Shown: positions 1 to 64,000 of the stretch, in pieces | Numbering within the stretch: the stretch's first letter is position 1 | How the letters are laid out: the number at the start of each line of letters is the position of its first letter | DNA from: Nesterenkonia lacusekhoensis | GTDB taxonomy: Bacteria > Actinomycetota > Actinomycetes > Actinomycetales > Micrococcaceae | Length of the DNA stretch: 64,000 nucleotides | Direction: 5' to 3' | Assembly: GCF_017876395.1 (NCBI RefSeq) | Contig: NZ_JAGINX010000001.1 | Location: forward strand, 2,232,001 to 2,296,000 | Program-made: the position numbers and the translations under genes | Notes under the pieces: model-generated | What the model saw: only the letters and a program-made list of their open reading frames with translations | Told to the model about the DNA's origin: nothing | Databases searched by the model: none

Positions 1-1185
1 GTCCGCCTCCAAGCGATCCAATCGGCGGACTGGGGCGATTTCTTCACCAAGATCCTGACGATGACGGCGGCCGGAACCGCACCTGATGTGACCTATGTGG
101 CCACTGAGGGAGCCCAGCTCTTCGCCGAACGTATGGCCGAACCGCTCGACCGATGGGTCGATGGTGACCACACTGAGGTCGCCGACTACTTCGAGGATGT
201 CCACCCCTCGCTCATCGACTCCTTCATGTACGACGGCAGCCTCTATACGCTGCCGCTGGACTTCAACGCGGCCAATATGTATCTGAATCTGGACACCCTG
301 CGCTCCTCGAACCTGGATTTCCCCTCAGAGGACTGGGATGTCGAGGAGTTCGAATCGATGCTGCGGACCATGAAGGAGCACCAGGGCACGGACTTCAGCC
401 CGTACTACTGGACCAACCGGCTCTTCGGGGGCATCGTGCCGTGGCTCTATGCCAACGACACCTCCATTCTCCGCGAAGATCGGTTCGACGGAGGCAGCTG
501 GCTGTGGGACCGCTTCTACTCCGCCGACCAGCTGGCAGAGCGCCGGGGCGGCTACCGCTGGACGACGTCGAACGTATCCTCCGATGCTGTGGGCGAGACC
601 TTCGAGATGCTCAACCGCTGGGTCCGGGAAGGGCTCAGCGTGCGCCCTGAGGAGGGCGGCGGCAATGCGCTGGTCGGCCTGTTCGCCTCCTCCCGGATCG
701 GCGCCACTCCGGCAGGGGGCTACTGGGCACAGGGGCTCCACGAGGCCGGAATGACCGAAGACCGGTTCGACGTCCAGTACTTCCCCCGTTGGCGGAGCCA
801 GCGTCACCAGTTCGGATCCGCCGGCTACGCCATGATGCGCAGCTCAGAACGCAAGGAGCAGGCTTGGGAATGGCTAAAATTCACGGCCTCCAAGGAGGGG
901 ATGGAACTGGCATTCCCCAGCCCGCAGACCACTCCGACCCGTCGTTCGATGGCCACTCCTGAGTTCTACCGCGAGACCGGACCGGAACGTTGGAAGGTCT
1001 TCTACGACACCCTCGACGAATTTCCCGACTCAGGGCCGATCCCGGCACCGCCCCAGCAGGCAGAGATCGAGAATGCCTTGGCACGCAACGTGGCCACAGC
1101 GATGGGCGGCAGCCAGGCGCAGCTTCATGACGCGCTCGATCGCCTCGATGGTGAACTCACCGCTGCAATGGAGTCCCCAGCATGA
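1..1185 (+). CDS. Sugar ABC transporter substrate-binding protein (5' part outside window)
   Basis: Extracellular solute-binding protein of the family 1 (MalE/UgpB) type. It would capture a sugar outside the cell and deliver it to the two permeases encoded next. The reading frame is open from base 1 (VRLQAIQSADWG...), so the signal peptide and N-terminal lobe lie upstream of the window. The seen part has the aromatic-rich ligand cleft typical of the family (for example SFMYDGSLYTLPLDFN near the front, then FGSAGYAMM). The stop overlaps the next start as ATGA. The downstream GH32 enzyme makes sucrose or fructo-oligosaccharide the likely substrate; this is inferred from context only. Confidence 0.88.
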   Translation, partial: VRLQAIQSADWGDFFTKILTMTAAGTAPDVTYVATEGAQLFAERMAEPLDRWVDGDHTEVADYFEDVHPSLIDSFMYDGSLYTLPLDFNAANMYLNLDTLRSSNLDFPSEDWDVEEFESMLRTMKEHQGTDFSPYYWTNRLFGGIVPWLYANDTSILREDRFDGGSWLWDRFYSADQLAERRGGYRWTTSNVSSDAVGETFEMLNRWVREGLSVRPEEGGGNALVGLFASSRIGATPAGGYWAQGLHEAGMTEDRFDVQYFPRWRSQRHQFGSAGYAMMRSSERKEQAWEWLKFTASKEGMELAFPSPQTTPTRRSMATPEFYRETGPERWKVFYDTLDEFPDSGPIPAPPQQAEIENALARNVATAMGGSQAQLHDALDRLDGELTAAMESPA

Positions 1186-2093
1186 TCAGCACCGACAAGC
1201 CCACAGGCACCCCAGCACGCCGCCGCTCCCACCGGTGGTTCATCGCCCTTCTCCTGGCACCCACTCTGGTGGGCATGGGGATCTTCACCATCCTGCCGAT
1301 CCTCGGCTCGCTGGTCCTCGCCTTCTTCGAATGGGACCTGGTCAGTGCACCCACGTTCAACGGAGTGGACAACTTCGTCGCGCTGGGTGCCGACACCACC
1401 ATCCGCCGGGCCTTCATCAACACCATCGGATTCGTGGCCATCGCCGTGACGCTCCAGCTGGCTCTTGCGATGTTCTTGGCCGTCATGATCCAGTCCCGGA
1501 TGCCCAACTGGCTGCGGCTGTTCTTCCGCTCGACGTTCTTCTTCCCACTGGTGCTCTCCGCCGCCAGCGTCTCGATCTTCATGCGGTACATGTTCAACGA
1601 GCAGTTCGGCGTCGTGAACTGGATGCTGAACCTCGTGGGCATCTCGTCGGTCCCCTGGCTGACGACCCAGACGGGCGCGGCCGCCGTGGTGATCTTCGTC
1701 TTCGTCTGGCAGAACTTCGGCTTCTCGTTCCTCATCCTGATCGGCGGACTCGCCTCCATCCCCAAGGAGCTGCACGAGGCCGCCGAGATCGACGGGGCCA
1801 GCGGCTGGAGGCATTTCCGCAACATCACCTTGCCGCTGATCTCGCCCTCCATGCTCGTCGCCTCAGTGACGGCGATGATCACCGCCCTTCAGGTCTTCGA
1901 CCAGCCCTACGTGCTGACCCGCGGCGGACCCGGGGACTCCACCCGCTCAGCTGTGATGGTCGTCTTCGAAGCGGCCTTCCAACGGCTCGAATTCGGCCTG
2001 GCCTCGGCCACAGGTCTCGTTCTGATGCTCATCATCATGCTCATCACCTGGGGACAGTTCCGACTCTCACGACGGCTGGTCTTCTACCAGTGA
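1182..2093 (+). CDS. Sugar ABC transporter permease, MalF/LacF type
   Basis: Inner-membrane permease subunit of a carbohydrate importer, 303 aa. About six hydrophobic helices are visible. The cytoplasmic EAA loop that docks the ATPase reads EAAEIDGASGWRHFRNI near residue 200. It overlaps the substrate-binding protein gene by four bases (ATGA), so translation is probably coupled. No ATPase gene is present beside it; such CUT1 importers in actinobacteria often share a distant MsiK-like ATPase, which would explain the absence. Substrate is unknown, probably the sugar cleaved by the adjacent GH32 enzyme. Confidence 0.92.
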   Translation: MISTDKPTGTPARRRSHRWFIALLLAPTLVGMGIFTILPILGSLVLAFFEWDLVSAPTFNGVDNFVALGADTTIRRAFINTIGFVAIAVTLQLALAMFLAVMIQSRMPNWLRLFFRSTFFFPLVLSAASVSIFMRYMFNEQFGVVNWMLNLVGISSVPWLTTQTGAAAVVIFVFVWQNFGFSFLILIGGLASIPKELHEAAEIDGASGWRHFRNITLPLISPSMLVASVTAMITALQVFDQPYVLTRGGPGDSTRSAVMVVFEAAFQRLEFGLASATGLVLMLIIMLITWGQFRLSRRLVFYQ

Positions 2094-2177
2094 GCCGTCC
2101 TCCGAGAAGCCCCTGCCTTCGAGCAGAAGGCGCCCGCTCCCCGCACCGTCCCAGCTCACCCAGAAGGAGCCCACGAC

Positions 2178-3074
2178 GTGACAACCCAGCAGACCCGCCC
2201 ATCAGGCGCAGACAACCCACCCGCTCCATCGCGCCCGGCGCGGCGGCGACGTCGCCTGCCCTCACCAGGCAGAACAGCAGCGATCCTCTTCACCATGGTC
2301 GCAGCGGCGGCGGTGCTCGTCCCGGTGATGTGGACTCTGTCCACCTCGCTTCGCTCTCCGTCGGAAGCGTTCGACCTGCCCCCTCACTTCATCCCCCTGG
2401 GCTTCGACCTGACGGCCTATCGCGAGGTCTTCGTCCAGATCGACATCACCCGCCTGGTGCTGAACTCCGCCCTGGTGACCGCCCTGATCGCAGCAGGGCA
2501 GATGCTCACCGCAGCGATGGCGGGGTACGTCTTCGCCCGCATGCGGTTCCGGGGGTCGAACCTGCTCTTCGCCCTCGTTCTGGCCACCATGATGGTGCCG
2601 GTCCAGGTGACGATCGTTCCGGTCTTCATGCTGATCCGTGGGATGGGCCTCTCAGACACGCTGCTGGCTCTGATCATCCCTGCGATCCCGACCGCTTTCG
2701 GCACCTTCCTGATGCGTCAGTACTTCATGAGCCTGCCGACTGACTTCGCCGAAGCTGCCGAGATCGACGGCGCCGGGCCGTGGAGGACGTTCTTCTCCAT
2801 CTATCTGCCGCTTTCTGCTCCAGGTATGGCCATCGTCGGCATCCTCGCCTTCAACTACCACTGGAACGAGTTCTTCCGCCCACTGGTGCTCACCAACTCG
2901 GAGGAGAACTTCACGCTGCCGCTCGGCTTGGTCTCCCTCCAGGGGCACCTGGGAACCGGCAGCATCTCCGTCGTGCTGGCCGGAGTCATCATCTCCATGG
3001 TCCCCGCCCTCGTGGTCTTCCTCTTCGGCCAGCGATACCTGCGCGAGGGCCTGACCGCCGGCGCCGGAAAATGA
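2178..3074 (+). CDS. Sugar ABC transporter permease, MalG type
   Basis: Second permease of the carbohydrate importer, 298 aa, pairing with the MalF-type subunit. The start is GTG at 2178, preceded by AGAAGGAG. An N-terminal basic, proline-rich tail of about 35 residues precedes the first helix. The EAA loop is EAAEIDGAGPWRTFFSI near residue 195. It lies 84 bases after the first permease gene and 47 bases before the GH32 gene, all in one orientation, so one transcription unit from the binding protein to the GH32 enzyme is likely. Confidence 0.92.
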   Translation: MTTQQTRPSGADNPPAPSRPARRRRRLPSPGRTAAILFTMVAAAAVLVPVMWTLSTSLRSPSEAFDLPPHFIPLGFDLTAYREVFVQIDITRLVLNSALVTALIAAGQMLTAAMAGYVFARMRFRGSNLLFALVLATMMVPVQVTIVPVFMLIRGMGLSDTLLALIIPAIPTAFGTFLMRQYFMSLPTDFAEAAEIDGAGPWRTFFSIYLPLSAPGMAIVGILAFNYHWNEFFRPLVLTNSEENFTLPLGLVSLQGHLGTGSISVVLAGVIISMVPALVVFLFGQRYLREGLTAGAGK

Positions 3075-3121
3075 CTGCCGAAGCCACATCCCGCTGACCC
3101 GCACCCACCCGAAAGGAACTG

Positions 3122-4486
3122 ATGACCACCGACCCCGCCACCACCTCTGCGCGTCCTGCCCAGGACGACCTTTCCTTCCCTGTCGCCCACCCCAGACCGG
3201 CCCTGGGTTGGCTCAACGATCCCAACGGCGTGTGCCGGGTCGGTGACACCTGGCACGTCTTCTTCCAGTACAACCCAGACTCGGCGCGCCATGAGAATGT
3301 CCACTGGGGACACCTCTCCTCCTCCGATCTGGTCACCTGGACACAGGAGCCCATCGCGTTGGCACCCACTCCAGGGGCTCCGGACAGCGCCGGCTGCTGG
3401 TCAGGCGTCATGGCGTTCGACGAGGACGCCGCCCCGGTGGCGGTGTACAGCGGAGTGGAGCGCCACGATCACAGCTCCTCAGTGACATTGGTCCGCGGGT
3501 CCGAGGATCTCCGACAGTGGGGCCCGGAACGCCACGTGGCGGCCGGAATGCCCGATGACGAACGCGTCATCGCGGTCCGTGACCCTTTCGTCTTCCGGCA
3601 CTCGGGCCGCCGATGGGCGATCCAGGGCGCCGGACTCGCTGACGGACAGGCCGCGATCCTTCTCTACGATGCCGAAGACCTGTGGAACTGGAGCTACCGC
3701 GGCGTTCTGCTGTCCTCCGGCCAGCAGGGCGTGCCCGAAGACGCTCAAGCCTCGATCTGGGAATGTCCTCAGCTCGTTCAGATCGGCCCCGAGGGCACGT
3801 GGGTGCTTCTGGTCTGCCTGTGGAAGCGGATGCCCGAGGATCACCCGAGCGAGGCTCAGCTCGAAGGCACCCGGGCTCTGCTCGTCGACCTCTCCGCCGC
3901 AGATGGAACCGCTGACGCGAGCCTGAACATCGCAGTGGGCGGCTCCACGGCTGTCGACCACGGCGACTCCCTCTATGCTCCTCAGGTGGTCGCGCTCGAG
4001 GAGGGTCCCGTGCTCATCGGCTGGGCGCGGGAAGGCCGCGCCCAAGAAGTCTCCGACAGTCTCGGATGGTCCGGGCTTCTGACCTGGCCAAGGGACCTGT
4101 CACTTCGCGGCGGAGAGCTCGTCTCCCGGCCCCGGCCGGAGTGTGCGGGCTGGCGTGAGGGTGGGCCTCAGCGTCATGAGAGCGGAACCGAGGCACCCGT
4201 GGGCGCGGAGTCAGACATCGTCATCGGCGAGAGCTCTTCAGCGGATGAGCTGACCGAGGACGAGGTCGAGCTGGTCCTGCGACACGGTGACGGGTCCGAC
4301 GAGCTGGTCTACGCCGGACCAGCTCACCGCATCGTGATCGACCGTTCGATCCTCGAGGTCTACCCGCTCACGAAAGCGCCGACGACCCTGAGGCACTACC
4401 CCGCCGACGATGCCCGATGGGTCCTGCGGACCGAGACGGCGCCGCTCACCTGGTGGCGGCTGGGCCGGACGAAGCACGCTCGATGA
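3122..4486 (+). CDS. Glycoside hydrolase family 32 (sucrose/fructan beta-fructosidase)
   Basis: Cytoplasmic GH32 enzyme, 454 aa, that would hydrolyse beta-fructosidic bonds in sucrose or short fructans after import. The three diagnostic motifs are all present: WLNDPNG with nucleophile Asp33, an RDP motif (VRDPFVF near residue 154) and an ECP motif (WECPQL near residue 214, acid/base Glu). No signal peptide is seen, in keeping with an intracellular partner of the ABC importer. The AAGGAACTG ribosome site sits just before the ATG. The last 41 bases overlap the convergent LacI gene. Confidence 0.93.
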   Translation: MTTDPATTSARPAQDDLSFPVAHPRPALGWLNDPNGVCRVGDTWHVFFQYNPDSARHENVHWGHLSSSDLVTWTQEPIALAPTPGAPDSAGCWSGVMAFDEDAAPVAVYSGVERHDHSSSVTLVRGSEDLRQWGPERHVAAGMPDDERVIAVRDPFVFRHSGRRWAIQGAGLADGQAAILLYDAEDLWNWSYRGVLLSSGQQGVPEDAQASIWECPQLVQIGPEGTWVLLVCLWKRMPEDHPSEAQLEGTRALLVDLSAADGTADASLNIAVGGSTAVDHGDSLYAPQVVALEEGPVLIGWAREGRAQEVSDSLGWSGLLTWPRDLSLRGGELVSRPRPECAGWREGGPQRHESGTEAPVGAESDIVIGESSSADELTEDEVELVLRHGDGSDELVYAGPAHRIVIDRSILEVYPLTKAPTTLRHYPADDARWVLRTETAPLTWWRLGRTKHAR

Positions 4487-5489
4487 GAGTGCTGGGGAGC
4501 CGCTCCACCGACGCCGGAGCGGCTCCCCCCGCGACCAGCTCCAGGAGGATCTCCATCGCTCGCAGACCGATCTCGCGATGCGGCAGGGCGACTGTCGTCA
4601 GAGCAGGGACCACGGTGCTGGCCACATGGGGCTGATCGTCGACGCCCACCACGGAGATGTCCTCGGGCACACGAAGGCCCCGATGAGCAGCAGCCAGGAG
4701 CACCCCCACGGCGGTGCGATCGTTGGAGGCGATCACGGCGCTCGGCTGCTCTCCTGAGTCGAAGAGATCCGCGGCCGCCCGATAGCCGTCATGGATCTCC
4801 CACCCGCAGACAAGCACGGTGGCAGCGACGCCGCGCTCTCTCGCCGCCTGGAGGAAGCCCTCCCTGCGCAGTGGAACTGCAGGCGACTCCTCACCTCCGG
4901 AGAGAAGGACGATGTCCCGATGACCCAGCCCGACCAGGTGTTCGACCGCCTGAACAGATCCGCCGACCTCGTCAGGGATGACCGAGGGCAGCTGTCCAGC
5001 CGGGTCGAAGCAGTTGGCGAGCACCGTGGGGAATGCGCTCACCGATTCTGGGGGTTCCATCTGAACCAGACCACCGGTTGCTAGCACGAGCGCGTCGACG
5101 CTCCGAGCGAAGAACAGCTCGCAGGCCTCATGGAGCCGCTCCCGGTCTCCCTCCGTGTCATTGACGACGGTCATGAAGCCCTGTCGCCTGGCCACCTCAC
5201 CGACTCCGCTGATCAGCCCTCCTGCGAAGGGGGAGGTCACGATCTCATCAGTGATGATGCCGACTGTGCGCGTGGTCCGGGAGCGCAGCGACTGCCCCAG
5301 GCCCTGGGGCATGTAGCGCAGCTCGGCCGCAACTCTGCGGATCCTCTCCTGCGCGGCGGGCGAGACATTGCCATCGGCACGTCCGTTGAGGACCATTGAC
5401 ACCGCACTTCGCGAGACCCCGGCCCGCCCCGCGACGTCGAGGGCGCTGACCCGGCGACGCGGAGGCCCGCTGCTGGAGCTGCTGCCCAC
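4446..5489 (-). CDS. LacI-family transcriptional regulator
   Basis: DNA-binding repressor, 347 aa. An N-terminal LacI helix-turn-helix (VSALDVAGRAGVSRSAVSMV, about residues 14-33) is followed by a periplasmic-binding-like sugar sensor domain. The GTG start at 5489 was chosen because AAGGAGGT lies four bases upstream of it, while longer forms have no ribosome site. It is convergent with the GH32 gene and overlaps its end by 41 bases. By position it most likely controls the sugar importer and GH32 operon in response to the transported sugar or a derivative. The operator itself would lie left of the window. Confidence 0.9.
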   Translation of the reverse strand: MGSSSSSGPPRRRVSALDVAGRAGVSRSAVSMVLNGRADGNVSPAAQERIRRVAAELRYMPQGLGQSLRSRTTRTVGIITDEIVTSPFAGGLISGVGEVARRQGFMTVVNDTEGDRERLHEACELFFARSVDALVLATGGLVQMEPPESVSAFPTVLANCFDPAGQLPSVIPDEVGGSVQAVEHLVGLGHRDIVLLSGGEESPAVPLRREGFLQAARERGVAATVLVCGWEIHDGYRAAADLFDSGEQPSAVIASNDRTAVGVLLAAAHRGLRVPEDISVVGVDDQPHVASTVVPALTTVALPHREIGLRAMEILLELVAGGAAPASVERLPSTLIERASSGPAATR

Positions 5490-5650
5490 CTGTACCTCCT
5501 TGGTGCGATCTCGATGTGCCGCCCCTACCCGTCGGACGAGCTCTGCCGTGGGACGCTCCGCCAGTCTAGACCGCGTGCCCGGAACGACCCCGGCCTCATA
5601 TGCCGGACGATGAGACCCCACCCCCGAGGTGACCCGCATCAGCGGAGAGC

Positions 5651-6961
5651 TCAACCGCTCCCCTGCCGGCAGCTGAAGCTGGCCGCGTCCTCCGGGTCGC
5701 CCTCCTCATAGTGAGCCGCCTCGGGGTAGGGGCAGAGCAGACGGGTCCGGTCAGCCGCCCAGTCGTCCGGAAGCTCCTCATTGACACCGCCAGGATTGCC
5801 CTCCCCGCGGGCGGTCGCCTCCATATGTTCCGGGGCCTCCCCGTGCTCCACCCAGTCCACCAGCGCGCCGAGCCCATCGAACTGATCGGTGGCCACGCCG
5901 TCCTCGACGTGTGCCATCCCCGGCACCTGGAAGTAGCGGACGAAGTCCCGAGCATCCTCATGCTGGGACTCCACCTCGCGGTACCAGCGGGCCGTGTCAT
6001 CAGCACTGAACACGGCGTCGGAGGCTCCGTGGACCACCATCATCTTGGAGCCGGCGGCTTCCAGCTCGCTGAGGTCATAAGGGGCCGGCGGGGTCATGAA
6101 CTCCATGGCGCTCTCCCCGGCGATTCCTTCATCCGAGATCCCGGCGGCCGCCTCGTCGATGTCCATCTCCAGGGCGTATCCGGGCAGGTCCTCCAGGACC
6201 GCGGGGTCAGCCGGTTCCGGGGAGAAGACGAAGCCCACAGCCATCGGATCCAGCATCACGCTGGCCTCGAAGGTCCACCAGCCCCAGTCCTCATTGGTGA
6301 TCCCCGGATCGAAGGGGAAGGAGGTATAGATCGGATCGCCCGCCGAATCCACAGCCCCGGCGTGGACATCAGCCACCACCTCACGCTCCTCGGCCGAGAG
6401 CGCGGTGGTGATGTCACCCGGCTCCTCCGCCACCTGATCCCACTGCTGGGCGCCCCAGATCTGCGCCACTGCGGCCTGCGGCAGATTGAAGCCGGGCGCC
6501 ACCGCCAGGAAACCGTCATATTCATCAGCGGAGCGGCTGGCCGCCACCATGGCGTGCCGGCCGCCGTTGGCCTGGTGGAGGAAGCGGCCCGCCCAGTCGG
6601 CGGGCAGGCGCATCTCGAAGCCGATGGCGTACCGCTCGCCGTCGGCGTCGCTGGTCCGTTCGTTCATCTCCCCGCTGACCAGACAGTGCTCACCCACCGG
6701 CTCACCGGCGTTCTCCTCCTCGCTCTCAGGGATCAGCTCCGCCTGTCGAATCTGCGTGGCCTCGAAGTCGAAGGTCGACAGCTCCTCACGGGTTTCCAAC
6801 GTGCCCGGCTCAGCAGGTCCGACGCCGACGGCCGCCTCCTCCTCCGCATCTGCCGAAACCTCCCGATCCTCCCCTTCAGCGCTCAGCGCACAGCCGGAGA
6901 GCAGGGCTGTCGCCGCCAGAACAGTCATCATCCTCGTCACGGTGCTCATGGAACGACCCAA
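5651..6961 (-). CDS. Tannase/feruloyl-esterase family lipoprotein with internal deletion
   Basis: Exported lipoprotein: hydrophobic leader and lipobox LSGC with the lipidated Cys about 20 residues in. The C-terminal half matches the tannase/feruloyl esterase family, including a block after the nucleophile (GGRHAMVAASRSADEYDGF), an Asp-containing HGASDAVFS and a late His (PGMAHV). The family is usually about 520-580 aa; this one is 436. At about 6555-6575 the early family motif FLHQGNGG appears fused to the later CSNGGRH motif, giving FLHQANGGRH. The catalytic Ser of that second motif is lost. It is probably inactive as an esterase. The start could be TTG 6961 or ATG 6949; neither has a clear ribosome site. 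Confidence 0.75.
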   Translation of the reverse strand: MGRSMSTVTRMMTVLAATALLSGCALSAEGEDREVSADAEEEAAVGVGPAEPGTLETREELSTFDFEATQIRQAELIPESEEENAGEPVGEHCLVSGEMNERTSDADGERYAIGFEMRLPADWAGRFLHQANGGRHAMVAASRSADEYDGFLAVAPGFNLPQAAVAQIWGAQQWDQVAEEPGDITTALSAEEREVVADVHAGAVDSAGDPIYTSFPFDPGITNEDWGWWTFEASVMLDPMAVGFVFSPEPADPAVLEDLPGYALEMDIDEAAAGISDEGIAGESAMEFMTPPAPYDLSELEAAGSKMMVVHGASDAVFSADDTARWYREVESQHEDARDFVRYFQVPGMAHVEDGVATDQFDGLGALVDWVEHGEAPEHMEATARGEGNPGGVNEELPDDWAADRTRLLCPYPEAAHYEEGDPEDAASFSCRQGSG

Positions 6962-7171
6962 ATATGATTCCGATCATATGGGAAGGGCCCTGCTCAATGA
7001 CTGAGACAGCAACTCCTCGAACATCCCCTGATCTCACCTTTGACACCTGTCTTTGTGGGCGTATGCCACTGCGGTAGGTTGATACGAAGACAGCAGTCAT
7101 CAGTGCACGGTGCATGAGGGGCAGCGCTGGTGGAATGAAGAACAGATCGAACAAACTCCTGGAGGAGCGCG

Positions 7172-7669
7172 ATGACTCAGCAGCCCGACAACCCCCAGAA
7201 CCCGCAGGACCAGAACCCTGCCTACAGCCAGCAGCCCGACCAGCAGCAGTATGGCCAGTACGGCCCGCAGCAGCCGGGCTACCCGCAGCCGGGCAGCGCA
7301 CCCTCTGCTCCCTCCGCCCACGGCGCCGGCTACCAGGGCTACCCCCAGCCGGGCTACCCGCAGGCCCCGCAGCAGAAGAAGGAGCCGCAGGGCTTCGGCG
7401 TGCTGCTGGACCTCGACTTCACCACGCTGAAGGTGGAGAAGGCGGCCAAGGCCTTCTACACGCTGTTCCTGGTCATCGCTGCTGTCTGGTACCTCTCCGA
7501 CGTCATCAGCGGTCTGGTGATCGGCGCATCCGGTCCGGGCGACTTCCTGGTCTGGAGCTTCCTGAACCCGCTGCTCTTCGGCTGGATCGTCCCGGTGATC
7601 GTGCTGATCTTCGCCCGTCTGGCCATCGAGCTCACCGTGGCTTCGGTGCGCACCTCGCAGAAGCAGTGA
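7172..7669 (+). CDS. DUF4282 domain membrane protein
   Basis: Predicted membrane protein of 165 aa. The first 70 residues are a low-complexity tail rich in Gln, Pro, Gly and Tyr (repeated QPGYPQ-like units), expected to be cytoplasmic. Two hydrophobic helices follow (YTLFLVIAAVWYL and FGWIVPVIVLIFARLAIEL), which is the DUF4282 layout. GGAGGAG precedes the ATG at a normal distance. A strong hairpin terminator follows directly, so it is probably monocistronic. Function is unknown. Confidence 0.85.
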   Translation: MTQQPDNPQNPQDQNPAYSQQPDQQQYGQYGPQQPGYPQPGSAPSAPSAHGAGYQGYPQPGYPQAPQQKKEPQGFGVLLDLDFTTLKVEKAAKAFYTLFLVIAAVWYLSDVISGLVIGASGPGDFLVWSFLNPLLFGWIVPVIVLIFARLAIELTVASVRTSQKQ

Positions 7670-7681
7670 CCGTCAGTCACC

Positions 7682-7733
7682 GCAGATGAGAAGAGGCGCC
7701 GTCCCCTCGGGGGCGGCGCCTCTTCTCATCTGC
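7682..7733. terminator. Long hairpin terminator between DUF4282 gene and xthA
   Basis: The arms GCAGATGAGAAGAGGCGCCG (left) and its complement (right, ending at 7733) form a stem of over 20 bp with one unpaired base and a small TCGG-type loop. It sits between two convergent genes, so it can serve both strands. Confidence 0.85.
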
Positions 7734-7743
7734 AGCCGGACTG

Positions 7744-8547
7744 TCAGCCCAGATCCACGACCACCGGGGCGTGGTCGCTGGCCCCCTTGCCGCGCCGCTC
7801 GTCCTTATCGATGAAGGCCGACTCCACCCGCTGGGCCAGTGCCGGGGATCCCAGCACGAAGTCGATCCGCATTCCTTCCCGCTTCTGGAAACGCAGACTG
7901 GTGTAGTCCCAGTAGGTGTAGACCCCGGGGCCGGGGGTGTGAGGGCGGACCAGGTCGGCGTAGCCGGCGTCGAGGAAAGAGCGAAAGGCCTCACGCTCAG
8001 GCTCGGAGACGTGGGTGAGCTCCTGGCGGCGGAAGTGATCGATGTCCCAGACATCCTCATCCTGAGGCGCGATGTTCCAGTCCCCGGCCAGAGCGATCGG
8101 CGCCTGGGGGTCATCGGTCAGCCACGTCTCGGCGTGCTCGCGCAGCTGCCTGAGCCAGGCGAGCTTGTACTCCATATGCTCGTCGGTCAGCGTACGACCG
8201 TTGGGCACATAGAGGCTCCAGAGCCGGACATCCCCGCAGGTCGCGGCGATGGCACGCGCCTCCTGGACCGGGTCCTTCCCGCCCTTGCCGAACGCGGGCT
8301 GATCGGCGAACGTCCGCTCCACGTCCTTCAGGCCCACACGCGAGGCGATCGCCACGCCGTTCCATTGGCTGAAGCCGAAGTGGGCGACGTCGTAGCCGTT
8401 GTGTTCGAAGACCTCCCAAGGGAAGTTCTCGTCCTTGCACTTGGTCTCCTGGATGGCGACGGCGTCGACGTCCTGACGCTCCAGCCAGGCCTCCACCCGG
8501 TCGGCCCGGGCACGCATCGAATTCACGTTCCATGTGGCAATACGCAT
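7744..8547 (-). CDS. xthA: Exodeoxyribonuclease III
   Basis: AP endonuclease / 3' exonuclease of base excision repair, 267 aa, full length. Motifs of the DNase I-like fold are complete: IATWNVNSMRAR at the start (Asn), IQETKC (metal-binding Glu), the LYVPNG Tyr, LAGDWNIAP (Asp, Asn) and a terminal ASDHAPV (Asp-His). The start at 8547 places MRIATWNVNS at the N terminus as in known XthA proteins. It is divergent from the small metallopeptidase gene at 8612, with 64 bases between them. Confidence 0.95.
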   Translation of the reverse strand: MRIATWNVNSMRARADRVEAWLERQDVDAVAIQETKCKDENFPWEVFEHNGYDVAHFGFSQWNGVAIASRVGLKDVERTFADQPAFGKGGKDPVQEARAIAATCGDVRLWSLYVPNGRTLTDEHMEYKLAWLRQLREHAETWLTDDPQAPIALAGDWNIAPQDEDVWDIDHFRRQELTHVSEPEREAFRSFLDAGYADLVRPHTPGPGVYTYWDYTSLRFQKREGMRIDFVLGSPALAQRVESAFIDKDERRGKGASDHAPVVVDLG

Positions 8548-8611
8548 GAGGCCAAAACTATCAGCGGGCCTCAGGCTGAAACCTCCGGGCAGCGCGCCGT
8601 AGACTCGCTCC

Positions 8612-8977
8612 ATGCCTCAGCAGATGAGCGACGATGAGTTCGACGACGCCGCGGCCCGCGCCCTGGAGCTGATCCCCGAGGAGCTGGCCGCGAAGATCGA
8701 CAATGTCGCAGTCTTCGTGGAGGATCGCTACCACCCCGAACCGTGGGAGGACCCGGGGACGGTGCTCCTGGGTCTCTACGAGGGGATCCCACTGACCGAA
8801 CGTGGCTCCGAACCCTGGGCCATGCCCGACCGGATCACCATCTATAAGGAGCCGATCCTGCAGATCTGTGATTCCCCGGAGGAGGTCGTCGAGCAGATCA
8901 CCGTCACCGTGATCCACGAGGTCGCCCACTTCTTCGGCATCGACGACGCGACCCTGCACCGCCTGGGCTGGGGATGA
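8612..8977 (+). CDS. Minimal zinc metallopeptidase (DUF1025-type)
   Basis: Small soluble protein, 121 aa, of the actinobacterial metallopeptidase family with an HExxH zinc motif (HEVAHFFGI near residue 106) and a downstream Asp as possible third ligand. The start may be ATG 8612 or ATG 8624. It is divergent from xthA. The substrate of this family is not known to me. Confidence 0.85.
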   Translation: MPQQMSDDEFDDAAARALELIPEELAAKIDNVAVFVEDRYHPEPWEDPGTVLLGLYEGIPLTERGSEPWAMPDRITIYKEPILQICDSPEEVVEQITVTVIHEVAHFFGIDDATLHRLGWG

Positions 8978-9291
8978 TCTCAGCGCGGTTAGCACAGGGT
9001 CACCGAGAAGTCAGGAAGCTCAACCTTCAACCTACTTGAAGGTTTGACGATACCTTTCTGTGACCTAACTTCCCCGGAATGACGGGGATCCGCTCCTCAC
9101 AGATTCATCACAGGAACGACACGGACTGTTGCCAAGCCCTCAATGGCCCCTCTATCGTTACCGACGTAGCGCCACACGGCTTCTGACGCGTTTCCCATCT
9201 CGTCACCCGGGTCTCCCAGCCCGGTTGTCCGCGCCGGAGGCCAGCCCATGCGTGAACGCTGCACCCAGTGAGGAACAAGTGAGGAACTACC
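8978..9291. other. Long leader region before the NlpC/P60 gene
   Basis: There is no gene in these 314 bases. A perfect hairpin lies at 9022-9044. A structured, GC-rich stretch follows from 9160 to 9260 (CCCGGGTCTCCCAGCCCGG region). Cell-wall hydrolase genes of this type in actinobacteria often have a c-di-AMP riboswitch, but I could not match its conserved boxes here. Confidence 0.4.
9022..9044. terminator. Perfect 9-bp inverted repeat after the metallopeptidase gene
   Basis: AACCTTCAA and TTGAAGGTT are separated by five bases. The stem is AT-rich and is not followed by a T run, so it may equally be an operator for the downstream gene. Confidence 0.45.
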
Positions 9292-11748
9292 GTGAAAAAC
9301 CGCCGCAATCTCGCGGTGGCAGCAGTGACTGCCGCCGTCGTGACGACCGCGCTCGTCGGGACGACGCTTCCCGACCTGGTGGCTGACCGAGCCTCCGACT
9401 CCGACCAGCAGGGCCAGGCGCAGAGCACCGCCGACTCTGTGGTCGTGACCGAACTTCCCGAGGTCCCCTCCGCGCAGGACATCTCCAGCGCCCAGGAGTC
9501 CTCTGAGAGCACCGACCAGATGATCGGTGAGATCAGCGAGCGACTCTCCCAGGCGAATCAGCGCGCACTCGAACTCGACTCGGCAGTGCAGATCGAGCGC
9601 CAGAACGCCCTGGCCGCAGACGGCGAGGCCGAGGAGCTGGCCGCCGCCGCAGCTGAGGCCGAGGAGGCTCAGGAGCAATCCGAGGACGAGGCCGCCTCTG
9701 ACGCCTCCGAGGAGTACCAGGAGGGCGAGAGCGGCACCGAGGACCTCCTGCTCGAGGAGGACGCCTCCCTCGCCGATGAGGCCACTGAGGACTACCAGTC
9801 CGACCAGGCTGAGCAGGAGTACGTCGAGACCGAGCAGGAGGGCAACGAGTACGAAGCCCTCCAGGAGCAGGCCGACGCCGCAGCCGAGGAGCGCGACGCC
9901 CAGTATGAGGCTGTCGAGGAGGTGGAGGAGTCCACCGCCGACGATGTCTCCGAGGTCGGACAGACCATGTACGAGCTGCTCGAGGCTCTCGCTGAGCTCG
10001 AGGGCTACGGCGACGACATCCAGGGCTACTTCGAGCTGGTCCTGGGCAACGCCGACTTCCTGAACGAGGACGGCTCCATCGATGAGGAGGCCCTCGTGTG
10101 GCACCTCAGTGCGATGCAGGCCGACGCCGAGCAGGCCCGCGTGTCCGAAGAGGACATCGAGGACGGCTCCGACGACGAGTCGGAGGAAGAGGACGCGTCG
10201 GACGAAGAGACTGCCGACGGTTCTTCGGAAGATGCGGAAGGGGAAGCCGCATCTTCCGAAGAGCCCGAGGCTTCCGAGGAGGAGCCGGAGCCCGAGCTGG
10301 TCTCCGTCGAGGCTGAGACCCCCTCCCAGGACGGCAACCTGGTGACCGTGCCCGAGGTGGAGGGCGTCTCCTACTCCTCCGGCAGCGGCCAGGTCGAGGT
10401 CCCCGAGGATGGCATCACCATCGAAGCCACCGCCGAAGAGGGCCACGAGCTCTCCGGCGAGACCTCCTGGACCTTCGACTACCAGGCACCCGAGCCCGAA
10501 CCGGAGCCGGAACCCGAGCTGGTCTCCGTCGAGGCTGAGACCCCCTCCCAGGACGGCAACCTGGTGACCGTGCCCGAGGTGGAGGGCGTCTCCTACTCCT
10601 CCGGCAGCGGCCAGGTCGAGGTCCCCGAGGATGGCATCACCATCGAAGCCACCGCCGAAGAGGGCCACGAGCTCTCCGGCGAGACCTCCTGGACCTTCGA
10701 CTACCAGGCACCCGAGCCCGAACCGGAGCCGGAACCCGAGCTGGTCTCCGTCGAGGCTGAGACCCCCTCCCAGGACGGCAACCTGGTGACCGTGCCCGAG
10801 GTGGAGGGCGTCTCCTACTCCTCCGGCAGCGGCCAGGTCGAGGTCCCCGAGGATGGCATCACCATCGAAGCCACCGCCGAGGAGGGCCACGAGCTCTCCG
10901 GCGAGACCTCCTGGACCTTCGAGTTCCAGGCACCCGAGCCGGAACCTGAGCCCGAGCCCGAGCCTGCACCCGAGCCAGAGCCTGCACCCGAGCCGGTCAT
11001 CGACGGCTTCGACGACCTCAGCGTCAACATGCAGACGCTGATGCGCCAGGGTGCCGAGTACTCCCCGGACTTCGGCGGCGGCGCCCAGGACTACTACCAG
11101 GCTGTGCTGACCAACGATGCGCTGACCAACGAGGACGGCAACGCGTCCTGGACAGCGATGCGCTGGCACGTGGAGTACCTGCGCGAGCAGCATGATGCGG
11201 CCGAGGCCGCGCAGCAGGAGGCGGAGGAGCAGGCAGCCGCCGAAGAGGCCGCCGCACAGGAAGCAGCCGCCGAAGAGGCAGCGGCCCAGGAGGCAGCGGC
11301 CGAAGAGGCCGCAGCTCAGGAGGCCGCCCAGCAGGAGGCCAGCCAGAGCCAGACCTCCTCCGGCGGGTCCGGCGGCAGCTCCCCGGCACCGGCCACCTCT
11401 GGCGGCGGCGTCGAGGCAGCCATCGAATTCGCCATCGCTCAGGCCAACAACCCGAACGCACGCTATGTGCTCGGCGCCAACGGCCCGAACGACTGGGACT
11501 GCTCCTCGCTGGTGCAGCAGGCCTACGCACAGGCCGGCATCAACCTGGGGCGCACCACCTACGATCAGATCAACCAGGGCACCACCATCTCGGTGGGCGA
11601 GGCCCAGCGCGGCGACCTGATCTTCTGGGGGGACTGGCACGTGGCGATCTACCTGGGGGACGGTCAGATCGTCGATGCCGGCAGCCCGAGCTCCGGCGTC
11701 TCTGTCCGGTCGATGTTCGGCAGCCCCACCTCAGCAGTGCGGCTCTGA
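9292..11748 (+). CDS. Secreted NlpC/P60 cell-wall hydrolase with acidic repeats
   Basis: Predicted exported peptidoglycan endopeptidase, 818 aa, GTG start with GAGGAAC just upstream. Order of parts: signal peptide (about 1-30); an extremely Glu/Asp-rich coiled region (about 70-215); a short unit with YFELVLGNADFLNEDG (about 225-285); an acidic linker; three near-identical 74-aa repeats (about 335-555); a second copy of the short unit (YYQAVLTNDALTNEDG, about 575-625); an Ala/Glu coiled segment; and a C-terminal NlpC/P60 domain (about 705-818). The hydrolase domain has catalytic Cys in WDCSSLV and His in WHVAIYLG. It would cut stem peptides in the wall. The acidity suggests a salt-adapted host. 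Confidence 0.9.
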   Translation: MKNRRNLAVAAVTAAVVTTALVGTTLPDLVADRASDSDQQGQAQSTADSVVVTELPEVPSAQDISSAQESSESTDQMIGEISERLSQANQRALELDSAVQIERQNALAADGEAEELAAAAAEAEEAQEQSEDEAASDASEEYQEGESGTEDLLLEEDASLADEATEDYQSDQAEQEYVETEQEGNEYEALQEQADAAAEERDAQYEAVEEVEESTADDVSEVGQTMYELLEALAELEGYGDDIQGYFELVLGNADFLNEDGSIDEEALVWHLSAMQADAEQARVSEEDIEDGSDDESEEEDASDEETADGSSEDAEGEAASSEEPEASEEEPEPELVSVEAETPSQDGNLVTVPEVEGVSYSSGSGQVEVPEDGITIEATAEEGHELSGETSWTFDYQAPEPEPEPEPELVSVEAETPSQDGNLVTVPEVEGVSYSSGSGQVEVPEDGITIEATAEEGHELSGETSWTFDYQAPEPEPEPEPELVSVEAETPSQDGNLVTVPEVEGVSYSSGSGQVEVPEDGITIEATAEEGHELSGETSWTFEFQAPEPEPEPEPEPAPEPEPAPEPVIDGFDDLSVNMQTLMRQGAEYSPDFGGGAQDYYQAVLTNDALTNEDGNASWTAMRWHVEYLREQHDAAEAAQQEAEEQAAAEEAAAQEAAAEEAAAQEAAAEEAAAQEAAQQEASQSQTSSGGSGGSSPAPATSGGGVEAAIEFAIAQANNPNARYVLGANGPNDWDCSSLVQQAYAQAGINLGRTTYDQINQGTTISVGEAQRGDLIFWGDWHVAIYLGDGQIVDAGSPSSGVSVRSMFGSPTSAVRL
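10294..10959 (+). repeat. Three tandem 222-bp repeats inside the NlpC/P60 gene
   Basis: Units begin at 10294, 10516 and 10738 (first codons GAGCTGGTCTCC, protein ELVSVEAETPSQDGN). They are almost identical at nucleotide level; the clearest change is FDYQ to FEFQ at the end of unit three. Each ends in a Pro-Glu run. Such identity points to recent expansion by slippage or recombination. Confidence 0.92.
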
Positions 11749-11771
11749 CCGTCGCTGAGCCCTGAGACACA

Positions 11772-11814
11772 GGCGGGTTCTCTCTTCTGCGGTAGCGAGA
11801 GAGGACCCGCCTTT
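11772..11814 (+). terminator. Rho-independent terminator after the NlpC/P60 gene
   Basis: The arms GGCGGGTTCTCTC and GAGAGAGGACCCGCC pair with one bulge around a 12-base loop, followed by TTTCT. Confidence 0.85.
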
Positions 11815-11849
11815 CTCATCTCCATCACTCATCACCTTCGGGAGGAAGC

Positions 11850-13268
11850 ATGATCACCATCCTCTGGGGCGCACTGGGCATGTGCCTGCTGCTCGCCATC
11901 GCAGTCCTGTTCTCCGTGGATCGGAAGAAGATCAAGATCCGCACAGTGGCCGTCGCGCTGGCGCTGCAGGTGGGCTTCGCGATCTTGGTGCTCTACGTCC
12001 CCTGGGGGCAGGTGCTTCTCGAGGCCGTCTCCAACGGGGTGCGCGCAGTCGTCGGTCAGACTGAGGAAGGCACCGCGTTCCTCTTCGGCCACTTCTTCGA
12101 TGAGAACGCTCCCTTCGTGCTCAACGTCCTGCCGGTGATCATCTTCTTCGCCTCGCTGACAGCGATCCTCTACCACCTGAAGGTTCTGCAGCTGGTGGTC
12201 CGCGTCATCGGCGGCGCTCTGCAGCTGCTGCTGGGCACCTCCCGCGCGGAGTCGATGAACACCGCCGCGAACATCTTCGTGGGCCAGACCGAGGCCCCCT
12301 TGGTCATCCGTCCCTATGTGGCGGGCATGACCAAGTCGGAGCTCTTCGCGGTGATGGTCGGCGGCCTCTCCACCGTGGCCGGTTCGGTGCTGGTGGGTCT
12401 GAACCAGATGGGCGCAGAGTTGGAGTACCTGATCGCCGCCTGCTTCATGGCCGCCCCGGGCGCCCTGCTGATGGCCAAGATCCTGGTGCCGGCCGGCTCC
12501 TTCGATGAGGTCGACGCCGGCGAGCTGGAGCGCGAGCATCCGGAGGCCATGTCCACCGATAAGACGGTGCTTGGCGGGGCCAAGTACACCAAGGCGGAGA
12601 AGGCTGAGGGAAGCGACGACGCCGCCCCCTCGGGCGCGGTGGCCACAGCTGAGGCCCCCGCTGAGGACCCGACGACGCCCGGCGAGCAGGAAGACATCCT
12701 CGGCGATGATGAACCACCGGCCCGGAACGATGAGGCCTATGGCACCCCGGAGGCCCGAAACGTCATCGACGCCGCCGCCCGCGGCGCCTCCGACGGCCTG
12801 CGCCTGGCGCTCAACGTCGCCGCCATGCTGCTGGCCTTCGTCGCACTGATCGCACTGGTCAACCTCTTCATCGGCCAGATCGGCGGAATCTTCGGCTACG
12901 GCGGACTGACCATGGAAGAGATCTTCGGCTACGTCTTCGCACCACTGATGTGGGCCATCGGCGTCCCGTGGGAGGAGGCCACGGCGGCCGGCAGCTTCCT
13001 GGGTCAGAAGATCGTGCTCAACGAGTTCGTCGCCTTCGCCGCCTTCACCGAATACGACGGCACCTTCTCCGATAAGACCTCCGCCATCGTCACCTTCGCC
13101 CTGACCGGCTTCTCCAACTTCTCATCCCTGGCGATCCTGCTGGGCGGACTGGGCACCCTGGTGAAGAACCGCCGCTCGGAGATCGCCCAGCTGGGCATGC
13201 GTGCCGTGCTGGCCGGCACTCTGGCCAACCTGATGTCGGCAGCCATCGTGGGGATGATCCTGGTCTGA
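11850..13268 (+). CDS. Concentrative nucleoside transporter (NupC/CNT family)
   Basis: Membrane symporter for nucleosides driven by protons or sodium, 472 aa; the family is normally about 400. The three CNT parts are visible: an N-terminal helical block, the gate-like core ([12 protein letters not shown], a signature containing the substrate-binding Gln-Thr-Glu), and the C-terminal transport core ([23 protein letters not shown]). The excess length is a hydrophilic, acidic segment at about residues 225-305 between core helices. A GGAGGAAG ribosome site precedes the ATG, and terminators flank the gene on both sides. Confidence 0.9.
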
Positions 13269-13307
13269 GCGCCTGGCCCTGCTCTGATCAGGGATCTCTA
13301 GCCCTCA

Positions 13308-13343
13308 AAGGGGCGTGTGGGTACCATGATCCACACGCCCCTT
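13308..13343. terminator. Perfect 13-bp hairpin between nupC-like and UspA genes
   Basis: AAGGGGCGTGTGG and CCACACGCCCCTT pair exactly around a 10-base loop. The arms carry terminal A and T runs, so it can end transcription of the nucleoside transporter. Confidence 0.85.
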
Positions 13344-13360
13344 CGGCCTACCAGGAGGCA

Positions 13361-14434
13361 ATGATGAACGAGCGCACCCCTGCCGGTCACGGCGTCGCCG
13401 TCGGCGTAGACGGCTCCGAACAGTCCCTGCGCGCCGCCCACTGGGCCGCCGCTGAGGCCTACCGCCGGAACCTGCCCCTCACGGTGGTCACCGCCTACTC
13501 GCTTCCAGCCTTCGCCGCCTCCTCCATGGACGGCGGATATGCCCTCATGGATGACTCCTCCCTGCGGCAGGGTTCGGAGAAGGTCATCAGCCAGGCCCAA
13601 GAGTTCCTGCGCGACTACCCGGGCGAGGTGCGCTACGAGATCGAATCCGGAGACCCAGCCGGAGTCCTGCTGGACTACTCCCAGCGCTCCGAGGTCCTGG
13701 TGGTCGGCGGCCGCGGCCGCGGAGGCTTCTTCGGCCGCCTCCTGGGCTCGGTCTCCTCCGCCCTGCCGGCCCATGCCGCCTGCCCCACGGTGATCGTGCC
13801 GCTGAAGTTCTCCTCCCAGGAGTCCAACGCGGTCACCACCGCCACCGGCGCCATCCCGATCGTCTCCGCCTCCCCTCCCCCGACGCCGGAGAAGCCGAGC
13901 ACCGAGCCCTCCCCCGAGCTGATCCGAGAGGGCGCCCACCCCATCAGGACCAAGGACCGGCGCCCTGTGGTGGTCGGCGTCGACGGTTCCGACTATGGGC
14001 GAGTGGCGGCGCTGGCGGCGGCCCGCCAAGCCTCGCTGCGCGGCACCACGTTGCGGATCGTCTGCGCCCTGCCGCCGGTGGGGGCCACCCTGGTGTGGAT
14101 CCCCACTCATATGGAGGATGAGTCTGCGGCCCAGCAGCTGCGCGAGAAGCTGGAGAACGGGCGCCGCTGGCTGCTGAACCACTTCCCTGACCTGGAGATC
14201 GAGGCCGCCGTCGTCGACGGTCCCGCCGTGGAGGTGCTGGTGGAGGAGACCCGGCATGCTCAGCTGACGGTGGTCGGTTCACGCGGCCGCGGCGGCTTCG
14301 CGGGGATGCTCCTGGGGTCGACCTCCCAGGGGGTGCTCCACCATGCGGAAGGGCCGCTGATGGTGGTCCCGGAGCGTGAGGACGACCGTCTGGACGATCG
14401 GCCCGTCTTCGGACCCGCCATCGGCGAGTCCTGA
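13361..14434 (+). CDS. Universal stress protein with two UspA domains
   Basis: Cytoplasmic tandem UspA protein, 357 aa. Each half starts with a GVDGS strand (residues about 10 and 208) and ends with an ATP-binding G-x2-G-x9-S loop (VVGGRGRGGFFGRLLGSVSS; the second copy reads VVGSRGRGGFAGMLLGSTSQ). A proline-rich linker of about 50 residues joins the domains. AGGAGG lies just before the ATG. It stands alone between a terminator and the convergent GDPD gene. A role in dormancy or stress survival is the family's usual assignment. Confidence 0.92.
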   Translation: MMNERTPAGHGVAVGVDGSEQSLRAAHWAAAEAYRRNLPLTVVTAYSLPAFAASSMDGGYALMDDSSLRQGSEKVISQAQEFLRDYPGEVRYEIESGDPAGVLLDYSQRSEVLVVGGRGRGGFFGRLLGSVSSALPAHAACPTVIVPLKFSSQESNAVTTATGAIPIVSASPPPTPEKPSTEPSPELIREGAHPIRTKDRRPVVVGVDGSDYGRVAALAAARQASLRGTTLRIVCALPPVGATLVWIPTHMEDESAAQQLREKLENGRRWLLNHFPDLEIEAAVVDGPAVEVLVEETRHAQLTVVGSRGRGGFAGMLLGSTSQGVLHHAEGPLMVVPEREDDRLDDRPVFGPAIGES

Positions 14435-14486
14435 CCGGATCCTCCCGGCACACCGGGCGGTCCTGAGCAGGCCCCTGCCAGGACGC

Positions 14487-15458
14487 TCAGACGTCCCGGA
14501 AGAGATGGCGCCGGTCGCCGGAGACCAGGGCGCCGATGCGTGCCGGGTAGTTGGTGGTCATCTCCCCCACGCCCAGGTCCAACAGCAGCTGGGCGTCCTC
14601 GGGACGGTCCACGGTCCACACCCGCAGCCGCAGTCCGCGCGCCTGCCAAGCCTTCACCTCGGCCCGCCGCGACCGCACCAGCGCGATGCCCGGGCCCGCG
14701 TAGCCCACGTGGGCGTTCCACACCAGGGCCTCGGCATTGCGCACAGCCCCGCGCATCACCGCGGCCACCAGCGGACGAACCGCGGCTCCGAAGCGCAGGT
14801 GTTCCACCCGTCGTTCGATGTGCTGATGGGTCAGGGTATCGAAGAGCGCGCACAGCTTCTCCGCCGGCACCAGCTCCGCCAGGTGCAGCAGCGATCCCGG
14901 GTAGAAGCTCATGAAGGTGACCTCCACGGTGTGGGTCACCTGGCCGGAGAGGTCGCGGCAGCTGATAGTGGAGGTATCCGGGTCCCACCCGTGGGCCAGC
15001 AGCACCTGCAGCACCCGCTCCTCGAGCTGGTGGCCATAGGGCGAGGGGTGCTTCAGCTCGAGCGCCAGGCTCACGCTGCGTCCAGCCTCGGCGAGCAGCT
15101 CCAGGGTGTCCTGCAGCGTCATCAGCTGCTGGGTCGGCCTGCCGTAGCGCTCGGGCAGCATCGGGTTCTTCCAGGAATGGACGTCCAGTCCCCGCATCTG
15201 CTGCCAGGTCATCGAGGCCACGGGGCCGCTGGCATCCGAGGTGCGGTCCACTGTGGCGTCGTGGAAGCAGACCACCTCCCCGTCGCGGGTCAGATGGATG
15301 TCGACCTCCAGGCCGTCGGCCTGCTCCTCCAGCGCTCGGACGTAGGCCGCACGCGTGTGTTCGGCGAAGAGTCCCGAGGAGCCGCGGTGTGCGAAGATCC
15401 GTGCTCGGCGCCGCGCGGGCACTGGCGAACTGTCAGCAGGAGAGCCGAAGGTCTGCAC
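14487..15458 (-). CDS. Glycerophosphodiester phosphodiesterase
   Basis: GDPD-family hydrolase, 323 aa, cleaving glycerophosphodiesters to glycerol-3-phosphate and alcohol. Motif residues for the metal-dependent TIM barrel are visible: FAHRGSSG (His), EHT (Glu), LEVDIHLTRDG (Glu, Asp) and VCFHD (His). Later strands include LALELKHP and RVWTVDRPEDAQ. No signal peptide is seen, so it is likely cytoplasmic. It is convergent with the UspA gene (52 bases between stops). Confidence 0.9.
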   Translation of the reverse strand: MQTFGSPADSSPVPARRRARIFAHRGSSGLFAEHTRAAYVRALEEQADGLEVDIHLTRDGEVVCFHDATVDRTSDASGPVASMTWQQMRGLDVHSWKNPMLPERYGRPTQQLMTLQDTLELLAEAGRSVSLALELKHPSPYGHQLEERVLQVLLAHGWDPDTSTISCRDLSGQVTHTVEVTFMSFYPGSLLHLAELVPAEKLCALFDTLTHQHIERRVEHLRFGAAVRPLVAAVMRGAVRNAEALVWNAHVGYAGPGIALVRSRRAEVKAWQARGLRLRVWTVDRPEDAQLLLDLGVGEMTTNYPARIGALVSGDRRHLFRDV

Positions 15459-15608
15459 AGCTCCAGGCTAGAACGCCCGCACTGCCTCAGCGTCCCGGAA
15501 CAGCCGACATCACGGGGAAACCATGATGAACGTCCGGTGAACCTCAGGACCACCTTGCGACGCCGGTTCCGTCACCCGGGCTGGCGATGCGTTCAGCCTG
15601 CGAGGCCC

Positions 15609-16619
15609 TCAGCTGTCCGAAGACTCGCCCTGAACCTTCTCCAGTCGGCTCTGGGCCTTCTCCAGGCGCCGGTCGGCCTCTTCGATCTTCAGACGCCGAC
15701 GCTTCTCGCGGACCTCGTCGCGGCGTTCCCTGCGGTCCGCCTTCTGCTGGCCCTTGATCTCCTTCTTCTTCTCCCGGCGCTCTCGCCGGTCAGCGCGCAG
15801 CTTCTCCCGATCCAGGGCCCGGCGCATATCCTCGATCAGCGGCCGGGGCGTCTGCTCGGGCAGCTCGCCGAAGGTCTGATGGGCCGTGGAGATGATCTGC
15901 TTGGCCAGCATTCGGTTCGCGGCTCCGCCCACCACCGCACCGATCCCAAACGGGATGGCACGGGCGAACATGGAGGTGCCCTGCCGCACGAAGAAGCGCC
16001 GGACGAAATGGCGCTTGATCTGGTTGGTGATGATCCCGCCCATCCCGGAGGAGCTGGACAGGGCCTTCATCGGCACCAGGGAGGCGTAGGGGCCGGTCCC
16101 TCGGCCTCCGGCCTGATCGGAGAGCTCGCTGAGCAGCTTGCGCCCCTCATCGCCGAGCATCACGGCCATCACCAGGTACTGTGCGCGCTGCGGGTCCTCC
16201 GTGGAGATCCCGGAGAGCTCGGCGATGGACTGGGCGTAGACCGCGCTGGTCTCCAGGAAGCCGCCGGTGGCGAAGGCGGAGAGTCCCAGAGCGGCCACAG
16301 TCCCGACGCCGGGCACCGCGGCGGAGGCCCCGATGGCCGCCCCGCTGCCGGTCATGACCCGCATGAACTCCTTGTCGAGCTCTCGGGCCATCTGACGGTT
16401 GCTCAGCGTGGGGTGCTTCTTGCGCAGTCGGCGCAGATTGGCCAGCACCAGAGGACGCTGCACGGTGACTGCGCGGGTCAGCCACGTCTCTGCCGAGGGC
16501 GTCAGGTTCCCATCCTCATCGAAGGCCTGCTTGGAGACCATGGAGACAGTCTGCTGGGCGACGAACCCGCCGGCCGCCGTGCGCATCAGCGCTTTGTCCT
16601 GCTTATCCTTCTTGGCCAT
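15609..16619 (-). CDS. Conserved actinobacterial protein with glycine-rich helices and coiled coil
   Basis: Protein of 336 aa from ATG 16619. An N-terminal soluble part is followed by a Gly/Ala-rich hydrophobic segment (GSGAAIGASAAVPGVGTVAA, about residues 93-112), another near residues 220-240, and a C-terminal 70-residue Lys/Arg/Glu coiled coil. The pattern resembles EcsC-like membrane-associated proteins, but I cannot assign a function. Its start abuts the preceding gene's stop at 16622, so the two are probably co-transcribed. Confidence 0.7.
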   Translation of the reverse strand: MAKKDKQDKALMRTAAGGFVAQQTVSMVSKQAFDEDGNLTPSAETWLTRAVTVQRPLVLANLRRLRKKHPTLSNRQMARELDKEFMRVMTGSGAAIGASAAVPGVGTVAALGLSAFATGGFLETSAVYAQSIAELSGISTEDPQRAQYLVMAVMLGDEGRKLLSELSDQAGGRGTGPYASLVPMKALSSSSGMGGIITNQIKRHFVRRFFVRQGTSMFARAIPFGIGAVVGGAANRMLAKQIISTAHQTFGELPEQTPRPLIEDMRRALDREKLRADRRERREKKKEIKGQQKADRRERRDEVREKRRRLKIEEADRRLEKAQSRLEKVQGESSDS

Positions 16620-16621
16620 GC

Positions 16622-17896
16622 TCACAGAGTACCGACGTCGAGCCAGATCAGACGATCCTCCGGCGCGTGCGGACTCTCCGGATCCACCAGCTCATAGCCG
16701 TACTCACCCTCACCGGGCCAGAAGACGCCGGATCCGCTCACGTCCATCATGGCCCCGGGCAGCACATAGGAGGCCCGGACATCCGTTCCGGAGGGGACGG
16801 CGCGGGTGGCACTCTCATCGGTTCCGTGCTCAGCACCGACCCGCTCATCGACCGGCTGATCGGTGACCGCAGCCGGCTCAGTGTCCTGCAGGACGTAGGA
16901 GCTCAGCAGGGAGTTCAGATCCTCTACCTCGTCCTCCAGACCGTGAGGACTCATGGGCTGACCCAGCAGCACAAAACGAGTACCCGGGATCAGCGGGCCC
17001 TGCTGGCCCTCGTCGTCGTAGAGGTACCAGCCGTTGCCGCTGACGAAATCTTCCACCATACGGCGCTCATCGCCGCCGCGGGCGGTGTCCAGATCTTCCC
17101 GGTCCTCCGGCAGGGCCACCGAGCTGGCCACCAGGTGCACGTGCTCGCCGTCGACCCTGATGGGGACATCCCACAGAGTCCCGGTGCTCAGACGCAGGAT
17201 CGAACGCTCCAACTCGGAGAATTCGTCCTCCTCCATGGAGTTCTCCGGCATGTCATCCCAGAGGAACTCCTGGAAGGTGCGCACCTGATCCTCTTCGATC
17301 GGGTGCTTGGAGAAGATGACGGTGCCGTAGTGGCCCGGGTACTCGCCGTAGCCGATGGTGTCGCCCGGGCCTCCGATGACGCCGTCGCCGTCGAGGTCGG
17401 CACCGGAATCCATCCCGGAGTTGGTCTCCGCAGTGAAGACGTGGGGGTAGTCCAGCGGCTCCTGGCCGTTCTGACCGACGGACAGATAGTCCTCGTTGAG
17501 CGTCTCTGCGATCTCTCCGTACTCGTCGGTGCTGACACCGGTCAGCACCAACACTTCGGGGGCGTTGATCTGAACCGTCTCGGCCACAGTGCGTGCCTCC
17601 GGCAGGCCGTCACGCAGGTCAGCGAGGACTTGCTCGGTGGAGGCGCCGGTCAGATCCGCACTCATCGTGGCTACGCGGAGATCGTCCTCATCCTTCTCGA
17701 CTGTGGTGGAGGCGGGGTCGAGATCCTTCGCAGCCTCTCCGGGAGCCACAGGCTGGCCCGGCGTCGGGTAGTCGGATGCGGCGGCCTGGGCTCCGGAGGT
17801 ACTGAGGAGGACGAAGCCAGCAGCGGCAACTGCGGCGATTCCGCTCCTGCACGCTTCCTTCCTCTGGGCAGCAGACATACTCAGGCCATTAGGCAT
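16622..17896 (-). CDS. Secreted endonuclease/exonuclease/phosphatase-fold protein, catalytic residues lost
   Basis: Exported protein of about 424 aa with a signal peptide (AAVAAAGFVLLSTSGAQA). The middle follows the large actinobacterial secreted EEP family closely: LSVGQNGQEPLDYPHVF, DLDGDGVIGGPGD, YPGHYGTVIFSKHPI and RTFQEFLWDDMP. In that family the catalytic positions read TFN, NEFD, GDxNSDP and SDHH. Here the equivalents are TMSAD, TGVSTDE, GQPMSPH and PEDRL, so Asn, Glu, Asp and His are replaced. I therefore see a likely pseudoenzyme with a binding or structural role. The start could be 17896 or 17878. Confidence 0.75.
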   Translation of the reverse strand: MPNGLSMSAAQRKEACRSGIAAVAAAGFVLLSTSGAQAAASDYPTPGQPVAPGEAAKDLDPASTTVEKDEDDLRVATMSADLTGASTEQVLADLRDGLPEARTVAETVQINAPEVLVLTGVSTDEYGEIAETLNEDYLSVGQNGQEPLDYPHVFTAETNSGMDSGADLDGDGVIGGPGDTIGYGEYPGHYGTVIFSKHPIEEDQVRTFQEFLWDDMPENSMEEDEFSELERSILRLSTGTLWDVPIRVDGEHVHLVASSVALPEDREDLDTARGGDERRMVEDFVSGNGWYLYDDEGQQGPLIPGTRFVLLGQPMSPHGLEDEVEDLNSLLSSYVLQDTEPAAVTDQPVDERVGAEHGTDESATRAVPSGTDVRASYVLPGAMMDVSGSGVFWPGEGEYGYELVDPESPHAPEDRLIWLDVGTL

Positions 17897-18066
17897 GCCC
17901 ACCACCGTAACCATCCCCCTGGGGACTGCCAACCCAGTCACCGCAGATTGTGGAACACGTTATGAAGGTGTAATACGGCCAGGCTGAAAATCCTCCGTGG
18001 TACTGGCACCTCTGTATGGTTGCCTATGGAACACGGACTTTTGGTATTCGACGAGGAGGAACTTTC

Positions 18067-20181
18067 ATGGCTTCGCAACCCGAAGCACAGGTGAGGGACT
18101 GGTCCCTCACAGACGTATGGCGAGGTTTGAACAAACCGGTTTTCATACCCGCGGTCATCATCATCGTAGGCGGCCTCATCTTCGCCACATGGTTCGGCGC
18201 CGAGTACGGCGACGAGGCGTTCGAAACGCTGAACAGCACCATCGTTGATGGCATCGGCTGGTGGTACGTGCTCCTCGGGGCGGCCTTCGTCCTGTTCACC
18301 TTCTGGGCCGGCCTCTCCAAGGCGGGCAACATTCGGCTCGGCCGTGATGAAGAAAAGCCTGAGTTCTCCCTGGGGTCATGGTTCACCATGCTCTTCTCCG
18401 CAGGTATGGGCATCGGTCTGGTCTTCTGGGGCGTGGCTGAGCCCCTCTGGCACTTCGTGGCTCCGCCCGAGGTGACCGGCGACATCGGGTTCGACGAGGG
18501 CGGGGCGCTGATCAGCCCCACCCAGTCGGCCGCGATGGGCGATGCCATGGGGCAGACCATCTTCCATTGGGGCCTGCACGCCTGGGCCATGTATGTCGTC
18601 GTCGGTCTGGGCCTGGCCTACATGACCTATCGCCGGGGACGTCCGCTGTCGGTGCGCTGGCTGCTGGAGCCGATCTTCGGCCGCAAGCTCATCGAATCCT
18701 GGATCGGCCACGTCATCGACGTGGTCGCAATCGTCGGCACTGTCTTCGGCATCGTGACCTCACTGGGTCTCGGCACCCAGCAGATCGCCGGTGGCCTCGG
18801 CTTCATGGACTGGGCCGACCCGGACAATCCGGCCCTCCTGACGGTGCTGGTAGCAGTCATCATGGCGATCGCCACGATCTCGGTGGTCTCCGGAGTGAAC
18901 AAGGGCCTCAAGTGGCTTTCGAACTTCAACATGGTGATCGCCGCCCTGATGGCGTTCTTCGTGCTGATCGCCGGCCCGACTCTCTTCCTGCTGCAGTCCT
19001 TCGTGGGCAACGTCGGCGAGTACCTGGTGGCCTTCCCGCAGCTGCTCTTCGAGAGCGGCGCAGACTACGCCGGCGGAGACGGAGAGGGCCTCGGCAACGC
19101 ATGGTCAGCCGACTGGACCATCTACTACTGGGGCTGGTGGATGAGCTGGGCTCCCTTCGTGGGCATGTTCATCGCACGCATCTCACGTGGCCGAACCATC
19201 CGTGAGTTCGTCTTGGGAGTGCTGCTGGCACCTACCCTCATCGGCATCCTGTGGTTCTCCATCTTCGGCTCCGCCGGGATCTGGTACCAGATCACCGAGG
19301 GCAATATGCTCGTCTCCGACGGCGAGGGCGGCGAAACTGTCGGCAATGACGAGTCGCTCTTCCTGCTGCTGGAGAATCTGCCCCTGACCGAGATCATGGC
19401 TGTGGTGGCCCTCATGGTGATCACCATCTTCTTCATCACCTCCGGCGACTCCGGCTCTCTGGTGACCGACGTCCTCTCCTATGGCGGACGCACCGAAACC
19501 CCCAAACTGAGCCGAGTCTTCTGGACAGTGTTGATCGCTGTGACCGCCATCGTGCTGCTGGCTGCGGCCCAGGATCCGGCGGCGTCGCTGCGCGTGCTGC
19601 AGGTGGCTTCGATCTCCGCGGCCGCGCCCCTATCAGTGGTGTACCTTCTGGCGATGATCGCCCAGATCCGTCTCTACATCTACGAAGGCCGCACCGCCGC
19701 CCGCTATGTACGGGTGCGCCGCCACGCCACGAAGGCTGCCTTGGTCGACGTGGCGCGGGAGGAGGCCGGCACTGAGCAAGGCAGGGAAGTGGAGCGCAAC
19801 CTGCTCACTCTGCTGGGACGGCAGACCCGCTCACTGCGTGGCATGTTCGGCGGCACCTCGGCCACTTTGGCGGGCCTGCCCTCCGGGGCCGGCGTACGAA
19901 AGCAGGCCGAAGGCAAGGCGAACGACGACCTCGTCATCGCTGTGGAAGACGTCCCTGCCTATGCCACCACTGTGGATACAGAGTCCGGTGTCCTCAACTG
20001 GAACCGCGAGGACGGGTACCGTGACCCCCTGAGCGACGTCGGCTTCGAAACGCCGGAGTACGCGGAATCCTACGAAGGCTGGGCCCACGAGGCTGAAGAG
20101 TACTTCGACGAGACCGTCGCCACAGGGACCATCCCTGTGCTGGAGGGCGAGAACTCCCCGGAGGAGGGCACTGAGAAGTAA
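18067..20181 (+). CDS. BCCT-family betaine/choline/carnitine transporter
   Basis: Sodium-coupled compatible-solute transporter, 704 aa, with twelve predicted helices. BCCT signatures are clear: MGIGLVFWGVAEPLWHF in helix 3-4 and WGWWMSWAPFVGMFIARISR around helix 8, whose tryptophans form the trimethylammonium cage. A hydrophilic C-terminal tail of about 150 residues (from residue 550) may be an osmosensing or regulatory tail. GAGGAGG precedes ATG 18067. It is followed directly by a strong terminator. Confidence 0.93.
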   Translation: MASQPEAQVRDWSLTDVWRGLNKPVFIPAVIIIVGGLIFATWFGAEYGDEAFETLNSTIVDGIGWWYVLLGAAFVLFTFWAGLSKAGNIRLGRDEEKPEFSLGSWFTMLFSAGMGIGLVFWGVAEPLWHFVAPPEVTGDIGFDEGGALISPTQSAAMGDAMGQTIFHWGLHAWAMYVVVGLGLAYMTYRRGRPLSVRWLLEPIFGRKLIESWIGHVIDVVAIVGTVFGIVTSLGLGTQQIAGGLGFMDWADPDNPALLTVLVAVIMAIATISVVSGVNKGLKWLSNFNMVIAALMAFFVLIAGPTLFLLQSFVGNVGEYLVAFPQLLFESGADYAGGDGEGLGNAWSADWTIYYWGWWMSWAPFVGMFIARISRGRTIREFVLGVLLAPTLIGILWFSIFGSAGIWYQITEGNMLVSDGEGGETVGNDESLFLLLENLPLTEIMAVVALMVITIFFITSGDSGSLVTDVLSYGGRTETPKLSRVFWTVLIAVTAIVLLAAAQDPAASLRVLQVASISAAAPLSVVYLLAMIAQIRLYIYEGRTAARYVRVRRHATKAALVDVAREEAGTEQGREVERNLLTLLGRQTRSLRGMFGGTSATLAGLPSGAGVRKQAEGKANDDLVIAVEDVPAYATTVDTESGVLNWNREDGYRDPLSDVGFETPEYAESYEGWAHEAEEYFDETVATGTIPVLEGENSPEEGTEK

Positions 20182-20200
20182 GCCTCAGCTGCACCCATAG

Positions 20201-20237
20201 AAAAGTCCCGGCTGGCCATCGACCGGCCGGGACTTTT
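20201..20237 (+). terminator. Rho-independent terminator after the BCCT gene
   Basis: AAAAGTCCCGGC pairs with GCCGGGACTTTT. The T run at the end of the second arm makes it a canonical terminator, usable in both directions. Confidence 0.9.
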
Positions 20238-20319
20238 CTATGCCCTGGGACTGAAGCGGAACGCATCCGCCGCCGCCCTCAGGGCCGGGTGCTCAGCTGA
20301 ACGGCTGAGCGGCAGCCTC

Positions 20320-21147
20320 TCAGGGGTTGAAGCTGTCCGGGTGCATGCCGGTCCGTCCGTCACGCTCCAGAGCGGTGATGGCATCCACCTCGGCGTCGGA
20401 GAGCTCGAAGCCGAAGACGTCGAAGTTCGAGGCGATGCGCTCCGGGGTCACCGACTTGGGGAACAGGATCCGGCCCTGCTGCAGGTGCCAGCGGATGATG
20501 ACCTGTGCCGGGGAGACGCCGTGGGCCTCGGCGGCCTTGACGATGGGCTCATCGCCGAAGACTGCGCCCTGAGCCAGCGGGCTCCAGGCCTGGGTCTTGA
20601 TGCCGCGGGACTCGTTGGCCTCCTGGACCTGACGCTGCTGCAGCGCGGGGTGCAGCTCGATCTGGTTGATCGCCGGGGTCTTGGTGCCCACCTCGGCCAC
20701 CCGGTCCAGGTGGTGAGGCAGGAAGTTGGAGACGCCGATGCTGCGGGTCAGACCCTCAGCCTGCAGCTCCTCCAGGGCCTTCCAGGCTTCGAGGTACTTC
20801 TCGTCCTCCGGGGAGGGCCAGTGGATGAGGTAGAGGTCCACGTAGTCCAGGCCCAGCTTCTGCAGCGAGGTGCGCAGAGCCTCCTTGGTCTGGCCGGCCT
20901 TGAAGTCGCTCACCCACAGCTTGGTGGTGATGTAGAGCTCCTCGCGCGGGATGCCGGACTCCGCGATCGCGCGGCCCACGCCCTCCTCATTGCCGTAGAT
21001 GGCGGCGGTGTCGATGTGGCGGTAGCCCACCTTCAGCGCCTCGGCCACGACGTCCTGGGCCTCATCGGCCGGGACCTGCCACACACCGAAGCCCAGCTGC
21101 GGGATGGTGGTGCCGTCGTTGAGGGTGATCTCAGGTACTGCAGTCAT
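20320..21147 (-). CDS. Aldo/keto reductase (2,5-diketo-D-gluconate reductase-like)
   Basis: NADPH-dependent oxidoreductase, 275 aa, of the short bacterial AKR5 type. The catalytic tetrad is visible: Asp in HIDTAAIYG, Tyr in the same motif, Lys in ITTKLW and His in LIHWPSP. The cofactor-binding C-terminal part is IRWHLQQGRILFPKS. AGGAAAGG lies before the ATG. It stands alone; substrate not predictable. Confidence 0.9.
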   Translation of the reverse strand: MTAVPEITLNDGTTIPQLGFGVWQVPADEAQDVVAEALKVGYRHIDTAAIYGNEEGVGRAIAESGIPREELYITTKLWVSDFKAGQTKEALRTSLQKLGLDYVDLYLIHWPSPEDEKYLEAWKALEELQAEGLTRSIGVSNFLPHHLDRVAEVGTKTPAINQIELHPALQQRQVQEANESRGIKTQAWSPLAQGAVFGDEPIVKAAEAHGVSPAQVIIRWHLQQGRILFPKSVTPERIASNFDVFGFELSDAEVDAITALERDGRTGMHPDSFNP

Positions 21148-21260
21148 GGTGACCTTTCCTCAGATGTTCTGATGCGGGGCATCGATGCCGATGCCCCATT
21201 CCTTCCGAACCGGCGCACCCCCGAGCGCATTCCCAGACCCGGACGGTGCCGGCCGCGGCC

Positions 21261-22109
21261 CTAATCGCGCAGGCCCAGGCGCCGCCTCAGCTCCCGGGAA
21301 TGGCGGCGCGAGACCTCCACCCGGCTGCGCTGACGGTCGTTCATCACCAGCACCAGCGTCCCGCGGAAGTCCGGCACGAGTTCGCGCACATAGCGCAGGT
21401 TCACCAGATACGAACGGTGGACCCGGCAGAAGTGGCCCTGGAGCCGCCGTTCGAGCTCATTGAGCGAGAAGGAGACCAGCACCCGCTCATCGGCCAGCTT
21501 CAGCGAGGAGTAGCCGCGGGAGGCCGCGGCGTAGACGATGGAGCCCCCCTGGACCAGCACTGTGCGGCCGTCCTTCTGCACGGGGATGCGCACCAGCTGC
21601 GGTTCGGCCTGTCGCGGGGTCTGCGGCGGCGCCTCTCGGGTCAGCTGGCCCGGCCGTGCACCCGCGTCCTGCCCGGAGGTCTGATCCTGGGCCTGATCGG
21701 CTGCGGCCTCAGCCGCCGGCCGGTCTGGCCCGAAACCGAGAGCTCGCTCGACGGCACGGCGGAAGCGTTCGGCGTCGAAGGGTTTGACCAGGTAGTCCGT
21801 GGCTGCCAGGTCGAAGGCGTCCACGGCGTGGTCCGGGTAGGCGGTGGTGAAGATGATCTGTGGGCGGCGGGCCTGATCCCTGAGCTCACGGGCCACGTCC
21901 AGGCCGGTCAGCCCCGGCATCCGGATGTCCAGGAAGACCAGGTCGTAGTCCAAGGACGTCAGCAGCAGCAGCGCCTCCTCCCCGTTGGTGGCCTCACCGA
22001 CCACCTGAACCGGTCCGGCGCCGTCGAGATCTCCCAGCCCTTCGATCAGGAAACGAAGCTCCTCCCGGGCGGGAGCTTCGTCGTCGACGATGAGGGCGCG
22101 GGGCTGCAT
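21261..22109 (-). CDS. LytTR-type response regulator
   Basis: Cytoplasmic response regulator, 282 aa. Residues 1-120 are a receiver domain (VDDEAPARE acidic pair, phospho-acceptor Asp in DLVFLDIRMPG, Lys in YLVKPFDAERF). A Gln/Ala/Pro-rich linker follows, then a C-terminal LytTR DNA-binding domain (about 180-282; HRSYLVNLRYVREL). ATG 22109 puts the receiver at the N terminus. It lies downstream of the LytS-like kinase, with a palindromic repeat between them, so the pair forms a two-component system likely to control the neighbouring symporters. Confidence 0.92.
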   Translation of the reverse strand: MQPRALIVDDEAPAREELRFLIEGLGDLDGAGPVQVVGEATNGEEALLLLTSLDYDLVFLDIRMPGLTGLDVARELRDQARRPQIIFTTAYPDHAVDAFDLAATDYLVKPFDAERFRRAVERALGFGPDRPAAEAAADQAQDQTSGQDAGARPGQLTREAPPQTPRQAEPQLVRIPVQKDGRTVLVQGGSIVYAAASRGYSSLKLADERVLVSFSLNELERRLQGHFCRVHRSYLVNLRYVRELVPDFRGTLVLVMNDRQRSRVEVSRRHSRELRRRLGLRD

Positions 22110-22136
22110 GCGGCCAGTATATGTGCTCCCCGCCAC

Positions 22137-22211
22137 AGGATTGCGCCGGGGTTTCGGCCCTTGTGACCGGAATTCCGGCTTCATAAGGGCCGAAACCCCG
22201 CTCGAATCGCA
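22137..22211. repeat. Intergenic palindromic repeat, copy 1
   Basis: An imperfect long hairpin with arms like GGGGTTTCGGCCCTT and AAGGGCCGAAACCCCGCTCG, sitting between the kinase and response regulator genes. A second copy is at 28489-28560. Confidence 0.85.
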
Positions 22212-22224
22212 GGAGGCGGCCGGG

Positions 22225-23625
22225 TCAGCGCAGCGGGATGCTCAGGTCGACCACTGTGCCTCCGGCCTTCGGCGCCGTGATGCTCAGGTCATACCGGTCT
22301 CCGAAGAGCACATCCAGCCGCTCGGTGATGTTCTTCAGCCCCACGCCGGCGTGGCTCCCGTCCTCCCCGCCTCCGGCGAGCACGGCATCACCCTCGGCCG
22401 CGGAGTCCGGCAGCCTCTGCGCCTCCTCGGCCGCGGGCTGGCCCTCCCCCATCAGCCGGTTCAGCACGTCAGCGTCCATCCCGACGCCGTCGTCGCTGAC
22501 CCGCAGGGAGACCATCCGGGTCAGCGGATCCAGCCGGGCACGCAGCCGCACCGTCCCGCCTTCCTTCTTCCGGGCCACCCCGTGCTTGACCGCGTTCTCC
22601 ACCAGCGGCTGGAGCACCAGCACGGGCACTCGAGAGGTGAGGACCTGAGGGTCGATGTCATAGCGGATCTGCAAGCGGTCGCCGAACCGCGCCTGCTCCA
22701 GAGACAGATAGGTCCGTACGAAGAAGTACTCCTGGGCGAACTCCGCGAAGTGCCCCTCCTGCCGAACCGTGTAGCGGAAGAACTCACTGAGCCGCAGCAG
22801 CAGCTCGCGGGCCTCCTCAGGGCGGGTGCGCGCCTTGGAAGCGATGGTGTTGAGGATGTTGAACAGGAAATGTGGATTGATCTGGGCCCGCAGCGCATCC
22901 AGCCGAGCGCTGGCCGCCAGCCGACGCTCCCGGTCCAGCTCCGCCAACTCCAGGTGCAGAGAGAGCATATTGGCCATGTCCTCGACCAGGCGCTTGGGCG
23001 GGATACGGGTCCCGTCCTGGAAGACCCCCAGCGAGCCGATCACCCGCGTCCCGATCCGCAGCGGCGCGATCACCGCCGACTGGATCTCACATCCGGGCTC
23101 GCGGCAGCCCACGCCGGCGGGGTCGTTGACCACCACAGTCCTGCCCTTGCCCATGGCTCGCTGAGCGGAACGGGTCTGCAGAGCACCGCCGTCACGGTGG
23201 TGCTCGGAGCCGGGGCCCACGAAGGCCAGGATGTTCTCCCGGTCCGTGATGGTGACCGCGTCCCCGGAGAGCATGGGGCGCAGGAGCTCGCAGGTGCGGC
23301 GGGCGGCGTCGGGCGTCAGTCCGGCGCGCAGCGGGACGGAACGTCCGGCGGCGGCCAGGTCGCGCACGCTGCGTTCGGGGTCGTCCCAGCGGTCACCGCT
23401 GCGCTGTACTCCGCCCAGGCGAGCCGAACGCCCGCCGCGGGGGCCGCGGAGCGCCGAGGGGTAGCCCAGCACCACGCCCACAGTGAGCGCCACCCCGATC
23501 CCCAATGTGGGCAGCACCGGAAGCGCCGGGCTGACCAGCAGCTGGGTGATCAGGTACAGCACCGACCAGATGAGCACCACGACGCCGGCCAGGGTCAGGC
23601 TTCCGCGGATCCCGCCAGTGGTCAT
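22225..23625 (-). CDS. LytS/YehU-type sensor histidine kinase
   Basis: Membrane sensor kinase, 466 aa. Two N-terminal hydrophobic helices (about residues 8-58) precede a GAF-like sensor domain with a Cys pair (GVGCREPGCEIQ). The His_kinase motif AQINPHFLFNILNT carries the phospho-acceptor His. ATP-binding boxes follow (LVENAVKHG, DDGVGM, GVGLKNITERL). Start ATG 23625 has GGAAGGGGAAG upstream and overlaps the symporter stop as ATGA. The close link to the symporter suggests it senses the transported solute or its metabolic product, as in the BtsS/YpdA kinases. Confidence 0.92.
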   Translation of the reverse strand: MTTGGIRGSLTLAGVVVLIWSVLYLITQLLVSPALPVLPTLGIGVALTVGVVLGYPSALRGPRGGRSARLGGVQRSGDRWDDPERSVRDLAAAGRSVPLRAGLTPDAARRTCELLRPMLSGDAVTITDRENILAFVGPGSEHHRDGGALQTRSAQRAMGKGRTVVVNDPAGVGCREPGCEIQSAVIAPLRIGTRVIGSLGVFQDGTRIPPKRLVEDMANMLSLHLELAELDRERRLAASARLDALRAQINPHFLFNILNTIASKARTRPEEARELLLRLSEFFRYTVRQEGHFAEFAQEYFFVRTYLSLEQARFGDRLQIRYDIDPQVLTSRVPVLVLQPLVENAVKHGVARKKEGGTVRLRARLDPLTRMVSLRVSDDGVGMDADVLNRLMGEGQPAAEEAQRLPDSAAEGDAVLAGGGEDGSHAGVGLKNITERLDVLFGDRYDLSITAPKAGGTVVDLSIPLR

Positions 23626-25223
23626 GACTTCCCCTTCCTCCTGACCATCATCCTCGCCAGCCGTTCGGCCTGACGATCCGCAGCCGTGCCGTGCATGCGC
23701 ACCCACGCCTCACGCGTGCTCCGCGGCCCGGCGGTTCTTCGCGAGACCATCACAGTGACCAGCACTGCCGCCGGGGCCGCCACCAGTGTGGGAGCGGCCA
23801 ACAGGTCCCGCAGCGAGGAGGGCTCTATGAAACCGGCGGTGACGAACATGGCCACCGCCGCTCCTCCCCCGGTGAGCATCCCGGCCAGGGCGCCGGCGGC
23901 CGTGGTCCGGTGCCACCAGATGGAGAGCACCACCACCGGCGTCAGTGCGGAGCCGGCCACGGCGAAGGCCCAGGTGACCATCGTGGCCACCAATGATGGA
24001 GATGCCGGGGTGAACGTCTCCGGACGCAGCAGCACCGCGAGCCCGGCGGCCAGCCCGGCGGCGATCAGAGTGGTCAGCCGCCCGGCGCGGACCGCCTGCT
24101 TCTGAGTGGCTTTGGGGTTGATGTGGCGCTCATAGACGTCGTGACCCCAGGTTGCTGCAGAGGCCAGCAGCAGCCCGGCCACGGTGGACATGGCTGCGAT
24201 CAGCGCCGCCGCTGCCACCAGACCCAGCCCCGCTTCTTCTCCGTAGATCCGTCCCAGGACCGGCAGAGCGTGTTCGGGCACGCGCAGCACTCCGTCCACG
24301 GTCAGCTCCTCGAGCCACGGGTGCTCGGCCACGGAGCGCGGGATGACGTCCCGGGCGGCGGTGCCCATCATGACGGCCAGGGCGTAGAAGGCACCGGTCA
24401 GCATCAGCACCCAGAGTGTGGTGGTCCGGGCAGCCCGGCCGGTGGGTGAGGTGAAGTACCGGTTCATCACGTGGGGCAGCCCGGCGGTCCCCATGGCCAG
24501 GGTGATCACCAGAGCCACCTGGCCCAGGTGTCCGTAGCGGGCCCCGGGCTCACCGAATATGACCGGGTCCTCAGTGTGGACGGGGATCTCGTCACCGTAG
24601 CGGAAGCCGTCGGCGGTGACCATGACGGCCAGCCACAGCAGTGCGGCGAAGAGGAGCAGGAACTGCACTGCTTGGTTCCAGGTGGTCCCGCGCATCCCGC
24701 CGAAGGCCACGACCACAGCGATCACCGCAGTGGAGATCAGGACGCCGGTCGCGTAGGGGCTCAGCCCGAAGAGCCCGTGGCCGACCAGCAGCTCCCAGGT
24801 GATGCCTCCGCCCACCGACTGCGGGACCAGGTAGCAGAGGATCACCACCTGAACCACGCCGACGGAGGTCAGGCGCACCCGGTCCGATTCCAGTCGGCGG
24901 CCCAGAAAGTCGGCCAGGGAGAACTCGCCGAAGCGCCGCAGCGGGGCGGCCACGAACAGCAGCACCGGCACGAACCCTGCGGCGAACCCGACGGCATACC
25001 AGGCCCCGTCCAGTCCGGAGACGTACACCGCGGCGGCCACCCCCAAGAAGGAGGCGGCCGAGAGATAGTCCCCGCAGATGGCCCAGGAGTTGGTGATCAC
25101 CCCCACGCGCTGACCGGCCAGGTAGAAGTCCACCGTGGAGGAGTTCCGCGGCCTGGTGATCAGCGAGACGCCCAGAACCACCACGAAGACGGCGAGCAGG
25201 GTGATGACGGCCGCCGAGCTCAC
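23622..25223 (-). CDS. Sodium:solute symporter (ActP/MctC-like)
   Basis: SSS-family transporter of 533 aa with about 13 helices. Typical features are the N-terminal STVDFYLAGQRVGVITNSWAI block, GDYLSAASFLG (sodium-site region) and GTAGLPHVMNRYF. Closest in style to acetate/monocarboxylate carriers such as ActP or MctC; the real substrate is not determined. It overlaps the preceding small membrane protein (ATGA at 25220-25223) and the following kinase (ATGA), so the three are translationally coupled. Confidence 0.9.
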   Translation of the reverse strand: MSSAAVITLLAVFVVVLGVSLITRPRNSSTVDFYLAGQRVGVITNSWAICGDYLSAASFLGVAAAVYVSGLDGAWYAVGFAAGFVPVLLFVAAPLRRFGEFSLADFLGRRLESDRVRLTSVGVVQVVILCYLVPQSVGGGITWELLVGHGLFGLSPYATGVLISTAVIAVVVAFGGMRGTTWNQAVQFLLLFAALLWLAVMVTADGFRYGDEIPVHTEDPVIFGEPGARYGHLGQVALVITLAMGTAGLPHVMNRYFTSPTGRAARTTTLWVLMLTGAFYALAVMMGTAARDVIPRSVAEHPWLEELTVDGVLRVPEHALPVLGRIYGEEAGLGLVAAAALIAAMSTVAGLLLASAATWGHDVYERHINPKATQKQAVRAGRLTTLIAAGLAAGLAVLLRPETFTPASPSLVATMVTWAFAVAGSALTPVVVLSIWWHRTTAAGALAGMLTGGGAAVAMFVTAGFIEPSSLRDLLAAPTLVAAPAAVLVTVMVSRRTAGPRSTREAWVRMHGTAADRQAERLARMMVRRKGKS

Positions 25224-25660
25224 AGCCGCCCCGGGTCCTGGTCAGTCCAATAAGGGTCAGCACTATCAGGGCCAACGCTGTCAGGGTGAGCACTGTCGGA
25301 GTCAGCGCTGCTGGAAGCGAAAGGGTCGGCGTCGGGATCTGCGCCGAAGTGCTCCAGCTCCTCCTGCTCGGAGCCGGTGCCGCCCAGCATCCGCGCTTCC
25401 ACTGAGCTGCTCAGCGTGGCCGCGGCCACCCCGATCACGACGAAGACCACGTAGAGCCCGACGGCGGCGGCCAGGAAGGCGGGGCTGAGCTCACCCAGCA
25501 GCCGGGATTCGGTCCACCAGTCCACGGTCATGGTGAGCACCGGGAAGGCGGCCACCACGGCGAGGAAGACGATGAAATAGGTGACGGCCACGCGCCGCAG
25601 GGTCCGGAAGGCGGCGTCGACCTCGGCAGGAGTGTCCTGGACCTCCGGTTCAGCTCTCAC
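25220..25660 (-). CDS. Small membrane protein paired with the symporter
   Basis: Protein of 146 aa with two hydrophobic helices (YFIVFLAVVAAFPVLTM and AAVGLYVVFVVIGVAAATL) and an acidic Ser/Asp-rich C-terminal tail. Position and layout match the DUF485/DUF4212-like accessory subunits found before ActP-type symporters, although I do not see a strong family motif. It is the first gene of the coupled unit with the symporter and kinase. Confidence 0.75.
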   Translation of the reverse strand: MRAEPEVQDTPAEVDAAFRTLRRVAVTYFIVFLAVVAAFPVLTMTVDWWTESRLLGELSPAFLAAAVGLYVVFVVIGVAAATLSSSVEARMLGGTGSEQEELEHFGADPDADPFASSSADSDSAHPDSVGPDSADPYWTDQDPGRL

Positions 25661-25675
25661 GCGGCACGGAGCGGA

Positions 25676-26194
25676 TCAGCGCTTGGCAGCAGGGGCCGCC
25701 CAGCCGCGGTACATCTTCAGCGCGGCGCAGATGAGGATGACGGCTCCGCCTCCGGCGAGCACCAGGCCCATTCCGGGCAGGAAGCTTCCCCAGGCCGTCT
25801 CGAGCGAGGCGGCGATGATGTTCCAGATCTGGAGCAACACGATGGCCGCCACCACCACGCCGGGGACTGCGGCATGGCCGATCGCCAGGCCGCGCCGCGG
25901 GATGAAGGCTCCGGCGAAGGCCAGGCAGCCCACGGCCAGGGTGAGCACGCCGGGGCCGTCGGTGCCGCGGAGCACAAAGCTCTCGCCGACGATCTCCTGG
26001 GTCAGCGTCACATAGACCCAGGGCAGGAAGGCGGAGAAGATCATCATCATGCCGGCGATCATCATCGCCCAGCTGCCGGGGTGGAAGATCCCGAAGCCGT
26101 TGGTCCGGCCGGCCTTCAGCCGGGCGGCCACACCGGAGAGACCCTTGTCCTCCGCTGCGCTCTTCATCTGAGTCGCGCTCTTCACCTGAGTCAT
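25676..26194 (-). CDS. Conserved membrane protein
   Basis: About 172 aa with four hydrophobic helices (WAMMIAGMMMIFSAFLPWVYV, GVLTLAVGCLAFAGAFI, GVVVAAIVLLQIW and LVLAGGGAVILICAAL). The N terminus is soluble. I see no family motif that gives a function. It ends 15 bases before the small symporter-linked gene on the same strand and may lead that operon. Confidence 0.75.
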   Translation of the reverse strand: MTQVKSATQMKSAAEDKGLSGVAARLKAGRTNGFGIFHPGSWAMMIAGMMMIFSAFLPWVYVTLTQEIVGESFVLRGTDGPGVLTLAVGCLAFAGAFIPRRGLAIGHAAVPGVVVAAIVLLQIWNIIAASLETAWGSFLPGMGLVLAGGGAVILICAALKMYRGWAAPAAKR

Positions 26195-26469
26195 GCCCTC
26201 CATTCTAGGGTGACGGCCATCACAGTCACCTGCGGAACCGGACTTCCTGCGCCGAACGGCACCGCTACGCCGCCGAGCGGTCGCACAGGGGCCGCGAGCG
26301 GTCCATGCTGGCCACCGGTACCGCTGGTGGACCCCAGGGCGCCGCTCGACAGATCACCGGCGCCGTTGGGGCACGTCGGCTTGTCTTGTGAGGTGAATCA
26401 CAGTTGTCTGAACTCAGATCCCTGGCGCGTACGGCGCGGGGGCGCAAGCACTGAGCAAAGGAGCCTCAC

Positions 26470-26793
26470 ATGTCTGATGTGACATATGAGAACGGAGGGG
26501 GCGCTCCTCCGAGCGAGGATTGGCGTCGTCGCTACTGGAAGAAGAATGTGCGCCTGCTGGTGGTGCTGCTGGCCGTCTGGGCCACCGTCTCCCTCGGGTT
26601 CGGCGTGTTGCTGGTGGAGCCGCTGAACAACATCGTGATCCTCGGCTTCCCCCTGGGTCTGTGGTTTGCCCAGCAGGGTGCCATCTACACCTTCGTGCTC
26701 CTGATCCTCATCTACGCACTGTGGATGGATCGGATCGACAAGGAGTTCGGCGTCGAGGAGCGTCCGGCGGGCGCAGAGGGTGGTGACTCCTGA
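26470..26793 (+). CDS. DUF4212 symporter small subunit
   Basis: Membrane protein of 107 aa with two helices. The DUF4212 pattern RYWKKNVRLLVVLLAVW and PLGLWFAQQGAIYTFVLLIL is clear. This family is the small partner of VC_2705-type sodium/solute symporters, which follows here with a one-base overlap (TGATG). AAAGGAG precedes the ATG. The divergent partner at 26194 starts 275 bases away, so the regulatory region for both units lies between. Confidence 0.93.
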   Translation: MSDVTYENGGGAPPSEDWRRRYWKKNVRLLVVLLAVWATVSLGFGVLLVEPLNNIVILGFPLGLWFAQQGAIYTFVLLILIYALWMDRIDKEFGVEERPAGAEGGDS

Positions 26794-28463
26794 TGAGTTC
26801 GATGCAGTTCTGGACCTTCCTGTTCCTGGTGCTGAGCTTCGGGCTCTACATCTACATCGCCTGGCGCTCCCGCGTGAAGGAGACCAAGGAGTTCTACGTC
26901 GCCTCTCAGGGCGTGCCCACAGTGGCCAACGGCATGGCGGTGGCGGCCGACTGGATGTCCGCGGCCTCCTTCATCGGCATGGCCGGCATGATCACCTTCA
27001 TGGGCTCCGACGGCGCGGTCTACCTGATGGGCTGGACCGGCGGCTTCGTGCTGCTGGCGCTGCTGCTGGCCCCCTACCTGCGCAAATGGGGGAAGTTCAC
27101 CGTCCCGGAGTTCGTGGGCGACCGCTACAGCGACAGCGTCCGGGTGATCGCCGCGATCAGCGCGATCGTGGTCTCCTTCACCTACGTGGTCGGTCAGATG
27201 ACCGGCGGCGGCGTGGTCTTCGCCCGGTTCCTGGGCCTCTCGGCCGAATGGGCCGTGGTGGTGGCCGCCGCGGTGATCTTCTTCTACGCCGTCCTGGGCG
27301 GGATGAAGGGCATCACCTACACCCAGGTGGCCCAGTACATCGTGCTGATCATCGCCTACGCGATCCCCGCAGTGGCGGTCTCCCAGCAGATCGGCGGCTT
27401 CCCGATCCCGCAGGTCACCTACGGCACCATCCTCTCCGAGCTGGATGCGCTGCGCACCGAGTTCGGTCTGCATGAGTTCACCGAGGCGTTCGCCGGACGC
27501 GACGGCGGCCAGCTGGACGTGTTCCTGGTGACGGCCTCGCTGATGCTCGGCACGGCTGGTCTGCCGCATGTGATCATCCGCTTCTACACCACCAAGACGG
27601 TGCGCGGTGCGCGATTCTCCGCCTTCTGGGCCCTGTTCTTCATCTCCCTGCTCTACCTGACGGCGCCGGCCGTCGGTGCGTTCACCAACCTGAACCTGCT
27701 GCAGGGCGCCCAAGGCTCCACGGCCGATGACCTGCCCTCCTGGATCAACCCCTGGGCAGAAGCCGGCTACGTGACGCTGAATGCGGAGGACGGCCTGATC
27801 AGCACCGTCTCGAACGACGCCGCCTCCGGGGCGGATCTGATCGTCTCCAACGACATCCTGGTCCTGGCCTCCCCGGAGATCGGTGGCCTGCCGGCTCCGA
27901 TCATCGGACTGATGGCGGCCGGTGGCATGGCCGCGGCACTGTCCACTGCGGCCGGTCTGCTGCTGGTCATCTCCTCCGCTGCCTCCCACGACATCTACTA
28001 CCGGATGATCTCCAAGGAGCAGGCTTCGGAGAAGACTCAGATGATGGTGGGGCGCCTGGCCATGACCGCGGCGGTGCTGGTGGCGATCTTCGCCGGACTG
28101 AACCCGCCGGCCTTCGTGGCCCAGGTGGTGGCGTTCGCCTTCGGACTCGCGGCCTCGACCTTCTTCCCGATCCTCATATTGGGCATCTTCTGGAAGAAGG
28201 CCAACGCCAAGGGCGCGGCCGCGGGCATGCTCACCGGCCTGGTGTTCAGCGCCGGCTACATGATCTACACCCTGGAGATCTTCGGCACCGGCGCCAACGA
28301 TCACATCCTCGGCATCTCGCCGGAGGGGATCGGAGCCCTCGGTGCGCTGGTGAACTTCACGGTCACGATCGTCGTCTCCAACCTCACCCGGCCGCCGAGC
28401 CACGAGGTCCAGGAGATGGTGGAGTCGATCCGCTACCCGTCCCAGCAGGCGACGAAGGTGTGA
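26793..28463 (+). CDS. Sodium:solute symporter (VC_2705 subfamily)
   Basis: SSS transporter, 556 aa, about 13 helices, with the core ETKEFYVASQGVPTVANGMA, DWMSAASFIGMAGMI and GTAGLPHVIIRFYTTK. It follows its DUF4212 subunit, with start and stop overlapping by one base. Members of this subfamily are usually assigned to acetate or other short carboxylates; the substrate here is inferred. It makes this locus carry two separate SSS systems around one LytS/LytTR pair. Confidence 0.92.
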   Translation: MSSMQFWTFLFLVLSFGLYIYIAWRSRVKETKEFYVASQGVPTVANGMAVAADWMSAASFIGMAGMITFMGSDGAVYLMGWTGGFVLLALLLAPYLRKWGKFTVPEFVGDRYSDSVRVIAAISAIVVSFTYVVGQMTGGGVVFARFLGLSAEWAVVVAAAVIFFYAVLGGMKGITYTQVAQYIVLIIAYAIPAVAVSQQIGGFPIPQVTYGTILSELDALRTEFGLHEFTEAFAGRDGGQLDVFLVTASLMLGTAGLPHVIIRFYTTKTVRGARFSAFWALFFISLLYLTAPAVGAFTNLNLLQGAQGSTADDLPSWINPWAEAGYVTLNAEDGLISTVSNDAASGADLIVSNDILVLASPEIGGLPAPIIGLMAAGGMAAALSTAAGLLLVISSAASHDIYYRMISKEQASEKTQMMVGRLAMTAAVLVAIFAGLNPPAFVAQVVAFAFGLAASTFFPILILGIFWKKANAKGAAAGMLTGLVFSAGYMIYTLEIFGTGANDHILGISPEGIGALGALVNFTVTIVVSNLTRPPSHEVQEMVESIRYPSQQATKV

Positions 28464-28488
28464 CCCCCTCCGTCTGACCAGCCAACTG

Positions 28489-28560
28489 CGATTCGAGCGG
28501 GGTTTTGGCCCTTTTGAGACGCGATCAGCGTTGATAAGGGCCGAAACCCCACTCGAATCT
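28489..28560. repeat. Intergenic palindromic repeat, copy 2
   Basis: Arms GATTCGAGCGGGGTTTTGGC and a near complement ending CTCGAATCTC surround a short spacer. It closely matches the repeat at 22137-22211 and may also end transcription of the symporter gene. Confidence 0.85.
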
Positions 28561-28570
28561 CATTAACGCG

Positions 28571-29389
28571 TCAAGACGCCCAGTCGGTCAGCTCGGCACC
28601 GGTGAGGACCTCGCCGGGGTGCGGCCCGGCGGCCCAGATGAGCTGTCCCTCGAAGTCCGTGAAGCCCTCGCCCGGAACTGCCGCGAAGGCCAGGTTCCCC
28701 TCCTCAAGAGCCGAGAGGACGGCGTCGGGCCCGGTGAGCAGACAGTTCTCAGGCTCCCCCACTGCCGTGAGCAGCGTGGAGGTGAGCTCCCGGGCGAACG
28801 CCATGCCGGCGTCATCGCCGAGGTTCATCAGCATCAGCCCCTGCGGGTTCAGCGCAGCCAAGACCTGGTCGAAGAACTCCGAGGAGACCAACGACGCCGG
28901 CGCTTCGGCGCTGTTGAACAGATCCACGATGATCACGTCGAAGCTGCGTCCGGCCAGCGCTCCGCCCGGAGCGAGGGCCTCGGCGGCATCGGCTACGACG
29001 TTCTCCGGAGTCACGGGCATGGGCAGATGCTCCAGGACGAAGTCGACCAGCTCCGGCTCGATGTCCACCACAGTCTGAGCGATGTCGGCAGAGCCTGACC
29101 ACTGCGCCTGGATCCAGCGCGGCAAGGTCAGTGCCCCAGCACCGAGGTGCAGGACCGACGCCGGCCGCTCGCCCCACAGCCGCGGAGCCACCGCCCGCAG
29201 CACCGAGCTCATCCGGTGGGTGTAGTCATGGAGGAGCCAGCTGGGATCCTCCACCTCCACATGGGACTGCTCGGCCATCTGATCCGGCGATGGGCCGGTG
29301 CTCAGCACCATCCCGGTCTCGGTGAGGTCGTCACGGCTGAGCTCGGCGAAGTGCCCGGAGAAGGAGAGCTGGATGCGTGCAATGGTCAT
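28571..29389 (-). CDS. Spermidine synthase-like methyltransferase-fold protein
   Basis: Soluble protein, 272 aa, with the polyamine synthase / class I methyltransferase fold. The nucleotide-binding region is SVLHLGAGALTLPRWI, followed by an acidic strand end (VVDIEPELVDF) and the DVIIVDLFNSAEAP block that replaces the catalytic Asp motif of true spermidine synthases. Actinobacteria hold many such PAPT-like proteins of unknown role, so I do not call it an active polyamine synthase. It ends the intact chromosome segment together with the next gene. Confidence 0.8.
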   Translation of the reverse strand: MTIARIQLSFSGHFAELSRDDLTETGMVLSTGPSPDQMAEQSHVEVEDPSWLLHDYTHRMSSVLRAVAPRLWGERPASVLHLGAGALTLPRWIQAQWSGSADIAQTVVDIEPELVDFVLEHLPMPVTPENVVADAAEALAPGGALAGRSFDVIIVDLFNSAEAPASLVSSEFFDQVLAALNPQGLMLMNLGDDAGMAFARELTSTLLTAVGEPENCLLTGPDAVLSALEEGNLAFAAVPGEGFTDFEGQLIWAAGPHPGEVLTGAELTDWAS

Positions 29390-29404
29390 CGCTGACTGTC
29401 CGAC

Positions 29405-30031
29405 TCAGTCCAAGGTTCCGGCACGGAAGGCTCGGGCTGATCCTTCCAGATCCTCGGCAGTGCCCAACAGCTGGTCCGCGCGGGATGTCAAGCGGCGTGC
29501 GTCCTCTGGGCTGGCGTCCTCATGCCGGCCGGCCCAGAGCGCCTGGCCGCGGGCGACCACACGGCAGAAGGCCGCGGCACGATCGAAGGCCACATCGATG
29601 TCCCCGGTGTACATCCCGGCCAGGACCATATCGGCCAGCCGGGTCATCTCTTCGGCGGTCGGCGGCTCAGGAACCCCTGCGACGGCATGGGGCACAGCAT
29701 CGCTGCGGCCCAGCCGGTAGTACTCCGACATCCTCTCCGCGTTCTTCTGGGTGGCCGCGCGGATGGCGTAGATCCGCCACAGGCTGCCGGCCAGAGAGCG
29801 CGGCGGAGAATCTGCCCAGAGCTCCGCGATCGCCTCGATGCCCTCAGTCTCAGCCAGCTTCACAAAGCGCTCGGTGATCTCCGGGTCCTCAGACTCGCGG
29901 CCGTGGAAGACCAGGGCATGAGCGGTGTCATGCGCGGCCTGCGAGATCGTGGCGGGGTCGGCACCGCCCTCCCGCTGGTCGAAGACGGCAGGTTCGGTGA
30001 ACTTAGGTCGCCGATGCGGCTGCGTGCTCAT
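29405..30031 (-). CDS. Conserved actinobacterial protein next to tRNA-Lys
   Basis: Soluble protein of 208 aa from ATG 30031, chosen for the GGAGAGGAGT ribosome site just upstream; longer forms lack one. It is mostly helical (AAHDTAHALVFHG, EEMTRLADMVLAGMYTG, FDRAAAFCRVVARG). No domain that I can name. It sits 220 bases from the tRNA-Lys 5' half and 15 bases upstream of the spermidine synthase-like gene, so the two are probably one transcript. Confidence 0.8.
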   Translation of the reverse strand: MSTQPHRRPKFTEPAVFDQREGGADPATISQAAHDTAHALVFHGRESEDPEITERFVKLAETEGIEAIAELWADSPPRSLAGSLWRIYAIRAATQKNAERMSEYYRLGRSDAVPHAVAGVPEPPTAEEMTRLADMVLAGMYTGDIDVAFDRAAAFCRVVARGQALWAGRHEDASPEDARRLTSRADQLLGTAEDLEGSARAFRAGTLD

Positions 30032-30251
30032 ACTGGGACTCCTCTCCCGGGGACTGCAGGGTCCGGGGCCCCTACTGTATTCCGCTGACGCGGGACCGCG
30101 CACCAACCCCCGCCCGACGCCGAGCCGCTCCTCTCGCCTGTCTGAACGGCGTCGCAGCCCGGGGTAAGGCGAGCTGACGACGCCGACTTCAGCGGCCGCA
30201 CCGGGTGCGATATCATCGGAAGTCGGCCTCATCGGCCACCACAACAGACCA

Positions 30252-30294
30252 GGGCCTTTAGCTCAGAGGTAGAGCATCGGACTTTTAATCCGCT
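30252..30294 (+). tRNA. tRNA-Lys(UUU), 5' half, split by the island
   Basis: The acceptor 5' strand GGGCCTT, D-arm and the anticodon arm with loop CTTTTAA (anticodon TTT) are intact. After the 13-bp core at 30282-30294 the sequence departs from any tRNA. The matching 3' half is at 58291-58332. Joined at the core, the halves give a well-folded 73-nt tRNA whose acceptor ends GGGCCTT and AGGGCCC pair. Confidence 0.93.
30282..30294 (+). repeat. attL core CTTTTAATCCGCT
   Basis: Thirteen bases identical to 58291-58303. It covers the anticodon loop and 3' anticodon stem of tRNA-Lys. Confidence 0.88.
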
Positions 30295-30398
30295 TGCCAA
30301 GGTGATCGGCCAACCTCTCAGTGATCCGCTAGATCCCCGTCATATCAACGATGCCAGGCCCTCCGGCAGCTTTCTTAGTGAGTGCCCAATGGCCGTCT

Positions 30399-30422
30399 GG
30401 TGGCCATTTTGGTGGCCATTTT
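30399..30422 (+). repeat. Candidate integrase arm sites, left end
   Basis: Two tandem GGTGGCCATTTT units about 105 bases inside the left core. A near-identical pair lies inside the right core at 58154-58177 in the same orientation. Position and tandem nature suit arm-type integrase sites; no binding is shown. Confidence 0.55.
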
Positions 30423-30450
30423 CTCGTGTGAGGCCATCAAAGCCACCGCA

Positions 30451-31164
30451 TCAAGACGGGCTTGGGGCGTACTTCCCTGTGTGGGGGATAGCAGGTACTT
30501 CATTCCCGCTGACGTGGGGCAGCTCCAAGGCACTCCTGATCCCATGCTGTAGCGCCAGGTCGTGTAAGAACCTTGCATTGGCCGCGTGTAGCTGCGGCTG
30601 GAGGTCTGGCTGAGGGTTGCTGATGATCAGCGCTTCGGGGGTTTGGTTTCTGCTGGCGAGGTGGTCCAGTGCCAGTTCAGTGTGGTTCTGTGTGCCCAGC
30701 CCGGAGTGTGTCACCAGAATCAGCATGGGCTTGATCCCGAAGGCATTGCCTCCGCGTTTAATGAGTTCCCAGAGCGTCAGTCCCTCTTCAGTTAATCGGA
30801 CAGTCAGCCCGCCTGATCCTTCGGCGATGAGAACATCCGTGGAACGCGTGTAGCTGGCCCACCGCTCGATATGCTCCTCGGCAGTTTTCAAGGGCTCACC
30901 GGTCACAGTGGATGCGTCTCGGGGTGCCATAGTAGGCGCGAGGCGCTGGCCTTCAGAGGTGGAGAGCAAGGTCGGCGTGCCGAGGTGCCGATGCACTGTG
31001 TCGATGTCCGCTGGGTCGTGAGAGTCAGCTTCTACGCCAGTCTGGACCGGCTTGTCGATATGGACTCGATGTCCACTCTGTAGGTAATGCTGGGCCAGTG
31101 CCGTCGTGGCGACAGTCTTGCCGATCTCAGTATCTATGCCGAGGACGCCGATCAGCAGCTTCAT
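30451..31164 (-). CDS. bioD: Dethiobiotin synthetase
   Basis: ATP-dependent carboxylase closing the ureido ring of dethiobiotin from DAPA and CO2, 237 aa. The P-loop is at the N terminus (GIDTEIGKTVATTAL, residues about 9-23), followed by KPVQTGV and the substrate loop IAEGSGGLTVRL. Last gene of the biotin operon; its start overlaps the bioF-P450 stop as ATGA (31161-31164). The stop is only 157 bases from the left island end. Codon use and GC look a little lower than the chromosome on the left, in line with transfer. Confidence 0.93.
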   Translation of the reverse strand: MKLLIGVLGIDTEIGKTVATTALAQHYLQSGHRVHIDKPVQTGVEADSHDPADIDTVHRHLGTPTLLSTSEGQRLAPTMAPRDASTVTGEPLKTAEEHIERWASYTRSTDVLIAEGSGGLTVRLTEEGLTLWELIKRGGNAFGIKPMLILVTHSGLGTQNHTELALDHLASRNQTPEALIISNPQPDLQPQLHAANARFLHDLALQHGIRSALELPHVSGNEVPAIPHTGKYAPSPS

Positions 31165-33515
31165 ATCTGGTGTCTTTCTCTCGAGTCAGTGCAGTCGTCT
31201 CCGGAAGTGACGAGCACCTGTTCCGGCGCCTGGAAGGACAGCAGTGAGGTCCAAACTGGCTCAGCTCCGGTGAGGCATGAGTGTGGCATGGCCTGTGCTG
31301 CCGTATGTACTGCAACGGTGGCTTCTTCTTCGGCCAATCCAGCGCCTAGGCAACGGTGCACGCCGTAGCCGAAGGCCAGGGACGGGTCAGAGTGATGCAT
31401 GCCGCTCAGCTGCAACAACACGTCATCGCCGGCCGCGACTTCAATATCGCCTGCAGCTGAGGGCAGTACCGTCGAATATTCTGCCTTGCGTCGCCAGGTC
31501 GGGACTGAAGATTGGTGAGCCAGAGACTTCTGCACCACGGAACGACTAGCAGCTTCGCCAGTGTCGGTGTTGCCGCAGGACTCCAGTAGGCCTGGATCTC
31601 CAAAGAGCCGGTAGAGGGCTGTGCTGATCAGCATGCTGGTGGTCTCCTGACCGGCGATGGTGAGGAAATAGCCGAAGGAGATGATCTTCGCTTCGGTGAT
31701 GCCGTGGGTCTTAAGAGCCCCGAAGAGCGTCTCAGGATCGTCAGTTTCACGAACCTGTTCCCGAAGCCAGTGATGGAATTCGACGGCCGACTCAGCCAGA
31801 CGTCGCTGACGCTGCGCGTCCGGCCAGCCCCAGAATAGTTCCAGGGAGTCCTGGCTCCATCGCTTCAGCTGATTAAACTCAGGTAGAGGCAGGCCCGTCA
31901 GCTCAGCCATAATCAGCGGCGGGAGTTTCCCCGCCAAGGAATCAGCCAGATCCACACTGCCGTGATCAGCATCCTGGGCGCACTGCTCGGCGAGGTCGGC
32001 AGCGACCTCTTGCATGCGGGGTGTGATCTGCTTGACTCTGCCCGGCGAGAAGAAGGGCGCGACCAGTTTGCGCACCTCACGGTGCCGCGGACCATCTGCA
32101 GAGGCGAGCACGGCCGGCAGTTGTAAGCCTTCACGGGCCAGGTATCGTCGGACTTGCCCGGTCAGCGGTTGAACTGCCGTCAGCGCGTTGGAGGCGGAGA
32201 ACCGTGGGGGGTCGCCCAGCACAGCTCGAATCGTCTCTGGATCCTGGAGAAGCACCTGGTCCGGCTTCTTCTCCGCTGGTCGGGCGTCGTCCTCTGCAAA
32301 GGGACATGCCGACGGTGCACCCCATGCCTTGGCCGCCACAGCAGCCACCTGGCCCAGCACCCGGGTCAGTTGTTGTGGGGGAAGATAAGACTTCAGCGTG
32401 ATCCGCAGCCTGGAGACGCCGTCAGGGACACTGGGCGGGCGGAAGCAGCCCACCAGGATGCCGAGGTCTCGTAGCTGTGATGCCGCGGCGGCAGCACTGG
32501 CGGCGTCGGGCATTCGCACGGAAACGATGGGAGAGGCTATCGGCTCAACATGCTGGGCCAGAATCGGGTTCCGAGTCAGCACTCGATCTGCGGTGCCCAT
32601 AGCTGCTTCCAGTCCGCGATGAGGCTTCTCGGTGCGGATCAGGCGAGCGGCTTCAGCGGCAGCTGCGGCCACAATCGGTGAAAGGCCGGTGTCAAAGATG
32701 AAGCTACGTGCAGTGTTGATCACGTGTGCTCGCCATGACGGTGCGTCTGCGCCGGCAATGAGCACCACCCCGCCCTGGCCGCCAAGACTCTTCGACAGGC
32801 TGGCCGTCATCAGTATGGGCGGGCTCTCGGAGGAGACGATGTCGAGCAGTTGAGCCTGCCCCAGTGCACTGCCGGCACCCAGTGTGCCGAGACTGTGTGC
32901 TTCATCGACCACCAACAGGGCCTCGTACCTCCGGCACAGTTCTGCGGCAGCTGCAAGGTCGGTGCTGTCGCCCAGCACTGAGTACACGGATTCGACGACG
33001 ACGGCAGCCCGCAGCTGCCTCTGCCAGGCAGCCTGCAGCAATCCCTCCAAACAGTCGAGGTCCTGATGAGCGAACGTGGATACCTGAGCAGAAGAGGCGA
33101 TCTTCGCGGCGTCGTGGAGACTGGCGTGAACGTGATCATCCAGGAAGAAGGCAGTGCGTGGCCCACCGACTGCGCTGAGCGCACCGAGGTTTGCCAGGTA
33201 GCCGGAGGAGAAGGTCACAGCAGCTTGGGCTCCGGTCAGGGCGCACAGCTGCTGCTCAGCGTGGTGGTGCGCCTCTGAGGTGCCGGTGACGACTCGTGAG
33301 GCGCCTGCACCCACCGGACCCTTCTCCGCCCAGGACCGCACGGCCTCTCGTAGTCGCGGGTGATTGCTGAGCCCGAGGTAATCATTGGAGGCCAGATCCA
33401 CCAGAGAAGGGTCAACAATGGCATCAGTTCGGTGAACCTGGCGGCGTTGCCGGACCCGGTTGCGCTCAGCGACCCACCTCTGCCAGGTTCCTGCCCTCTG
33501 CTCGGTCTTGCTCAC
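31161..33515 (-). CDS. bioF: BioF-cytochrome P450 fusion (8-amino-7-oxononanoate synthase + BioI-like domain)
   Basis: A 784-aa two-domain protein in one uninterrupted frame. Residues 1-395 are BioF, a PLP enzyme that joins pimeloyl thioester and L-alanine; DEAHS (204-208) and PLP Lys242 in SLSKSLGG are present. Residues about 418-784 are a cytochrome P450: C-helix HREVR (478-482), I-helix AGQETT (621-626) and haem ligand Cys722 in FGYGVHRCLG. BioI of Bacillus is a P450 that cleaves acyl-ACP to pimeloyl-ACP, BioF's substrate, so the fusion would join making and using pimelate. Oddities: the K-helix ExxR position reads KSLA (663-666), and about 18 residues of the meander are missing before the haem loop. 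The P450 may thus be atypical or decaying. Confidence 0.88.
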   Translation of the reverse strand: MSKTEQRAGTWQRWVAERNRVRQRRQVHRTDAIVDPSLVDLASNDYLGLSNHPRLREAVRSWAEKGPVGAGASRVVTGTSEAHHHAEQQLCALTGAQAAVTFSSGYLANLGALSAVGGPRTAFFLDDHVHASLHDAAKIASSAQVSTFAHQDLDCLEGLLQAAWQRQLRAAVVVESVYSVLGDSTDLAAAAELCRRYEALLVVDEAHSLGTLGAGSALGQAQLLDIVSSESPPILMTASLSKSLGGQGGVVLIAGADAPSWRAHVINTARSFIFDTGLSPIVAAAAAEAARLIRTEKPHRGLEAAMGTADRVLTRNPILAQHVEPIASPIVSVRMPDAASAAAAASQLRDLGILVGCFRPPSVPDGVSRLRITLKSYLPPQQLTRVLGQVAAVAAKAWGAPSACPFAEDDARPAEKKPDQVLLQDPETIRAVLGDPPRFSASNALTAVQPLTGQVRRYLAREGLQLPAVLASADGPRHREVRKLVAPFFSPGRVKQITPRMQEVAADLAEQCAQDADHGSVDLADSLAGKLPPLIMAELTGLPLPEFNQLKRWSQDSLELFWGWPDAQRQRRLAESAVEFHHWLREQVRETDDPETLFGALKTHGITEAKIISFGYFLTIAGQETTSMLISTALYRLFGDPGLLESCGNTDTGEAASRSVVQKSLAHQSSVPTWRRKAEYSTVLPSAAGDIEVAAGDDVLLQLSGMHHSDPSLAFGYGVHRCLGAGLAEEEATVAVHTAAQAMPHSCLTGAEPVWTSLLSFQAPEQVLVTSGDDCTDSRERHQI

Positions 33516-34864
33516 CCGTGCACCTCCTCGACAGCACCGCAGATGGCCGCGGTGATCGTGGCGACTTCTGCCTCATCACAGATATAAGGCGGCATGGTGT
33601 AGACCGCTCGGCGGAACGGGCGCACCCAGGCGCCTCTGTCCACCGCGGCGCGAGTCACCGCAGGAATATTCACAGGCTCGTGAAGTTCGACCACCCCGAC
33701 TCCGCCGAGAACTCTGACATCGGCAACACTGTGAAGCCGCCTCGCTGGGGAAAGCCCGTGGTGAAGGGAACGTTCAAGAGTGGAGACGGACTGGGGCCAG
33801 GGGTGCTGCGGGTTGTGCAGCAGCTTCAAAGAGGCCAGAGAGACCGCGCAGGCCAGAGGGTTGGCCATGAAGGTCGGACCATGCAGCAAGGCCCCCGGCA
33901 TGCCGGCCCCGGGCGTACTCACGGTAGAAGCGACGTCGTCTGTGACCAGAACAGCAGCCGCTGTCATAGTCCCTCCCGTGAGAGCCTTGCCGATGCACAT
34001 CACATCAGGGGAGACACCTGCCCATTCTGCGGCGAAGAAAGTCCCAGTGCGGCCGAACCCGGTGGCAATCTCGTCGAAGATAAGCAGCAGTCCATACTCG
34101 TTGCACACCTGGCGCATCACTTGTAGCGCCTCTGGGTGGTAGATATGCATCCCGCCGGCGCCTTGAAGCACCGGCTCGGCAATCAACGCGGTGAGTTCGT
34201 CCCGGTGGTCAGAGGCCAGTCGCCGCACCTCTGCAGCCCAGACTGCGAATTGGTCCGTGTCGGTCTGCCACTCACCGGTCTCTGGGCATCGCCGGGCTGC
34301 AGGTGGCCGGGGTGCGAAGACATGCTTAGGAACCAGGGCGTCGAAAGCGGCGTGCATCCCGTCCACCGGATCGCAGGTGGCCATGGCACCGATGGTGTCG
34401 CCATGGTAGCCCCCGCGCAGTGCTATCACCCGGTTGCGCTGGGTCCGGCCGGCAGCTGCCTGGTACTGGTATGCGATCTTCAGTGCGACTTCAACAGAGA
34501 CCGAACCGGAATCGGCGAGGAAGACTCGGGAGAGCCCTTCTGGGGCCACTGCTGTCAACTGTTCTGCCAGCTCCACAGCAGGCGAGTGGGTCAATCCACC
34601 GAACATGACGTGTGCGAACTTCTCCGCCTGGCGATTCAGCGCCGAGTTGAGCTCAGGGTGGGCATACCCGTGAACAGCAGCCCACCAGGACGACATCGCG
34701 TCCACCACACGGCGCGGGGCGGCTCCTCGGCCGTGTTGGTCACGGTCTGCCACGAGGTGCAGGTGGGCTCCCTCGGCTCCGATCACGGAGAAGAACTGTT
34801 CAGCGCCTGCCGGAGAATACGGGTGCCAGAGAAGGCGTTGGTCCTCGGAGAGCAGATCAGGCAT
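33512..34864 (-). CDS. bioA: Adenosylmethionine-8-amino-7-oxononanoate aminotransferase
   Basis: Class III PLP aminotransferase making DAPA (7,8-diaminopelargonate) with SAM as amino donor, 450 aa. Family features: LLWHPYSP at the N terminus, MSSWWAAVHGY, GGYHGDTIGAM, the DEIATGFGRTG Asp region and PLP Lys in CIGKALTGG. The start at ATG 34864 gives the conserved N terminus LLSEDQRLLWHPYSP. It overlaps the bioB stop by eight bases, and its stop overlaps the bioF-P450 start as ATGA. A C-terminal Arg motif (VRPFRRAVYTMPPYI) binds the substrate carboxylate in known BioA. Confidence 0.94.
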   Translation of the reverse strand: MPDLLSEDQRLLWHPYSPAGAEQFFSVIGAEGAHLHLVADRDQHGRGAAPRRVVDAMSSWWAAVHGYAHPELNSALNRQAEKFAHVMFGGLTHSPAVELAEQLTAVAPEGLSRVFLADSGSVSVEVALKIAYQYQAAAGRTQRNRVIALRGGYHGDTIGAMATCDPVDGMHAAFDALVPKHVFAPRPPAARRCPETGEWQTDTDQFAVWAAEVRRLASDHRDELTALIAEPVLQGAGGMHIYHPEALQVMRQVCNEYGLLLIFDEIATGFGRTGTFFAAEWAGVSPDVMCIGKALTGGTMTAAAVLVTDDVASTVSTPGAGMPGALLHGPTFMANPLACAVSLASLKLLHNPQHPWPQSVSTLERSLHHGLSPARRLHSVADVRVLGGVGVVELHEPVNIPAVTRAAVDRGAWVRPFRRAVYTMPPYICDEAEVATITAAICGAVEEVHG

Positions 34865-36083
34865 TGGGGGCCAGCTCCGTGCCGGCACCACGCCGGCGGA
34901 TCTCCAACGGCGGCACTGCGTGGCGCTCCTCCGTCGTCGCTGTTGAGCATCCGTTGCAGCCCGCGCCACCTGCTGCGCCAGCGATGGGACATGTGCCACA
35001 CGAGGAGGTGTGCTGCAGACTCGGAGGTGGGGTGGCCGCCTCGATCTCCTCCAACAGGTGAGCCGGGTCCTGTGTGGATCCGTCCGGTTTCATGATGACG
35101 AAACCGTGATCAGCAAGCATGCGAAGGTCCTCCGCGGCGGCCTGTCCATTGCTGGTCAGATAGTCGCCCAAGAACAGAGAGTTGGCGGCCTCCAGGGCCA
35201 TCGGCTGCAGAGACCGCAGATGCAGCTCGCGTCCGCCTGCGATGCGGACTTCCTTGTCCGGGCACACCAGCCGGGCCAGACAGACGATCGTCAGCGCCCG
35301 GTGAGGAGTGAGATCCCATGTGCCGGCCAAGGGGGTGCCCTCGAACGGCATCAGGAAGTTGATCGGGATGGAGTCTGCCTCCATCTCCCGCAGCGCGAAC
35401 AGCGCCTCGACGATCTGCTCGTCGGTCTCTTTCATTCCCACGATGAGTCCAGAACAGGGAGACAGGCCAGCTGACTTGGCTTTGTCCACGGTGGAGACCC
35501 GGTCCGCGTAAGAATGCGTGGAGACGATGTTCTCATGGTGGGACTCTGCAGTATTGATGTTGTGGTTATAGGCGTCCACACCGGCTTCTGCCAGACGCTC
35601 AGCCTGCCTATCCTTCAATATCCCCAGACAGGCACAGACCTCTGCACCGGGAGCGGTCTCATGGACAGCCCCGACCATGTCGATGACCCGGGCGATGTCC
35701 CGGTTCGAAGGCCCTCGCCCGGAGGCGACCAGGCACACCCGCGAAGCACCTGCGGCCAGCCCTGCCCGAGCCTGACTGGCCGCCTCCTCGGTCGACAGCC
35801 ACGAGTACTTAAGGATCTCAGCCTGGGATCCCAGCCGCTGAGAGCAGTAGCTGCAGTCCTCAGGACACAACCCTGATTTCAGGTTGACCAAGTAATTGAC
35901 CTTTACCGTGTTGGCGAAGTGGTGGCGACGGACCTCAGAGGCCGCGGCCACCAGCTCCATCCGCCTGGTCTCCGGAGCTTGCAGAACCTGCAGGGCTTCC
36001 TCGACCGAGAGTCCTCCCCCTACAAGGGACTGCTGCGCCAGCTGTGAGAAGGGGACGCTTCTTGAACGGCGTTCAATAGTCAT
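34857..36083 (-). CDS. bioB: Biotin synthase
   Basis: Radical SAM enzyme inserting sulfur into dethiobiotin, 408 aa. The SAM cluster motif is CPEDCSYCSQR (CxxxCxxC). Other blocks are YNHNINTAE, CSGLIVGMKET and the Arg-bearing IRIAGGRE-like VRIAGGRELHL. Start ATG 36083 gives MTIERRSRSV; upstream in-frame residues contain the operator and are unlikely coding. The C terminus is about 60 residues longer than short BioB proteins and holds two Cys pairs (CGTCP and CNGC, ten residues apart) before a basic RRRGAGTELAPNA end. First gene of the operon, behind BioQ-type operators. Confidence 0.94.
   Translation of the reverse strand: MTIERRSRSVPFSQLAQQSLVGGGLSVEEALQVLQAPETRRMELVAAASEVRRHHFANTVKVNYLVNLKSGLCPEDCSYCSQRLGSQAEILKYSWLSTEEAASQARAGLAAGASRVCLVASGRGPSNRDIARVIDMVGAVHETAPGAEVCACLGILKDRQAERLAEAGVDAYNHNINTAESHHENIVSTHSYADRVSTVDKAKSAGLSPCSGLIVGMKETDEQIVEALFALREMEADSIPINFLMPFEGTPLAGTWDLTPHRALTIVCLARLVCPDKEVRIAGGRELHLRSLQPMALEAANSLFLGDYLTSNGQAAAEDLRMLADHGFVIMKPDGSTQDPAHLLEEIEAATPPPSLQHTSSCGTCPIAGAAGGAGCNGCSTATTEERHAVPPLEIRRRGAGTELAPNA
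36062..36076. promoter_or_regulatory. BioQ-type operator 1 (within start of bioB)
   Basis: TTGAACGGCGTTCAA is a perfect inverted repeat with a 3-base spacer. It lies in the first codons of bioB, just downstream of the likely transcription start. Confidence 0.75.
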
Positions 36084-36104
36084 AAGGTAACCATAATCAC
36101 CCAG

Positions 36105-36119
36105 TTGAACGCTGTTCAA
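36105..36119. promoter_or_regulatory. BioQ-type operator 2 (bioB promoter)
   Basis: TTGAACGCTGTTCAA, a perfect inverted repeat. Read on the minus strand it overlaps a likely -35 (TTGAAC), with TATGGT as a possible -10 about seven bases before the bioB ATG, which suggests a leaderless transcript. Confidence 0.78.
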
Positions 36120-36257
36120 ATCGGCCTGCTGGCGCTCTTTCGCGACAGAGAGGCGACGCATTAGCCCCGCAGTTCCGCCTGCATCCCGCTTGGCACCTCA
36201 TCACTCCGTCCGGGGTCAGCAGTACGCTATCCATTGATGACCCGCGGGGACTGCTGA

Positions 36258-36272
36258 ATGAACAGTGTTCAA
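36258..36272. promoter_or_regulatory. BioQ-type operator 3 (bioQ promoter)
   Basis: ATGAACAGTGTTCAA, matching the other two sites except the first base. It ends 13 bases before the bioQ ATG, fitting autoregulation. TAACCT at 36274-36279 is a possible -10. Confidence 0.75.
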
Positions 36273-36285
36273 GTAACCTGGTCGA

Positions 36286-36918
36286 ATGGTTCCACAACCA
36301 GGAAATCAACCCCGTCCACGGTCGCGTCGTTCCAGAGATGACGTGATCGAGGCAGCCCTTCGAATCCTTGACGATCAAGGCTTGCCCAACTTGAGCATGC
36401 GCCAACTGGCTGAGTCGCTAGGTGTCAGGCCAGGCGCGCTGTATTGGTACTTCGACAGCAAGCAGGCTCTCTTGGCAGACGTCAGCCGCCGAATTCTGGC
36501 CCCGATGTATTCAGCGACTGTCGAAGGTGATTCTCTCCATGAACGAGCCCTGAGGACTGGGGTGCAGCTCAGAGACTGCCTTCTGGCCTACCGGGACGGT
36601 GCAGAGCTTGTCTCAAGCTCGCTCGCCCTGGGCCTGGTCGTCTCGCCGGTGCACACGAAGCTTGGTATTGACCAGCAGAAGCCCGAGGATCAGCACCCCC
36701 TGGTGCTCACCGCAGCTGAGGCGGTCACGCACTTTGTGGTGGGCTTCACTTTCCACGAGCAGCAGCGCACCCAGGCCGAAGCTCTTGGCGTCACAGGGGC
36801 AGCGGACGACATCACTCCCCAAGCCGTCGCGAACTCTTCGCCCGCGCAGGGCGGAGAGTTCCGTTCCGTGCTCGAGCTCATCTGTCATGGATTGCAAACG
36901 CTCGAACCGAGTCCGTAA
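36286..36918 (+). CDS. bioQ: BioQ-like TetR-family biotin repressor
   Basis: DNA-binding regulator, 210 aa. The N-terminal TetR helix-turn-helix spans about residues 18-65 (LSMRQLAESLGVRPGALYWYF). The C-terminal part is the TetR ligand domain (TetR_C-like), with VTHFVVGFTFHEQQR. It is divergent from bioB across 203 bases that hold three TTGAAC-N3-GTTCAA-like sites. BioQ of Corynebacterium and Mycobacterium is a TetR-type repressor binding a TGAAC-N3-GTTAC box, so both protein family and site agree. It ends 6 bases from the convergent integrase end. Confidence 0.85.
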   Translation: MVPQPGNQPRPRSRRSRDDVIEAALRILDDQGLPNLSMRQLAESLGVRPGALYWYFDSKQALLADVSRRILAPMYSATVEGDSLHERALRTGVQLRDCLLAYRDGAELVSSSLALGLVVSPVHTKLGIDQQKPEDQHPLVLTAAEAVTHFVVGFTFHEQQRTQAEALGVTGAADDITPQAVANSSPAQGGEFRSVLELICHGLQTLEPSP

Positions 36919-37231
36919 TCAGGGTTAACCGACGCGGCGCTGTTTCCACTCGTCAAAGTCAACGACTATCGCATCACCGGCGGCTTCCTCTTCGAGGCCC
37001 CCTTCTGGCTGCGGATCAGGGTCTTCTGACGACTTTGGTCCAGCCCAGAGCGCGTCGCCGACCTGTGCCGCGACGTCACGCTTCATGTCGTCGAGCACAT
37101 GCTGGTACCGGTCCACCATGGTGCGCTGACTCCAGCCCATGAGGTCCATCACCACGCGGGCGTCAATGCCGAGTGTCGCGCGTCAGACTTAGTGGCAGGG
37201 CCGTTATGTAGGTCCTGAAGGAGAGTCAGTC

Positions 37232-37549
37232 ATGGGTAGACCACCCTCGATTCCGGCGGAGAAGAAGACCCGGATAGTGCTGAGCGTGCTGGCCGGCGAG
37301 ATGTCCATCGCCGAAGCGGCACGCAAGGAGAAAGTCAGTGAGCAGTCCATCGGACGGTGGAAGGCCGAGTTCCTGGAAGCCGGCAAGACCGCCCTGGTGG
37401 CCGGCAGGTCCGGACCATCCTCCCGAGAGGAACAGCTGGAGGCCGAGGTCGCCGAGCTGACCCAGGCCTTGGGCGAGGCACACCTGGAAGCCAGGGTGTG
37501 GAAGAAGTCCGCGGAGGGCCGGCTGGGCCCTTCGAGGACCTCGAGGTGA
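37232..37549 (+). CDS. IS transposase OrfA
   Basis: Helix-turn-helix protein of 105 aa (MSIAEAARKEKVSEQSIGRW) with a C-terminal leucine-zipper-like stretch (EEQLEAEVAELTQALGEAHL). It binds the IS ends. GGAGAG precedes the ATG. Its stop overlaps the next start as GTGA. Confidence 0.88.
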   Translation: MGRPPSIPAEKKTRIVLSVLAGEMSIAEAARKEKVSEQSIGRWKAEFLEAGKTALVAGRSGPSSREEQLEAEVAELTQALGEAHLEARVWKKSAEGRLGPSRTSR

Positions 37550-38496
37550 TCCGCGTGGAAGCGGGCATGTCGACCGCGAGGTTCTGCCAGCTCTTCGACA
37601 TGCCCGAGCGGACCTGGCGCCGCTGGCAGGCCAAGGCCCGCACCGGGACGGCGGTGAAGGGACCGTGGCCGCAACCGGGACGGCAGGCTGCCAGGGAACT
37701 GGTGGTCAAGCACGCGCTGGCCCATCCGGCGTGGGGGCATCGGAAGATCTGGGCAATGGTCCGCCACGACGGGCATGTGGTTTCCGAGGCGACCGTGCTG
37801 CGAATCCTGCGCGACGAGGGGCTGATTCTGCCCGCGCAGTACCAACGGGAGCGACGGAAGCTGGCCGAGCGGCGCAAGGCCGCGTTCGCCACCGAGCCCT
37901 CAGGCCCGAACCAAGTCTGGCAGCTGGACTTCAGCGAGTTCGAGACCACCACCGGAGGGACCTGGCGGCTGGCCGGGTGCCGGGACTACTGGTCCAAGTA
38001 CGAGCACCCCTTCCACGTTTCGCCCACCGGGAACCAGCACGACGCGATCGACGCGATCGAGTTGGCCCTGGCCGACTACGAGGCCATGTTCGGTCACCCG
38101 CTGGTCGAGGCCTGCCCGGTCGATCCCGAGACCGGTGAGCTGTTGCCCGTGGTGACCATCGTGACGGACAACGGCGGGCCGTTCCGGTCCTTCCGCTTCG
38201 AGTCCTTCATCGCCGCCCACCCCGAGCTACACCACGTGCGCACCCGAGTGAAGACCCCGGGGCAGAACGGGTCCCGTGAACGCGGCTTCGGCACGCTGAA
38301 GTACGAACGGCTCTACCTGGACGAGATCGACGACGCGATCGTGCTCGCCGAGCGGGCCGAGGACTACCGGATCGAGTACAACGAGCTCCGGCCCCACGAG
38401 GCCATCTCATGGAACCGGCCCAAGGAGGTGCACCTGGGCCTGGCCGACCCCACCACCCCGACATTCAAAACCAAGGAAATCCTGCCAACTACTTGA
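37546..38496 (+). CDS. IS transposase OrfB (DDE)
   Basis: Retroviral-integrase-type catalytic subunit, 316 aa, with acidic residues in WQLDFSEF, VTDNGGPF and GSRERGFGTLKYE, the D,D(35)E layout. The GTG at 37546 overlaps the OrfA stop, indicating translational coupling instead of the usual IS3 frameshift. The element looks intact and possibly active. Confidence 0.9.
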   Translation: MIRVEAGMSTARFCQLFDMPERTWRRWQAKARTGTAVKGPWPQPGRQAARELVVKHALAHPAWGHRKIWAMVRHDGHVVSEATVLRILRDEGLILPAQYQRERRKLAERRKAAFATEPSGPNQVWQLDFSEFETTTGGTWRLAGCRDYWSKYEHPFHVSPTGNQHDAIDAIELALADYEAMFGHPLVEACPVDPETGELLPVVTIVTDNGGPFRSFRFESFIAAHPELHHVRTRVKTPGQNGSRERGFGTLKYERLYLDEIDDAIVLAERAEDYRIEYNELRPHEAISWNRPKEVHLGLADPTTPTFKTKEILPTT

Positions 38497-39630
38497 CGCG
38501 GGACACCGAGCATCAGCATCATCGTGGCCGAGACGTGCCGGGCATCATGAAGCCGGACATGGTCAACTCCGCACTCCTCCAGGAGTGCCTTCCAGCGCTT
38601 CCAGTCACTTTCGGGGCGATGGGGACGACCGTTGAGCTGACAGAAGACCAGATCCACGGTGACCCCGTTCGCATCGGTGTAGGGCTTGCGCCGTTTACCT
38701 TCAGCTTCGTTCAGCGCGAGGTGTTCTGCGTGCAGTTTCTTGAGGTGCTTCAGAACCTGCTCGGGCACAGGGAGGCTACGCCGACCGGCCAGGGACTTCG
38801 GGGTTCCGAAGAAGAGTCCGCCACCGTACCTGGATGGGCAGAGATGTGGTCGTTTGGCGGGGCAGTGGGTGATGTCATCGCATCCGTGCCGCCATTTCTT
38901 GGGGTAGATAGTCCTGCGAAGGTCAATTTGGCCGTTATCGAGGTCGACCGCGTCCCACCCCAGCCCGAGGACCTCGCCTTGCCGAGGTCCATAGGTGAGG
39001 GCCATCATCCAACGTGTGGCCTCAGATGGTGGCAGCGTCTCTGCGTGAGCGATGATCTTCCGAGCATCCTCAGGAGTGAAGGCCGGCGGCTCAAAGGCCT
39101 CATCGCTGCGCCCCGAAGGGGCATCCACCTTCAGCAGCGGATTGGAGCCCAGTTTTCCGCGCTTCACCGCTGCTTTGAATGCGCCGTTGAGGATGCGGTG
39201 AAGTTGGAGCACCGAAGCAACGGCCTTGCCCTCAGCTCGCTTACGTGCGTAGAACGTCTCGATGTGCTCGGGTTTGAGCTTGTTTAGCTTGGTTCGGGCC
39301 AGTCTTGTGTCTTTCAGCCAGGCGATCTTGGCCTCGTAGCCCTCCAGGGTGCTGTCTTTCAGGGATCCCTGTTTAATGGTGTACAGCCAGTGATCCAGCC
39401 ACTCCTGAAGGGTAGGAGCGGAACCGATGGTGACGGTGCCATCTTCCACCTGACGAATGAGGTCGCGGCGGGCAGCCGCACAGAGAGCCTGGGATCGGCC
39501 ATAGACCGGCTTGCGGATGCGCTTTCCGCTGATCGGGTCAGTCCCGACGGTGACATCAGCCCTCCAGCGTCCTTTGCTGGGGTCTGCTGAAGGTTCGGTT
39601 GACTTCAAGACTGCTTAGAAAGCAGGAAGG

Positions 39631-39945
39631 ATGGAAGTCATGCCGAAAGTCGTCTACACCGAGGAGTTTCGCCGGACCGCCGTGGAGCTGGTTGCTGGCG
39701 GGATGAGCCAGAAGCAGGTCTGCGCGGATATGGGCTGCTCGAAATCTGCGCTGCAGTCCTGGGTCCGGGCCGCGAAGCTCGAAGAGCACGGGATCGAGCC
39801 GGCTAAGGATGCTGAGGAGTCTCGGGAACAGGCGAAGATGATGCGCCGGATCCGTGAGCTGGAGCAGGAGAACAAGGTCCTGCGCGAAGCTGCGGCGTAT
39901 CTCTCCCAGGCGAATTTGAAGCTGGGTGGGGCCTCCCCAAAATGA
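39631..39945 (+). CDS. IS3 transposase OrfA
   Basis: Helix-turn-helix subunit, 104 aa (MSQKQVCADMGCSKSALQSW) with a Leu/Glu coiled coil (IRELEQENKVLREAAAYL). The start may be ATG 39631 or 39640; AGCAGGAAGGATGG precedes the first. Its last bases overlap OrfB (ATGA region at 39942), where coupling or frameshifting would make the fusion transposase. Confidence 0.88.
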   Translation: MEVMPKVVYTEEFRRTAVELVAGGMSQKQVCADMGCSKSALQSWVRAAKLEEHGIEPAKDAEESREQAKMMRRIRELEQENKVLREAAAYLSQANLKLGGASPK

Positions 39946-40826
39946 TGTTCCCGCTGGTCCGTGACCTTGCCGCCGCCGGGGTGCCGGTGGCGGTGACCTG
40001 CCGGGTTCTGGGTTTCACCAAGCAAGCGTTCTACAAATGGGCAGCAGCCCCGATTTCTCAGCGGGATTGGGAGGATGCCCACCTGCTCAACGCCGCAATC
40101 GATGTTCATGCTGATGACCCGGAGTTCGGGCACCGGTTCATCGCCGATGAGCTCGCCGCCGCCGGGTACCGGGCCTCTGAGCGGCGGGTGTGGCGGCTGT
40201 GCTCACAGCAGCAGATCTTCTCCGCCACTCAGCGCAAGGGCAGGAAGAATCACAAGAAGCCAGGCCCGCCAGTCTGTGATGACCTGCTGGCCCGGGATTT
40301 CACCGCCACCAGGTCGAATCAGAAATGGCTGGTGGACATCACCGAGCACCGTACCGGTGAGGGCAAGCTCTACCTATGTGCGATCAAGGATGTCTTCAGC
40401 AACCGGATCGTAGGCTATGCGATCGATTCCAGGATGAAATCACGGCTGGCTGTGGCCGCCCTGCATGATGCGGTTTCCCGCCGCGGAGGACCCTCAGAAG
40501 TGGCCGGATGCATTGTCCATTCGGATAGAGGGTCGCAATTTCGTTCACGGAAATTCCAGCGGGCGCTGAAGGGATACAAGCTGGCTGGGTCCATGGGACG
40601 GGTCGGGGCTGCTGGGGATAACGCGGCGATGGAGAGCTTCTTCTCGACGTTGCAGAAGAACGTGCTCAACAGGCAGTCCTGGGCCACCAGGGATCAGTTG
40701 CGAGCCCGGATCATTCACTGGATCGAAGCGACCTATCATCGCCGCCGCCGACAGCGGAGGCTGGGTAAGCTGACTCCGGTCGAATACGAGACCGTTCACA
40801 AGGATGCCGTCGCCCTGGCGGCATAA
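39942..40826 (+). CDS. IS3 transposase OrfB (DDE)
   Basis: Catalytic subunit, 294 aa, with the complete IS3 core: WLVDITEH (Asp), VHSDRGSQF (Asp), and NAAMESFFSTLQKN (Glu), plus the HTH_21 segment FGHRFIADELAAAGY. Full length and uninterrupted, so the element is probably competent. Confidence 0.92.
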   Translation: MMFPLVRDLAAAGVPVAVTCRVLGFTKQAFYKWAAAPISQRDWEDAHLLNAAIDVHADDPEFGHRFIADELAAAGYRASERRVWRLCSQQQIFSATQRKGRKNHKKPGPPVCDDLLARDFTATRSNQKWLVDITEHRTGEGKLYLCAIKDVFSNRIVGYAIDSRMKSRLAVAALHDAVSRRGGPSEVAGCIVHSDRGSQFRSRKFQRALKGYKLAGSMGRVGAAGDNAAMESFFSTLQKNVLNRQSWATRDQLRARIIHWIEATYHRRRRQRRLGKLTPVEYETVHKDAVALAA

Positions 40827-40858
40827 GCCCGACGGTCAACCGAACCTTCAGCAGACCC

Positions 40859-41110
40859 AACGCTCTCGGCGACGGAGTGAAGCACAAGCACACAAGGCCA
40901 CGGCGGCCCCAGACCAACGGCAAAGTGGAGCGATTCAACCGCACTCTGATGAAGGAATGGGCATACGCCCGTGCCTACTCCAGCGAGTCAGCCCGTGAAG
41001 CCTCCTACGAGGCCTTCCTCCACGAATACAATCACCACCGAACCCACACCGCTATCGGAGGCCTGGTTCCCTCAGCCCGCGTTCACAACCTCACGGGGAA
41101 GTACACCTAG
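40859..41110 (+). pseudogene. IS481-family transposase C-terminal fragment
   Basis: The frame NALGDGVKHKHTRPRRPQTN continues through GKVERFNRTLMKEWAYARAY to the stop, the final 80 residues of an IS481 transposase (catalytic Glu in KVERF). The rest was removed at the right end of the IS3 element. Confidence 0.88.
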
Positions 41111-41259
41111 TGTGCGGTCATGTTCACACCGACTGGAAGACCAGCCTCTCACCCCAGGGCACCGCACAGGTCAACGTCGGTGTCGATCAGTGGGACTTCC
41201 GGCCTGTCTCCGCAGAAGAGGTCCACCGTGCCATCAGAGATCCCAGTAAGCGCAGCTGA
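41110..41259 (+). pseudogene. Metallophosphoesterase-like C-terminal fragment
   Basis: The frame VCGHVHTDWKTS...VNVGVDQWDFRPVSAEEV carries a GHxH metal motif and the typical NVGVD end of calcineurin-like phosphoesterases. Only about 49 codons remain, so it is a remnant of a truncated gene. Confidence 0.55.
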
Positions 41260-41466
41260 CCTTGTGCCTCACAAGCCGGACCAACTACAGCACCCGCGAT
41301 GCCTCAACCCGCAAGCACGGAGAGGAGATCTTCAGCAACGAAGTGAACGACAAGAGTCAGATGGGCTATGATAGAGGATGCTGTTCTGGGCAGAAAGGGC
41401 TTCCGGCCCCCTGAGCCTGGAAGACAACAAAACTGAATATTGAGGAGGCAGCGCAGCGCGCTGCAT

Positions 41467-41757
41467 GGGCCTTTAGCTCAGTTGGTAGAGCATCGGACTT
41501 CAAATAGGAGCGCCTCGGTGGAAACGCTGGGGATGACACCACTCAAAGTCGGGGAACCCTTCCTAGAAAAATCTAGATGGCAATCCCGAGCCAAGCCGAG
41601 ACCACGTCTCGGAAGGTGTAGAGACTGGACGGGTGGCACCTACGGCGCAAGCTACGGTGAAGGGACAGTCCAGACCACGAACGCCCTCCGGGGCGGCGGC
41701 GAAAGTCGAAGTGGGAAGTTAATCCGCAGGTCGAGGGTTCGAGCCCCTCAGGGCCCA
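41467..41757 (+). tRNA. tRNA-Lys(UUU) interrupted by a group I intron
   Basis: The 5' exon at 41467-41500 runs from GGGCCTT to U34 (…CGGACTT); the 3' exon at 41719-41757 starts TTAATCCGC and ends AGGGCCCA. Joined they make a 73-nt tRNA with correct D-, anticodon-, T-arms and a GGGCCTT/AGGGCCC acceptor stem, anticodon UUU. CCA is not encoded. It differs from the split chromosomal tRNA-Lys in the D-loop, variable region and T-stem, so it is a distinct gene that arrived with the island. It can supply the tRNA that the island destroyed. Confidence 0.93.
41501..41718 (+). ncRNA. Group I intron (IC3-like) in the tRNA-Lys anticodon
   Basis: A 218-nt self-splicing-type intron without an open reading frame, inserted after U34 and ending in G (omega-G, 41718). 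Core elements resemble cyanobacterial tRNA-Leu(UAA) introns: GGGGAACCC, CAATCCCGAGCCAAGCC (P4/J4-5 side), a P6-like hairpin CCGAGAC-CAC-GTCTCGG, AGAGACTGGACGGG with P7 strand GACTG, and GGGACAGTCC with the pairing strand CAGTC. The insertion point after U34 is also that of the tRNA-Leu introns. Splicing itself is inferred. Confidence 0.9.
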
Positions 41758-41769
41758 CCGCATCAGGTT

Positions 41770-41800
41770 GGCCGCTCAAATCAGCGCGGTTCGAGCGGCC
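41770..41800 (+). terminator. Hairpin after the intron-tRNA
   Basis: GGCCGCTC and GAGCGGCC pair exactly around 15 bases. There is no T run, so it may be a processing or terminator structure, or part of a small RNA before the Abi gene. Confidence 0.5.
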
Positions 41801-41899
41801 AGCTGGATCTCATGTAGAATAGAGTCATCATATCCTCCACGCCTCTCGGAGAAGCGCAACTTGGGGGATTTTTCTTTCCCGCCTGACTAGACTCAGGAC

Positions 41900-42835
41900 A
41901 TGGCGAAGCGACGAATGCCCCGTGCCCGCGGAAGCAGACGCTTCGAGAAGCCGCCCCTGAGCTCATCTGCGTTAGTGGATCTGCTCAGAAGCCGTGGACT
42001 TGCCATCACAGACGAAGCTCAGGCAGCCCAGCAGATCAGCAACATCGGCTATTACCGCCTCTCCGCCTACATGGTCCCATTCCAACGTGGTCGTGATAAT
42101 CATGACTTCAAGCCAGGGGCAACATTCGAAGATGTGATGAGCCTCTACTCGTTTGACCGCCAGCTCCGGCTCCTCGTCCTGGATGCGCTGGAGCACATTG
42201 AGGTCAGGTTGCGGGCCGCCGTGACTGACGAAATGTCACTGAAGCATCAGAACGCCTTCTGGTACACCGAACCGTCGTATTTCCGAGATTTGGCTCGGCA
42301 CTCTGAATTTCTGGATCAGGTAAGTGAACGTAGCCGACGTCAGCTCGAAGGCCGGCCTGAAGACCCCGGCGACGTACACAATTACCGGTCTGCCTTAGAG
42401 CATTACTTGGTCACATATGGCGAACCGGACTTCCCTCCCTCATGGATCATGATGGAGGGGCTCACCTTCGGACAGGTGAAGTCGCTCTATGACAACCTCC
42501 AGCAGCGTGAAGACTCGAACCGCATCGCCCGCCAGCTCGGCACCCCCGGACCAGTGTTGACATCGTGGTTGAGGACTTTTCTGCGGTTCCGAAACATCGG
42601 CGCCCACCATGGCCGCTTATGGAACGTAGTTCTCGGCGTCGCACCCACGGCTCCAAAGAGCAAGTCCGTTCCTTGGCCGCGATCTCAATGGAAGATCACC
42701 GACCCCCGGCACGGTCCCATCCGCATATATCCAGGACTTTCCGCCATCCAATCACTGTTACTGACCACCGCCTCAGACCCCACGTGGTCACAACGTCTCT
42801 ATGACCTGGTTTCGGACTACCAGGCTGTCCTGTGA
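41900..42835 (+). CDS. Abi_2 (AbiD/AbiF-like) HEPN-domain protein
   Basis: Putative abortive-infection RNase, 311 aa. The Abi_2 N-terminal block NIGYYRLSAYMVPF is followed by FEDVMSLYSFDRQLRLLVLD and HIEVRLRAAV. The HEPN active-site motif Rx4H appears as RNIGAHHGRLWN near residue 230. Such proteins stop phage growth by cutting RNA; some AbiF-type toxins are held by an RNA antitoxin. It starts 142 bases after the intron-bearing tRNA-Lys and ends 13 bases before the left end of the Tn552-like transposon. The target RNA is unknown. Confidence 0.85.
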   Translation: MAKRRMPRARGSRRFEKPPLSSSALVDLLRSRGLAITDEAQAAQQISNIGYYRLSAYMVPFQRGRDNHDFKPGATFEDVMSLYSFDRQLRLLVLDALEHIEVRLRAAVTDEMSLKHQNAFWYTEPSYFRDLARHSEFLDQVSERSRRQLEGRPEDPGDVHNYRSALEHYLVTYGEPDFPPSWIMMEGLTFGQVKSLYDNLQQREDSNRIARQLGTPGPVLTSWLRTFLRFRNIGAHHGRLWNVVLGVAPTAPKSKSVPWPRSQWKITDPRHGPIRIYPGLSAIQSLLLTTASDPTWSQRLYDLVSDYQAVL

Positions 42836-42848
42836 CTTCGTCCGCAAT

Positions 42849-42879
42849 ATGGCGGGGTTCTTCAGATGCTCCGTGGCGG
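42849..42879 (+). repeat. Transposon left inverted repeat
   Basis: Matches the reverse complement of 53215-53245 with two differences. It starts 13 bases after the Abi stop codon. Confidence 0.88.
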
Positions 42880-42970
42880 CACATTGCCGCGAGTGACGGA
42901 ACCGGATGAGCTTCGCAGGACCACAAGGGGGTCCGTTTGCGGGACGCGATAATCACACTCGCGCGACCAC

Positions 42971-43579
42971 TTATCTCAAACGCTCGTCGGCGACCTGGTC
43001 GCCGCGATGGCGGCCGTACCATTGGGCTTGCTGAGCCATAACGTCGGCGAATGAGGTGTCGTCGGTTGCGCCGTAGACCGTGCCTTCGAAGTCGAGGTCG
43101 CGCTGGATCGCCCAGATCTTCTCGTGCTGGTCCGGAGATAGAACCTGGGCTGGGTCGCCAACGGCGACCCAGGCGATCGGCACCGTGGCATCGGCGGGCA
43201 GTGCCGTGTTGGCGTGCACGACGCCGTTGATGCGGACCTCGACCCGAGCAGCGAGCCGGCTCCCTGGGAACAGCGAGCAACCGGTGGCCAGAAAGCACTC
43301 TTCACCGATATTGGCGCCGTTGACGTGGGCGTGCGGACCGATCAGCACATTGTCGCCGATCTCGACCGGGTGGATGCCGCGTCCGCGTATCAGCGCGTTC
43401 TCCCTGATCACGCACCGGTGGCCAATGGTGACGCGGCCGTCCTCAGCCGTGACGACGGCACCGAACAACACGCGGGCCTCAGCGCCGATGTGGACGTCCC
43501 CGCACACCACCGCGTTCGGCGCAATGTAGGCATCGGGGTGAACCTGAGGCGTCGCCCCTCGATGGGTGATCAGCGGCAT
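42971..43579 (-). CDS. Gamma-class carbonic anhydrase family protein
   Basis: Left-handed beta-helix protein, 202 aa, of the gamma carbonic anhydrase/LbetaH family. Hexapeptide repeats run through residues 10-150 (AYIAPNAVVCGDV, VLFGAVVTAEDG). The zinc His residues are likely in IGHRCVIRE and IGPHAHVNG. It would hydrate CO2 or act as a related acyltransferase-fold protein. Start ATG 43579 has GGAGGTG five bases upstream. It directly follows a small gene on the same strand (stop 43584, four bases apart), so the two are probably co-expressed. Confidence 0.88.
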   Translation of the reverse strand: MPLITHRGATPQVHPDAYIAPNAVVCGDVHIGAEARVLFGAVVTAEDGRVTIGHRCVIRENALIRGRGIHPVEIGDNVLIGPHAHVNGANIGEECFLATGCSLFPGSRLAARVEVRINGVVHANTALPADATVPIAWVAVGDPAQVLSPDQHEKIWAIQRDLDFEGTVYGATDDTSFADVMAQQAQWYGRHRGDQVADERLR

Positions 43580-43583
43580 GGTT

Positions 43584-43859
43584 TCACCTCCTTTCGTCGA
43601 ACTCGGCATCGTGGATCCTAACCTCGGCAGCTTGCTCATCGAGCGACTGCCGGTACGCAACGCATCCGCGCATGAACTTCGGCCAGGGCGGGACGGCAAT
43701 GTCTGGATCGACCTGTTCGGGCAGGGTCCCCCAAAGATCGGGATGATGCCAGCACAAGTCATGCCCAGAACTGTCGCGATGCTCACGCACCGCGGTGCGA
43801 AGCTTCACCACCTCAGCCAGCAGCTCGTCTCGCGTCATGGCCTGCAGATCCTCATCCAT
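43584..43859 (-). CDS. Small conserved hypothetical protein
   Basis: Soluble protein of 91 aa from ATG 43859. The N-terminal helical part MTRDELLAEVVKLRTAVREH precedes a His/Trp-rich segment (CWHHPDLWGTLPEQ) and FMRGCVAYRQSLDEQ. I know no function. It lies immediately upstream of the carbonic anhydrase gene and looks like part of one cargo cassette. Confidence 0.7.
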   Translation of the reverse strand: MDEDLQAMTRDELLAEVVKLRTAVREHRDSSGHDLCWHHPDLWGTLPEQVDPDIAVPPWPKFMRGCVAYRQSLDEQAAEVRIHDAEFDERR

Positions 43860-43962
43860 ACACCCAGCCTGCTCCACCGAAGGTCAACGCGGCAAGATCG
43901 AGTCCGATTGCCGATCCCTAACTGGCACTCTGATGTCGTCAGCAGCTTCCAGGGCCAAGGTC

Positions 43963-44238
43963 TTATTTCTCTTTGGTGAAGACACTTGTTTCCGCCCTGT
44001 CGCGAAGTAGAACGCTCTTTGGCCCGAAGAGACCCACCCTGGCATCAACCGCCAAAGGACGCGGATGCGTGGCCCGCAGCCGTGTCGTACCCAGAAAGAG
44101 ACTACGTTGGTCAGCAACCTCGTGATTGACGATCAGCCGCACCCGATGCCAGAACACTGCTGCCTCGTCGAACTCCACCAACAGTTCCATGCCGTTGTGG
44201 TGTAGTGAGAACTGCTTCACTGTATCTCCTTGGTTCAT
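43963..44238 (-). CDS. Hypothetical protein
   Basis: Soluble protein of 91 aa. The start MNQGDTVKQFSLHH has AAGGAGATAC upstream, a good ribosome site. The sequence has alternating strands (MELLVEFDEAAVFWHRVRLI) but no motif that I recognise. It stands alone within transposon cargo. Confidence 0.6.
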   Translation of the reverse strand: MNQGDTVKQFSLHHNGMELLVEFDEAAVFWHRVRLIVNHEVADQRSLFLGTTRLRATHPRPLAVDARVGLFGPKSVLLRDRAETSVFTKEK

Positions 44239-44305
44239 ATTCGGAGGTGGCAGACCCTTGACCGGTCATGGCCCCATAACGGAGCACGGGTGGACCAGCC
44301 GTGGC

Positions 44306-44566
44306 TCACCGTTTCCGTCTCAAGTCCCTGACGAAAAACACTGCACCGATCAGCATTAAGACGATGCCGCTCCACCAGCCGATACTCTGAATGGTCTCAC
44401 CTGCACCGAAGTTCTCCGGCAGGATGAAGGCAAAGGTCGCCGCGATAAACCACCAGACGGTCCCCATGTCGCCGGAAGATTGACGGCGAACCCGTTCCTT
44501 ATCCTCGTCTACTTCATTGTCCTCGTCGACCGCATCTGTGCGGTGCTTATGCTCGTTCTCGGTCAT
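44306..44566 (-). CDS. Small two-helix membrane protein
   Basis: Protein of 86 aa. A charged N terminus (about 30 residues) is followed by helices GTVWWFIAATFAFILPE and GWWSGIVLMLIGAVFFV, then a basic end DLRRKR. Function unknown; cargo of the transposon. Confidence 0.65.
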   Translation of the reverse strand: MTENEHKHRTDAVDEDNEVDEDKERVRRQSSGDMGTVWWFIAATFAFILPENFGAGETIQSIGWWSGIVLMLIGAVFFVRDLRRKR

Positions 44567-44756
44567 CGACTTCGAGTCTAATCATCCCCACGAGTTCGAT
44601 ACCACAGTGTCAGAGCAGCGGCGGCGTCCCGGTGGCTGATCGCTTTACGGAACGACGGCTTACGCGGACAGCGCCTTGACCCCAAGAGCAGCGAAGGGAT
44701 GTCATAAGAGCGACACAATTTTGCTCTGTGACTACTTATCGTTGTATATTTACTAC

Positions 44757-45017
44757 ATGGAGCAGGGTAAAGAGTCTGGTGTGCCGCAGTTTTACTCTCG
44801 TGTTCCCGTGGTGCGAACTGAACGGGGCCTCAGCCGCAAGCAGCTGGCTGAGGCCGTCGGGGTGCATTATCAAACCATCGGCTCCCTGGAGCGAGGCGAG
44901 TACAGTCCCAGCCTTGTGCTTGCTCTTCGTATCGCTGAGGTGCTGAAAGTTCCCATCAATGCGGTCTTTTCACTGCGCCCTTTCGCCAGCATGGCAGACC
45001 AGATCTACAAGAACTGA
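44757..45017 (+). CDS. XRE-type small regulator (HTH_3)
   Basis: DNA-binding protein of 86 aa, nearly all one Cro/CI helix-turn-helix (LSRKQLAEAVGVHYQTIGSLERGEYSPSLV in two adjacent stretches), similar to YozG/YgzD regulators. ATG 44757 follows the AT-rich TTGTATATTTACTACATGG, a likely promoter/operator; no strong ribosome site, so a leaderless start is possible. The next gene, 57 bases on, encodes a four-helix membrane protein, a common regulator/membrane partner layout. Confidence 0.85.
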   Translation: MEQGKESGVPQFYSRVPVVRTERGLSRKQLAEAVGVHYQTIGSLERGEYSPSLVLALRIAEVLKVPINAVFSLRPFASMADQIYKN

Positions 45018-45074
45018 TCAGAAGTACCGGCGCAGCTTTACCCCGTAGGACATGTGACTGAGGAGGAAACATCG

Positions 45075-45566
45075 ATGACCCAGAGCCTCACCCGCCAGCA
45101 ACGACGAGCCGCCACTCTGGATGACCCCACTTTTGAAGGACTGCGAACACCACAGCGGCGAGCTCTGTTGTCTGCCGCGCTGCTTGGAATCCTGGCACTA
45201 GAGGCGGTCACCTTCACCCTCGCGGCCGCCGGATTCCTCCCAACCGCGGCGTTCTGGGCCATCCTCGCAGGACTGGTGGTCGGGCTGGTCATCATCCTTG
45301 GAGCCCTTAAATCCTCCACCAGGGGGATAGAAGAGCTCTCCCCAGCTGTCCTTGATGAGCGACAAAATCAGATTCGCGGGACGATCTACGCCACAGCGTA
45401 CCGGCTGGTGTCCTGGGTATTCGCAGCCACGGTGCTGATCTTGATGCTTGTGCAACTGGGTCCGTGGGAAGTGCCCGGTGTTCTGCCGCTGATCGTGGCC
45501 GTCATCTCCATGCAACTGGTCATCATCATCCCGACACTTCTCACAGCACGTCACCGCACACCCTAA
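45075..45566 (+). CDS. Four-helix membrane protein downstream of XRE regulator
   Basis: Protein of 163 aa with four hydrophobic helices (ALLGILALEAVTFTLAAAGFL, AILAGLVVGLVIILGAL, LVSWVFAATVLILMLVQL and LIVAVISMQLVIIIPTLL). The loop GIEELSPAVLDERQNQIRGT between helices 2 and 3 resembles DUF2178-like proteins. GAGGAGG precedes ATG 45075. Role unknown, probably controlled by the adjacent XRE protein. Confidence 0.75.
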   Translation: MTQSLTRQQRRAATLDDPTFEGLRTPQRRALLSAALLGILALEAVTFTLAAAGFLPTAAFWAILAGLVVGLVIILGALKSSTRGIEELSPAVLDERQNQIRGTIYATAYRLVSWVFAATVLILMLVQLGPWEVPGVLPLIVAVISMQLVIIIPTLLTARHRTP

Positions 45567-45575
45567 CGCTGGAGG

Positions 45576-45670
45576 CCGTGCCAGTTGGGGAACGGCTTAC
45601 GGTGCCCCTCCGAAGAGTGCCCTCGACGGTCATGTGGGCACCGAGGCTGTGCCAGTTGGGGATCGTTCAG
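45576..45670 (+). repeat. Direct repeat of GTGCCAGTTGGGGA
   Basis: Copies at about 45581 and 45650 continue as ACGGCTTACGG and TCGTTCAGCGG. Related strings occur at 44650, 46757 and 48116, all at gene borders in the transposon cargo. Confidence 0.5.
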
Positions 45671-45740
45671 CGGGATGACGCTAGGGGCTCTTCCACGGGC
45701 TGTGATGGTTCGATCGTCGTGGTTTCCCGGCGATCAGCTG

Positions 45741-46199
45741 TTAGACGTCGAAGCGGTGTGGGATGGTGTCGGTGCCCTCCCGGTACGGCCTGAAGCCGAT
45801 GGCCGAGTAGTAGGCCAGGGCAGGCGAGTTGTCGACGCCGATGCTCGCGTCGATATGCTTCAGCCCGGCGGCCTTTGCCGCTGTCAGAGACGCGGCAAAG
45901 AGGCGGCGACCTAATCCGCTTCGACCAGCGTCAGGGTGGATGTGCGTGCCGATGATCCCCCACCCCTCAGCCACGTCGTATGGGTTCCCTGGCCACGCCC
46001 GCTTGAGCGACTGGAAACCGACAACCTGGCCCTGCTGCTCGGCGACGGTGCACGCGACCCCATACTCCATGTCGAGGTAACGCTCGCGAACCAGCGCGAC
46101 GTCGACCGGGCTCGCCCGCAGGCCTGCGCGATAGATCGCGTTCTGCACCTCGGCCATATCCTCAGCGTCAGTAGCCCTTGCGGGCCGTATCTCGGTCAT
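45741..46199 (-). CDS. GNAT-family N-acetyltransferase
   Basis: Acetyl-CoA-dependent acetyltransferase, 152 aa. The acetyl-CoA motif A is GIIGTHIHPDAGRSGLGRRL (R/Q-x-x-G-x-G/A type) and the C-terminal motif B is ASIGVDNSPALAYYSAIGF. The start MTEIRPARATDAED is the standard beta-1 start. Substrate unknown; cargo gene. Confidence 0.9.
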   Translation of the reverse strand: MTEIRPARATDAEDMAEVQNAIYRAGLRASPVDVALVRERYLDMEYGVACTVAEQQGQVVGFQSLKRAWPGNPYDVAEGWGIIGTHIHPDAGRSGLGRRLFAASLTAAKAAGLKHIDASIGVDNSPALAYYSAIGFRPYREGTDTIPHRFDV

Positions 46200-46421
46200 G
46201 TGTCTATCCTGCTACATGGTCGCTACCCCGACAGAACTCGATTCGTCGTCATAACCAAAGCGTGCTGTCGGACGGGGCTGCTCGAAGGGAACTTCCCCTT
46301 CCTGCGGTAATCAGAGCGTGGGCGACCCAGACCACCTGCTGCTGTTCCGATAAACGATCCCTCCACAGGATGTACGGGCCTATCCAGTGAGCCCTCCAGA
46401 AAAAGATGCAGACTGGGCGCT

Positions 46422-46760
46422 ATGAATGACGTACTCGATGAACTGTTTGCCGCCGAGAACGCGCGCGACTGGACAACATTTCGTGCGCTTCTCCACCCCG
46501 AGGTCGAATGGACACTGATTGGATCCGGGACGACGTCCGTCGTTCACGGACGAGATGCTTACATGAACCGCCTCGAGGCGACCTACGAGTCTGCTCCTGA
46601 TGCAGAGTTCACGCTTCGCCGTTCACTTCGCAACGACGCGGGTTTGATCGTCACAGAGCTGATCGACAACCACGGGAACGTCTCGGTTGACGTGTTCGAT
46701 GTCCGCAATGGGCTCCTGCGACGGGAGTGGGAGTTCCTCCTCGGAGACGGCGCCCGTTGA
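46422..46760 (+). CDS. SnoaL/NTF2-like fold protein
   Basis: Small soluble protein of 112 aa with the cone-shaped NTF2 fold pattern: N-terminal helix LDELFAAENARDWTTF, the strand LHPEVEWTLIGSG, HGRDAYMNRLEATY, and terminal strands VDVFDVRNGLLRREWEF. It may be an isomerase, a hydrolase or only a binding protein. No partner gene is evident. Confidence 0.8.
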   Translation: MNDVLDELFAAENARDWTTFRALLHPEVEWTLIGSGTTSVVHGRDAYMNRLEATYESAPDAEFTLRRSLRNDAGLIVTELIDNHGNVSVDVFDVRNGLLRREWEFLLGDGAR

Positions 46761-46876
46761 GCGATCGGCTTACGGGGCAGCTGACTTTTCCGACGGTGGA
46801 GGAGGAACCCCCTGGCTGATGTTCCTTCGATCTGCACGCCTTGACTACTATGTACATCTGTCCATAGATTAAGAGT

Positions 46877-47194
46877 ATGGCTCTTCTGATGCTCGTGGCC
46901 GCGATTGCTTCCGGGGTGACCGGCACACTGTGCACCCGAGCTTCGCAGGGGCTGCGCCGGTGGGGCTACACACTCGGCGCAGTCGGGGCCTACGGCATAG
47001 CCACCGTGCTGCTGGCCCAGCTGGTGCTGCATCTTCCCATGGGCGTGGTCTATGCGGTCTGGACCGGAAGTGCGGCAGTGATCCTGCTGGCCATCGACAC
47101 ATGGGCCTACAAGGTCTCCACCACATGGTTTCAGCGGACCGGGATGCTGGTGACCTTGATCGGTGTGGCAATGCTGGGGACCGCACTGTCATGA
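46877..47194 (+). CDS. SMR transporter subunit 1 (lacks the membrane Glu)
   Basis: Four-helix small multidrug resistance protein, 105 aa. The helix-1 signature that normally reads AEVIGT is SGVTGT here, so the essential Glu14 is replaced by Gly13. Later motifs are normal (VVYAVWTGSAAVILL). The stop overlaps subunit 2's start as ATGA. It probably works only as a heterodimer with subunit 2, which keeps the Glu. Paired SMR proteins export cationic compounds; the actual substrate is unknown. Confidence 0.88.
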   Translation: MALLMLVAAIASGVTGTLCTRASQGLRRWGYTLGAVGAYGIATVLLAQLVLHLPMGVVYAVWTGSAAVILLAIDTWAYKVSTTWFQRTGMLVTLIGVAMLGTALS

Positions 47195-47574
47195 CCAGGC
47201 AGCTGAGCATCCGCGACCTGTGGCGAGGCTGGGCCTATGTATGGGCCACCGTCGCCCTGGAAGTGGTAGGCACCCTGGCGCTGCGCGCCTCAGAGGGCTT
47301 CACCCTCCCGGTGCCTGCTGTGATCGCCGTGGCCTGCTATGTGCTGACGATTCTCGTGCTCTCTCTGGCGCTGAAGGTGCTGCCGATGAGCCTGGTCTAC
47401 ATCATCTGGACCGGGGCAGGCACCACCGGGGTGGTGCTGTTCAGCGTGTGGATCTTCGACGAGACCATGACACTGTGGTCCTGGCTGGGAGTGCTGCTGG
47501 TGATCTGTGGTGTGACGATGATCAACACCCGACGACAAACCCCGCAGAAAGACACCGAGCATGGCCCGGCCTAG
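47191..47574 (+). CDS. SMR transporter subunit 2
   Basis: Four-helix SMR protein, 127 aa, with an N-terminal extension. The catalytic Glu24 sits in ALEVVGTLALRAS. The signature VYIIWTGAGTTGVVLF follows. Coupled to subunit 1 by ATGA overlap, and overlapping the TetR gene by 14 bases at its end, so the three form one operon. Confidence 0.9.
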   Translation: MTRQLSIRDLWRGWAYVWATVALEVVGTLALRASEGFTLPVPAVIAVACYVLTILVLSLALKVLPMSLVYIIWTGAGTTGVVLFSVWIFDETMTLWSWLGVLLVICGVTMINTRRQTPQKDTEHGPA

Positions 47575-48103
47575 AAACACACCGAACGACCCACAGCGCC
47601 GTCAACGAATCCTGGCAGTCACCATGGAGCTGCTGAAGGAGACCGGAATCGCCTCGGTGACCGCCCGCTCAGTCGCTACCCGAGCTGAGGTGCCGGTCGG
47701 GTCAGTCTCCTACTACTTCGACTCGGTGAAGGGTTTGCTGCTCCAAGCCAGCCAACAGCTGCTGGGCCGGCGAACTGCCCAGATCGCCGACTGGGACTAT
47801 CAAGACACCGGCGGCGATGCCCTGTTGGAACAGCTCGCTGAACTGATTCACCATCAGATCACTACCGGTCGATCCCTGACAGTGGTCTCCTACGAGCTCT
47901 ACCTACTGGGACTGCGTGACCCCGACTTCCAACAGATCAGCGCCCACACAGTAGGTGCCCTGCGCAACAAGCTGTTAGAGCACTTCCCCGCTAAACGTGC
48001 CTCCCACTTGGCCGCCACAGCCGATGGCTACCAGCTCCAAGCCCTCTTCGACCAGAAACCGCCCAGCGTGGCATCAATCCTCACCACCCTCAAGAGCGAA
48101 TGA
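47561..48103 (+). CDS. TetR/AcrR-family regulator of the SMR pair
   Basis: Regulator of 180 aa. The TetR helix-turn-helix is at about residues 13-60 (VTARSVATRAEVPVGSVSYY), with the hallmark SVSYYF end. The C-terminal half is the ligand domain. It overlaps SMR subunit 2, so it likely represses its own operon and responds to the exported compound. The start MARPRNTPNDPQRRQ fits family length. Confidence 0.88.
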   Translation: MARPRNTPNDPQRRQRILAVTMELLKETGIASVTARSVATRAEVPVGSVSYYFDSVKGLLLQASQQLLGRRTAQIADWDYQDTGGDALLEQLAELIHHQITTGRSLTVVSYELYLLGLRDPDFQQISAHTVGALRNKLLEHFPAKRASHLAATADGYQLQALFDQKPPSVASILTTLKSE

Positions 48104-48151
48104 ACCAACGCTTCCAGGCTGCCAGTTCGGGATCGGTAAACCGGACTGCGT

Positions 48152-48607
48152 TCACGAAGGAAAATATGATTGGTCCCGTATCATTGCGGTCTCGGGCTCA
48201 AACCGGACGAATAGCCAGTCGTCCGGCTGGTTCAGTCCGTCAACGAACCTCTCCTGGTCCCACTTCGCCATATCGTTGCCCAGATACTTCGCAAGGACCC
48301 GCTTTGCCCTCTCGAAATCCCATGGCTCCACTGTTGCTCGGCCTCTGAAGCTGACATGTTGGACCAGGCCATTTTCCACGTCGAAGTCAACGATTCCCAC
48401 AGCAGTTCGGGCGTCCTGTTGCACACGCTGTTGGAAGGTGTTCTCGGAAACCACGACGATGAACCATAGCGCATCGCTCTCCCACAGGAACCACAGGGGA
48501 ACGTCACGCGCCCCCTCCTCGGAAGACGTGGCGAGGTGGGCGAACAAGGGCCTGGTCAAGAACTCTTCCAAATCCATGTTCTCGGATCGTGTGCCAACAA
48601 TCTGCAT
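48152..48607 (-). CDS. Pyridoxamine 5'-phosphate oxidase-like FMN split-barrel protein
   Basis: Flavin-binding split-barrel protein of 151 aa from ATG 48607, chosen because GGAGG lies five to nine bases upstream. Strands run FLTRPLFAHLATSS, DVPLWFLWESDALWFIVVVSE, then RTAVGIVDFDVENGLVQHVS and the late WLFVRFEPE. Members use FMN or F420 to reduce or bind various small molecules; a specific role is not visible. Convergent with the TetR gene. Confidence 0.8.
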   Translation of the reverse strand: MQIVGTRSENMDLEEFLTRPLFAHLATSSEEGARDVPLWFLWESDALWFIVVVSENTFQQRVQQDARTAVGIVDFDVENGLVQHVSFRGRATVEPWDFERAKRVLAKYLGNDMAKWDQERFVDGLNQPDDWLFVRFEPETAMIRDQSYFPS

Positions 48608-49023
48608 TCCGCCTCCATACACTTTGAGGTCTAACCACACGGCTACGGAGTTCCGCCGATAAGCACATCGTTTCACGAGCACACCCCGACTCCCACGGGT
48701 CAACGCGATGCTTCCATGTCCCGTAAGCCCATCGGTCACCGAGCACGGCGACTGATCCTGCACCTGCCCACGGAATGGATACGGGCCGAAGCCTTCGGCA
48801 GGCTCTGGGCAGCCGCCCTGTGTCCACCACAGGCGGTGATTAGATGCTCATCATCCAGCCCTAAAGGACGCTCAGACCGGGATCAAAGGAAACCCGGAAA
48901 CTCCAAGTGGAACAGACCAGAGCGTGGCCGGGGCACTACCCGTAGCTCACTACCCGCAGTTCAATAGTTCAGCCACCCGGAAGAAGACCCATCAGTGGAT
49001 TCAGTTTTAGGAGTGCGAAGACT
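48608..49023. other. Gap without a supported gene
   Basis: About 415 bases between the FMN split-barrel gene and the small membrane protein gene. I see no ribosome site with a credible frame and no strong hairpin. It may hold the remains of a lost cargo gene. Confidence 0.5.
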
Positions 49024-49359
49024 CTATCCCTGAGGGACAACATTCCGCGATGGGGAAATTGCCCACAGTGACAGAGATGCAAAAGCTAGGGAGATGACGG
49101 CCAGCGCAAGGACCATTTCTCCTGACCAATCGAACCACGGTATAACCATGAAAGAGATAGCAATGACTCCGATCAGCGCGTACCTTGACTTGTCGTCGTT
49201 GATTGCTTCATCGCCCTCCTGTTTGACGGTCATTTCTATACCTAAGTAGAACAGCGCTCCGAACACCACGGCGATGCCGTAGTTCCAAGGATTATCCAAG
49301 AGCCCCAGCGTGAACAGGCACAGCCCAGCTGATCCGAAGACGAGGATCTTGTGCTTCAT
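49024..49359 (-). CDS. Small four-helix membrane protein (possible immunity protein)
   Basis: Protein of 111 aa with four hydrophobic helices (ILVFGSAGLCLFTLGLL, GIAVVFGALFYLGIEM, YALIGVIAISFMVIPW and LALAVISLAFASLSLW). It starts 22 bases after the secreted protein gene on the same strand; AGGAGCTG lies before the ATG. Its position suits an immunity or export partner for that protein. Inferred only. Confidence 0.7.
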   Translation of the reverse strand: MKHKILVFGSAGLCLFTLGLLDNPWNYGIAVVFGALFYLGIEMTVKQEGDEAINDDKSRYALIGVIAISFMVIPWFDWSGEMVLALAVISLAFASLSLWAISPSRNVVPQG

Positions 49360-49381
49360 TGCGGGTCAGCTCCTCTAGTGA

Positions 49382-49978
49382 TTAGTTGCAAGCGCGGTTG
49401 TAGTCAATGATTTCACCGGCAATGCCGTAGCCAATCGCGCAGGCAACAGCTGCCTTAGGTCCGAACAGGGCACACTTTCCTCCGTTAATGCTGATCCAGC
49501 TCAGTGCGGCGGTCCAAGCTGCTGGGCACTGAGGCATCGAGGCTGTCGTGGCTCCGTCTGTGCCGACTTGGAGCTCTTCCACTTTGTCCTCGTGGACGTG
49601 CCAGTAGTCTTCCCCGTCCTCGGTTGTTTCAGGAGTGATAACTCCGGCGTCCAGCATCTCCATCAGGCCGGTAAGAACTTGCTCATCCTCCACAGTGGCG
49701 GCAAGGACTTCGGCATCTGCAGCGCGATCGTTCAGAGATGCCTCTCCGGGGAGACTTTGGAAGGATTCAGTGTTCAAAACCAAGTCAGTTCTATTCTCAA
49801 AACCTTCGGGGTCTTCAGCTTGAGCCTGCTCGATAACCTCCTCAGCGACGACAGAGATATCGTCGATTTCGTCTAGCGGCTCCGCATTGGCTGTTGCTGC
49901 TGGCGCAACGGCCAGCGTAGAAGTGGCCAGCAAACCAGTCATGGCAAGGATAGTTGCGAATCTTCTTTTGATACTCAT
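49382..49978 (-). CDS. Secreted protein with Cys-rich hydrophobic C terminus (bacteriocin-like)
   Basis: Exported protein of 198 aa. A clear signal peptide (FATILAMTGLLATSTLAVAPAATANA cut as two stretches around residue 30) is followed by an acidic proregion of about 115 residues. The last 48 residues hold three more Cys after CPAAW and a hydrophobic Gly/Ala helix (AAVACAIGYGIAGEIIDYNR). This precursor-like layout resembles halocin C8-type bacteriocin proteins, though I cannot show homology. The upstream region is AT-rich, unlike its neighbours. Confidence 0.72.
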   Translation of the reverse strand: MSIKRRFATILAMTGLLATSTLAVAPAATANAEPLDEIDDISVVAEEVIEQAQAEDPEGFENRTDLVLNTESFQSLPGEASLNDRAADAEVLAATVEDEQVLTGLMEMLDAGVITPETTEDGEDYWHVHEDKVEELQVGTDGATTASMPQCPAAWTAALSWISINGGKCALFGPKAAVACAIGYGIAGEIIDYNRACN

Positions 49979-50378
49979 CTCTGAGAACCCCCAGAACTAC
50001 TTATAATTAATTAAATCAATAATCACTCACAAGGAATCTCCTTGTCTGTTGGATGCTACTAACGCCGTAGATTCCTGTCACCAGCTCAACAGAGAGTTAA
50101 CACAATTGTTATATCAGTCACATATAAACTGATCAAAAACTGAAGATAAGCTGGGCATGCACTCTGTCGCGGCGCGCGGCCTAGTCTCGCTTGGGCCCAC
50201 TGCCAGGATGTGCAGAGAGGCCTCCCTAAACAGAGCTCTCGGGTGTCCGGTGAGCCAACCTCGACCGGACACACCCACTCCCGACATGGGAGCCCGGCAG
50301 CATGCCTGGCGGGGTGTCCCGTAAGACCCGTCCGGTGAACTGTTCGGTGACGGGTCCTTATATGACACACTGGGGAGC
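49979..50378. other. AT-rich promoter zone and candidate res site before tniR
   Basis: From 49990 to 50135 the sequence is AT-rich (TTATAATTAATTAAATC) and probably drives the secreted protein gene. From 50240 to 50360 two inverted repeats precede the resolvase gene. No gene is supported. Confidence 0.5.
50243..50356. promoter_or_regulatory. Candidate resolvase (res) subsites
   Basis: GTGTCCGGT / ACCGGACAC (50243-50272) and GACCCGTC / GACGGGTC (50325-50356) are two inverted repeats of roughly 30 bp placed just upstream of the serine resolvase start, the usual position of res. Confidence 0.5.
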
Positions 50379-50975
50379 ATGTCTCCGATGAAGATCGGTT
50401 ATGCCCGGGTCTCCACCGACGAGCAGGACCTCACTGCGCAGCGCGACGGTCTCGCTGACCTCGGGGTCGATCCCAAGCGCATCTATGTCGATCACGGGCT
50501 CACGGGACGCAACGCCGACCGTGGCGGTCTGCGGCAGGCGCTAGCGGCGTGCCGGGATGGCGATACCTTCGTGGTCACCAAGCTCGACCGGTTGGCACGT
50601 TCCGTACGGGATGCTCACGAGATTGCCGATGACCTCGCGTCCCGCGAGGTGAAACTCAGCATCGCCGGGTCGGTGTATGACCCGACGGACCCGATGGGCA
50701 AGCTGTTGTTCAACGTGCTGGCAATGGTCGCCGAGTTCGAAGCTGACCTCATCCGTGCCCGCACCCGCGAGGGGATGAAGGTCGCCAAGGCCAAGGGCCG
50801 ACTGCGAGGGAAGTCTCCGAAACTCAATCCCCGCCAGGAGGCTCACCTCGTCCAACTGCATGCCGCCAAGGAGCACACCGTCGGCGAGCTGGCCGAGCTG
50901 TTCAGCGTCGGCCGCTCCACGGTCTACCGTGCCCTGGAGCGCGCGCAGCGTGGCCGCGAGAGCGTCGTGCAGTAG
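50379..50975 (+). CDS. tniR: Serine resolvase/invertase of the transposon
   Basis: Serine recombinase of 198 aa. The catalytic Ser is in IGYARVSTDEQD near residue 13, with the Arg motif TKLDRLARSVRDA and the helix end FEADLIRARTREGM. The C-terminal helix-turn-helix is VGELAELFSVGRSTVYRAL. It would resolve cointegrates formed by replicative transposition. The next gene, tniA, starts 10 bases on. Confidence 0.92.
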   Translation: MSPMKIGYARVSTDEQDLTAQRDGLADLGVDPKRIYVDHGLTGRNADRGGLRQALAACRDGDTFVVTKLDRLARSVRDAHEIADDLASREVKLSIAGSVYDPTDPMGKLLFNVLAMVAEFEADLIRARTREGMKVAKAKGRLRGKSPKLNPRQEAHLVQLHAAKEHTVGELAELFSVGRSTVYRALERAQRGRESVVQ

Positions 50976-50985
50976 GTGCGCGGCG

Positions 50986-52392
50986 ATGGACGCTGCGGCG
51001 CGGTGGCGCATTCTCCGGCTCCACGTGGAGGACGAGGTTCCGCTCGCGCGTCTGGCCCGCGAGTCCGGCGTCGGGCTGCGGACCCTGGAGCGCTGGCACG
51101 CCCGCTACCGGACCGACGGCTACGCGGGCCTGGAGACGGCCCCGCGAATGGACGCCGGCACCCACCGCTTGCCGACCGATCTCGTCCACGTGATCGAGGG
51201 TCTGGCGCTGAGCAAGCCGCGGCCGGCTATCGCCACGATCCATCGCAAGGTCACCGGCATCTGCGGCATCCACGGGTGGCCGGTCCCGTCCTATTCGGTG
51301 GTGTGGGAGATCGTGCGCGCCCTGGACCCGGGCATGGTCACCCTCGCCCTGGAAGGCGCGGCGTCCTACCGCGACAAGCACGAGCTGGTGCTGCGCCGGC
51401 AGGCGGAGTGGCCCAACGCGATGTGGCAGTCCGATCACACGATGCTCGACATCCTGGTAGTCGGCACCGATGGCAAGCCTGCCCGGCCGTGGTTGACGAC
51501 CATCCTCGATGACTGCTCCCGAGCGATCTGCGGCTATACCGTCTTCCTGGGCGCACCGTCGGCGATGAACACCGCGCTGGCGCTGCGGCAGGCGATCTGG
51601 CACAAGGCCGACCCGGCCTGGCCGATGTGCGGCCTACCGGACGTGCTCTACGTCGATCACGGCAGCGACTTCATCAGCCACCAGCTCGCCGGCACCGCCG
51701 TCGACCTCCACATCCGGCTGATCCATTCCACCGTCGCCCGCCCCCAGGGCCGGGGCAAGATCGAGCGGTTCTTCGGCACCGTCAACACCGAGCTGCTGGC
51801 CGACCTGCCCGGATACATCGGCGAAGGCCAGCCCTGGCCAACACCGACACTGTCCCTGGCCGAGCTCGACACCGCCGTCGAAAGGTTCGTGGCCACCTAC
51901 AACGACCGCACGCACAGCGAGATCGGCACCTCCCCGCGCAGCGCGTGGATCGCCGAGGGCTGGCTGCCCCGCATGCCCGAGAGCCTGGAAGCTCTCGACG
52001 GACTGTTGCTGACCGTGGCCAAGACCCGCGTCGTGCGCCGCGATGGCATCCGATTCCAGGGCCTGCGCTACGTCTCCCCGACCCTGGCCGGCTACGTCGG
52101 ACAGTCGGTCGTGATCCGTTACGACCCTCGCGACATCACCGAGATCCGCGTCTTCGACCACGACGAGTTCCTCTGCAAGGCCGTCAACCAGGAGCACCAC
52201 GACCAGAAGGTCAGCCTCAAAGAGATCCAGGCCGCTCGCAACGCGAGACGCCGGGCACTACGGGCCGGCATCAACGAACGCATCGCTGGCGTGGCCGCAC
52301 ACACCACCGAGACACCACCTCCCGCGGAGGACCCAGCGGCGGCGCAGACGCCGAAACGGAAGTTGAAGGTCTACAAGGAGGACCTGAGGTGA
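50986..52392 (+). CDS. tniA: DDE transposase, TniA/Mu-like
   Basis: Transposase of 468 aa with an N-terminal helix-turn-helix (VPLARLARESGVGLRTLERW), an integrase catalytic core with Asp in WQSDHTMLDIL, Asp in YVDHGSDFIS and Glu in GRGKIERFFGT, and a C-terminal Mu-type beta barrel. ATG 50986 lies 10 bases after the resolvase stop. It would cut and join transposon ends together with TniB. Stop overlaps tniB as GTGA. Confidence 0.92.
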   Translation: MDAAARWRILRLHVEDEVPLARLARESGVGLRTLERWHARYRTDGYAGLETAPRMDAGTHRLPTDLVHVIEGLALSKPRPAIATIHRKVTGICGIHGWPVPSYSVVWEIVRALDPGMVTLALEGAASYRDKHELVLRRQAEWPNAMWQSDHTMLDILVVGTDGKPARPWLTTILDDCSRAICGYTVFLGAPSAMNTALALRQAIWHKADPAWPMCGLPDVLYVDHGSDFISHQLAGTAVDLHIRLIHSTVARPQGRGKIERFFGTVNTELLADLPGYIGEGQPWPTPTLSLAELDTAVERFVATYNDRTHSEIGTSPRSAWIAEGWLPRMPESLEALDGLLLTVAKTRVVRRDGIRFQGLRYVSPTLAGYVGQSVVIRYDPRDITEIRVFDHDEFLCKAVNQEHHDQKVSLKEIQAARNARRRALRAGINERIAGVAAHTTETPPPAEDPAAAQTPKRKLKVYKEDLR

Positions 52393-53207
52393 GCCAGCGC
52401 TTCATCGTCACCAAAGAACACCGCCGCTTCACCGAGTTCGCCGACGCCGTGCGCCGCGGCCACACCATCGGCCTGTGTTTCGGACCGGCCGGAGTGGGCA
52501 AGACGCTCTCGGCGCGCCGCTACGCGCACTGGGACAAGGCCCACGATCTGCTGACCTACTGGGGGCCGCGCTCCGACGATGACGCCAAGATCTACGCCGC
52601 CCTGAACCGGAGCCGCACCGTGCTCTACACCCCCAGCGTGCTGACCACCCCGCGGACCCTGAAGGATGAGCTCAACCAGGCCATCACCCGCACCAACATC
52701 TGCATCGAACAGCACCTCGCGCCGCACGGCGACGTCACGCCCGAGACCTGGGGATGGCGCCGCAGCAGGAACTACGTCGAGCTGATCATCGTCGACGAGG
52801 CCGAACGGCTTCGCCCCGCCGCCCTGGAACTGCTGCGCGACCGCTACGACCGAGACGACATCGCACTGATCCTGATCGGCATGCCCGGACTGGAGAAGCA
52901 GTTCAGCCACTACCCCCAGTTCTACAGCCGGGTCGGGTTCGCCCATCAATACCGACCCCTGGGCCAAGACGAACTGTTGTTCGTCCTGCAACGACACTGG
53001 CGCTCCCTCGGCAAGACCCTCGACCCCGAAGACTTCACCGACGCCCAAGCCATCGCCGCCATCGCGCGTGTCACCCGCGGCAACTTCCGACTGTTCGAAC
53101 GCCTCATCCCCCAGATCCAGCGCGTGCTGAAGATCAACGAACTCGACACCATCACCAACGACGTCATCGAAGCCGCCCAAAGCACCCTGGTCATCGGCGT
53201 CACCTGA
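52389..53207 (+). CDS. tniB: AAA ATPase target-selection protein, TniB-like
   Basis: ATPase of 272 aa with GTG start overlapping tniA. Walker A is FGPAGVGKTLSARR (residues about 32-45) and Walker B ELIIVDEAERL; sensor-like IGMPGLEKQF follows. Equivalent to TniB/MuB/TnsC proteins, which load on target DNA and activate the transposase. Its stop lies eight bases inside the right inverted repeat. Confidence 0.9.
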   Translation: MSQRFIVTKEHRRFTEFADAVRRGHTIGLCFGPAGVGKTLSARRYAHWDKAHDLLTYWGPRSDDDAKIYAALNRSRTVLYTPSVLTTPRTLKDELNQAITRTNICIEQHLAPHGDVTPETWGWRRSRNYVELIIVDEAERLRPAALELLRDRYDRDDIALILIGMPGLEKQFSHYPQFYSRVGFAHQYRPLGQDELLFVLQRHWRSLGKTLDPEDFTDAQAIAAIARVTRGNFRLFERLIPQIQRVLKINELDTITNDVIEAAQSTLVIGVT

Positions 53208-53214
53208 CCCCGGC

Positions 53215-53245
53215 CCGCCACGAAGCGTCTGAAGAACCCCGCCAT
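53215..53245 (-). repeat. Transposon right inverted repeat
   Basis: Inverted match to 42849-42879 with two differences, immediately after tniB. Confidence 0.88.
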
Positions 53246-53997
53246 TTAAACTCAAAAGTCACAGCTGTCCCTCAACAAGCGATGGGGTTCCCAGCAGACT
53301 GGCACCACGAAAGGTTCTGGAACATAATTCCCAACTGAAGCAACCTACGGCTCGGGAGGGGGTGACAGCAACACTGGTTACATGAAAACCCTGGCATTAT
53401 TAAGACTTCCTTACAGTGCAGTAGCCAGGTTGACCATGCCAACGAATGGGCGCGCAGAGGAGATGCCGTGATATGAGTCTGAAAGATGATCTGAATGCGT
53501 ACGTCCAGAAAACCGTCGACGAGCAGTGGGAGCGTCGCGCAGGCCAGAAAGTGCCCGACGCCGATGACCTTCCGCTGAAGAACCTTGCTGTCGAGCTCGA
53601 CGCAACCGTCCTCTACGCGGATCTTGCGTCGTCGACGAAGATGGTCAAGGGACATAAGGACTGGTTCGCTGCGGAGGTCTACAAGAGCTATCTCTACTGT
53701 GCAGCGAAGATCATTCGAGCGCGGGGCGGCATCATCACGGCCTACGACGGGGACCGTGTCATGGGTGTGTTCATCGGGGACTCGAAGAACACCGACGCCG
53801 CGAAGTGTGGGCTGCAGATCAACTGGGCATCGAAGAAAATTGTGGCAGCGAAGATCGCCGAGAAGTACCCGAAGAGCACCTTCGTGCTCAAGCAGCGGGT
53901 TGGCATCGATACCTCGAAGCTTTTCGTCGCCCGAACAGGCATTCGAGGTGGGTTGCCCCCGGAAGTAGGTCCACGCGTTATGCGGGCCGCGGTTTCT

Positions 53998-54831
53998 TCA
54001 ATGGGTACAGATTTCAGCATACTCAGCCGGGCTGCGGTACCCGAGCGCTGAGTGGCGCCGGATGGTGTTGTATTCCTTCTTCCAATCCGTGATGATCACC
54101 CGAGCATGGGTCAAAGACCAGAAGCTGGTGATGTTCAGGCACTCATCCCGGATCCTGCTGTTGAAGGACTCCACGTACCCATTGCGCCACGGCGCACCCG
54201 GCGGGATGTAGTGGATCCCCGTGACCTCCCCGGCCCAGTCGGCCATCGCGTGGCAGATCAGCTCCGGGCCGTTGTCACACCGTAGGACCTCTGGAAGCCC
54301 CCGGTCAGCGGCGATAGCGTCGAGGTGGGCGGTGAGGTCATCACCGGTGATGCTGCGGGCCACGATCCCGCCCAGGCATTCGCGAGTGTGCTCATCGACG
54401 ATCGAGGCGATCTTGATCGCCCGGCCCGTCTCATCGGCGTCGAATTGGAAGTCCACCGCCCACACCACATTCGGCGCGTCCGCCTGCGGGGCTTCCGCGG
54501 TGGAGGACCCCACGCGTTTGCGTCGACGTCTCACCGGAACCCGCAGGCCCTCTTCACGCCAGAGCCGCTGGACCTTCTTATGGTTGACCGCCCAGCCCTC
54601 GGCTCGGGCATCATGATAGGCCCGCCGGTAGCCCCAGCGCGGGTGGTCCTTTGCATAAGCCCGTAGCCAGGCCCGCAGCCCAGCATCAGGATCACCAGCG
54701 TTCTCAGACTTCAGTGCCCGGCGGAAGGCGGATCGGGCAAGCCCGGCCAGCGCGGTGGCTCTGCGTTCACTGATGCCCATGGTGGCCATCAGGTGTCGCG
54801 CAGCTGCTCGGCGCCGGTCCGGGCTTAGAAG
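53998..54831 (-). CDS. IS3 transposase OrfB (DDE)
   Basis: Catalytic subunit of about 277 aa: [13 protein letters not shown] (Asp), [10 protein letters not shown] (Asp) and [13 protein letters not shown] (Glu), with end [14 protein letters not shown]. It overlaps the OrfA end and has no own start nearby, so it is probably made by a -1 frameshift from OrfA, as is usual for IS3. Start given is approximate. Confidence 0.85.
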
Positions 54832-55109
54832 TTTCCCTCCGCCAGCTCCTTCAGCGCGGCCTTCTCCAGCTCCGCCTCGGCCAGGAGCTTCTTGAGCCGG
54901 TCGTTTTGCTTCTGAAGTTCCTTCAGCCGTTTGGCGTCTTCGGCTTTGAGCCCGCCGTATTGGTTCTTCCACCGGTAGTAGGTGGCCTCGGTGACTCCCA
55001 GTTCGCGGGCGGTGGCGGCGACGTCGTGGCCTTCTGCCTGGAGCTTCTCAGCGTCTTGGAGCTTCCGGATGATCTGTTCCGGGGTATGGCGTCTTCTCTT
55101 GCTTGTCAT
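54825..55109 (-). CDS. IS3 transposase OrfA
   Basis: Protein of 94 aa from ATG 55109: [18 protein letters not shown], helix-turn-helix [20 protein letters not shown] and a Leu/Lys coiled coil ([19 protein letters not shown]). The IS407/ISL-type OrfA layout. Longer upstream frame overlaps the IS end and is not needed. Confidence 0.88.
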
Positions 55110-55425
55110 GGTCACACCAGTTTTCCTGCCCGGAGCGTCGGGCGCTAGTGCGACTCTCATAACTCGTGGACCGAAATTAGGGGGTCATGCCAGAGGCAGC
55201 AATGACTTGGTGTGGGTTGGGAAAGCGGCAAACAATGCGGCGAAGCTGGCCGCGCTCGATCCTCGTTACCCGACCTACATCACCGCCGACGTCTACAGCA
55301 GGCTGAATGAGACCTCGAAGCTCGGGGGCGATCCGAAGCGGAACATGTGGACTGACCTGGGGACCTCTGACATGGGCTATCAGATCTACGGGTCGACGTT
55401 CTGGTGGTCGGTCTAACGCCGGATG

Positions 55426-56157
55426 TCAACTGAGGGAGCTGATCCACTCGTCCATCGGCGGGATGATGGGATTTCCCTGGTACACGGTTCCGATGCGGGA
55501 CGTCCGCTGCGGTCGAAGTAGGCCTTGGTTGTTCTCGTTCAGGTTCGAGTAGAAGACGTCGCCGACGACGATCGGGCTCGATCCCCAACCGCGCCCCGCC
55601 AGGTGCGCCAGATGGGCTGCCCTGTTGACGACGTCGCCCATGTACACGACGTCGTTGATCGTGCTGCCGTTGTACCCCGCCTTGATCATGAGGACCCGCC
55701 CGTACTCGACGCCTATGCCGATGCTGAGTTGGGTGATCCCTTCCTTCTCGTAGTGGTGGTTGAGGAGCTTCAGGAGGGTATTGGCCTGCGCTGCGGTAGC
55801 GAACACATCGTCGATGTGGTTGACCTGCGTCGTCTTGTAGGAGGCCCACACGCAGTCGCCGACGATATTCACCTCGCGCACATTGGAGTCGGAATTTAGG
55901 ACTGCGACCATTTCCGAGATGAACGACCGGTAGATCTTCGCAAGGACGGGCCTTTTGTGCTTCGACGTCAGGCCGGACGAGTCTCGGATGTCAATGAAGA
56001 TCGCCGAGCACATGCCGTAGAAGCCGTTGGAGAACGTGAGCTTGTCCCGGTCAGGGAGCCCGTCTACCTCTTCGTACGCTCCCGCCGGCTGATCCAGGAT
56101 CGCTTTGATCCGGGCCGAGCTGGCCGTCCAGTCATATGGTCTGTAGTTGCCGTCCAT
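55426..56157 (-). CDS. pycC: Pycsar pyrimidine nucleotide cyclase
   Basis: Intact class III cyclase, 243 aa from ATG 56157 (AGGAC just upstream). Metal Asp residues lie in AIFIDIRDSSGL and VNIVGDCVWASY. The Pycsar-like segment DVVYMGDVVNRAAHLAHLAG follows near residue 180. In known Pycsar systems the cyclase makes cCMP or cUMP after phage infection, which activates the membrane effector. The effector gene is directly upstream (stop 56165, eight bases before this start), so the two form a classic two-gene Pycsar operon. Confidence 0.87.
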   Translation of the reverse strand: MDGNYRPYDWTASSARIKAILDQPAGAYEEVDGLPDRDKLTFSNGFYGMCSAIFIDIRDSSGLTSKHKRPVLAKIYRSFISEMVAVLNSDSNVREVNIVGDCVWASYKTTQVNHIDDVFATAAQANTLLKLLNHHYEKEGITQLSIGIGVEYGRVLMIKAGYNGSTINDVVYMGDVVNRAAHLAHLAGRGWGSSPIVVGDVFYSNLNENNQGLLRPQRTSRIGTVYQGNPIIPPMDEWISSLS

Positions 56158-56164
56158 TTGCGTC

Positions 56165-56761
56165 CTAGCTGTTCGTGGTGCCGACAACGAGGGCCAGGAC
56201 TGCGATCGCGGCTCCTGCGGCGAGAGCGCACCGGATGGCCCACTTTGCAGCGGTTGCTTTTACCGTGGCAATCCGAGCATTGACATGTATCTGGTCAGCG
56301 AGATCTTTCGTCAGCTCAACAGGATCAGAGGTCAGTGTATGGAGCGCCTCGCTGTACTCCTGTCGCTTGCCCCTGAAATTTCGATCGATGCTGGCGAAGA
56401 AAAGCCTGTTGATCGTGCCCCGATCTGCATCCTTGTCCTTCACTCTCGGTGTTAGCGTCCATCCGCACATAGCGCCGGTGATGAGAAGCAAGAAGCAGGC
56501 GATGACAACGAGAGTGTCGAACAGCGCAGTCCGAGGAGTAAAGTCCTTTGCGAGGTTGAACGTCGTCGTTGCCATCACCCCAGTGAAGGCCAGCGTTACG
56601 CCGGCCTTTGCATCCGAGTGGCGAATCCACTCGTTCATCAATGCGAGTGTCTTCCATGCGTGGTCCGGGTTCGGTTCGGGCGAGCTGACGGGCGTGGGTG
56701 AGTCGTGTGGATGGCCCTCGGCGGCCCGTCGTCCACCGCGCCGGGACGGCATTCGAAACAT
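56165..56761 (-). CDS. pycTM: Pycsar membrane effector PycTM (DUF5706)
   Basis: Membrane protein of 198 aa. A 35-residue Pro/Arg-rich tail precedes the DUF5706 start (NEWIRHSDAKAGVTLAFTGV). Helices: about 50-75, LVVIACFLLLITGAMCGWTL, and a C-terminal AIRCALAAGAAIAVLALVVG. Binding of cyclic pyrimidine nucleotide in known systems makes it disrupt the membrane and kill the infected cell. ATG 56761 lies four bases from the target duplication of an IS481 element. The frame does not extend upstream in the pre-insertion sequence (TAG), so the coding part is complete, but its native promoter was pushed 1.15 kb away. Confidence 0.87.
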   Translation of the reverse strand: MFRMPSRRGGRRAAEGHPHDSPTPVSSPEPNPDHAWKTLALMNEWIRHSDAKAGVTLAFTGVMATTTFNLAKDFTPRTALFDTLVVIACFLLLITGAMCGWTLTPRVKDKDADRGTINRLFFASIDRNFRGKRQEYSEALHTLTSDPVELTKDLADQIHVNARIATVKATAAKWAIRCALAAGAAIAVLALVVGTTNS

Positions 56762-56770
56762 GGTTCTAGG

Positions 56771-57919
56771 TGTTGCGGGGCCTGACGTTGTTTACACCTC
56801 CCCGGGGCCAGGCATAGAAGAGGAGCAGGTCCTTCTCGCGGCATGATGGGTAATCGCGAAACAACCGTCATCAGCGAAAGAGAACCTGCTCCTCGATGTC
56901 CCACGATAACGCGCCACTGACCCCGCAAGGACGCCTCCGCCTCATCGGCCGTATCCAAAACGGACGACCGTTGGCCCATGTCGCGGCTGAAGCCGGAGTC
57001 TCGAGAGCCTGCCTGTCGAAATGGCACCAGCGCTACCAGCACCAGGGCGAGGACGGCCTCCACGATCGCTCGTCGCGGCCGCAGGCATCGCCGGATACCA
57101 CCCCGGACTGGGTGGTGGAGCTGATCGAGACCTGGCGCCGGGAGCATAAGTGGGCGGCCTCCCGCATCGCCGTCGAGCTTGAGCACGAGCACGGCTTCGG
57201 CATCCACCCACGCACCGTGGGCCGCTGGTTCAAGCACCTGGGCATCAATAAGCGTCGCCACCTCGACCCGGGCGGTGAGTCCAACCGGCAGCCCGGCACG
57301 ATCACCGCCACCGCACCTGGGGCGATGGTGCACCTGGATGTGAAGAAGGCCGGCCGGATCCCCGAGGGCGGTGGCTGGTTCGCCCACGGCCGAGACTCCG
57401 AGGCCGCTCGCGCCGCCAGCCGGTCGAAGAGCGCCGCGAAGAAGCAGGGGCACAAGATCGGCGGCTACACCTACCTGTACTCGGCAGTCGATGGATACAC
57501 CCGCCTTGCCTACACCGAGGTGATGCAAGACGAGAAGGCCGCCACCGCGGTGGAGTTCTTGAACAAGGCCAGAGCATTCTTCGCCGCCGAAGGCATCACC
57601 CGGCTGGGCCGGGTGGTCACCGATAACGGGGTGAACTTCGCTGCCGGCGACTTCACGCAGGCGGTGAACAACCTCGGCGGGATCCATCAGCGGATCAGGC
57701 CCTACACGCCGCGGCATAACGGCAAGGTCGAGCGATATCAGCGGATTCTGGCCGAGGAATGCCTCTATGCGAGGACCTACGACTCCGAGTCGGCCCGAGG
57801 AGAAGCGATGAAAGTCTGGGTTCAGCACTACAATCATCACCGCCCCCACTCAGCTGCAGACGGTCAAGCTCCTGCCAGCCTCGTCCCGGGGCGCGTCACC
57901 AACGTCCTGCCCTCCTACA
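56771..57919 (+). mobile_element. IS481-family insertion sequence
   Basis: Starts TGTTGCGGGGCC and ends (reverse strand) TGTAGGAGGGCA. Flanked by the 6-bp duplication TCTAGG (56765-56770 and 57920-57925), which fits the NCTAGN target known for IS481. Confidence 0.85.
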
Positions 57920-57924
57920 TCTAG
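56896..57924 (+). CDS. IS481 transposase
   Basis: Full-length transposase of 342 aa: helix-turn-helix HVAAEAGVSRACLSKWHQRY, second HTH SRIAVELEHEHGFGIHPRTV, and DDE residues in MVHLDVKKAG, VVTDNGVNF and NGKVERYQRIL. Ends HNHHRPHSAADG-like as in the family. The TAG stop lies in the duplicated target (TCTAGG), outside the IS proper. Confidence 0.93.
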   Translation: MSHDNAPLTPQGRLRLIGRIQNGRPLAHVAAEAGVSRACLSKWHQRYQHQGEDGLHDRSSRPQASPDTTPDWVVELIETWRREHKWAASRIAVELEHEHGFGIHPRTVGRWFKHLGINKRRHLDPGGESNRQPGTITATAPGAMVHLDVKKAGRIPEGGGWFAHGRDSEAARAASRSKSAAKKQGHKIGGYTYLYSAVDGYTRLAYTEVMQDEKAATAVEFLNKARAFFAAEGITRLGRVVTDNGVNFAAGDFTQAVNNLGGIHQRIRPYTPRHNGKVERYQRILAEECLYARTYDSESARGEAMKVWVQHYNHHRPHSAADGQAPASLVPGRVTNVLPSYI

Positions 57925-57925
57925 G

Positions 57926-58290
57926 CTACTAAGGATGGCCCTGTGTGCCACGGGACTCATCGGTTGCACGCGTGCCTGATTCTGAGGTCCGCTGGTTGGC
58001 AGTCGCGAGTCTGAGCTTGAAGAGGTTTGCGCTGCTGCTCGACCCCCCTGGTTTAGTTCCTGAAGATGACTTGCCCCAGGCCCCTCGACCCTAGTGCCCA
58101 TATTCAAAAGCCTCGGAGGTGGCTCCCCAAAGGACCCCTGAGCCGCTCATTGTGGTGGCCATTGTGGTGGCCATTTTGCTCCACATCCACCGCTTCCGAC
58201 CGACGCTCGCCGACATGCGAAACTGTAAAATCCCAGGTCAGTCGACACCCATCGATACCGGCCGATTCCAGCAGAACCCACTCAGGGGAT
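57926..58290. other. Island right end without a gene
   Basis: About 365 bases between the IS481 copy and the right att core. No credible coding frame. The tandem GGTGGCCATT units at 58154-58177 are the only clear structure. Confidence 0.6.
58154..58177 (+). repeat. Candidate integrase arm sites, right end
   Basis: Two tandem GGTGGCCATT units, nearly identical to 30399-30422 and a similar distance (about 114 bases) from the core. Confidence 0.55.
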
Positions 58291-58303
58291 CTTTTAATCC
58301 GCT
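58291..58303 (+). repeat. attR core CTTTTAATCCGCT
   Basis: Identical to 30282-30294; starts the 3' half of the split tRNA-Lys. Confidence 0.88.
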
Positions 58304-58332
58304 GGTCGTGGGTTCGATCCCCACAGGGCCCA
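58291..58332 (+). tRNA. tRNA-Lys(UUU), 3' half, split by the island
   Basis: From C32 of the anticodon loop to discriminator A73. The T-arm is GTGGG-TTCGATC-CCCAC and the acceptor strand AGGGCCC pairs with GGGCCTT of the 5' half at 30252. The sequence before 58291 is island DNA and does not form a tRNA 5' half. Confidence 0.92.
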
Positions 58333-58339
58333 CCCCTGA

Positions 58340-58374
58340 AACCCCAGGTCAGAGAATTTCTAGTCTGGGGTTTT
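58340..58374 (+). terminator. Original tRNA-Lys terminator
   Basis: ACCCCAG and CTGGGGT pair around 17 bases and are followed by TTTTCTT. It stayed with the tRNA 3' half. Confidence 0.75.
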
Positions 58375-58485
58375 CTTGTGCTCGGGTGTCTCCGGTACAC
58401 CCCGGGTACACCCGAGCTGCAGGGAGCGGCGTACGGGTTACTCCTCCTGGAGGGGGCGCATCACCTTGCCGAGAGACGCTCGTCA

Positions 58486-58690
58486 GCCACCGAAGTCCTC
58501 CTGGCAAGGGTGCATGTACGTGTCAGTGGTGATGGCAAGAGTCTTATGACCGAGAACCTTCTGAAGCTCCTTGGGCGCGATGCCGTTCTTCGCGTTCACG
58601 GAGGCGAAGGCATGCCGGAGGTCGTGGATGCGGTAGTCCTTGGAGTTCGCAATGTCAGCTTTTCCAAGAGCAGGCCGAAAAAGGACACTG
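58486..58690 (-). pseudogene. Tyrosine integrase C-terminal remnant
   Basis: The last 67 codons of a second integrase: IHDLRHAFASVNAKNG (HxLRH), LQKVLGHKTLAITTDTY (GH and nucleophile Tyr). N-terminal parts are missing, replaced by IS sequence. It differs from the island's own integrase and lies 150 bases outside the tRNA 3' half, as expected for an older element that used the same tRNA. Confidence 0.8.
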
Positions 58691-59023
58691 GACTCAGAGA
58701 CATACACCGTGCCCAGCCGTGAGCCGCGGTGGGCCAGCTTCCGGTGAGTCAGATCCACCTGCTCCCCCGCGATGGCCAGGGCGATGATCGCTGCTCGTTC
58801 CGCTTCCAGCAGCCCGTGAGCTGCCTGCCAGTGCTTCGATGGCTCCTTGCTTGGCAGTGGTGCAGATCTTCTTGATCGTGGACCGGTCCACACCATACTT
58901 GGCAGCGATCTCTGCCTGGGTGGCCTGATTGGTCAGCACCAAGGTGAACACCTCGTACTTCACCGACGGGGCCAACCGCTTCCGACGACCACCGGCCGAA
59001 AGCTTCCGGGACTGTTCTGACAT
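58690..59023 (-). pseudogene. IS3-type transposase remnant (OrfA and OrfB start)
   Basis: From 59023 the frame gives an OrfA helix-turn-helix (ATQAEIAAKYGVDRSTIKKI) that shifts near 58800. Another frame then has VDLTHRKLAHRGSRLGTVYV, the start of OrfB, before breaking into integrase sequence at about 58690. Only one IS part is left. Confidence 0.7.
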
Positions 59024-59095
59024 GATGGAATCCCCTTGCTCGGATTATCAGTAGACCAACCAAGGATGCGGGATATTAAATCCGGGAAGTGGCCA

Positions 59096-60043
59096 TCAAA
59101 CTCTGACGCACCAAGTCTTCCTGTACTGCTGTGGAGTCATCCCAGTACACTCGCGAAAAGCCTGGCAGGCGCGGCTCCGACTGTTCCACCCCACTTGTTT
59201 CCCGGCTTCTCCGACAGGCAGGTTCCTCTGCCGGAGAAGCCGCGCCATCTCTTCAACCCTGACCATCGTCAGGTAGGCCAACGGAGTCTTCCCATAGGTC
59301 GCTGCGAAAATACGGGACAACTGCTTCGGCGAGAGATGAATGGTTTCTGCCAACTTGCACAGCGTCCACTGCTCCTGCGGGTTCTCTCTGAGCATCTCCC
59401 GGACTTTCACAGCCTCGTCCCTGGACGGGGCGAGGACTCTGTCTCGCGGCAGTACGGGCCTGGAACGAGCTCTTTGGGTGGGCGTGCGGCGCACCGAACT
59501 GACGCTGACGAGTGGAGCTATAACGTCCATGATCGATGACCAGAGCGCCTGCATCCGGTGGAAGTGTTCCGGGAATCCCCCGGAGCCACTGAGGACCGTC
59601 AGTTCGTCCAACCACGGCATCATGGCTCCTGCCCTTTCGGGGCCCAGCTTCAAGATCTGCACCGGCTCTGCATAGAGAGTCTCAGCCATCCCCAGCGCGT
59701 CGAGCCGGTCGTTGACGATGTTGGAGTACTGCCAGAACACCTGATCGGCGAGGTAGTCGGTATCTACGTAGATCGTCGTCGCGGTGAAGAGCCCTTCTGG
59801 CTCGCCCCCGAACAGGACATCGGGGCTCAGGAGCAGACAGTCACCCGCGTGAACCAAGTCCGGACCCAGTTCGGTAGTGATGATGGCCGCTCCGGAGCGA
59901 ACGACCACCAGCTTCATGCAGTCATAGGCCCAGGGACCGAAGGGCGCGTGAAAGGCCCCCGACCGGGCAGTGAGAGCGGAGAAGGACTGTTTCTGCCTCA
60001 ACGTCGGGCCCGGCTCCCCGTTCTGGGAGGCAACCGTAGTCAT
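59096..60043 (-). CDS. AraC-family transcriptional regulator
   Basis: Regulator of 315 aa. The N-terminal half is a cupin-like sensing domain (VVVRSGAAIITTELGPDLVH, GDCLLLSPDVLFGG). The C-terminal 100 residues form the double helix-turn-helix of AraC proteins (LCKLAETIHLSPKQLSRIFA and VGEAGKQVGWNSRSRACQAF). Its start overlaps the VanZ-RDD stop as ATGA, so it is the last gene of the resistance-like cluster and probably regulates it. Confidence 0.9.
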   Translation of the reverse strand: MTTVASQNGEPGPTLRQKQSFSALTARSGAFHAPFGPWAYDCMKLVVVRSGAAIITTELGPDLVHAGDCLLLSPDVLFGGEPEGLFTATTIYVDTDYLADQVFWQYSNIVNDRLDALGMAETLYAEPVQILKLGPERAGAMMPWLDELTVLSGSGGFPEHFHRMQALWSSIMDVIAPLVSVSSVRRTPTQRARSRPVLPRDRVLAPSRDEAVKVREMLRENPQEQWTLCKLAETIHLSPKQLSRIFAATYGKTPLAYLTMVRVEEMARLLRQRNLPVGEAGKQVGWNSRSRACQAFRECTGMTPQQYRKTWCVRV

Positions 60044-61182
60044 GACGCGGCCTCCCCTGGCCCGATCCCCGTCATCTCACGATCAGCTGAGCTCTGGGAA
60101 GCAGCGTCTACGGCCCTCGAGTCGCAGATGGGCGTGGCCGCGATCGTGTAGCTGAGGCCTCGTGGTATGATCAGCGCGGCCGTGAATGCCGCCACAATGC
60201 CGAACGGCACGAGCAGGACTGTGGGGAGTCCGTTGAATAACGCGCACACCAGTACCCCCTGGACGTTGAAGGCACGGAGAACATGCTTCCTCCTTCTCAG
60301 ATCAGCAGGTGCGAGGTAGACGGTGCGCTGTCCGAGCGATGCCCCGTTACCCATCATCGCCGGGAGGATGATCACCAGAAGGGATGCAGTCCAAGCTCCC
60401 GCCGTGATGCTCTCTTGGAGGTGAAGCATCTGCTCGGGGACCAGCGCATGGCCGGGAGTGAACTCGAGCGCCATGTACCCGACTGCGCCGAAGCTTCCTC
60501 CTACGGCCGTACCGAGGCCGATATAGACCATGTCGAGGACCATCCCGAGAAGTCGGCGGCCCCTGTTCACAGGGCGAGCTCTGTCTCTGTGCGCGAGAAG
60601 GTGCTCCTTCGAGCTGAGCAGCCGTGGGGTGATTCGTTCAAGCAGGATGCCCAGGGCCGCGCCGGAGGAGTTGGTCAGCAGGTCGGTGATGTCGGCAACT
60701 CGGTAAGGGCACGGCGCGAGCCCCCAGTTCCCGGTGTACTGCGTTGCTTCAATCGCCAGCGAAGCGGTCACTGCGGCAACGAAGACTGCAGGGCGCGGAG
60801 CCTCGAAGACTCTGCAGGCGATCAGCCCGAAGGGCACGAAGAGAATGACGTTGAGCACCGCCTCCCACAGCGTCCAGCTTGCCAGCGCCGCCATGACACC
60901 CTCGGAGGCGAGGATCTGTTGGATTTCTTGGAGAACACGCCATGGTGAGAGCACCAGTCGCGTCATCTGACCTGTGCACTGTTCGCTGCTGGGCAGGGGG
61001 AAGATCGTGAAAGCTATGAGCCCTGTGAGGTAGGTGAAGCCAGCACAGGACCAGATGAGTCTCAGGCCGTCGAAGCGGCCGAAGCGTCGATAGTGCCAGG
61101 CGGTCAGGGGCAGGAAGAGGACTGCGGAGAGCAGCAGTCCGATGAATACCGAGCTCACGAGCTGTTGGTGCATCCGGGCCAC
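60040..61182 (-). CDS. VanZ-RDD membrane protein
   Basis: Integral membrane protein of 380 aa with two parts. The N-terminal VanZ domain (about 1-185) has ACRVFEAPRPAVFVA, SLAIEATQYTGNWGLAPCPY and VADITDLLTNSSGAALG, the family signature. The C-terminal RDD-like part (about 200-360) has LLGMVLDMVYIGLGTAVGG and GQRTVYLAPADLRRR. VanZ proteins lower sensitivity to teicoplanin or lipoglycopeptides. Upstream are the lantibiotic-immunity-like ABC genes and downstream the coupled AraC gene. Confidence 0.87.
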   Translation of the reverse strand: MARMHQQLVSSVFIGLLLSAVLFLPLTAWHYRRFGRFDGLRLIWSCAGFTYLTGLIAFTIFPLPSSEQCTGQMTRLVLSPWRVLQEIQQILASEGVMAALASWTLWEAVLNVILFVPFGLIACRVFEAPRPAVFVAAVTASLAIEATQYTGNWGLAPCPYRVADITDLLTNSSGAALGILLERITPRLLSSKEHLLAHRDRARPVNRGRRLLGMVLDMVYIGLGTAVGGSFGAVGYMALEFTPGHALVPEQMLHLQESITAGAWTASLLVIILPAMMGNGASLGQRTVYLAPADLRRRKHVLRAFNVQGVLVCALFNGLPTVLLVPFGIVAAFTAALIIPRGLSYTIAATPICDSRAVDAASQSSADREMTGIGPGEAAS

Positions 61183-61216
61183 CTTTCGTTGTGAACACGG
61201 GCGGGAGGTATATCCC

Positions 61217-61537
61217 TCATGGGAGATAGGTCAGAGTTGCCAGGCCGGCGTACAGACCGAGCACGGCGATGGAGCCCAGCAGCGCGAGGACTTCCATGCC
61301 TGTGGCATCGCTGGAGGAGTGGATGCACCAGGCGACGAGTCCGAATCCGGTGCCGGCCAGTAACAGCGCCACCAGAGCCCACCTGGAGTCGTTTAGGTAG
61401 CAGGGAAGAACAGCCAACGACACGACGGCGAGGATCAGGGCGGGCAGCGCCGCTCTTCTGAACCGCCTTCGAGGTGTCCTCTTCCAGCGTGGGAAGACGG
61501 CGATCTCCCGCTCGGTCTCTGCGTTGCGTTCATCCAC
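61217..61537 (-). CDS. Small membrane protein of the ABC/VanZ cluster
   Basis: Protein of 106 aa with three hydrophobic helices after a basic N terminus (RWKRTPRRRFRRAALPALIL, VALLLAGTGFGLVAWCI, and VLALLGSIAVLGLYAGLATL). No known family. It lies 16 bases after the ABC permease and 34 before the VanZ gene on the same strand. Confidence 0.75.
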   Translation of the reverse strand: MDERNAETEREIAVFPRWKRTPRRRFRRAALPALILAVVSLAVLPCYLNDSRWALVALLLAGTGFGLVAWCIHSSSDATGMEVLALLGSIAVLGLYAGLATLTYLP

Positions 61538-61553
61538 TGGTCATCACCTGGCC

Positions 61554-62306
61554 TCAGAGGTCCTTTCGCTCCAACCAAGCCACAGAGACGGCCAGCAGGG
61601 CGAAGGTGAGCAGGCCTGATGCCCCCAACACGGTGAGCACATCGACTGCGCTGATGTCCCCGGAGTCCGCGAAGGTCCCGGTGCCCAGCTGGGTGGACCG
61701 TCCGATGAGCGCGTAGGGGAACACCCAGACAACCCCGGGAATTTCGGCCAGCAGCAGGACCACCGCGAGCCCGGCTCCGGTGAAGGCCACTGCGATCGGA
61801 ACTGCGAATGAGCGGAAGAGCATCGATAGCCCGGACTGCAGCACTGCTACCGGCAGGCACGCCACGGCGATCAACGCAGTGATGCCGAGGTATTCCGCCG
61901 GCGGCATCCCGGGAAGCCCGAAGACGAGTTTCCCGACGGCGACGACCGAGCCCAGCAGAAGGACCTGCATTCCTGCGGTGAGCAGGCCCAGGGAGGCGGC
62001 CTTTGCCGTGACGATGCGCCAGGTCGAGGTGGGACCGCTCATCAGAGCGTTCCAGTTGCCGCCCTGATGCTCGCTGCGCCAGACCAGTGAGGCGAGGATC
62101 CCGATGCCGACAGCCAGGGGGAAGAGCCCGTAGAAGACCGCTGAGCGCAGCCACATGGTGTGCCAGCCATCGTCTGGCTGTTCGCCTGCCATGAGCGTGT
62201 TCACTGCTCCGGAGAGCACCATGATCAGCGGCAGCAGGGTCACCACTGTCCAGCTCAAGGAGCGTTTGAGCTTGATGAGCTCAGCTCGGAGGGCCTGCAT
62301 GATCAT
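61554..62306 (-). CDS. ABC-2 permease, lantibiotic-immunity (LanE/LanG) type
   Basis: Membrane permease of 250 aa with six helices. The LanE/MutE-like start LRAELIKLKRSLSWTVVTLL and the segment SLVWRSEHQGGNWNALMSGP identify the lantibiotic/bacitracin immunity transporter group. It would expel a lipid-II-targeting peptide from the membrane. The start overlaps the other permease stop (ATGA, 62303-62306). Confidence 0.85.
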   Translation of the reverse strand: MIMQALRAELIKLKRSLSWTVVTLLPLIMVLSGAVNTLMAGEQPDDGWHTMWLRSAVFYGLFPLAVGIGILASLVWRSEHQGGNWNALMSGPTSTWRIVTAKAASLGLLTAGMQVLLLGSVVAVGKLVFGLPGMPPAEYLGITALIAVACLPVAVLQSGLSMLFRSFAVPIAVAFTGAGLAVVLLLAEIPGVVWVFPYALIGRSTQLGTGTFADSGDISAVDVLTVLGASGLLTFALLAVSVAWLERKDL

Positions 62307-63046
62307 GCCTCCTTATGGTCGAAGAACGCAGTGACAGCGGTGAAGGCGACAGCGGCCAGCACAGCCAGGGCAGCGATACTGAAGCCTGCTGGGGGACCGA
62401 GCATCAGTTCTTCTCCCTGGTACTCGGCGACGGTCGCCAGGGAGTAGTACCCCCAAGGAGTCGCATGGGCGATAGTCGAGGGCATCGCCGAGGCGAAGAC
62501 GCCGAGGAGCGTGCCCAGCACTCCGATCCCGAGACCAACCAGCTGATTCTGGATCTGGGCTGCCAGCAGAATGTGCAGGCCCAGCACCACCAGATTCACC
62601 ACGACAACGCACAGCGTGTTACCAGCCCACAGCCCCCATGGCGGTGCACCTCCGCCGCCTACCAACAAGCCGAAAGCCAGCACCAGGAGACTTGCTGCGA
62701 CAGTCGCCAGCACGACCCCGGTGCCAGTGGTCAGCAGTTTCAGCCGACACAGGGCTCCGGGGGTGATACCGGAGGTCTGGGCGAGGATCCACCCATTGGA
62801 CTGGTGCTCGATGTCGACCTGTCGGCTGGCCAGCACAGCCAGCAGCAGCGGAGAACCGATCGGGAAGGCCAGGCCCATCCCGGCCAGCAGAGCGCTCCAG
62901 CTGTCCTGGGGTGTGGAGAATGCCGGACTGGTGGCTGCGCTGGCGATGGTCAGGCCGGTTACAGCCACCGCTAGGGTGACAGCGATCAGCCCCATACGCA
63001 GCCGTCTGGTCTTGGCGAACTCGGTGGCCAGGGCGGAGGTCTTCAC
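62303..63046 (-). CDS. ABC-2 permease, lantibiotic-immunity type
   Basis: Second permease, 247 aa, six helices, with a matching element EHQSNGWILAQTSGITPGAL after helix 2, homologous in layout to its partner. Coupled by ATGA overlaps to the ATPase on one side and permease 2 on the other. Two permeases plus one ATPase is the LanFEG composition. Confidence 0.85.
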   Translation of the reverse strand: MKTSALATEFAKTRRLRMGLIAVTLAVAVTGLTIASAATSPAFSTPQDSWSALLAGMGLAFPIGSPLLLAVLASRQVDIEHQSNGWILAQTSGITPGALCRLKLLTTGTGVVLATVAASLLVLAFGLLVGGGGAPPWGLWAGNTLCVVVVNLVVLGLHILLAAQIQNQLVGLGIGVLGTLLGVFASAMPSTIAHATPWGYYSLATVAEYQGEELMLGPPAGFSIAALAVLAAVAFTAVTAFFDHKEA

Positions 63047-63972
63047 AGCCCGCCTCCTGTGGTGAGGTGCATGAACACGTCCTCCAGAGACTGCTCTTCA
63101 CGCCGGGCCTCGTAGATCTCATCGCCTGCGTTTACCAGGTCCCTGATCAGCTGTGAGGCACCAGCATGGTCCAGACTGGAGACCCTCACGGTGCCGCCCT
63201 CGAGGTGAGCATCAGTAGCGCTGTTGAGCAGAGAACGAGTGTGCCGAGGGTCTGCAGTGCTCAGCCTCAAATCCGGCATCGAGGCGGTGAAGAGCTCTTC
63301 GCGGGTTCCCTGGAAGAGCATCTGCCCGCCGGAGAGGATCCCCAACACGTTGGCGGTCTTGTCGATCTCTCCGAGGAGGTGGCTGGAGACCATGACGGTG
63401 ACCCCTCCGTCGGCAAGGCGTCGCAGCAGATGCCTGATCTCGTCGATGCCGGCAGGATCCAGGCCGTTGGTGGGCTCATCCAGGATCAGCAGCCGGGGCT
63501 GGCGTGCCAGCGCCATGGCGATGCCGAGCCGCTGCTTCATGCCCAGCGAGTAGTTGCGGACCTTCTTGTTCATCTGCTCGCCGAGGCGCACGGTGTCCAC
63601 TGCGAAGGAGATCTGCTGGTCGGAGAGGCCCAGGAGTCGCTGCACCACGCGCATGTTCTCCGCGCCAGTGAGGTGCCCGTAGCCTGGCGGGGACTCGATC
63701 AGAGAGCCGATGCCGCCCAGCAGCCTGCGTCGGCTGTGCCGGCTCATCGGTTCCCCGAAGACTTCGATGGTCCCGCTGCTGGGCCGGATCAGCGAGAGCA
63801 ACATCTTCATGGTGGTGGACTTCCCGGAGCCGTTGGGCCCCAGGAACCCGTACACGCATCCTTCCGGGATGCGCAGATTCAGGTCGTTGACCACGGTGGT
63901 GCCGCCGTAGCGCTTGCTCAGGTGATCAGTGGAGACGACGAAGCTCATGCCTCCACTGTCGCGCCGGGACAC
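63043..63972 (-). CDS. ABC transporter ATP-binding protein, lantibiotic-immunity (LanF) type
   Basis: ATPase of about 301-309 aa. Walker A is GPNGSGKSTTMK, Q-loop region GSLIESPPGYGHLTG, signature NYSLGMKQRLGIA, Walker B LLILDEPTNGLDP and H-loop VMVSSHLLGE. GYGHLTGAEN after the Q-loop is typical for LanF/BcrA proteins. The start is GTG 63972 or ATG 63948; the latter has GGAGG only one base upstream, so the longer form is plausible. First gene of the minus-strand cluster seen here. Confidence 0.9.
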   Translation of the reverse strand: MSRRDSGGMSFVVSTDHLSKRYGGTTVVNDLNLRIPEGCVYGFLGPNGSGKSTTMKMLLSLIRPSSGTIEVFGEPMSRHSRRRLLGGIGSLIESPPGYGHLTGAENMRVVQRLLGLSDQQISFAVDTVRLGEQMNKKVRNYSLGMKQRLGIAMALARQPRLLILDEPTNGLDPAGIDEIRHLLRRLADGGVTVMVSSHLLGEIDKTANVLGILSGGQMLFQGTREELFTASMPDLRLSTADPRHTRSLLNSATDAHLEGGTVRVSSLDHAGASQLIRDLVNAGDEIYEARREEQSLEDVFMHLTTGGGL

Positions 63973-64000
63973 TGACCAGCACGTCTGGCCGCAGGCGTAT

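Follow-up and report, generated by a model that had tools for sequence, protein, structure and literature searches.

Features of the locus

The window, a 64-kb stretch of the chromosome of Nesterenkonia lacusekhoensis, carries a split tRNA-Lys(UUU) gene on its forward strand. The 5' exon (41467–41500) is 34 nt long and ends with CGGACTT. The 3' exon (41719–41757) is 39 nt long, starts with TTAATCCG, and ends with the discriminator A at 41757. Between them lies an insert of 218 nt (41501–41718), in which P3 is formed by 41539–41544 and 41631–41636, and P7 by 41623–41627 and 41666–41670. An earlier note had read this arrangement as a tRNA-Lys(UUU) gene on a mobile island, interrupted after U34 by a group I intron. 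Our analysis bears this out. The insertion does follow U34, and the insert contains the core strings quoted in the note together with P7 strands GACTG/CAGTC and a terminal G. ARAGORN, applied to the joined exons with the following CC, names tRNA-Lys(ttt). Applied to the unspliced window, ARAGORN reports no tRNA. The region immediately 5' of the gene (41107–41466, forward strand) is common to the islands described below and presumably contains the promoter, although no sigma-70-like site was found there and the promoter and terminator scan was empty. Conservation spans at least 41107–41759, with 94–95% identity in three congeners (G001, G006, and G014).

The earlier note also knew of no lysine case of such an intron on an actinobacterial mobile island. 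Our searches of the open-access literature brought up no tRNA-Lys with a full-length group I intron, but among genomes the case does not stand alone: 36 of the 45 loci from our pattern scan are tRNA-Lys genes of this kind. An insert of 22–49 nt is too short to hold a group I core. Such lengths are given in the paper that claims a group I intron in cyanobacterial tRNA-Lys(CTT) (PMC5733544).

The insert is a group I intron

A P1–P9 model including the P3/P7 pseudoknot was drawn from the window sequence and then counted on 30 aligned introns. These were taken from the 42 tRNA-Lys introns available (41 from the pattern scan and one from phage Daredevil), omitting close Microbacterium kin and one Nesterenkonia copy. 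In total, 96.2% of 1822 cells are paired. Double-sided changes occur in 37 of the 62 pairs; shuffles give a mean of 16.1 (sd 2.4), none of 500 reaches 37, and structures slid along the alignment give 10–18 such pairs. Every cell of P3 and P7 is paired, with double changes in 5 of 6 and 2 of 5 pairs, respectively. P4 is likewise fully paired in all 30 introns; P4 and P6 are invariant across the set and therefore uninformative on covariation. P1 is 88.9% paired, five rows being shifted by one column. When the rows are inspected individually, the splice-site U-G in P1 and the final intron G are found in 30 of 30 introns, which is partly by construction, since extraction required a final G and a CTT exon end for most rows. 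Precursor RNA folding gives a z-score of −1.90, which is weak evidence alone. The intron tree is poorly resolved. The insert is a real group I fold and probably self-splices.

The match of the Rfam Intron_gpI model to 41491–41692 scores 31.4 bits (E 3.4e-6 over 601 nt), although this is below the gathering score of 50. No second Intron_gpI match turned up in the genome at E values as high as 1. Among seven other sources, the same model gives 57.9 bits for one, 36.0 and 36.8 bits for two, and no match at E 0.001 for four, including Daredevil. According to the earlier note, the insertion after U34 corresponds to that of cyanobacterial tRNA-Leu introns. The tRNA-Lys intron may resemble tRNA-Leu introns and is a candidate for subgroup IC3. 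Bacterial tRNA group I introns, which occur in tRNA-Leu(UAA), tRNA-Ile(CAU), tRNA-Arg, and tRNA-fMet and are treated in part in PMC8450103 and PMC5733544, are likewise small, lie in the anticodon loop, and share conserved core strings. The window intron differs in residing in tRNA-Lys(UUU) and in a replacement gene on an integrated element.

The intron gene lies inside an island that splits the host tRNA-Lys(UUU) gene

Two halves of a second tRNA-Lys(UUU) gene flank the intron gene at a distance. The 5' half (attL, 30252–30293, forward strand) carries the core CTTTTAATCCGC at 30282–30293 and gives an Rfam tRNA match of 30.7 bits at 30252–30312. The gene at 29405–30244, the upstream neighbor of attL, also precedes tRNA-Lys in several congeners. 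The left end of the element (30294–30422) contains GGTGGCCATTTT repeats, possibly arm-type integrase sites, and 30251–30422 is about 90% identical in three congeners. A 25-nt match to the repeat recurs at right ends. The right end (58145–58290) reads CCCACTCAGGGGAT ahead of the core; it is the same in G001, G004, G006, and G014 and 78% identical in G003. It is followed by attR (58291–58332, forward strand), which comprises the core and the 3' half of the disrupted host gene. The right end adjoins host 3' halves in G001, G003, G004, and G006 too. At the left junction, the sequence beyond TTTTAATCCGC departs from the tRNA and is common to G001, G004, and G006 (about 90%) and G003 (72%).

In the congener G019, an intact, intronless tRNA-Lys(UUU) gene equals the joined attL and attR halves at 74 of 74 positions, the unusual D-loop included. 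This intact gene, the shared element ends, and the presence of both halves lead us to read 30294–58290 (about 28 kb) as an island, with the intron gene inside, which agrees with the mobile-island setting of the earlier note; that note had not recognized the gene as a replacement for the host copy disrupted by the island. The 13-nt core CTTTTAATCCGCT covers the anticodon loop and the 3' strand of the anticodon stem. Cores are 13–14 nt in five islands, and in none of them does so short a core rebuild the host tRNA-Lys(UUU). In the replacement gene, the intron interrupts the attachment core CTTTTAATCCGC.

One could suppose instead that the intron gene is the resident host tRNA, and that the island inserted alongside it with a copy of the 5' half only. 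The left remnant is indeed 94% identical to exon 1 over 34 nt. However, a displaced host 3' half sits with the right end of the element at 58145–58332, the same right end stands on host 3' halves in G001, G004, and G006, and the G019 gene is intact and intronless. The position of attR refutes this explanation unless two nested islands are assumed, and we consider it almost untenable. A model in which the element brought exon 1 and the intron only, with the host giving exon 2 and the junction at 41719, was also tried and fell on the host 3' half at 58291–58332.

Additional tRNA-Lys 3' halves are found near this locus. Two lie past the window, at chromosome positions 2301587–2301642 and 2303175–2303222 (G000 C1, the genome of the window), and probably stem from other insertions. 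A further one lies downstream of attR in G003 (L087:3955). Together they suggest repeated insertions at this locus.

Recombinase and cargo of the island

A tyrosine recombinase (38364–39608, reverse strand; Pfam Phage_integrase, PHROG integrase) is degenerate at both ends and matches only residues 15–380 of a 454-residue relative. The 454-residue frame is open in G001, G004, G006, and G014, and no integrase was found in G003 at E 1e-60. The best phage matches of the island recombinase are 44% identical in Arthrobacter phages and 33% in Fionnbharth. In the Arthrobacter phage Karkharias, no tRNA was found in the stretch examined. An IS3-type insertion (39580–40858, forward strand; HTH_Tnp_1 and rve) with 24-nt perfect inverted ends overlaps the start of the recombinase.

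The reverse-strand genes at 30451–36161 encode AAA_26, aminotransferase, and radical SAM proteins, the last with a BATS domain (Pfam), which we interpret as biotin-type cargo; one protein in this region joins an aminotransferase with P450-like stretches. Downstream of the intron gene, an abiF RNA (41833–41869, forward strand; 35.9 bits, just below the gathering score of 37) is directly followed by an Abi_2/AbiD protein gene (41900–42835, forward strand). The segment 41833–42835 also follows the intron tRNA in G014 (C15, 94% identity). No phage structural family was found among the subset of island ORFs searched. A TraG/TraD-type protein is encoded near the intron gene of G006, on a contig without attL or attR. 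The island is thus possibly an integrative conjugative element.

The split gene is the only tRNA-Lys(UUU) gene found in the genome

The genome (G000, 2.74 Mb) is rated 99.9% complete. It gives 53 Rfam tRNA matches at E up to 0.1, one of which is the attL half. Among the other 52 matches (46 loci), ARAGORN names tRNA-Lys(CUU) and no tRNA-Lys(UUU), leaving three uncalled (C1:778400–778472, C1:778019–778139, and a weak one at 1366260). A DNA search of the genome with the intron gene returns the gene itself and the left remnant only. The first two uncalled matches lie near tmRNA, tRNA-Tyr, and tRNA-Trp (L072): 778400–778472 is a tRNA-like match of 38.7 bits with a loop that reads CUA, and 778019–778139 is an Rfam tRNA match of 54.8 bits whose anticodon loop carries an insertion of about 50 nt and to which no anticodon is assigned.

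AAA codons are present in 8 of 14 window ORFs, which were picked for size. A tRNA bearing the CUU anticodon would not be expected to decode these codons. Since AAA is in use and the searches of the genome revealed no tRNA-Lys(UUU) gene besides the split one, the latter very probably must splice. For the same reason, it is presumably also essential.

It might be argued that the intron no longer splices and that the tRNA gene is a decaying remnant, as the Rfam score is under threshold and the island recombinase is degenerate. We regard this as very unlikely, given that the searches of so complete a genome revealed no further tRNA-Lys(UUU) and that P3, P4, and P7 are fully paired throughout the set of 30 introns.

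We therefore favor, with good confidence from the sequence comparisons, that the intron-split gene rescues the disrupted host tRNA-Lys(UUU) and is spliced. The integrative element would have recombined through the 13-nt core into the host gene, leaving two useless halves. The replacement tRNA-Lys(UUU) that it carries is complete, with the group I intron placed within this very core. Removal of the intron from the RNA would then be needed for reading AAA codons.

Relatives in Nesterenkonia and a secondary site

We searched 30 Nesterenkonia genomes (our own and 29 others, some incomplete). The intron gene is present in seven, with two copies in G014. Five contain attL, attR, and the intron gene (G000, G001, G003, G004, and G006). 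All three are on one contig only in G000; attL and the gene share a contig in G001 and G004, the gene and attR do so in G003, and none are together in G006. In G012, the intron gene is present and no att halves were found. Also in G012 (C2, L368), a related integrase (52% identity) directly adjoins a tRNA 3' half whose anticodon is CAT.

In G014, the same element (integrase 95% identical) is located elsewhere. Its left junction falls after GGACTTTC and its right junction before AATACGC; we read the right flank as a class I methyltransferase, which places the element in a methyltransferase-like gene. The target shares 13 of 15 positions with the tRNA core. We take this as support rather than proof, as such sites are not very rare: one non-att site of this quality occurs in about 216 kb of the loci examined. 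A pattern search of 12 kb around the old position in G014 found no tRNA-Lys, and all tRNA-Lys(UUU) matches found in this assembly of about 100 contigs are intron-split. G014 would fit an element that met no intact core.

A related module in phage Daredevil

The strategy in which an element destroys a host tRNA gene and carries the replacement is known from phages. A study of tRNA-dependent lysogeny (Guerrero-Bustamante and Hatfull 2024, PMC10865867), which covers Fionnbharth and its relatives, describes phages whose integration site is a short core within a tRNA gene, that of tRNA-Lys(UUU) or a different one, which is not rebuilt, and reports that in the tested system the isotype tRNA carried by such phages is needed for lysogeny. 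The attP/attB cores are 11 bp in BrutonGaster, 10 bp in Fionnbharth, and 11 bp in Cain (PMC10865867). The island shares with this system a tyrosine integrase, a short core located in the tRNA-Lys(UUU) anticodon region, a host tRNA that is not rebuilt, and an element-borne isotype tRNA. It differs in that the setting is an island whose searched ORFs include no phage structural gene, and in that the rescue tRNA is split by a group I intron within the attachment core.

The same source names two Gordonia phages, Mollymur and Daredevil, that do not rebuild their target tRNA, of which only Mollymur is said there to encode its own tRNA; Daredevil uses tRNA-Lys-TTT and forms clear plaques as predicted (PMC10865867). 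We find that Daredevil (NC_048021) does contain a tRNA-Lys(UUU), split by a 238-nt intron of the window-intron family and located beside the integrase. Its integrase, the attP-like core CGGACTTTTAATCCGC, and the split tRNA-Lys(UUU) all lie within 2.3 kb. ARAGORN does not report this gene. In the related phages Bantam, SpeedDemon, Mollymur, and DatBoi, the same slot is occupied by an uninterrupted tRNA with anticodon CAT. The rescue tRNA of the published exception may therefore have been missed on account of its intron, which suggests that rescue tRNAs with introns get overlooked.

The Daredevil module resembles the island in its tyrosine integrase, its attP-like core with the tRNA-Lys anticodon arm, and the adjoining intron-split tRNA-Lys(UUU). 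It differs in belonging to a phage, and the two integrases are only 25% identical (E 1e-30). Clear plaques are unexpected if the split tRNA rescued lysogens; perhaps the intron is not spliced there, or the phage is defective in some other way.

A possible role of the intron in shielding the rescue gene

A rescue gene with an intact core could itself be recombined. Splitting the core by an intron would keep the gene from being a target for the integrase of the element or for related integrases. We thus considered that the intron shields the rescue gene at the DNA level, while a functional copy with the full core is supplied in RNA. The window gene shares 9 contiguous nt with attP in DNA and 12 nt after splicing. 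After splicing, the shared stretch is 16 nt in Daredevil, 12 nt in G000, G001, and G006, 13 nt in G004, and 14 nt in G003. The island values of 12–14 nt are close to the attP/attB cores of 13–14 nt.

For comparison, we examined 11 phages, representing about six lineages, that carry an intronless tRNA-Lys. The attP core was taken from its position upstream of the integrase. Rescue gene and attP share 7–11 nt: 7 in BrutonGaster, DirkDirk, UPIE, DuncansLeg, Ruthiejr, and Fionnbharth, 9 in Kahlid, GuuelaD, and Finnry, and 11 in DyoEdafos and Cain. The loop-closing pair is not the usual A-U in five of the 11 rescue tRNAs (BrutonGaster, DirkDirk, UPIE, Ruthiejr, and Fionnbharth). Compared with the host gene, the rescue gene agrees less well with attP in BrutonGaster and Fionnbharth, and equally well in Cain.

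Several observations argue against shielding. The A-U loop-closing pair is normal in 6 of the 11 phages, where other positions, or attP itself, account for the mismatch. The 11 nt shared with attP in Cain equal its 11-bp attP/attB core, and DyoEdafos shares as many. Rescue genes of the CAT type share 9–10 nt with attP (Bantam, Mollymur, and DatBoi 9, SpeedDemon and OneUp 10), so a shield would not always be needed. Because the loop-closing pair is altered in only five of the 11 intronless genes, we rate shielding slightly short of an even chance.

The shared idea appears in a model for archaea (PMC3293823, citing Randau and Soell 2008), where integration into a tRNA gene is prevented by an intron that lies in the att site. 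That model differs in that archaeal tRNA introns are concerned there, and a bacterial ribozyme-type intron in a replacement gene here. The present locus would give this idea, that tRNA introns protect against integration, a directly testable bacterial case. It also joins bacterial tRNA group I introns with tRNA-dependent integration, two subjects treated apart in the literature that we found.

Intron-split tRNA genes outside Nesterenkonia

One scan of 84,980 species genomes with a lysine-biased exact pattern, whose exactness makes the counts lower bounds, yielded 45 loci, 36 in tRNA-Lys and nine in tRNA-Arg(UCU). The tRNA-Lys loci comprise 21 in Microbacterium, six in Nesterenkonia (five species), two in actinobacterial MAGs, two in Frankiaceae, two in Prauserella, one in Phytoactinopolyspora, and two in Sphingomonas. 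The two MAGs group with Microbacterium by flank. The tRNA-Arg(UCU) loci (L102, L108, L114, L117, L118, L131, L132, L136, and L141) belong to Rhodothermales and other Bacteroidota and have a related intron after U36. Automatic exon joining that included viral loci (at least 80 loci, at least 120 stretches) left many tRNA types ambiguous and was not used for counts; among the matches listed, it agrees on tRNA-Arg(UCU) for the nine loci or their twins. A tblastn search of L098–L147 with the integrase gave no match, but this negative is uninformative: the six Nesterenkonia loci there are also negative, as their integrase lies beyond the reach of the loci.

The downstream flank is common to 22 loci (Microbacterium and one MAG), so the intron tRNA-Lys gene looks resident in Microbacterium. 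If the intron acts as a shield, its fixation in such chromosomes would also confer immunity on the host against elements integrating at this site. In one Microbacterium MAG (G122), a short contig additionally carries a tRNA-Lys(ttt) without interruption.

This distribution bears on a competing explanation, to which we likewise give slightly less than an even chance: the element picked up an already intron-bearing tRNA-Lys from a host such as Microbacterium, and the gene rescues while the intron has no role. The position of the intron in the att core would be a coincidence, as group I introns and integrases both favor anticodon loops. The same intron is in fact present in 28 actinobacterial tRNA-Lys loci outside Nesterenkonia, including the 22 with the shared flank, and rescue tRNAs without an intron also occur, some of which retain most of the core. 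Moreover, the core CTTTTAATCCG is found in none of five IMG/VR contigs with tRNA-Lys introns, which may be fragments; such introns would thus occur also without this use. Against a passive intron, two distant settings, the islands and Daredevil, with integrases 25% identical, keep the full core after splicing, nine of the 11 intronless phages share only 7–9 nt with attP, and the G014 element sits at a secondary site.

In two of the IMG/VR contigs (L143 and L145), three core matches of the intron type fall within about 1.3 kb, apparently in a tRNA cluster. The tRNA and intron used as query match 1274 plasmid records, 1272 at 60–80% identity and two at 99% or more. Beside aac(3)-IId lies a tRNA-Leu(UAA) gene (L191:4001–4240, corresponding to pCTX-M3 61840–62079) that is split by a group I intron of related type; it is unannotated in the two records viewed, which are not the two at 99% or more.
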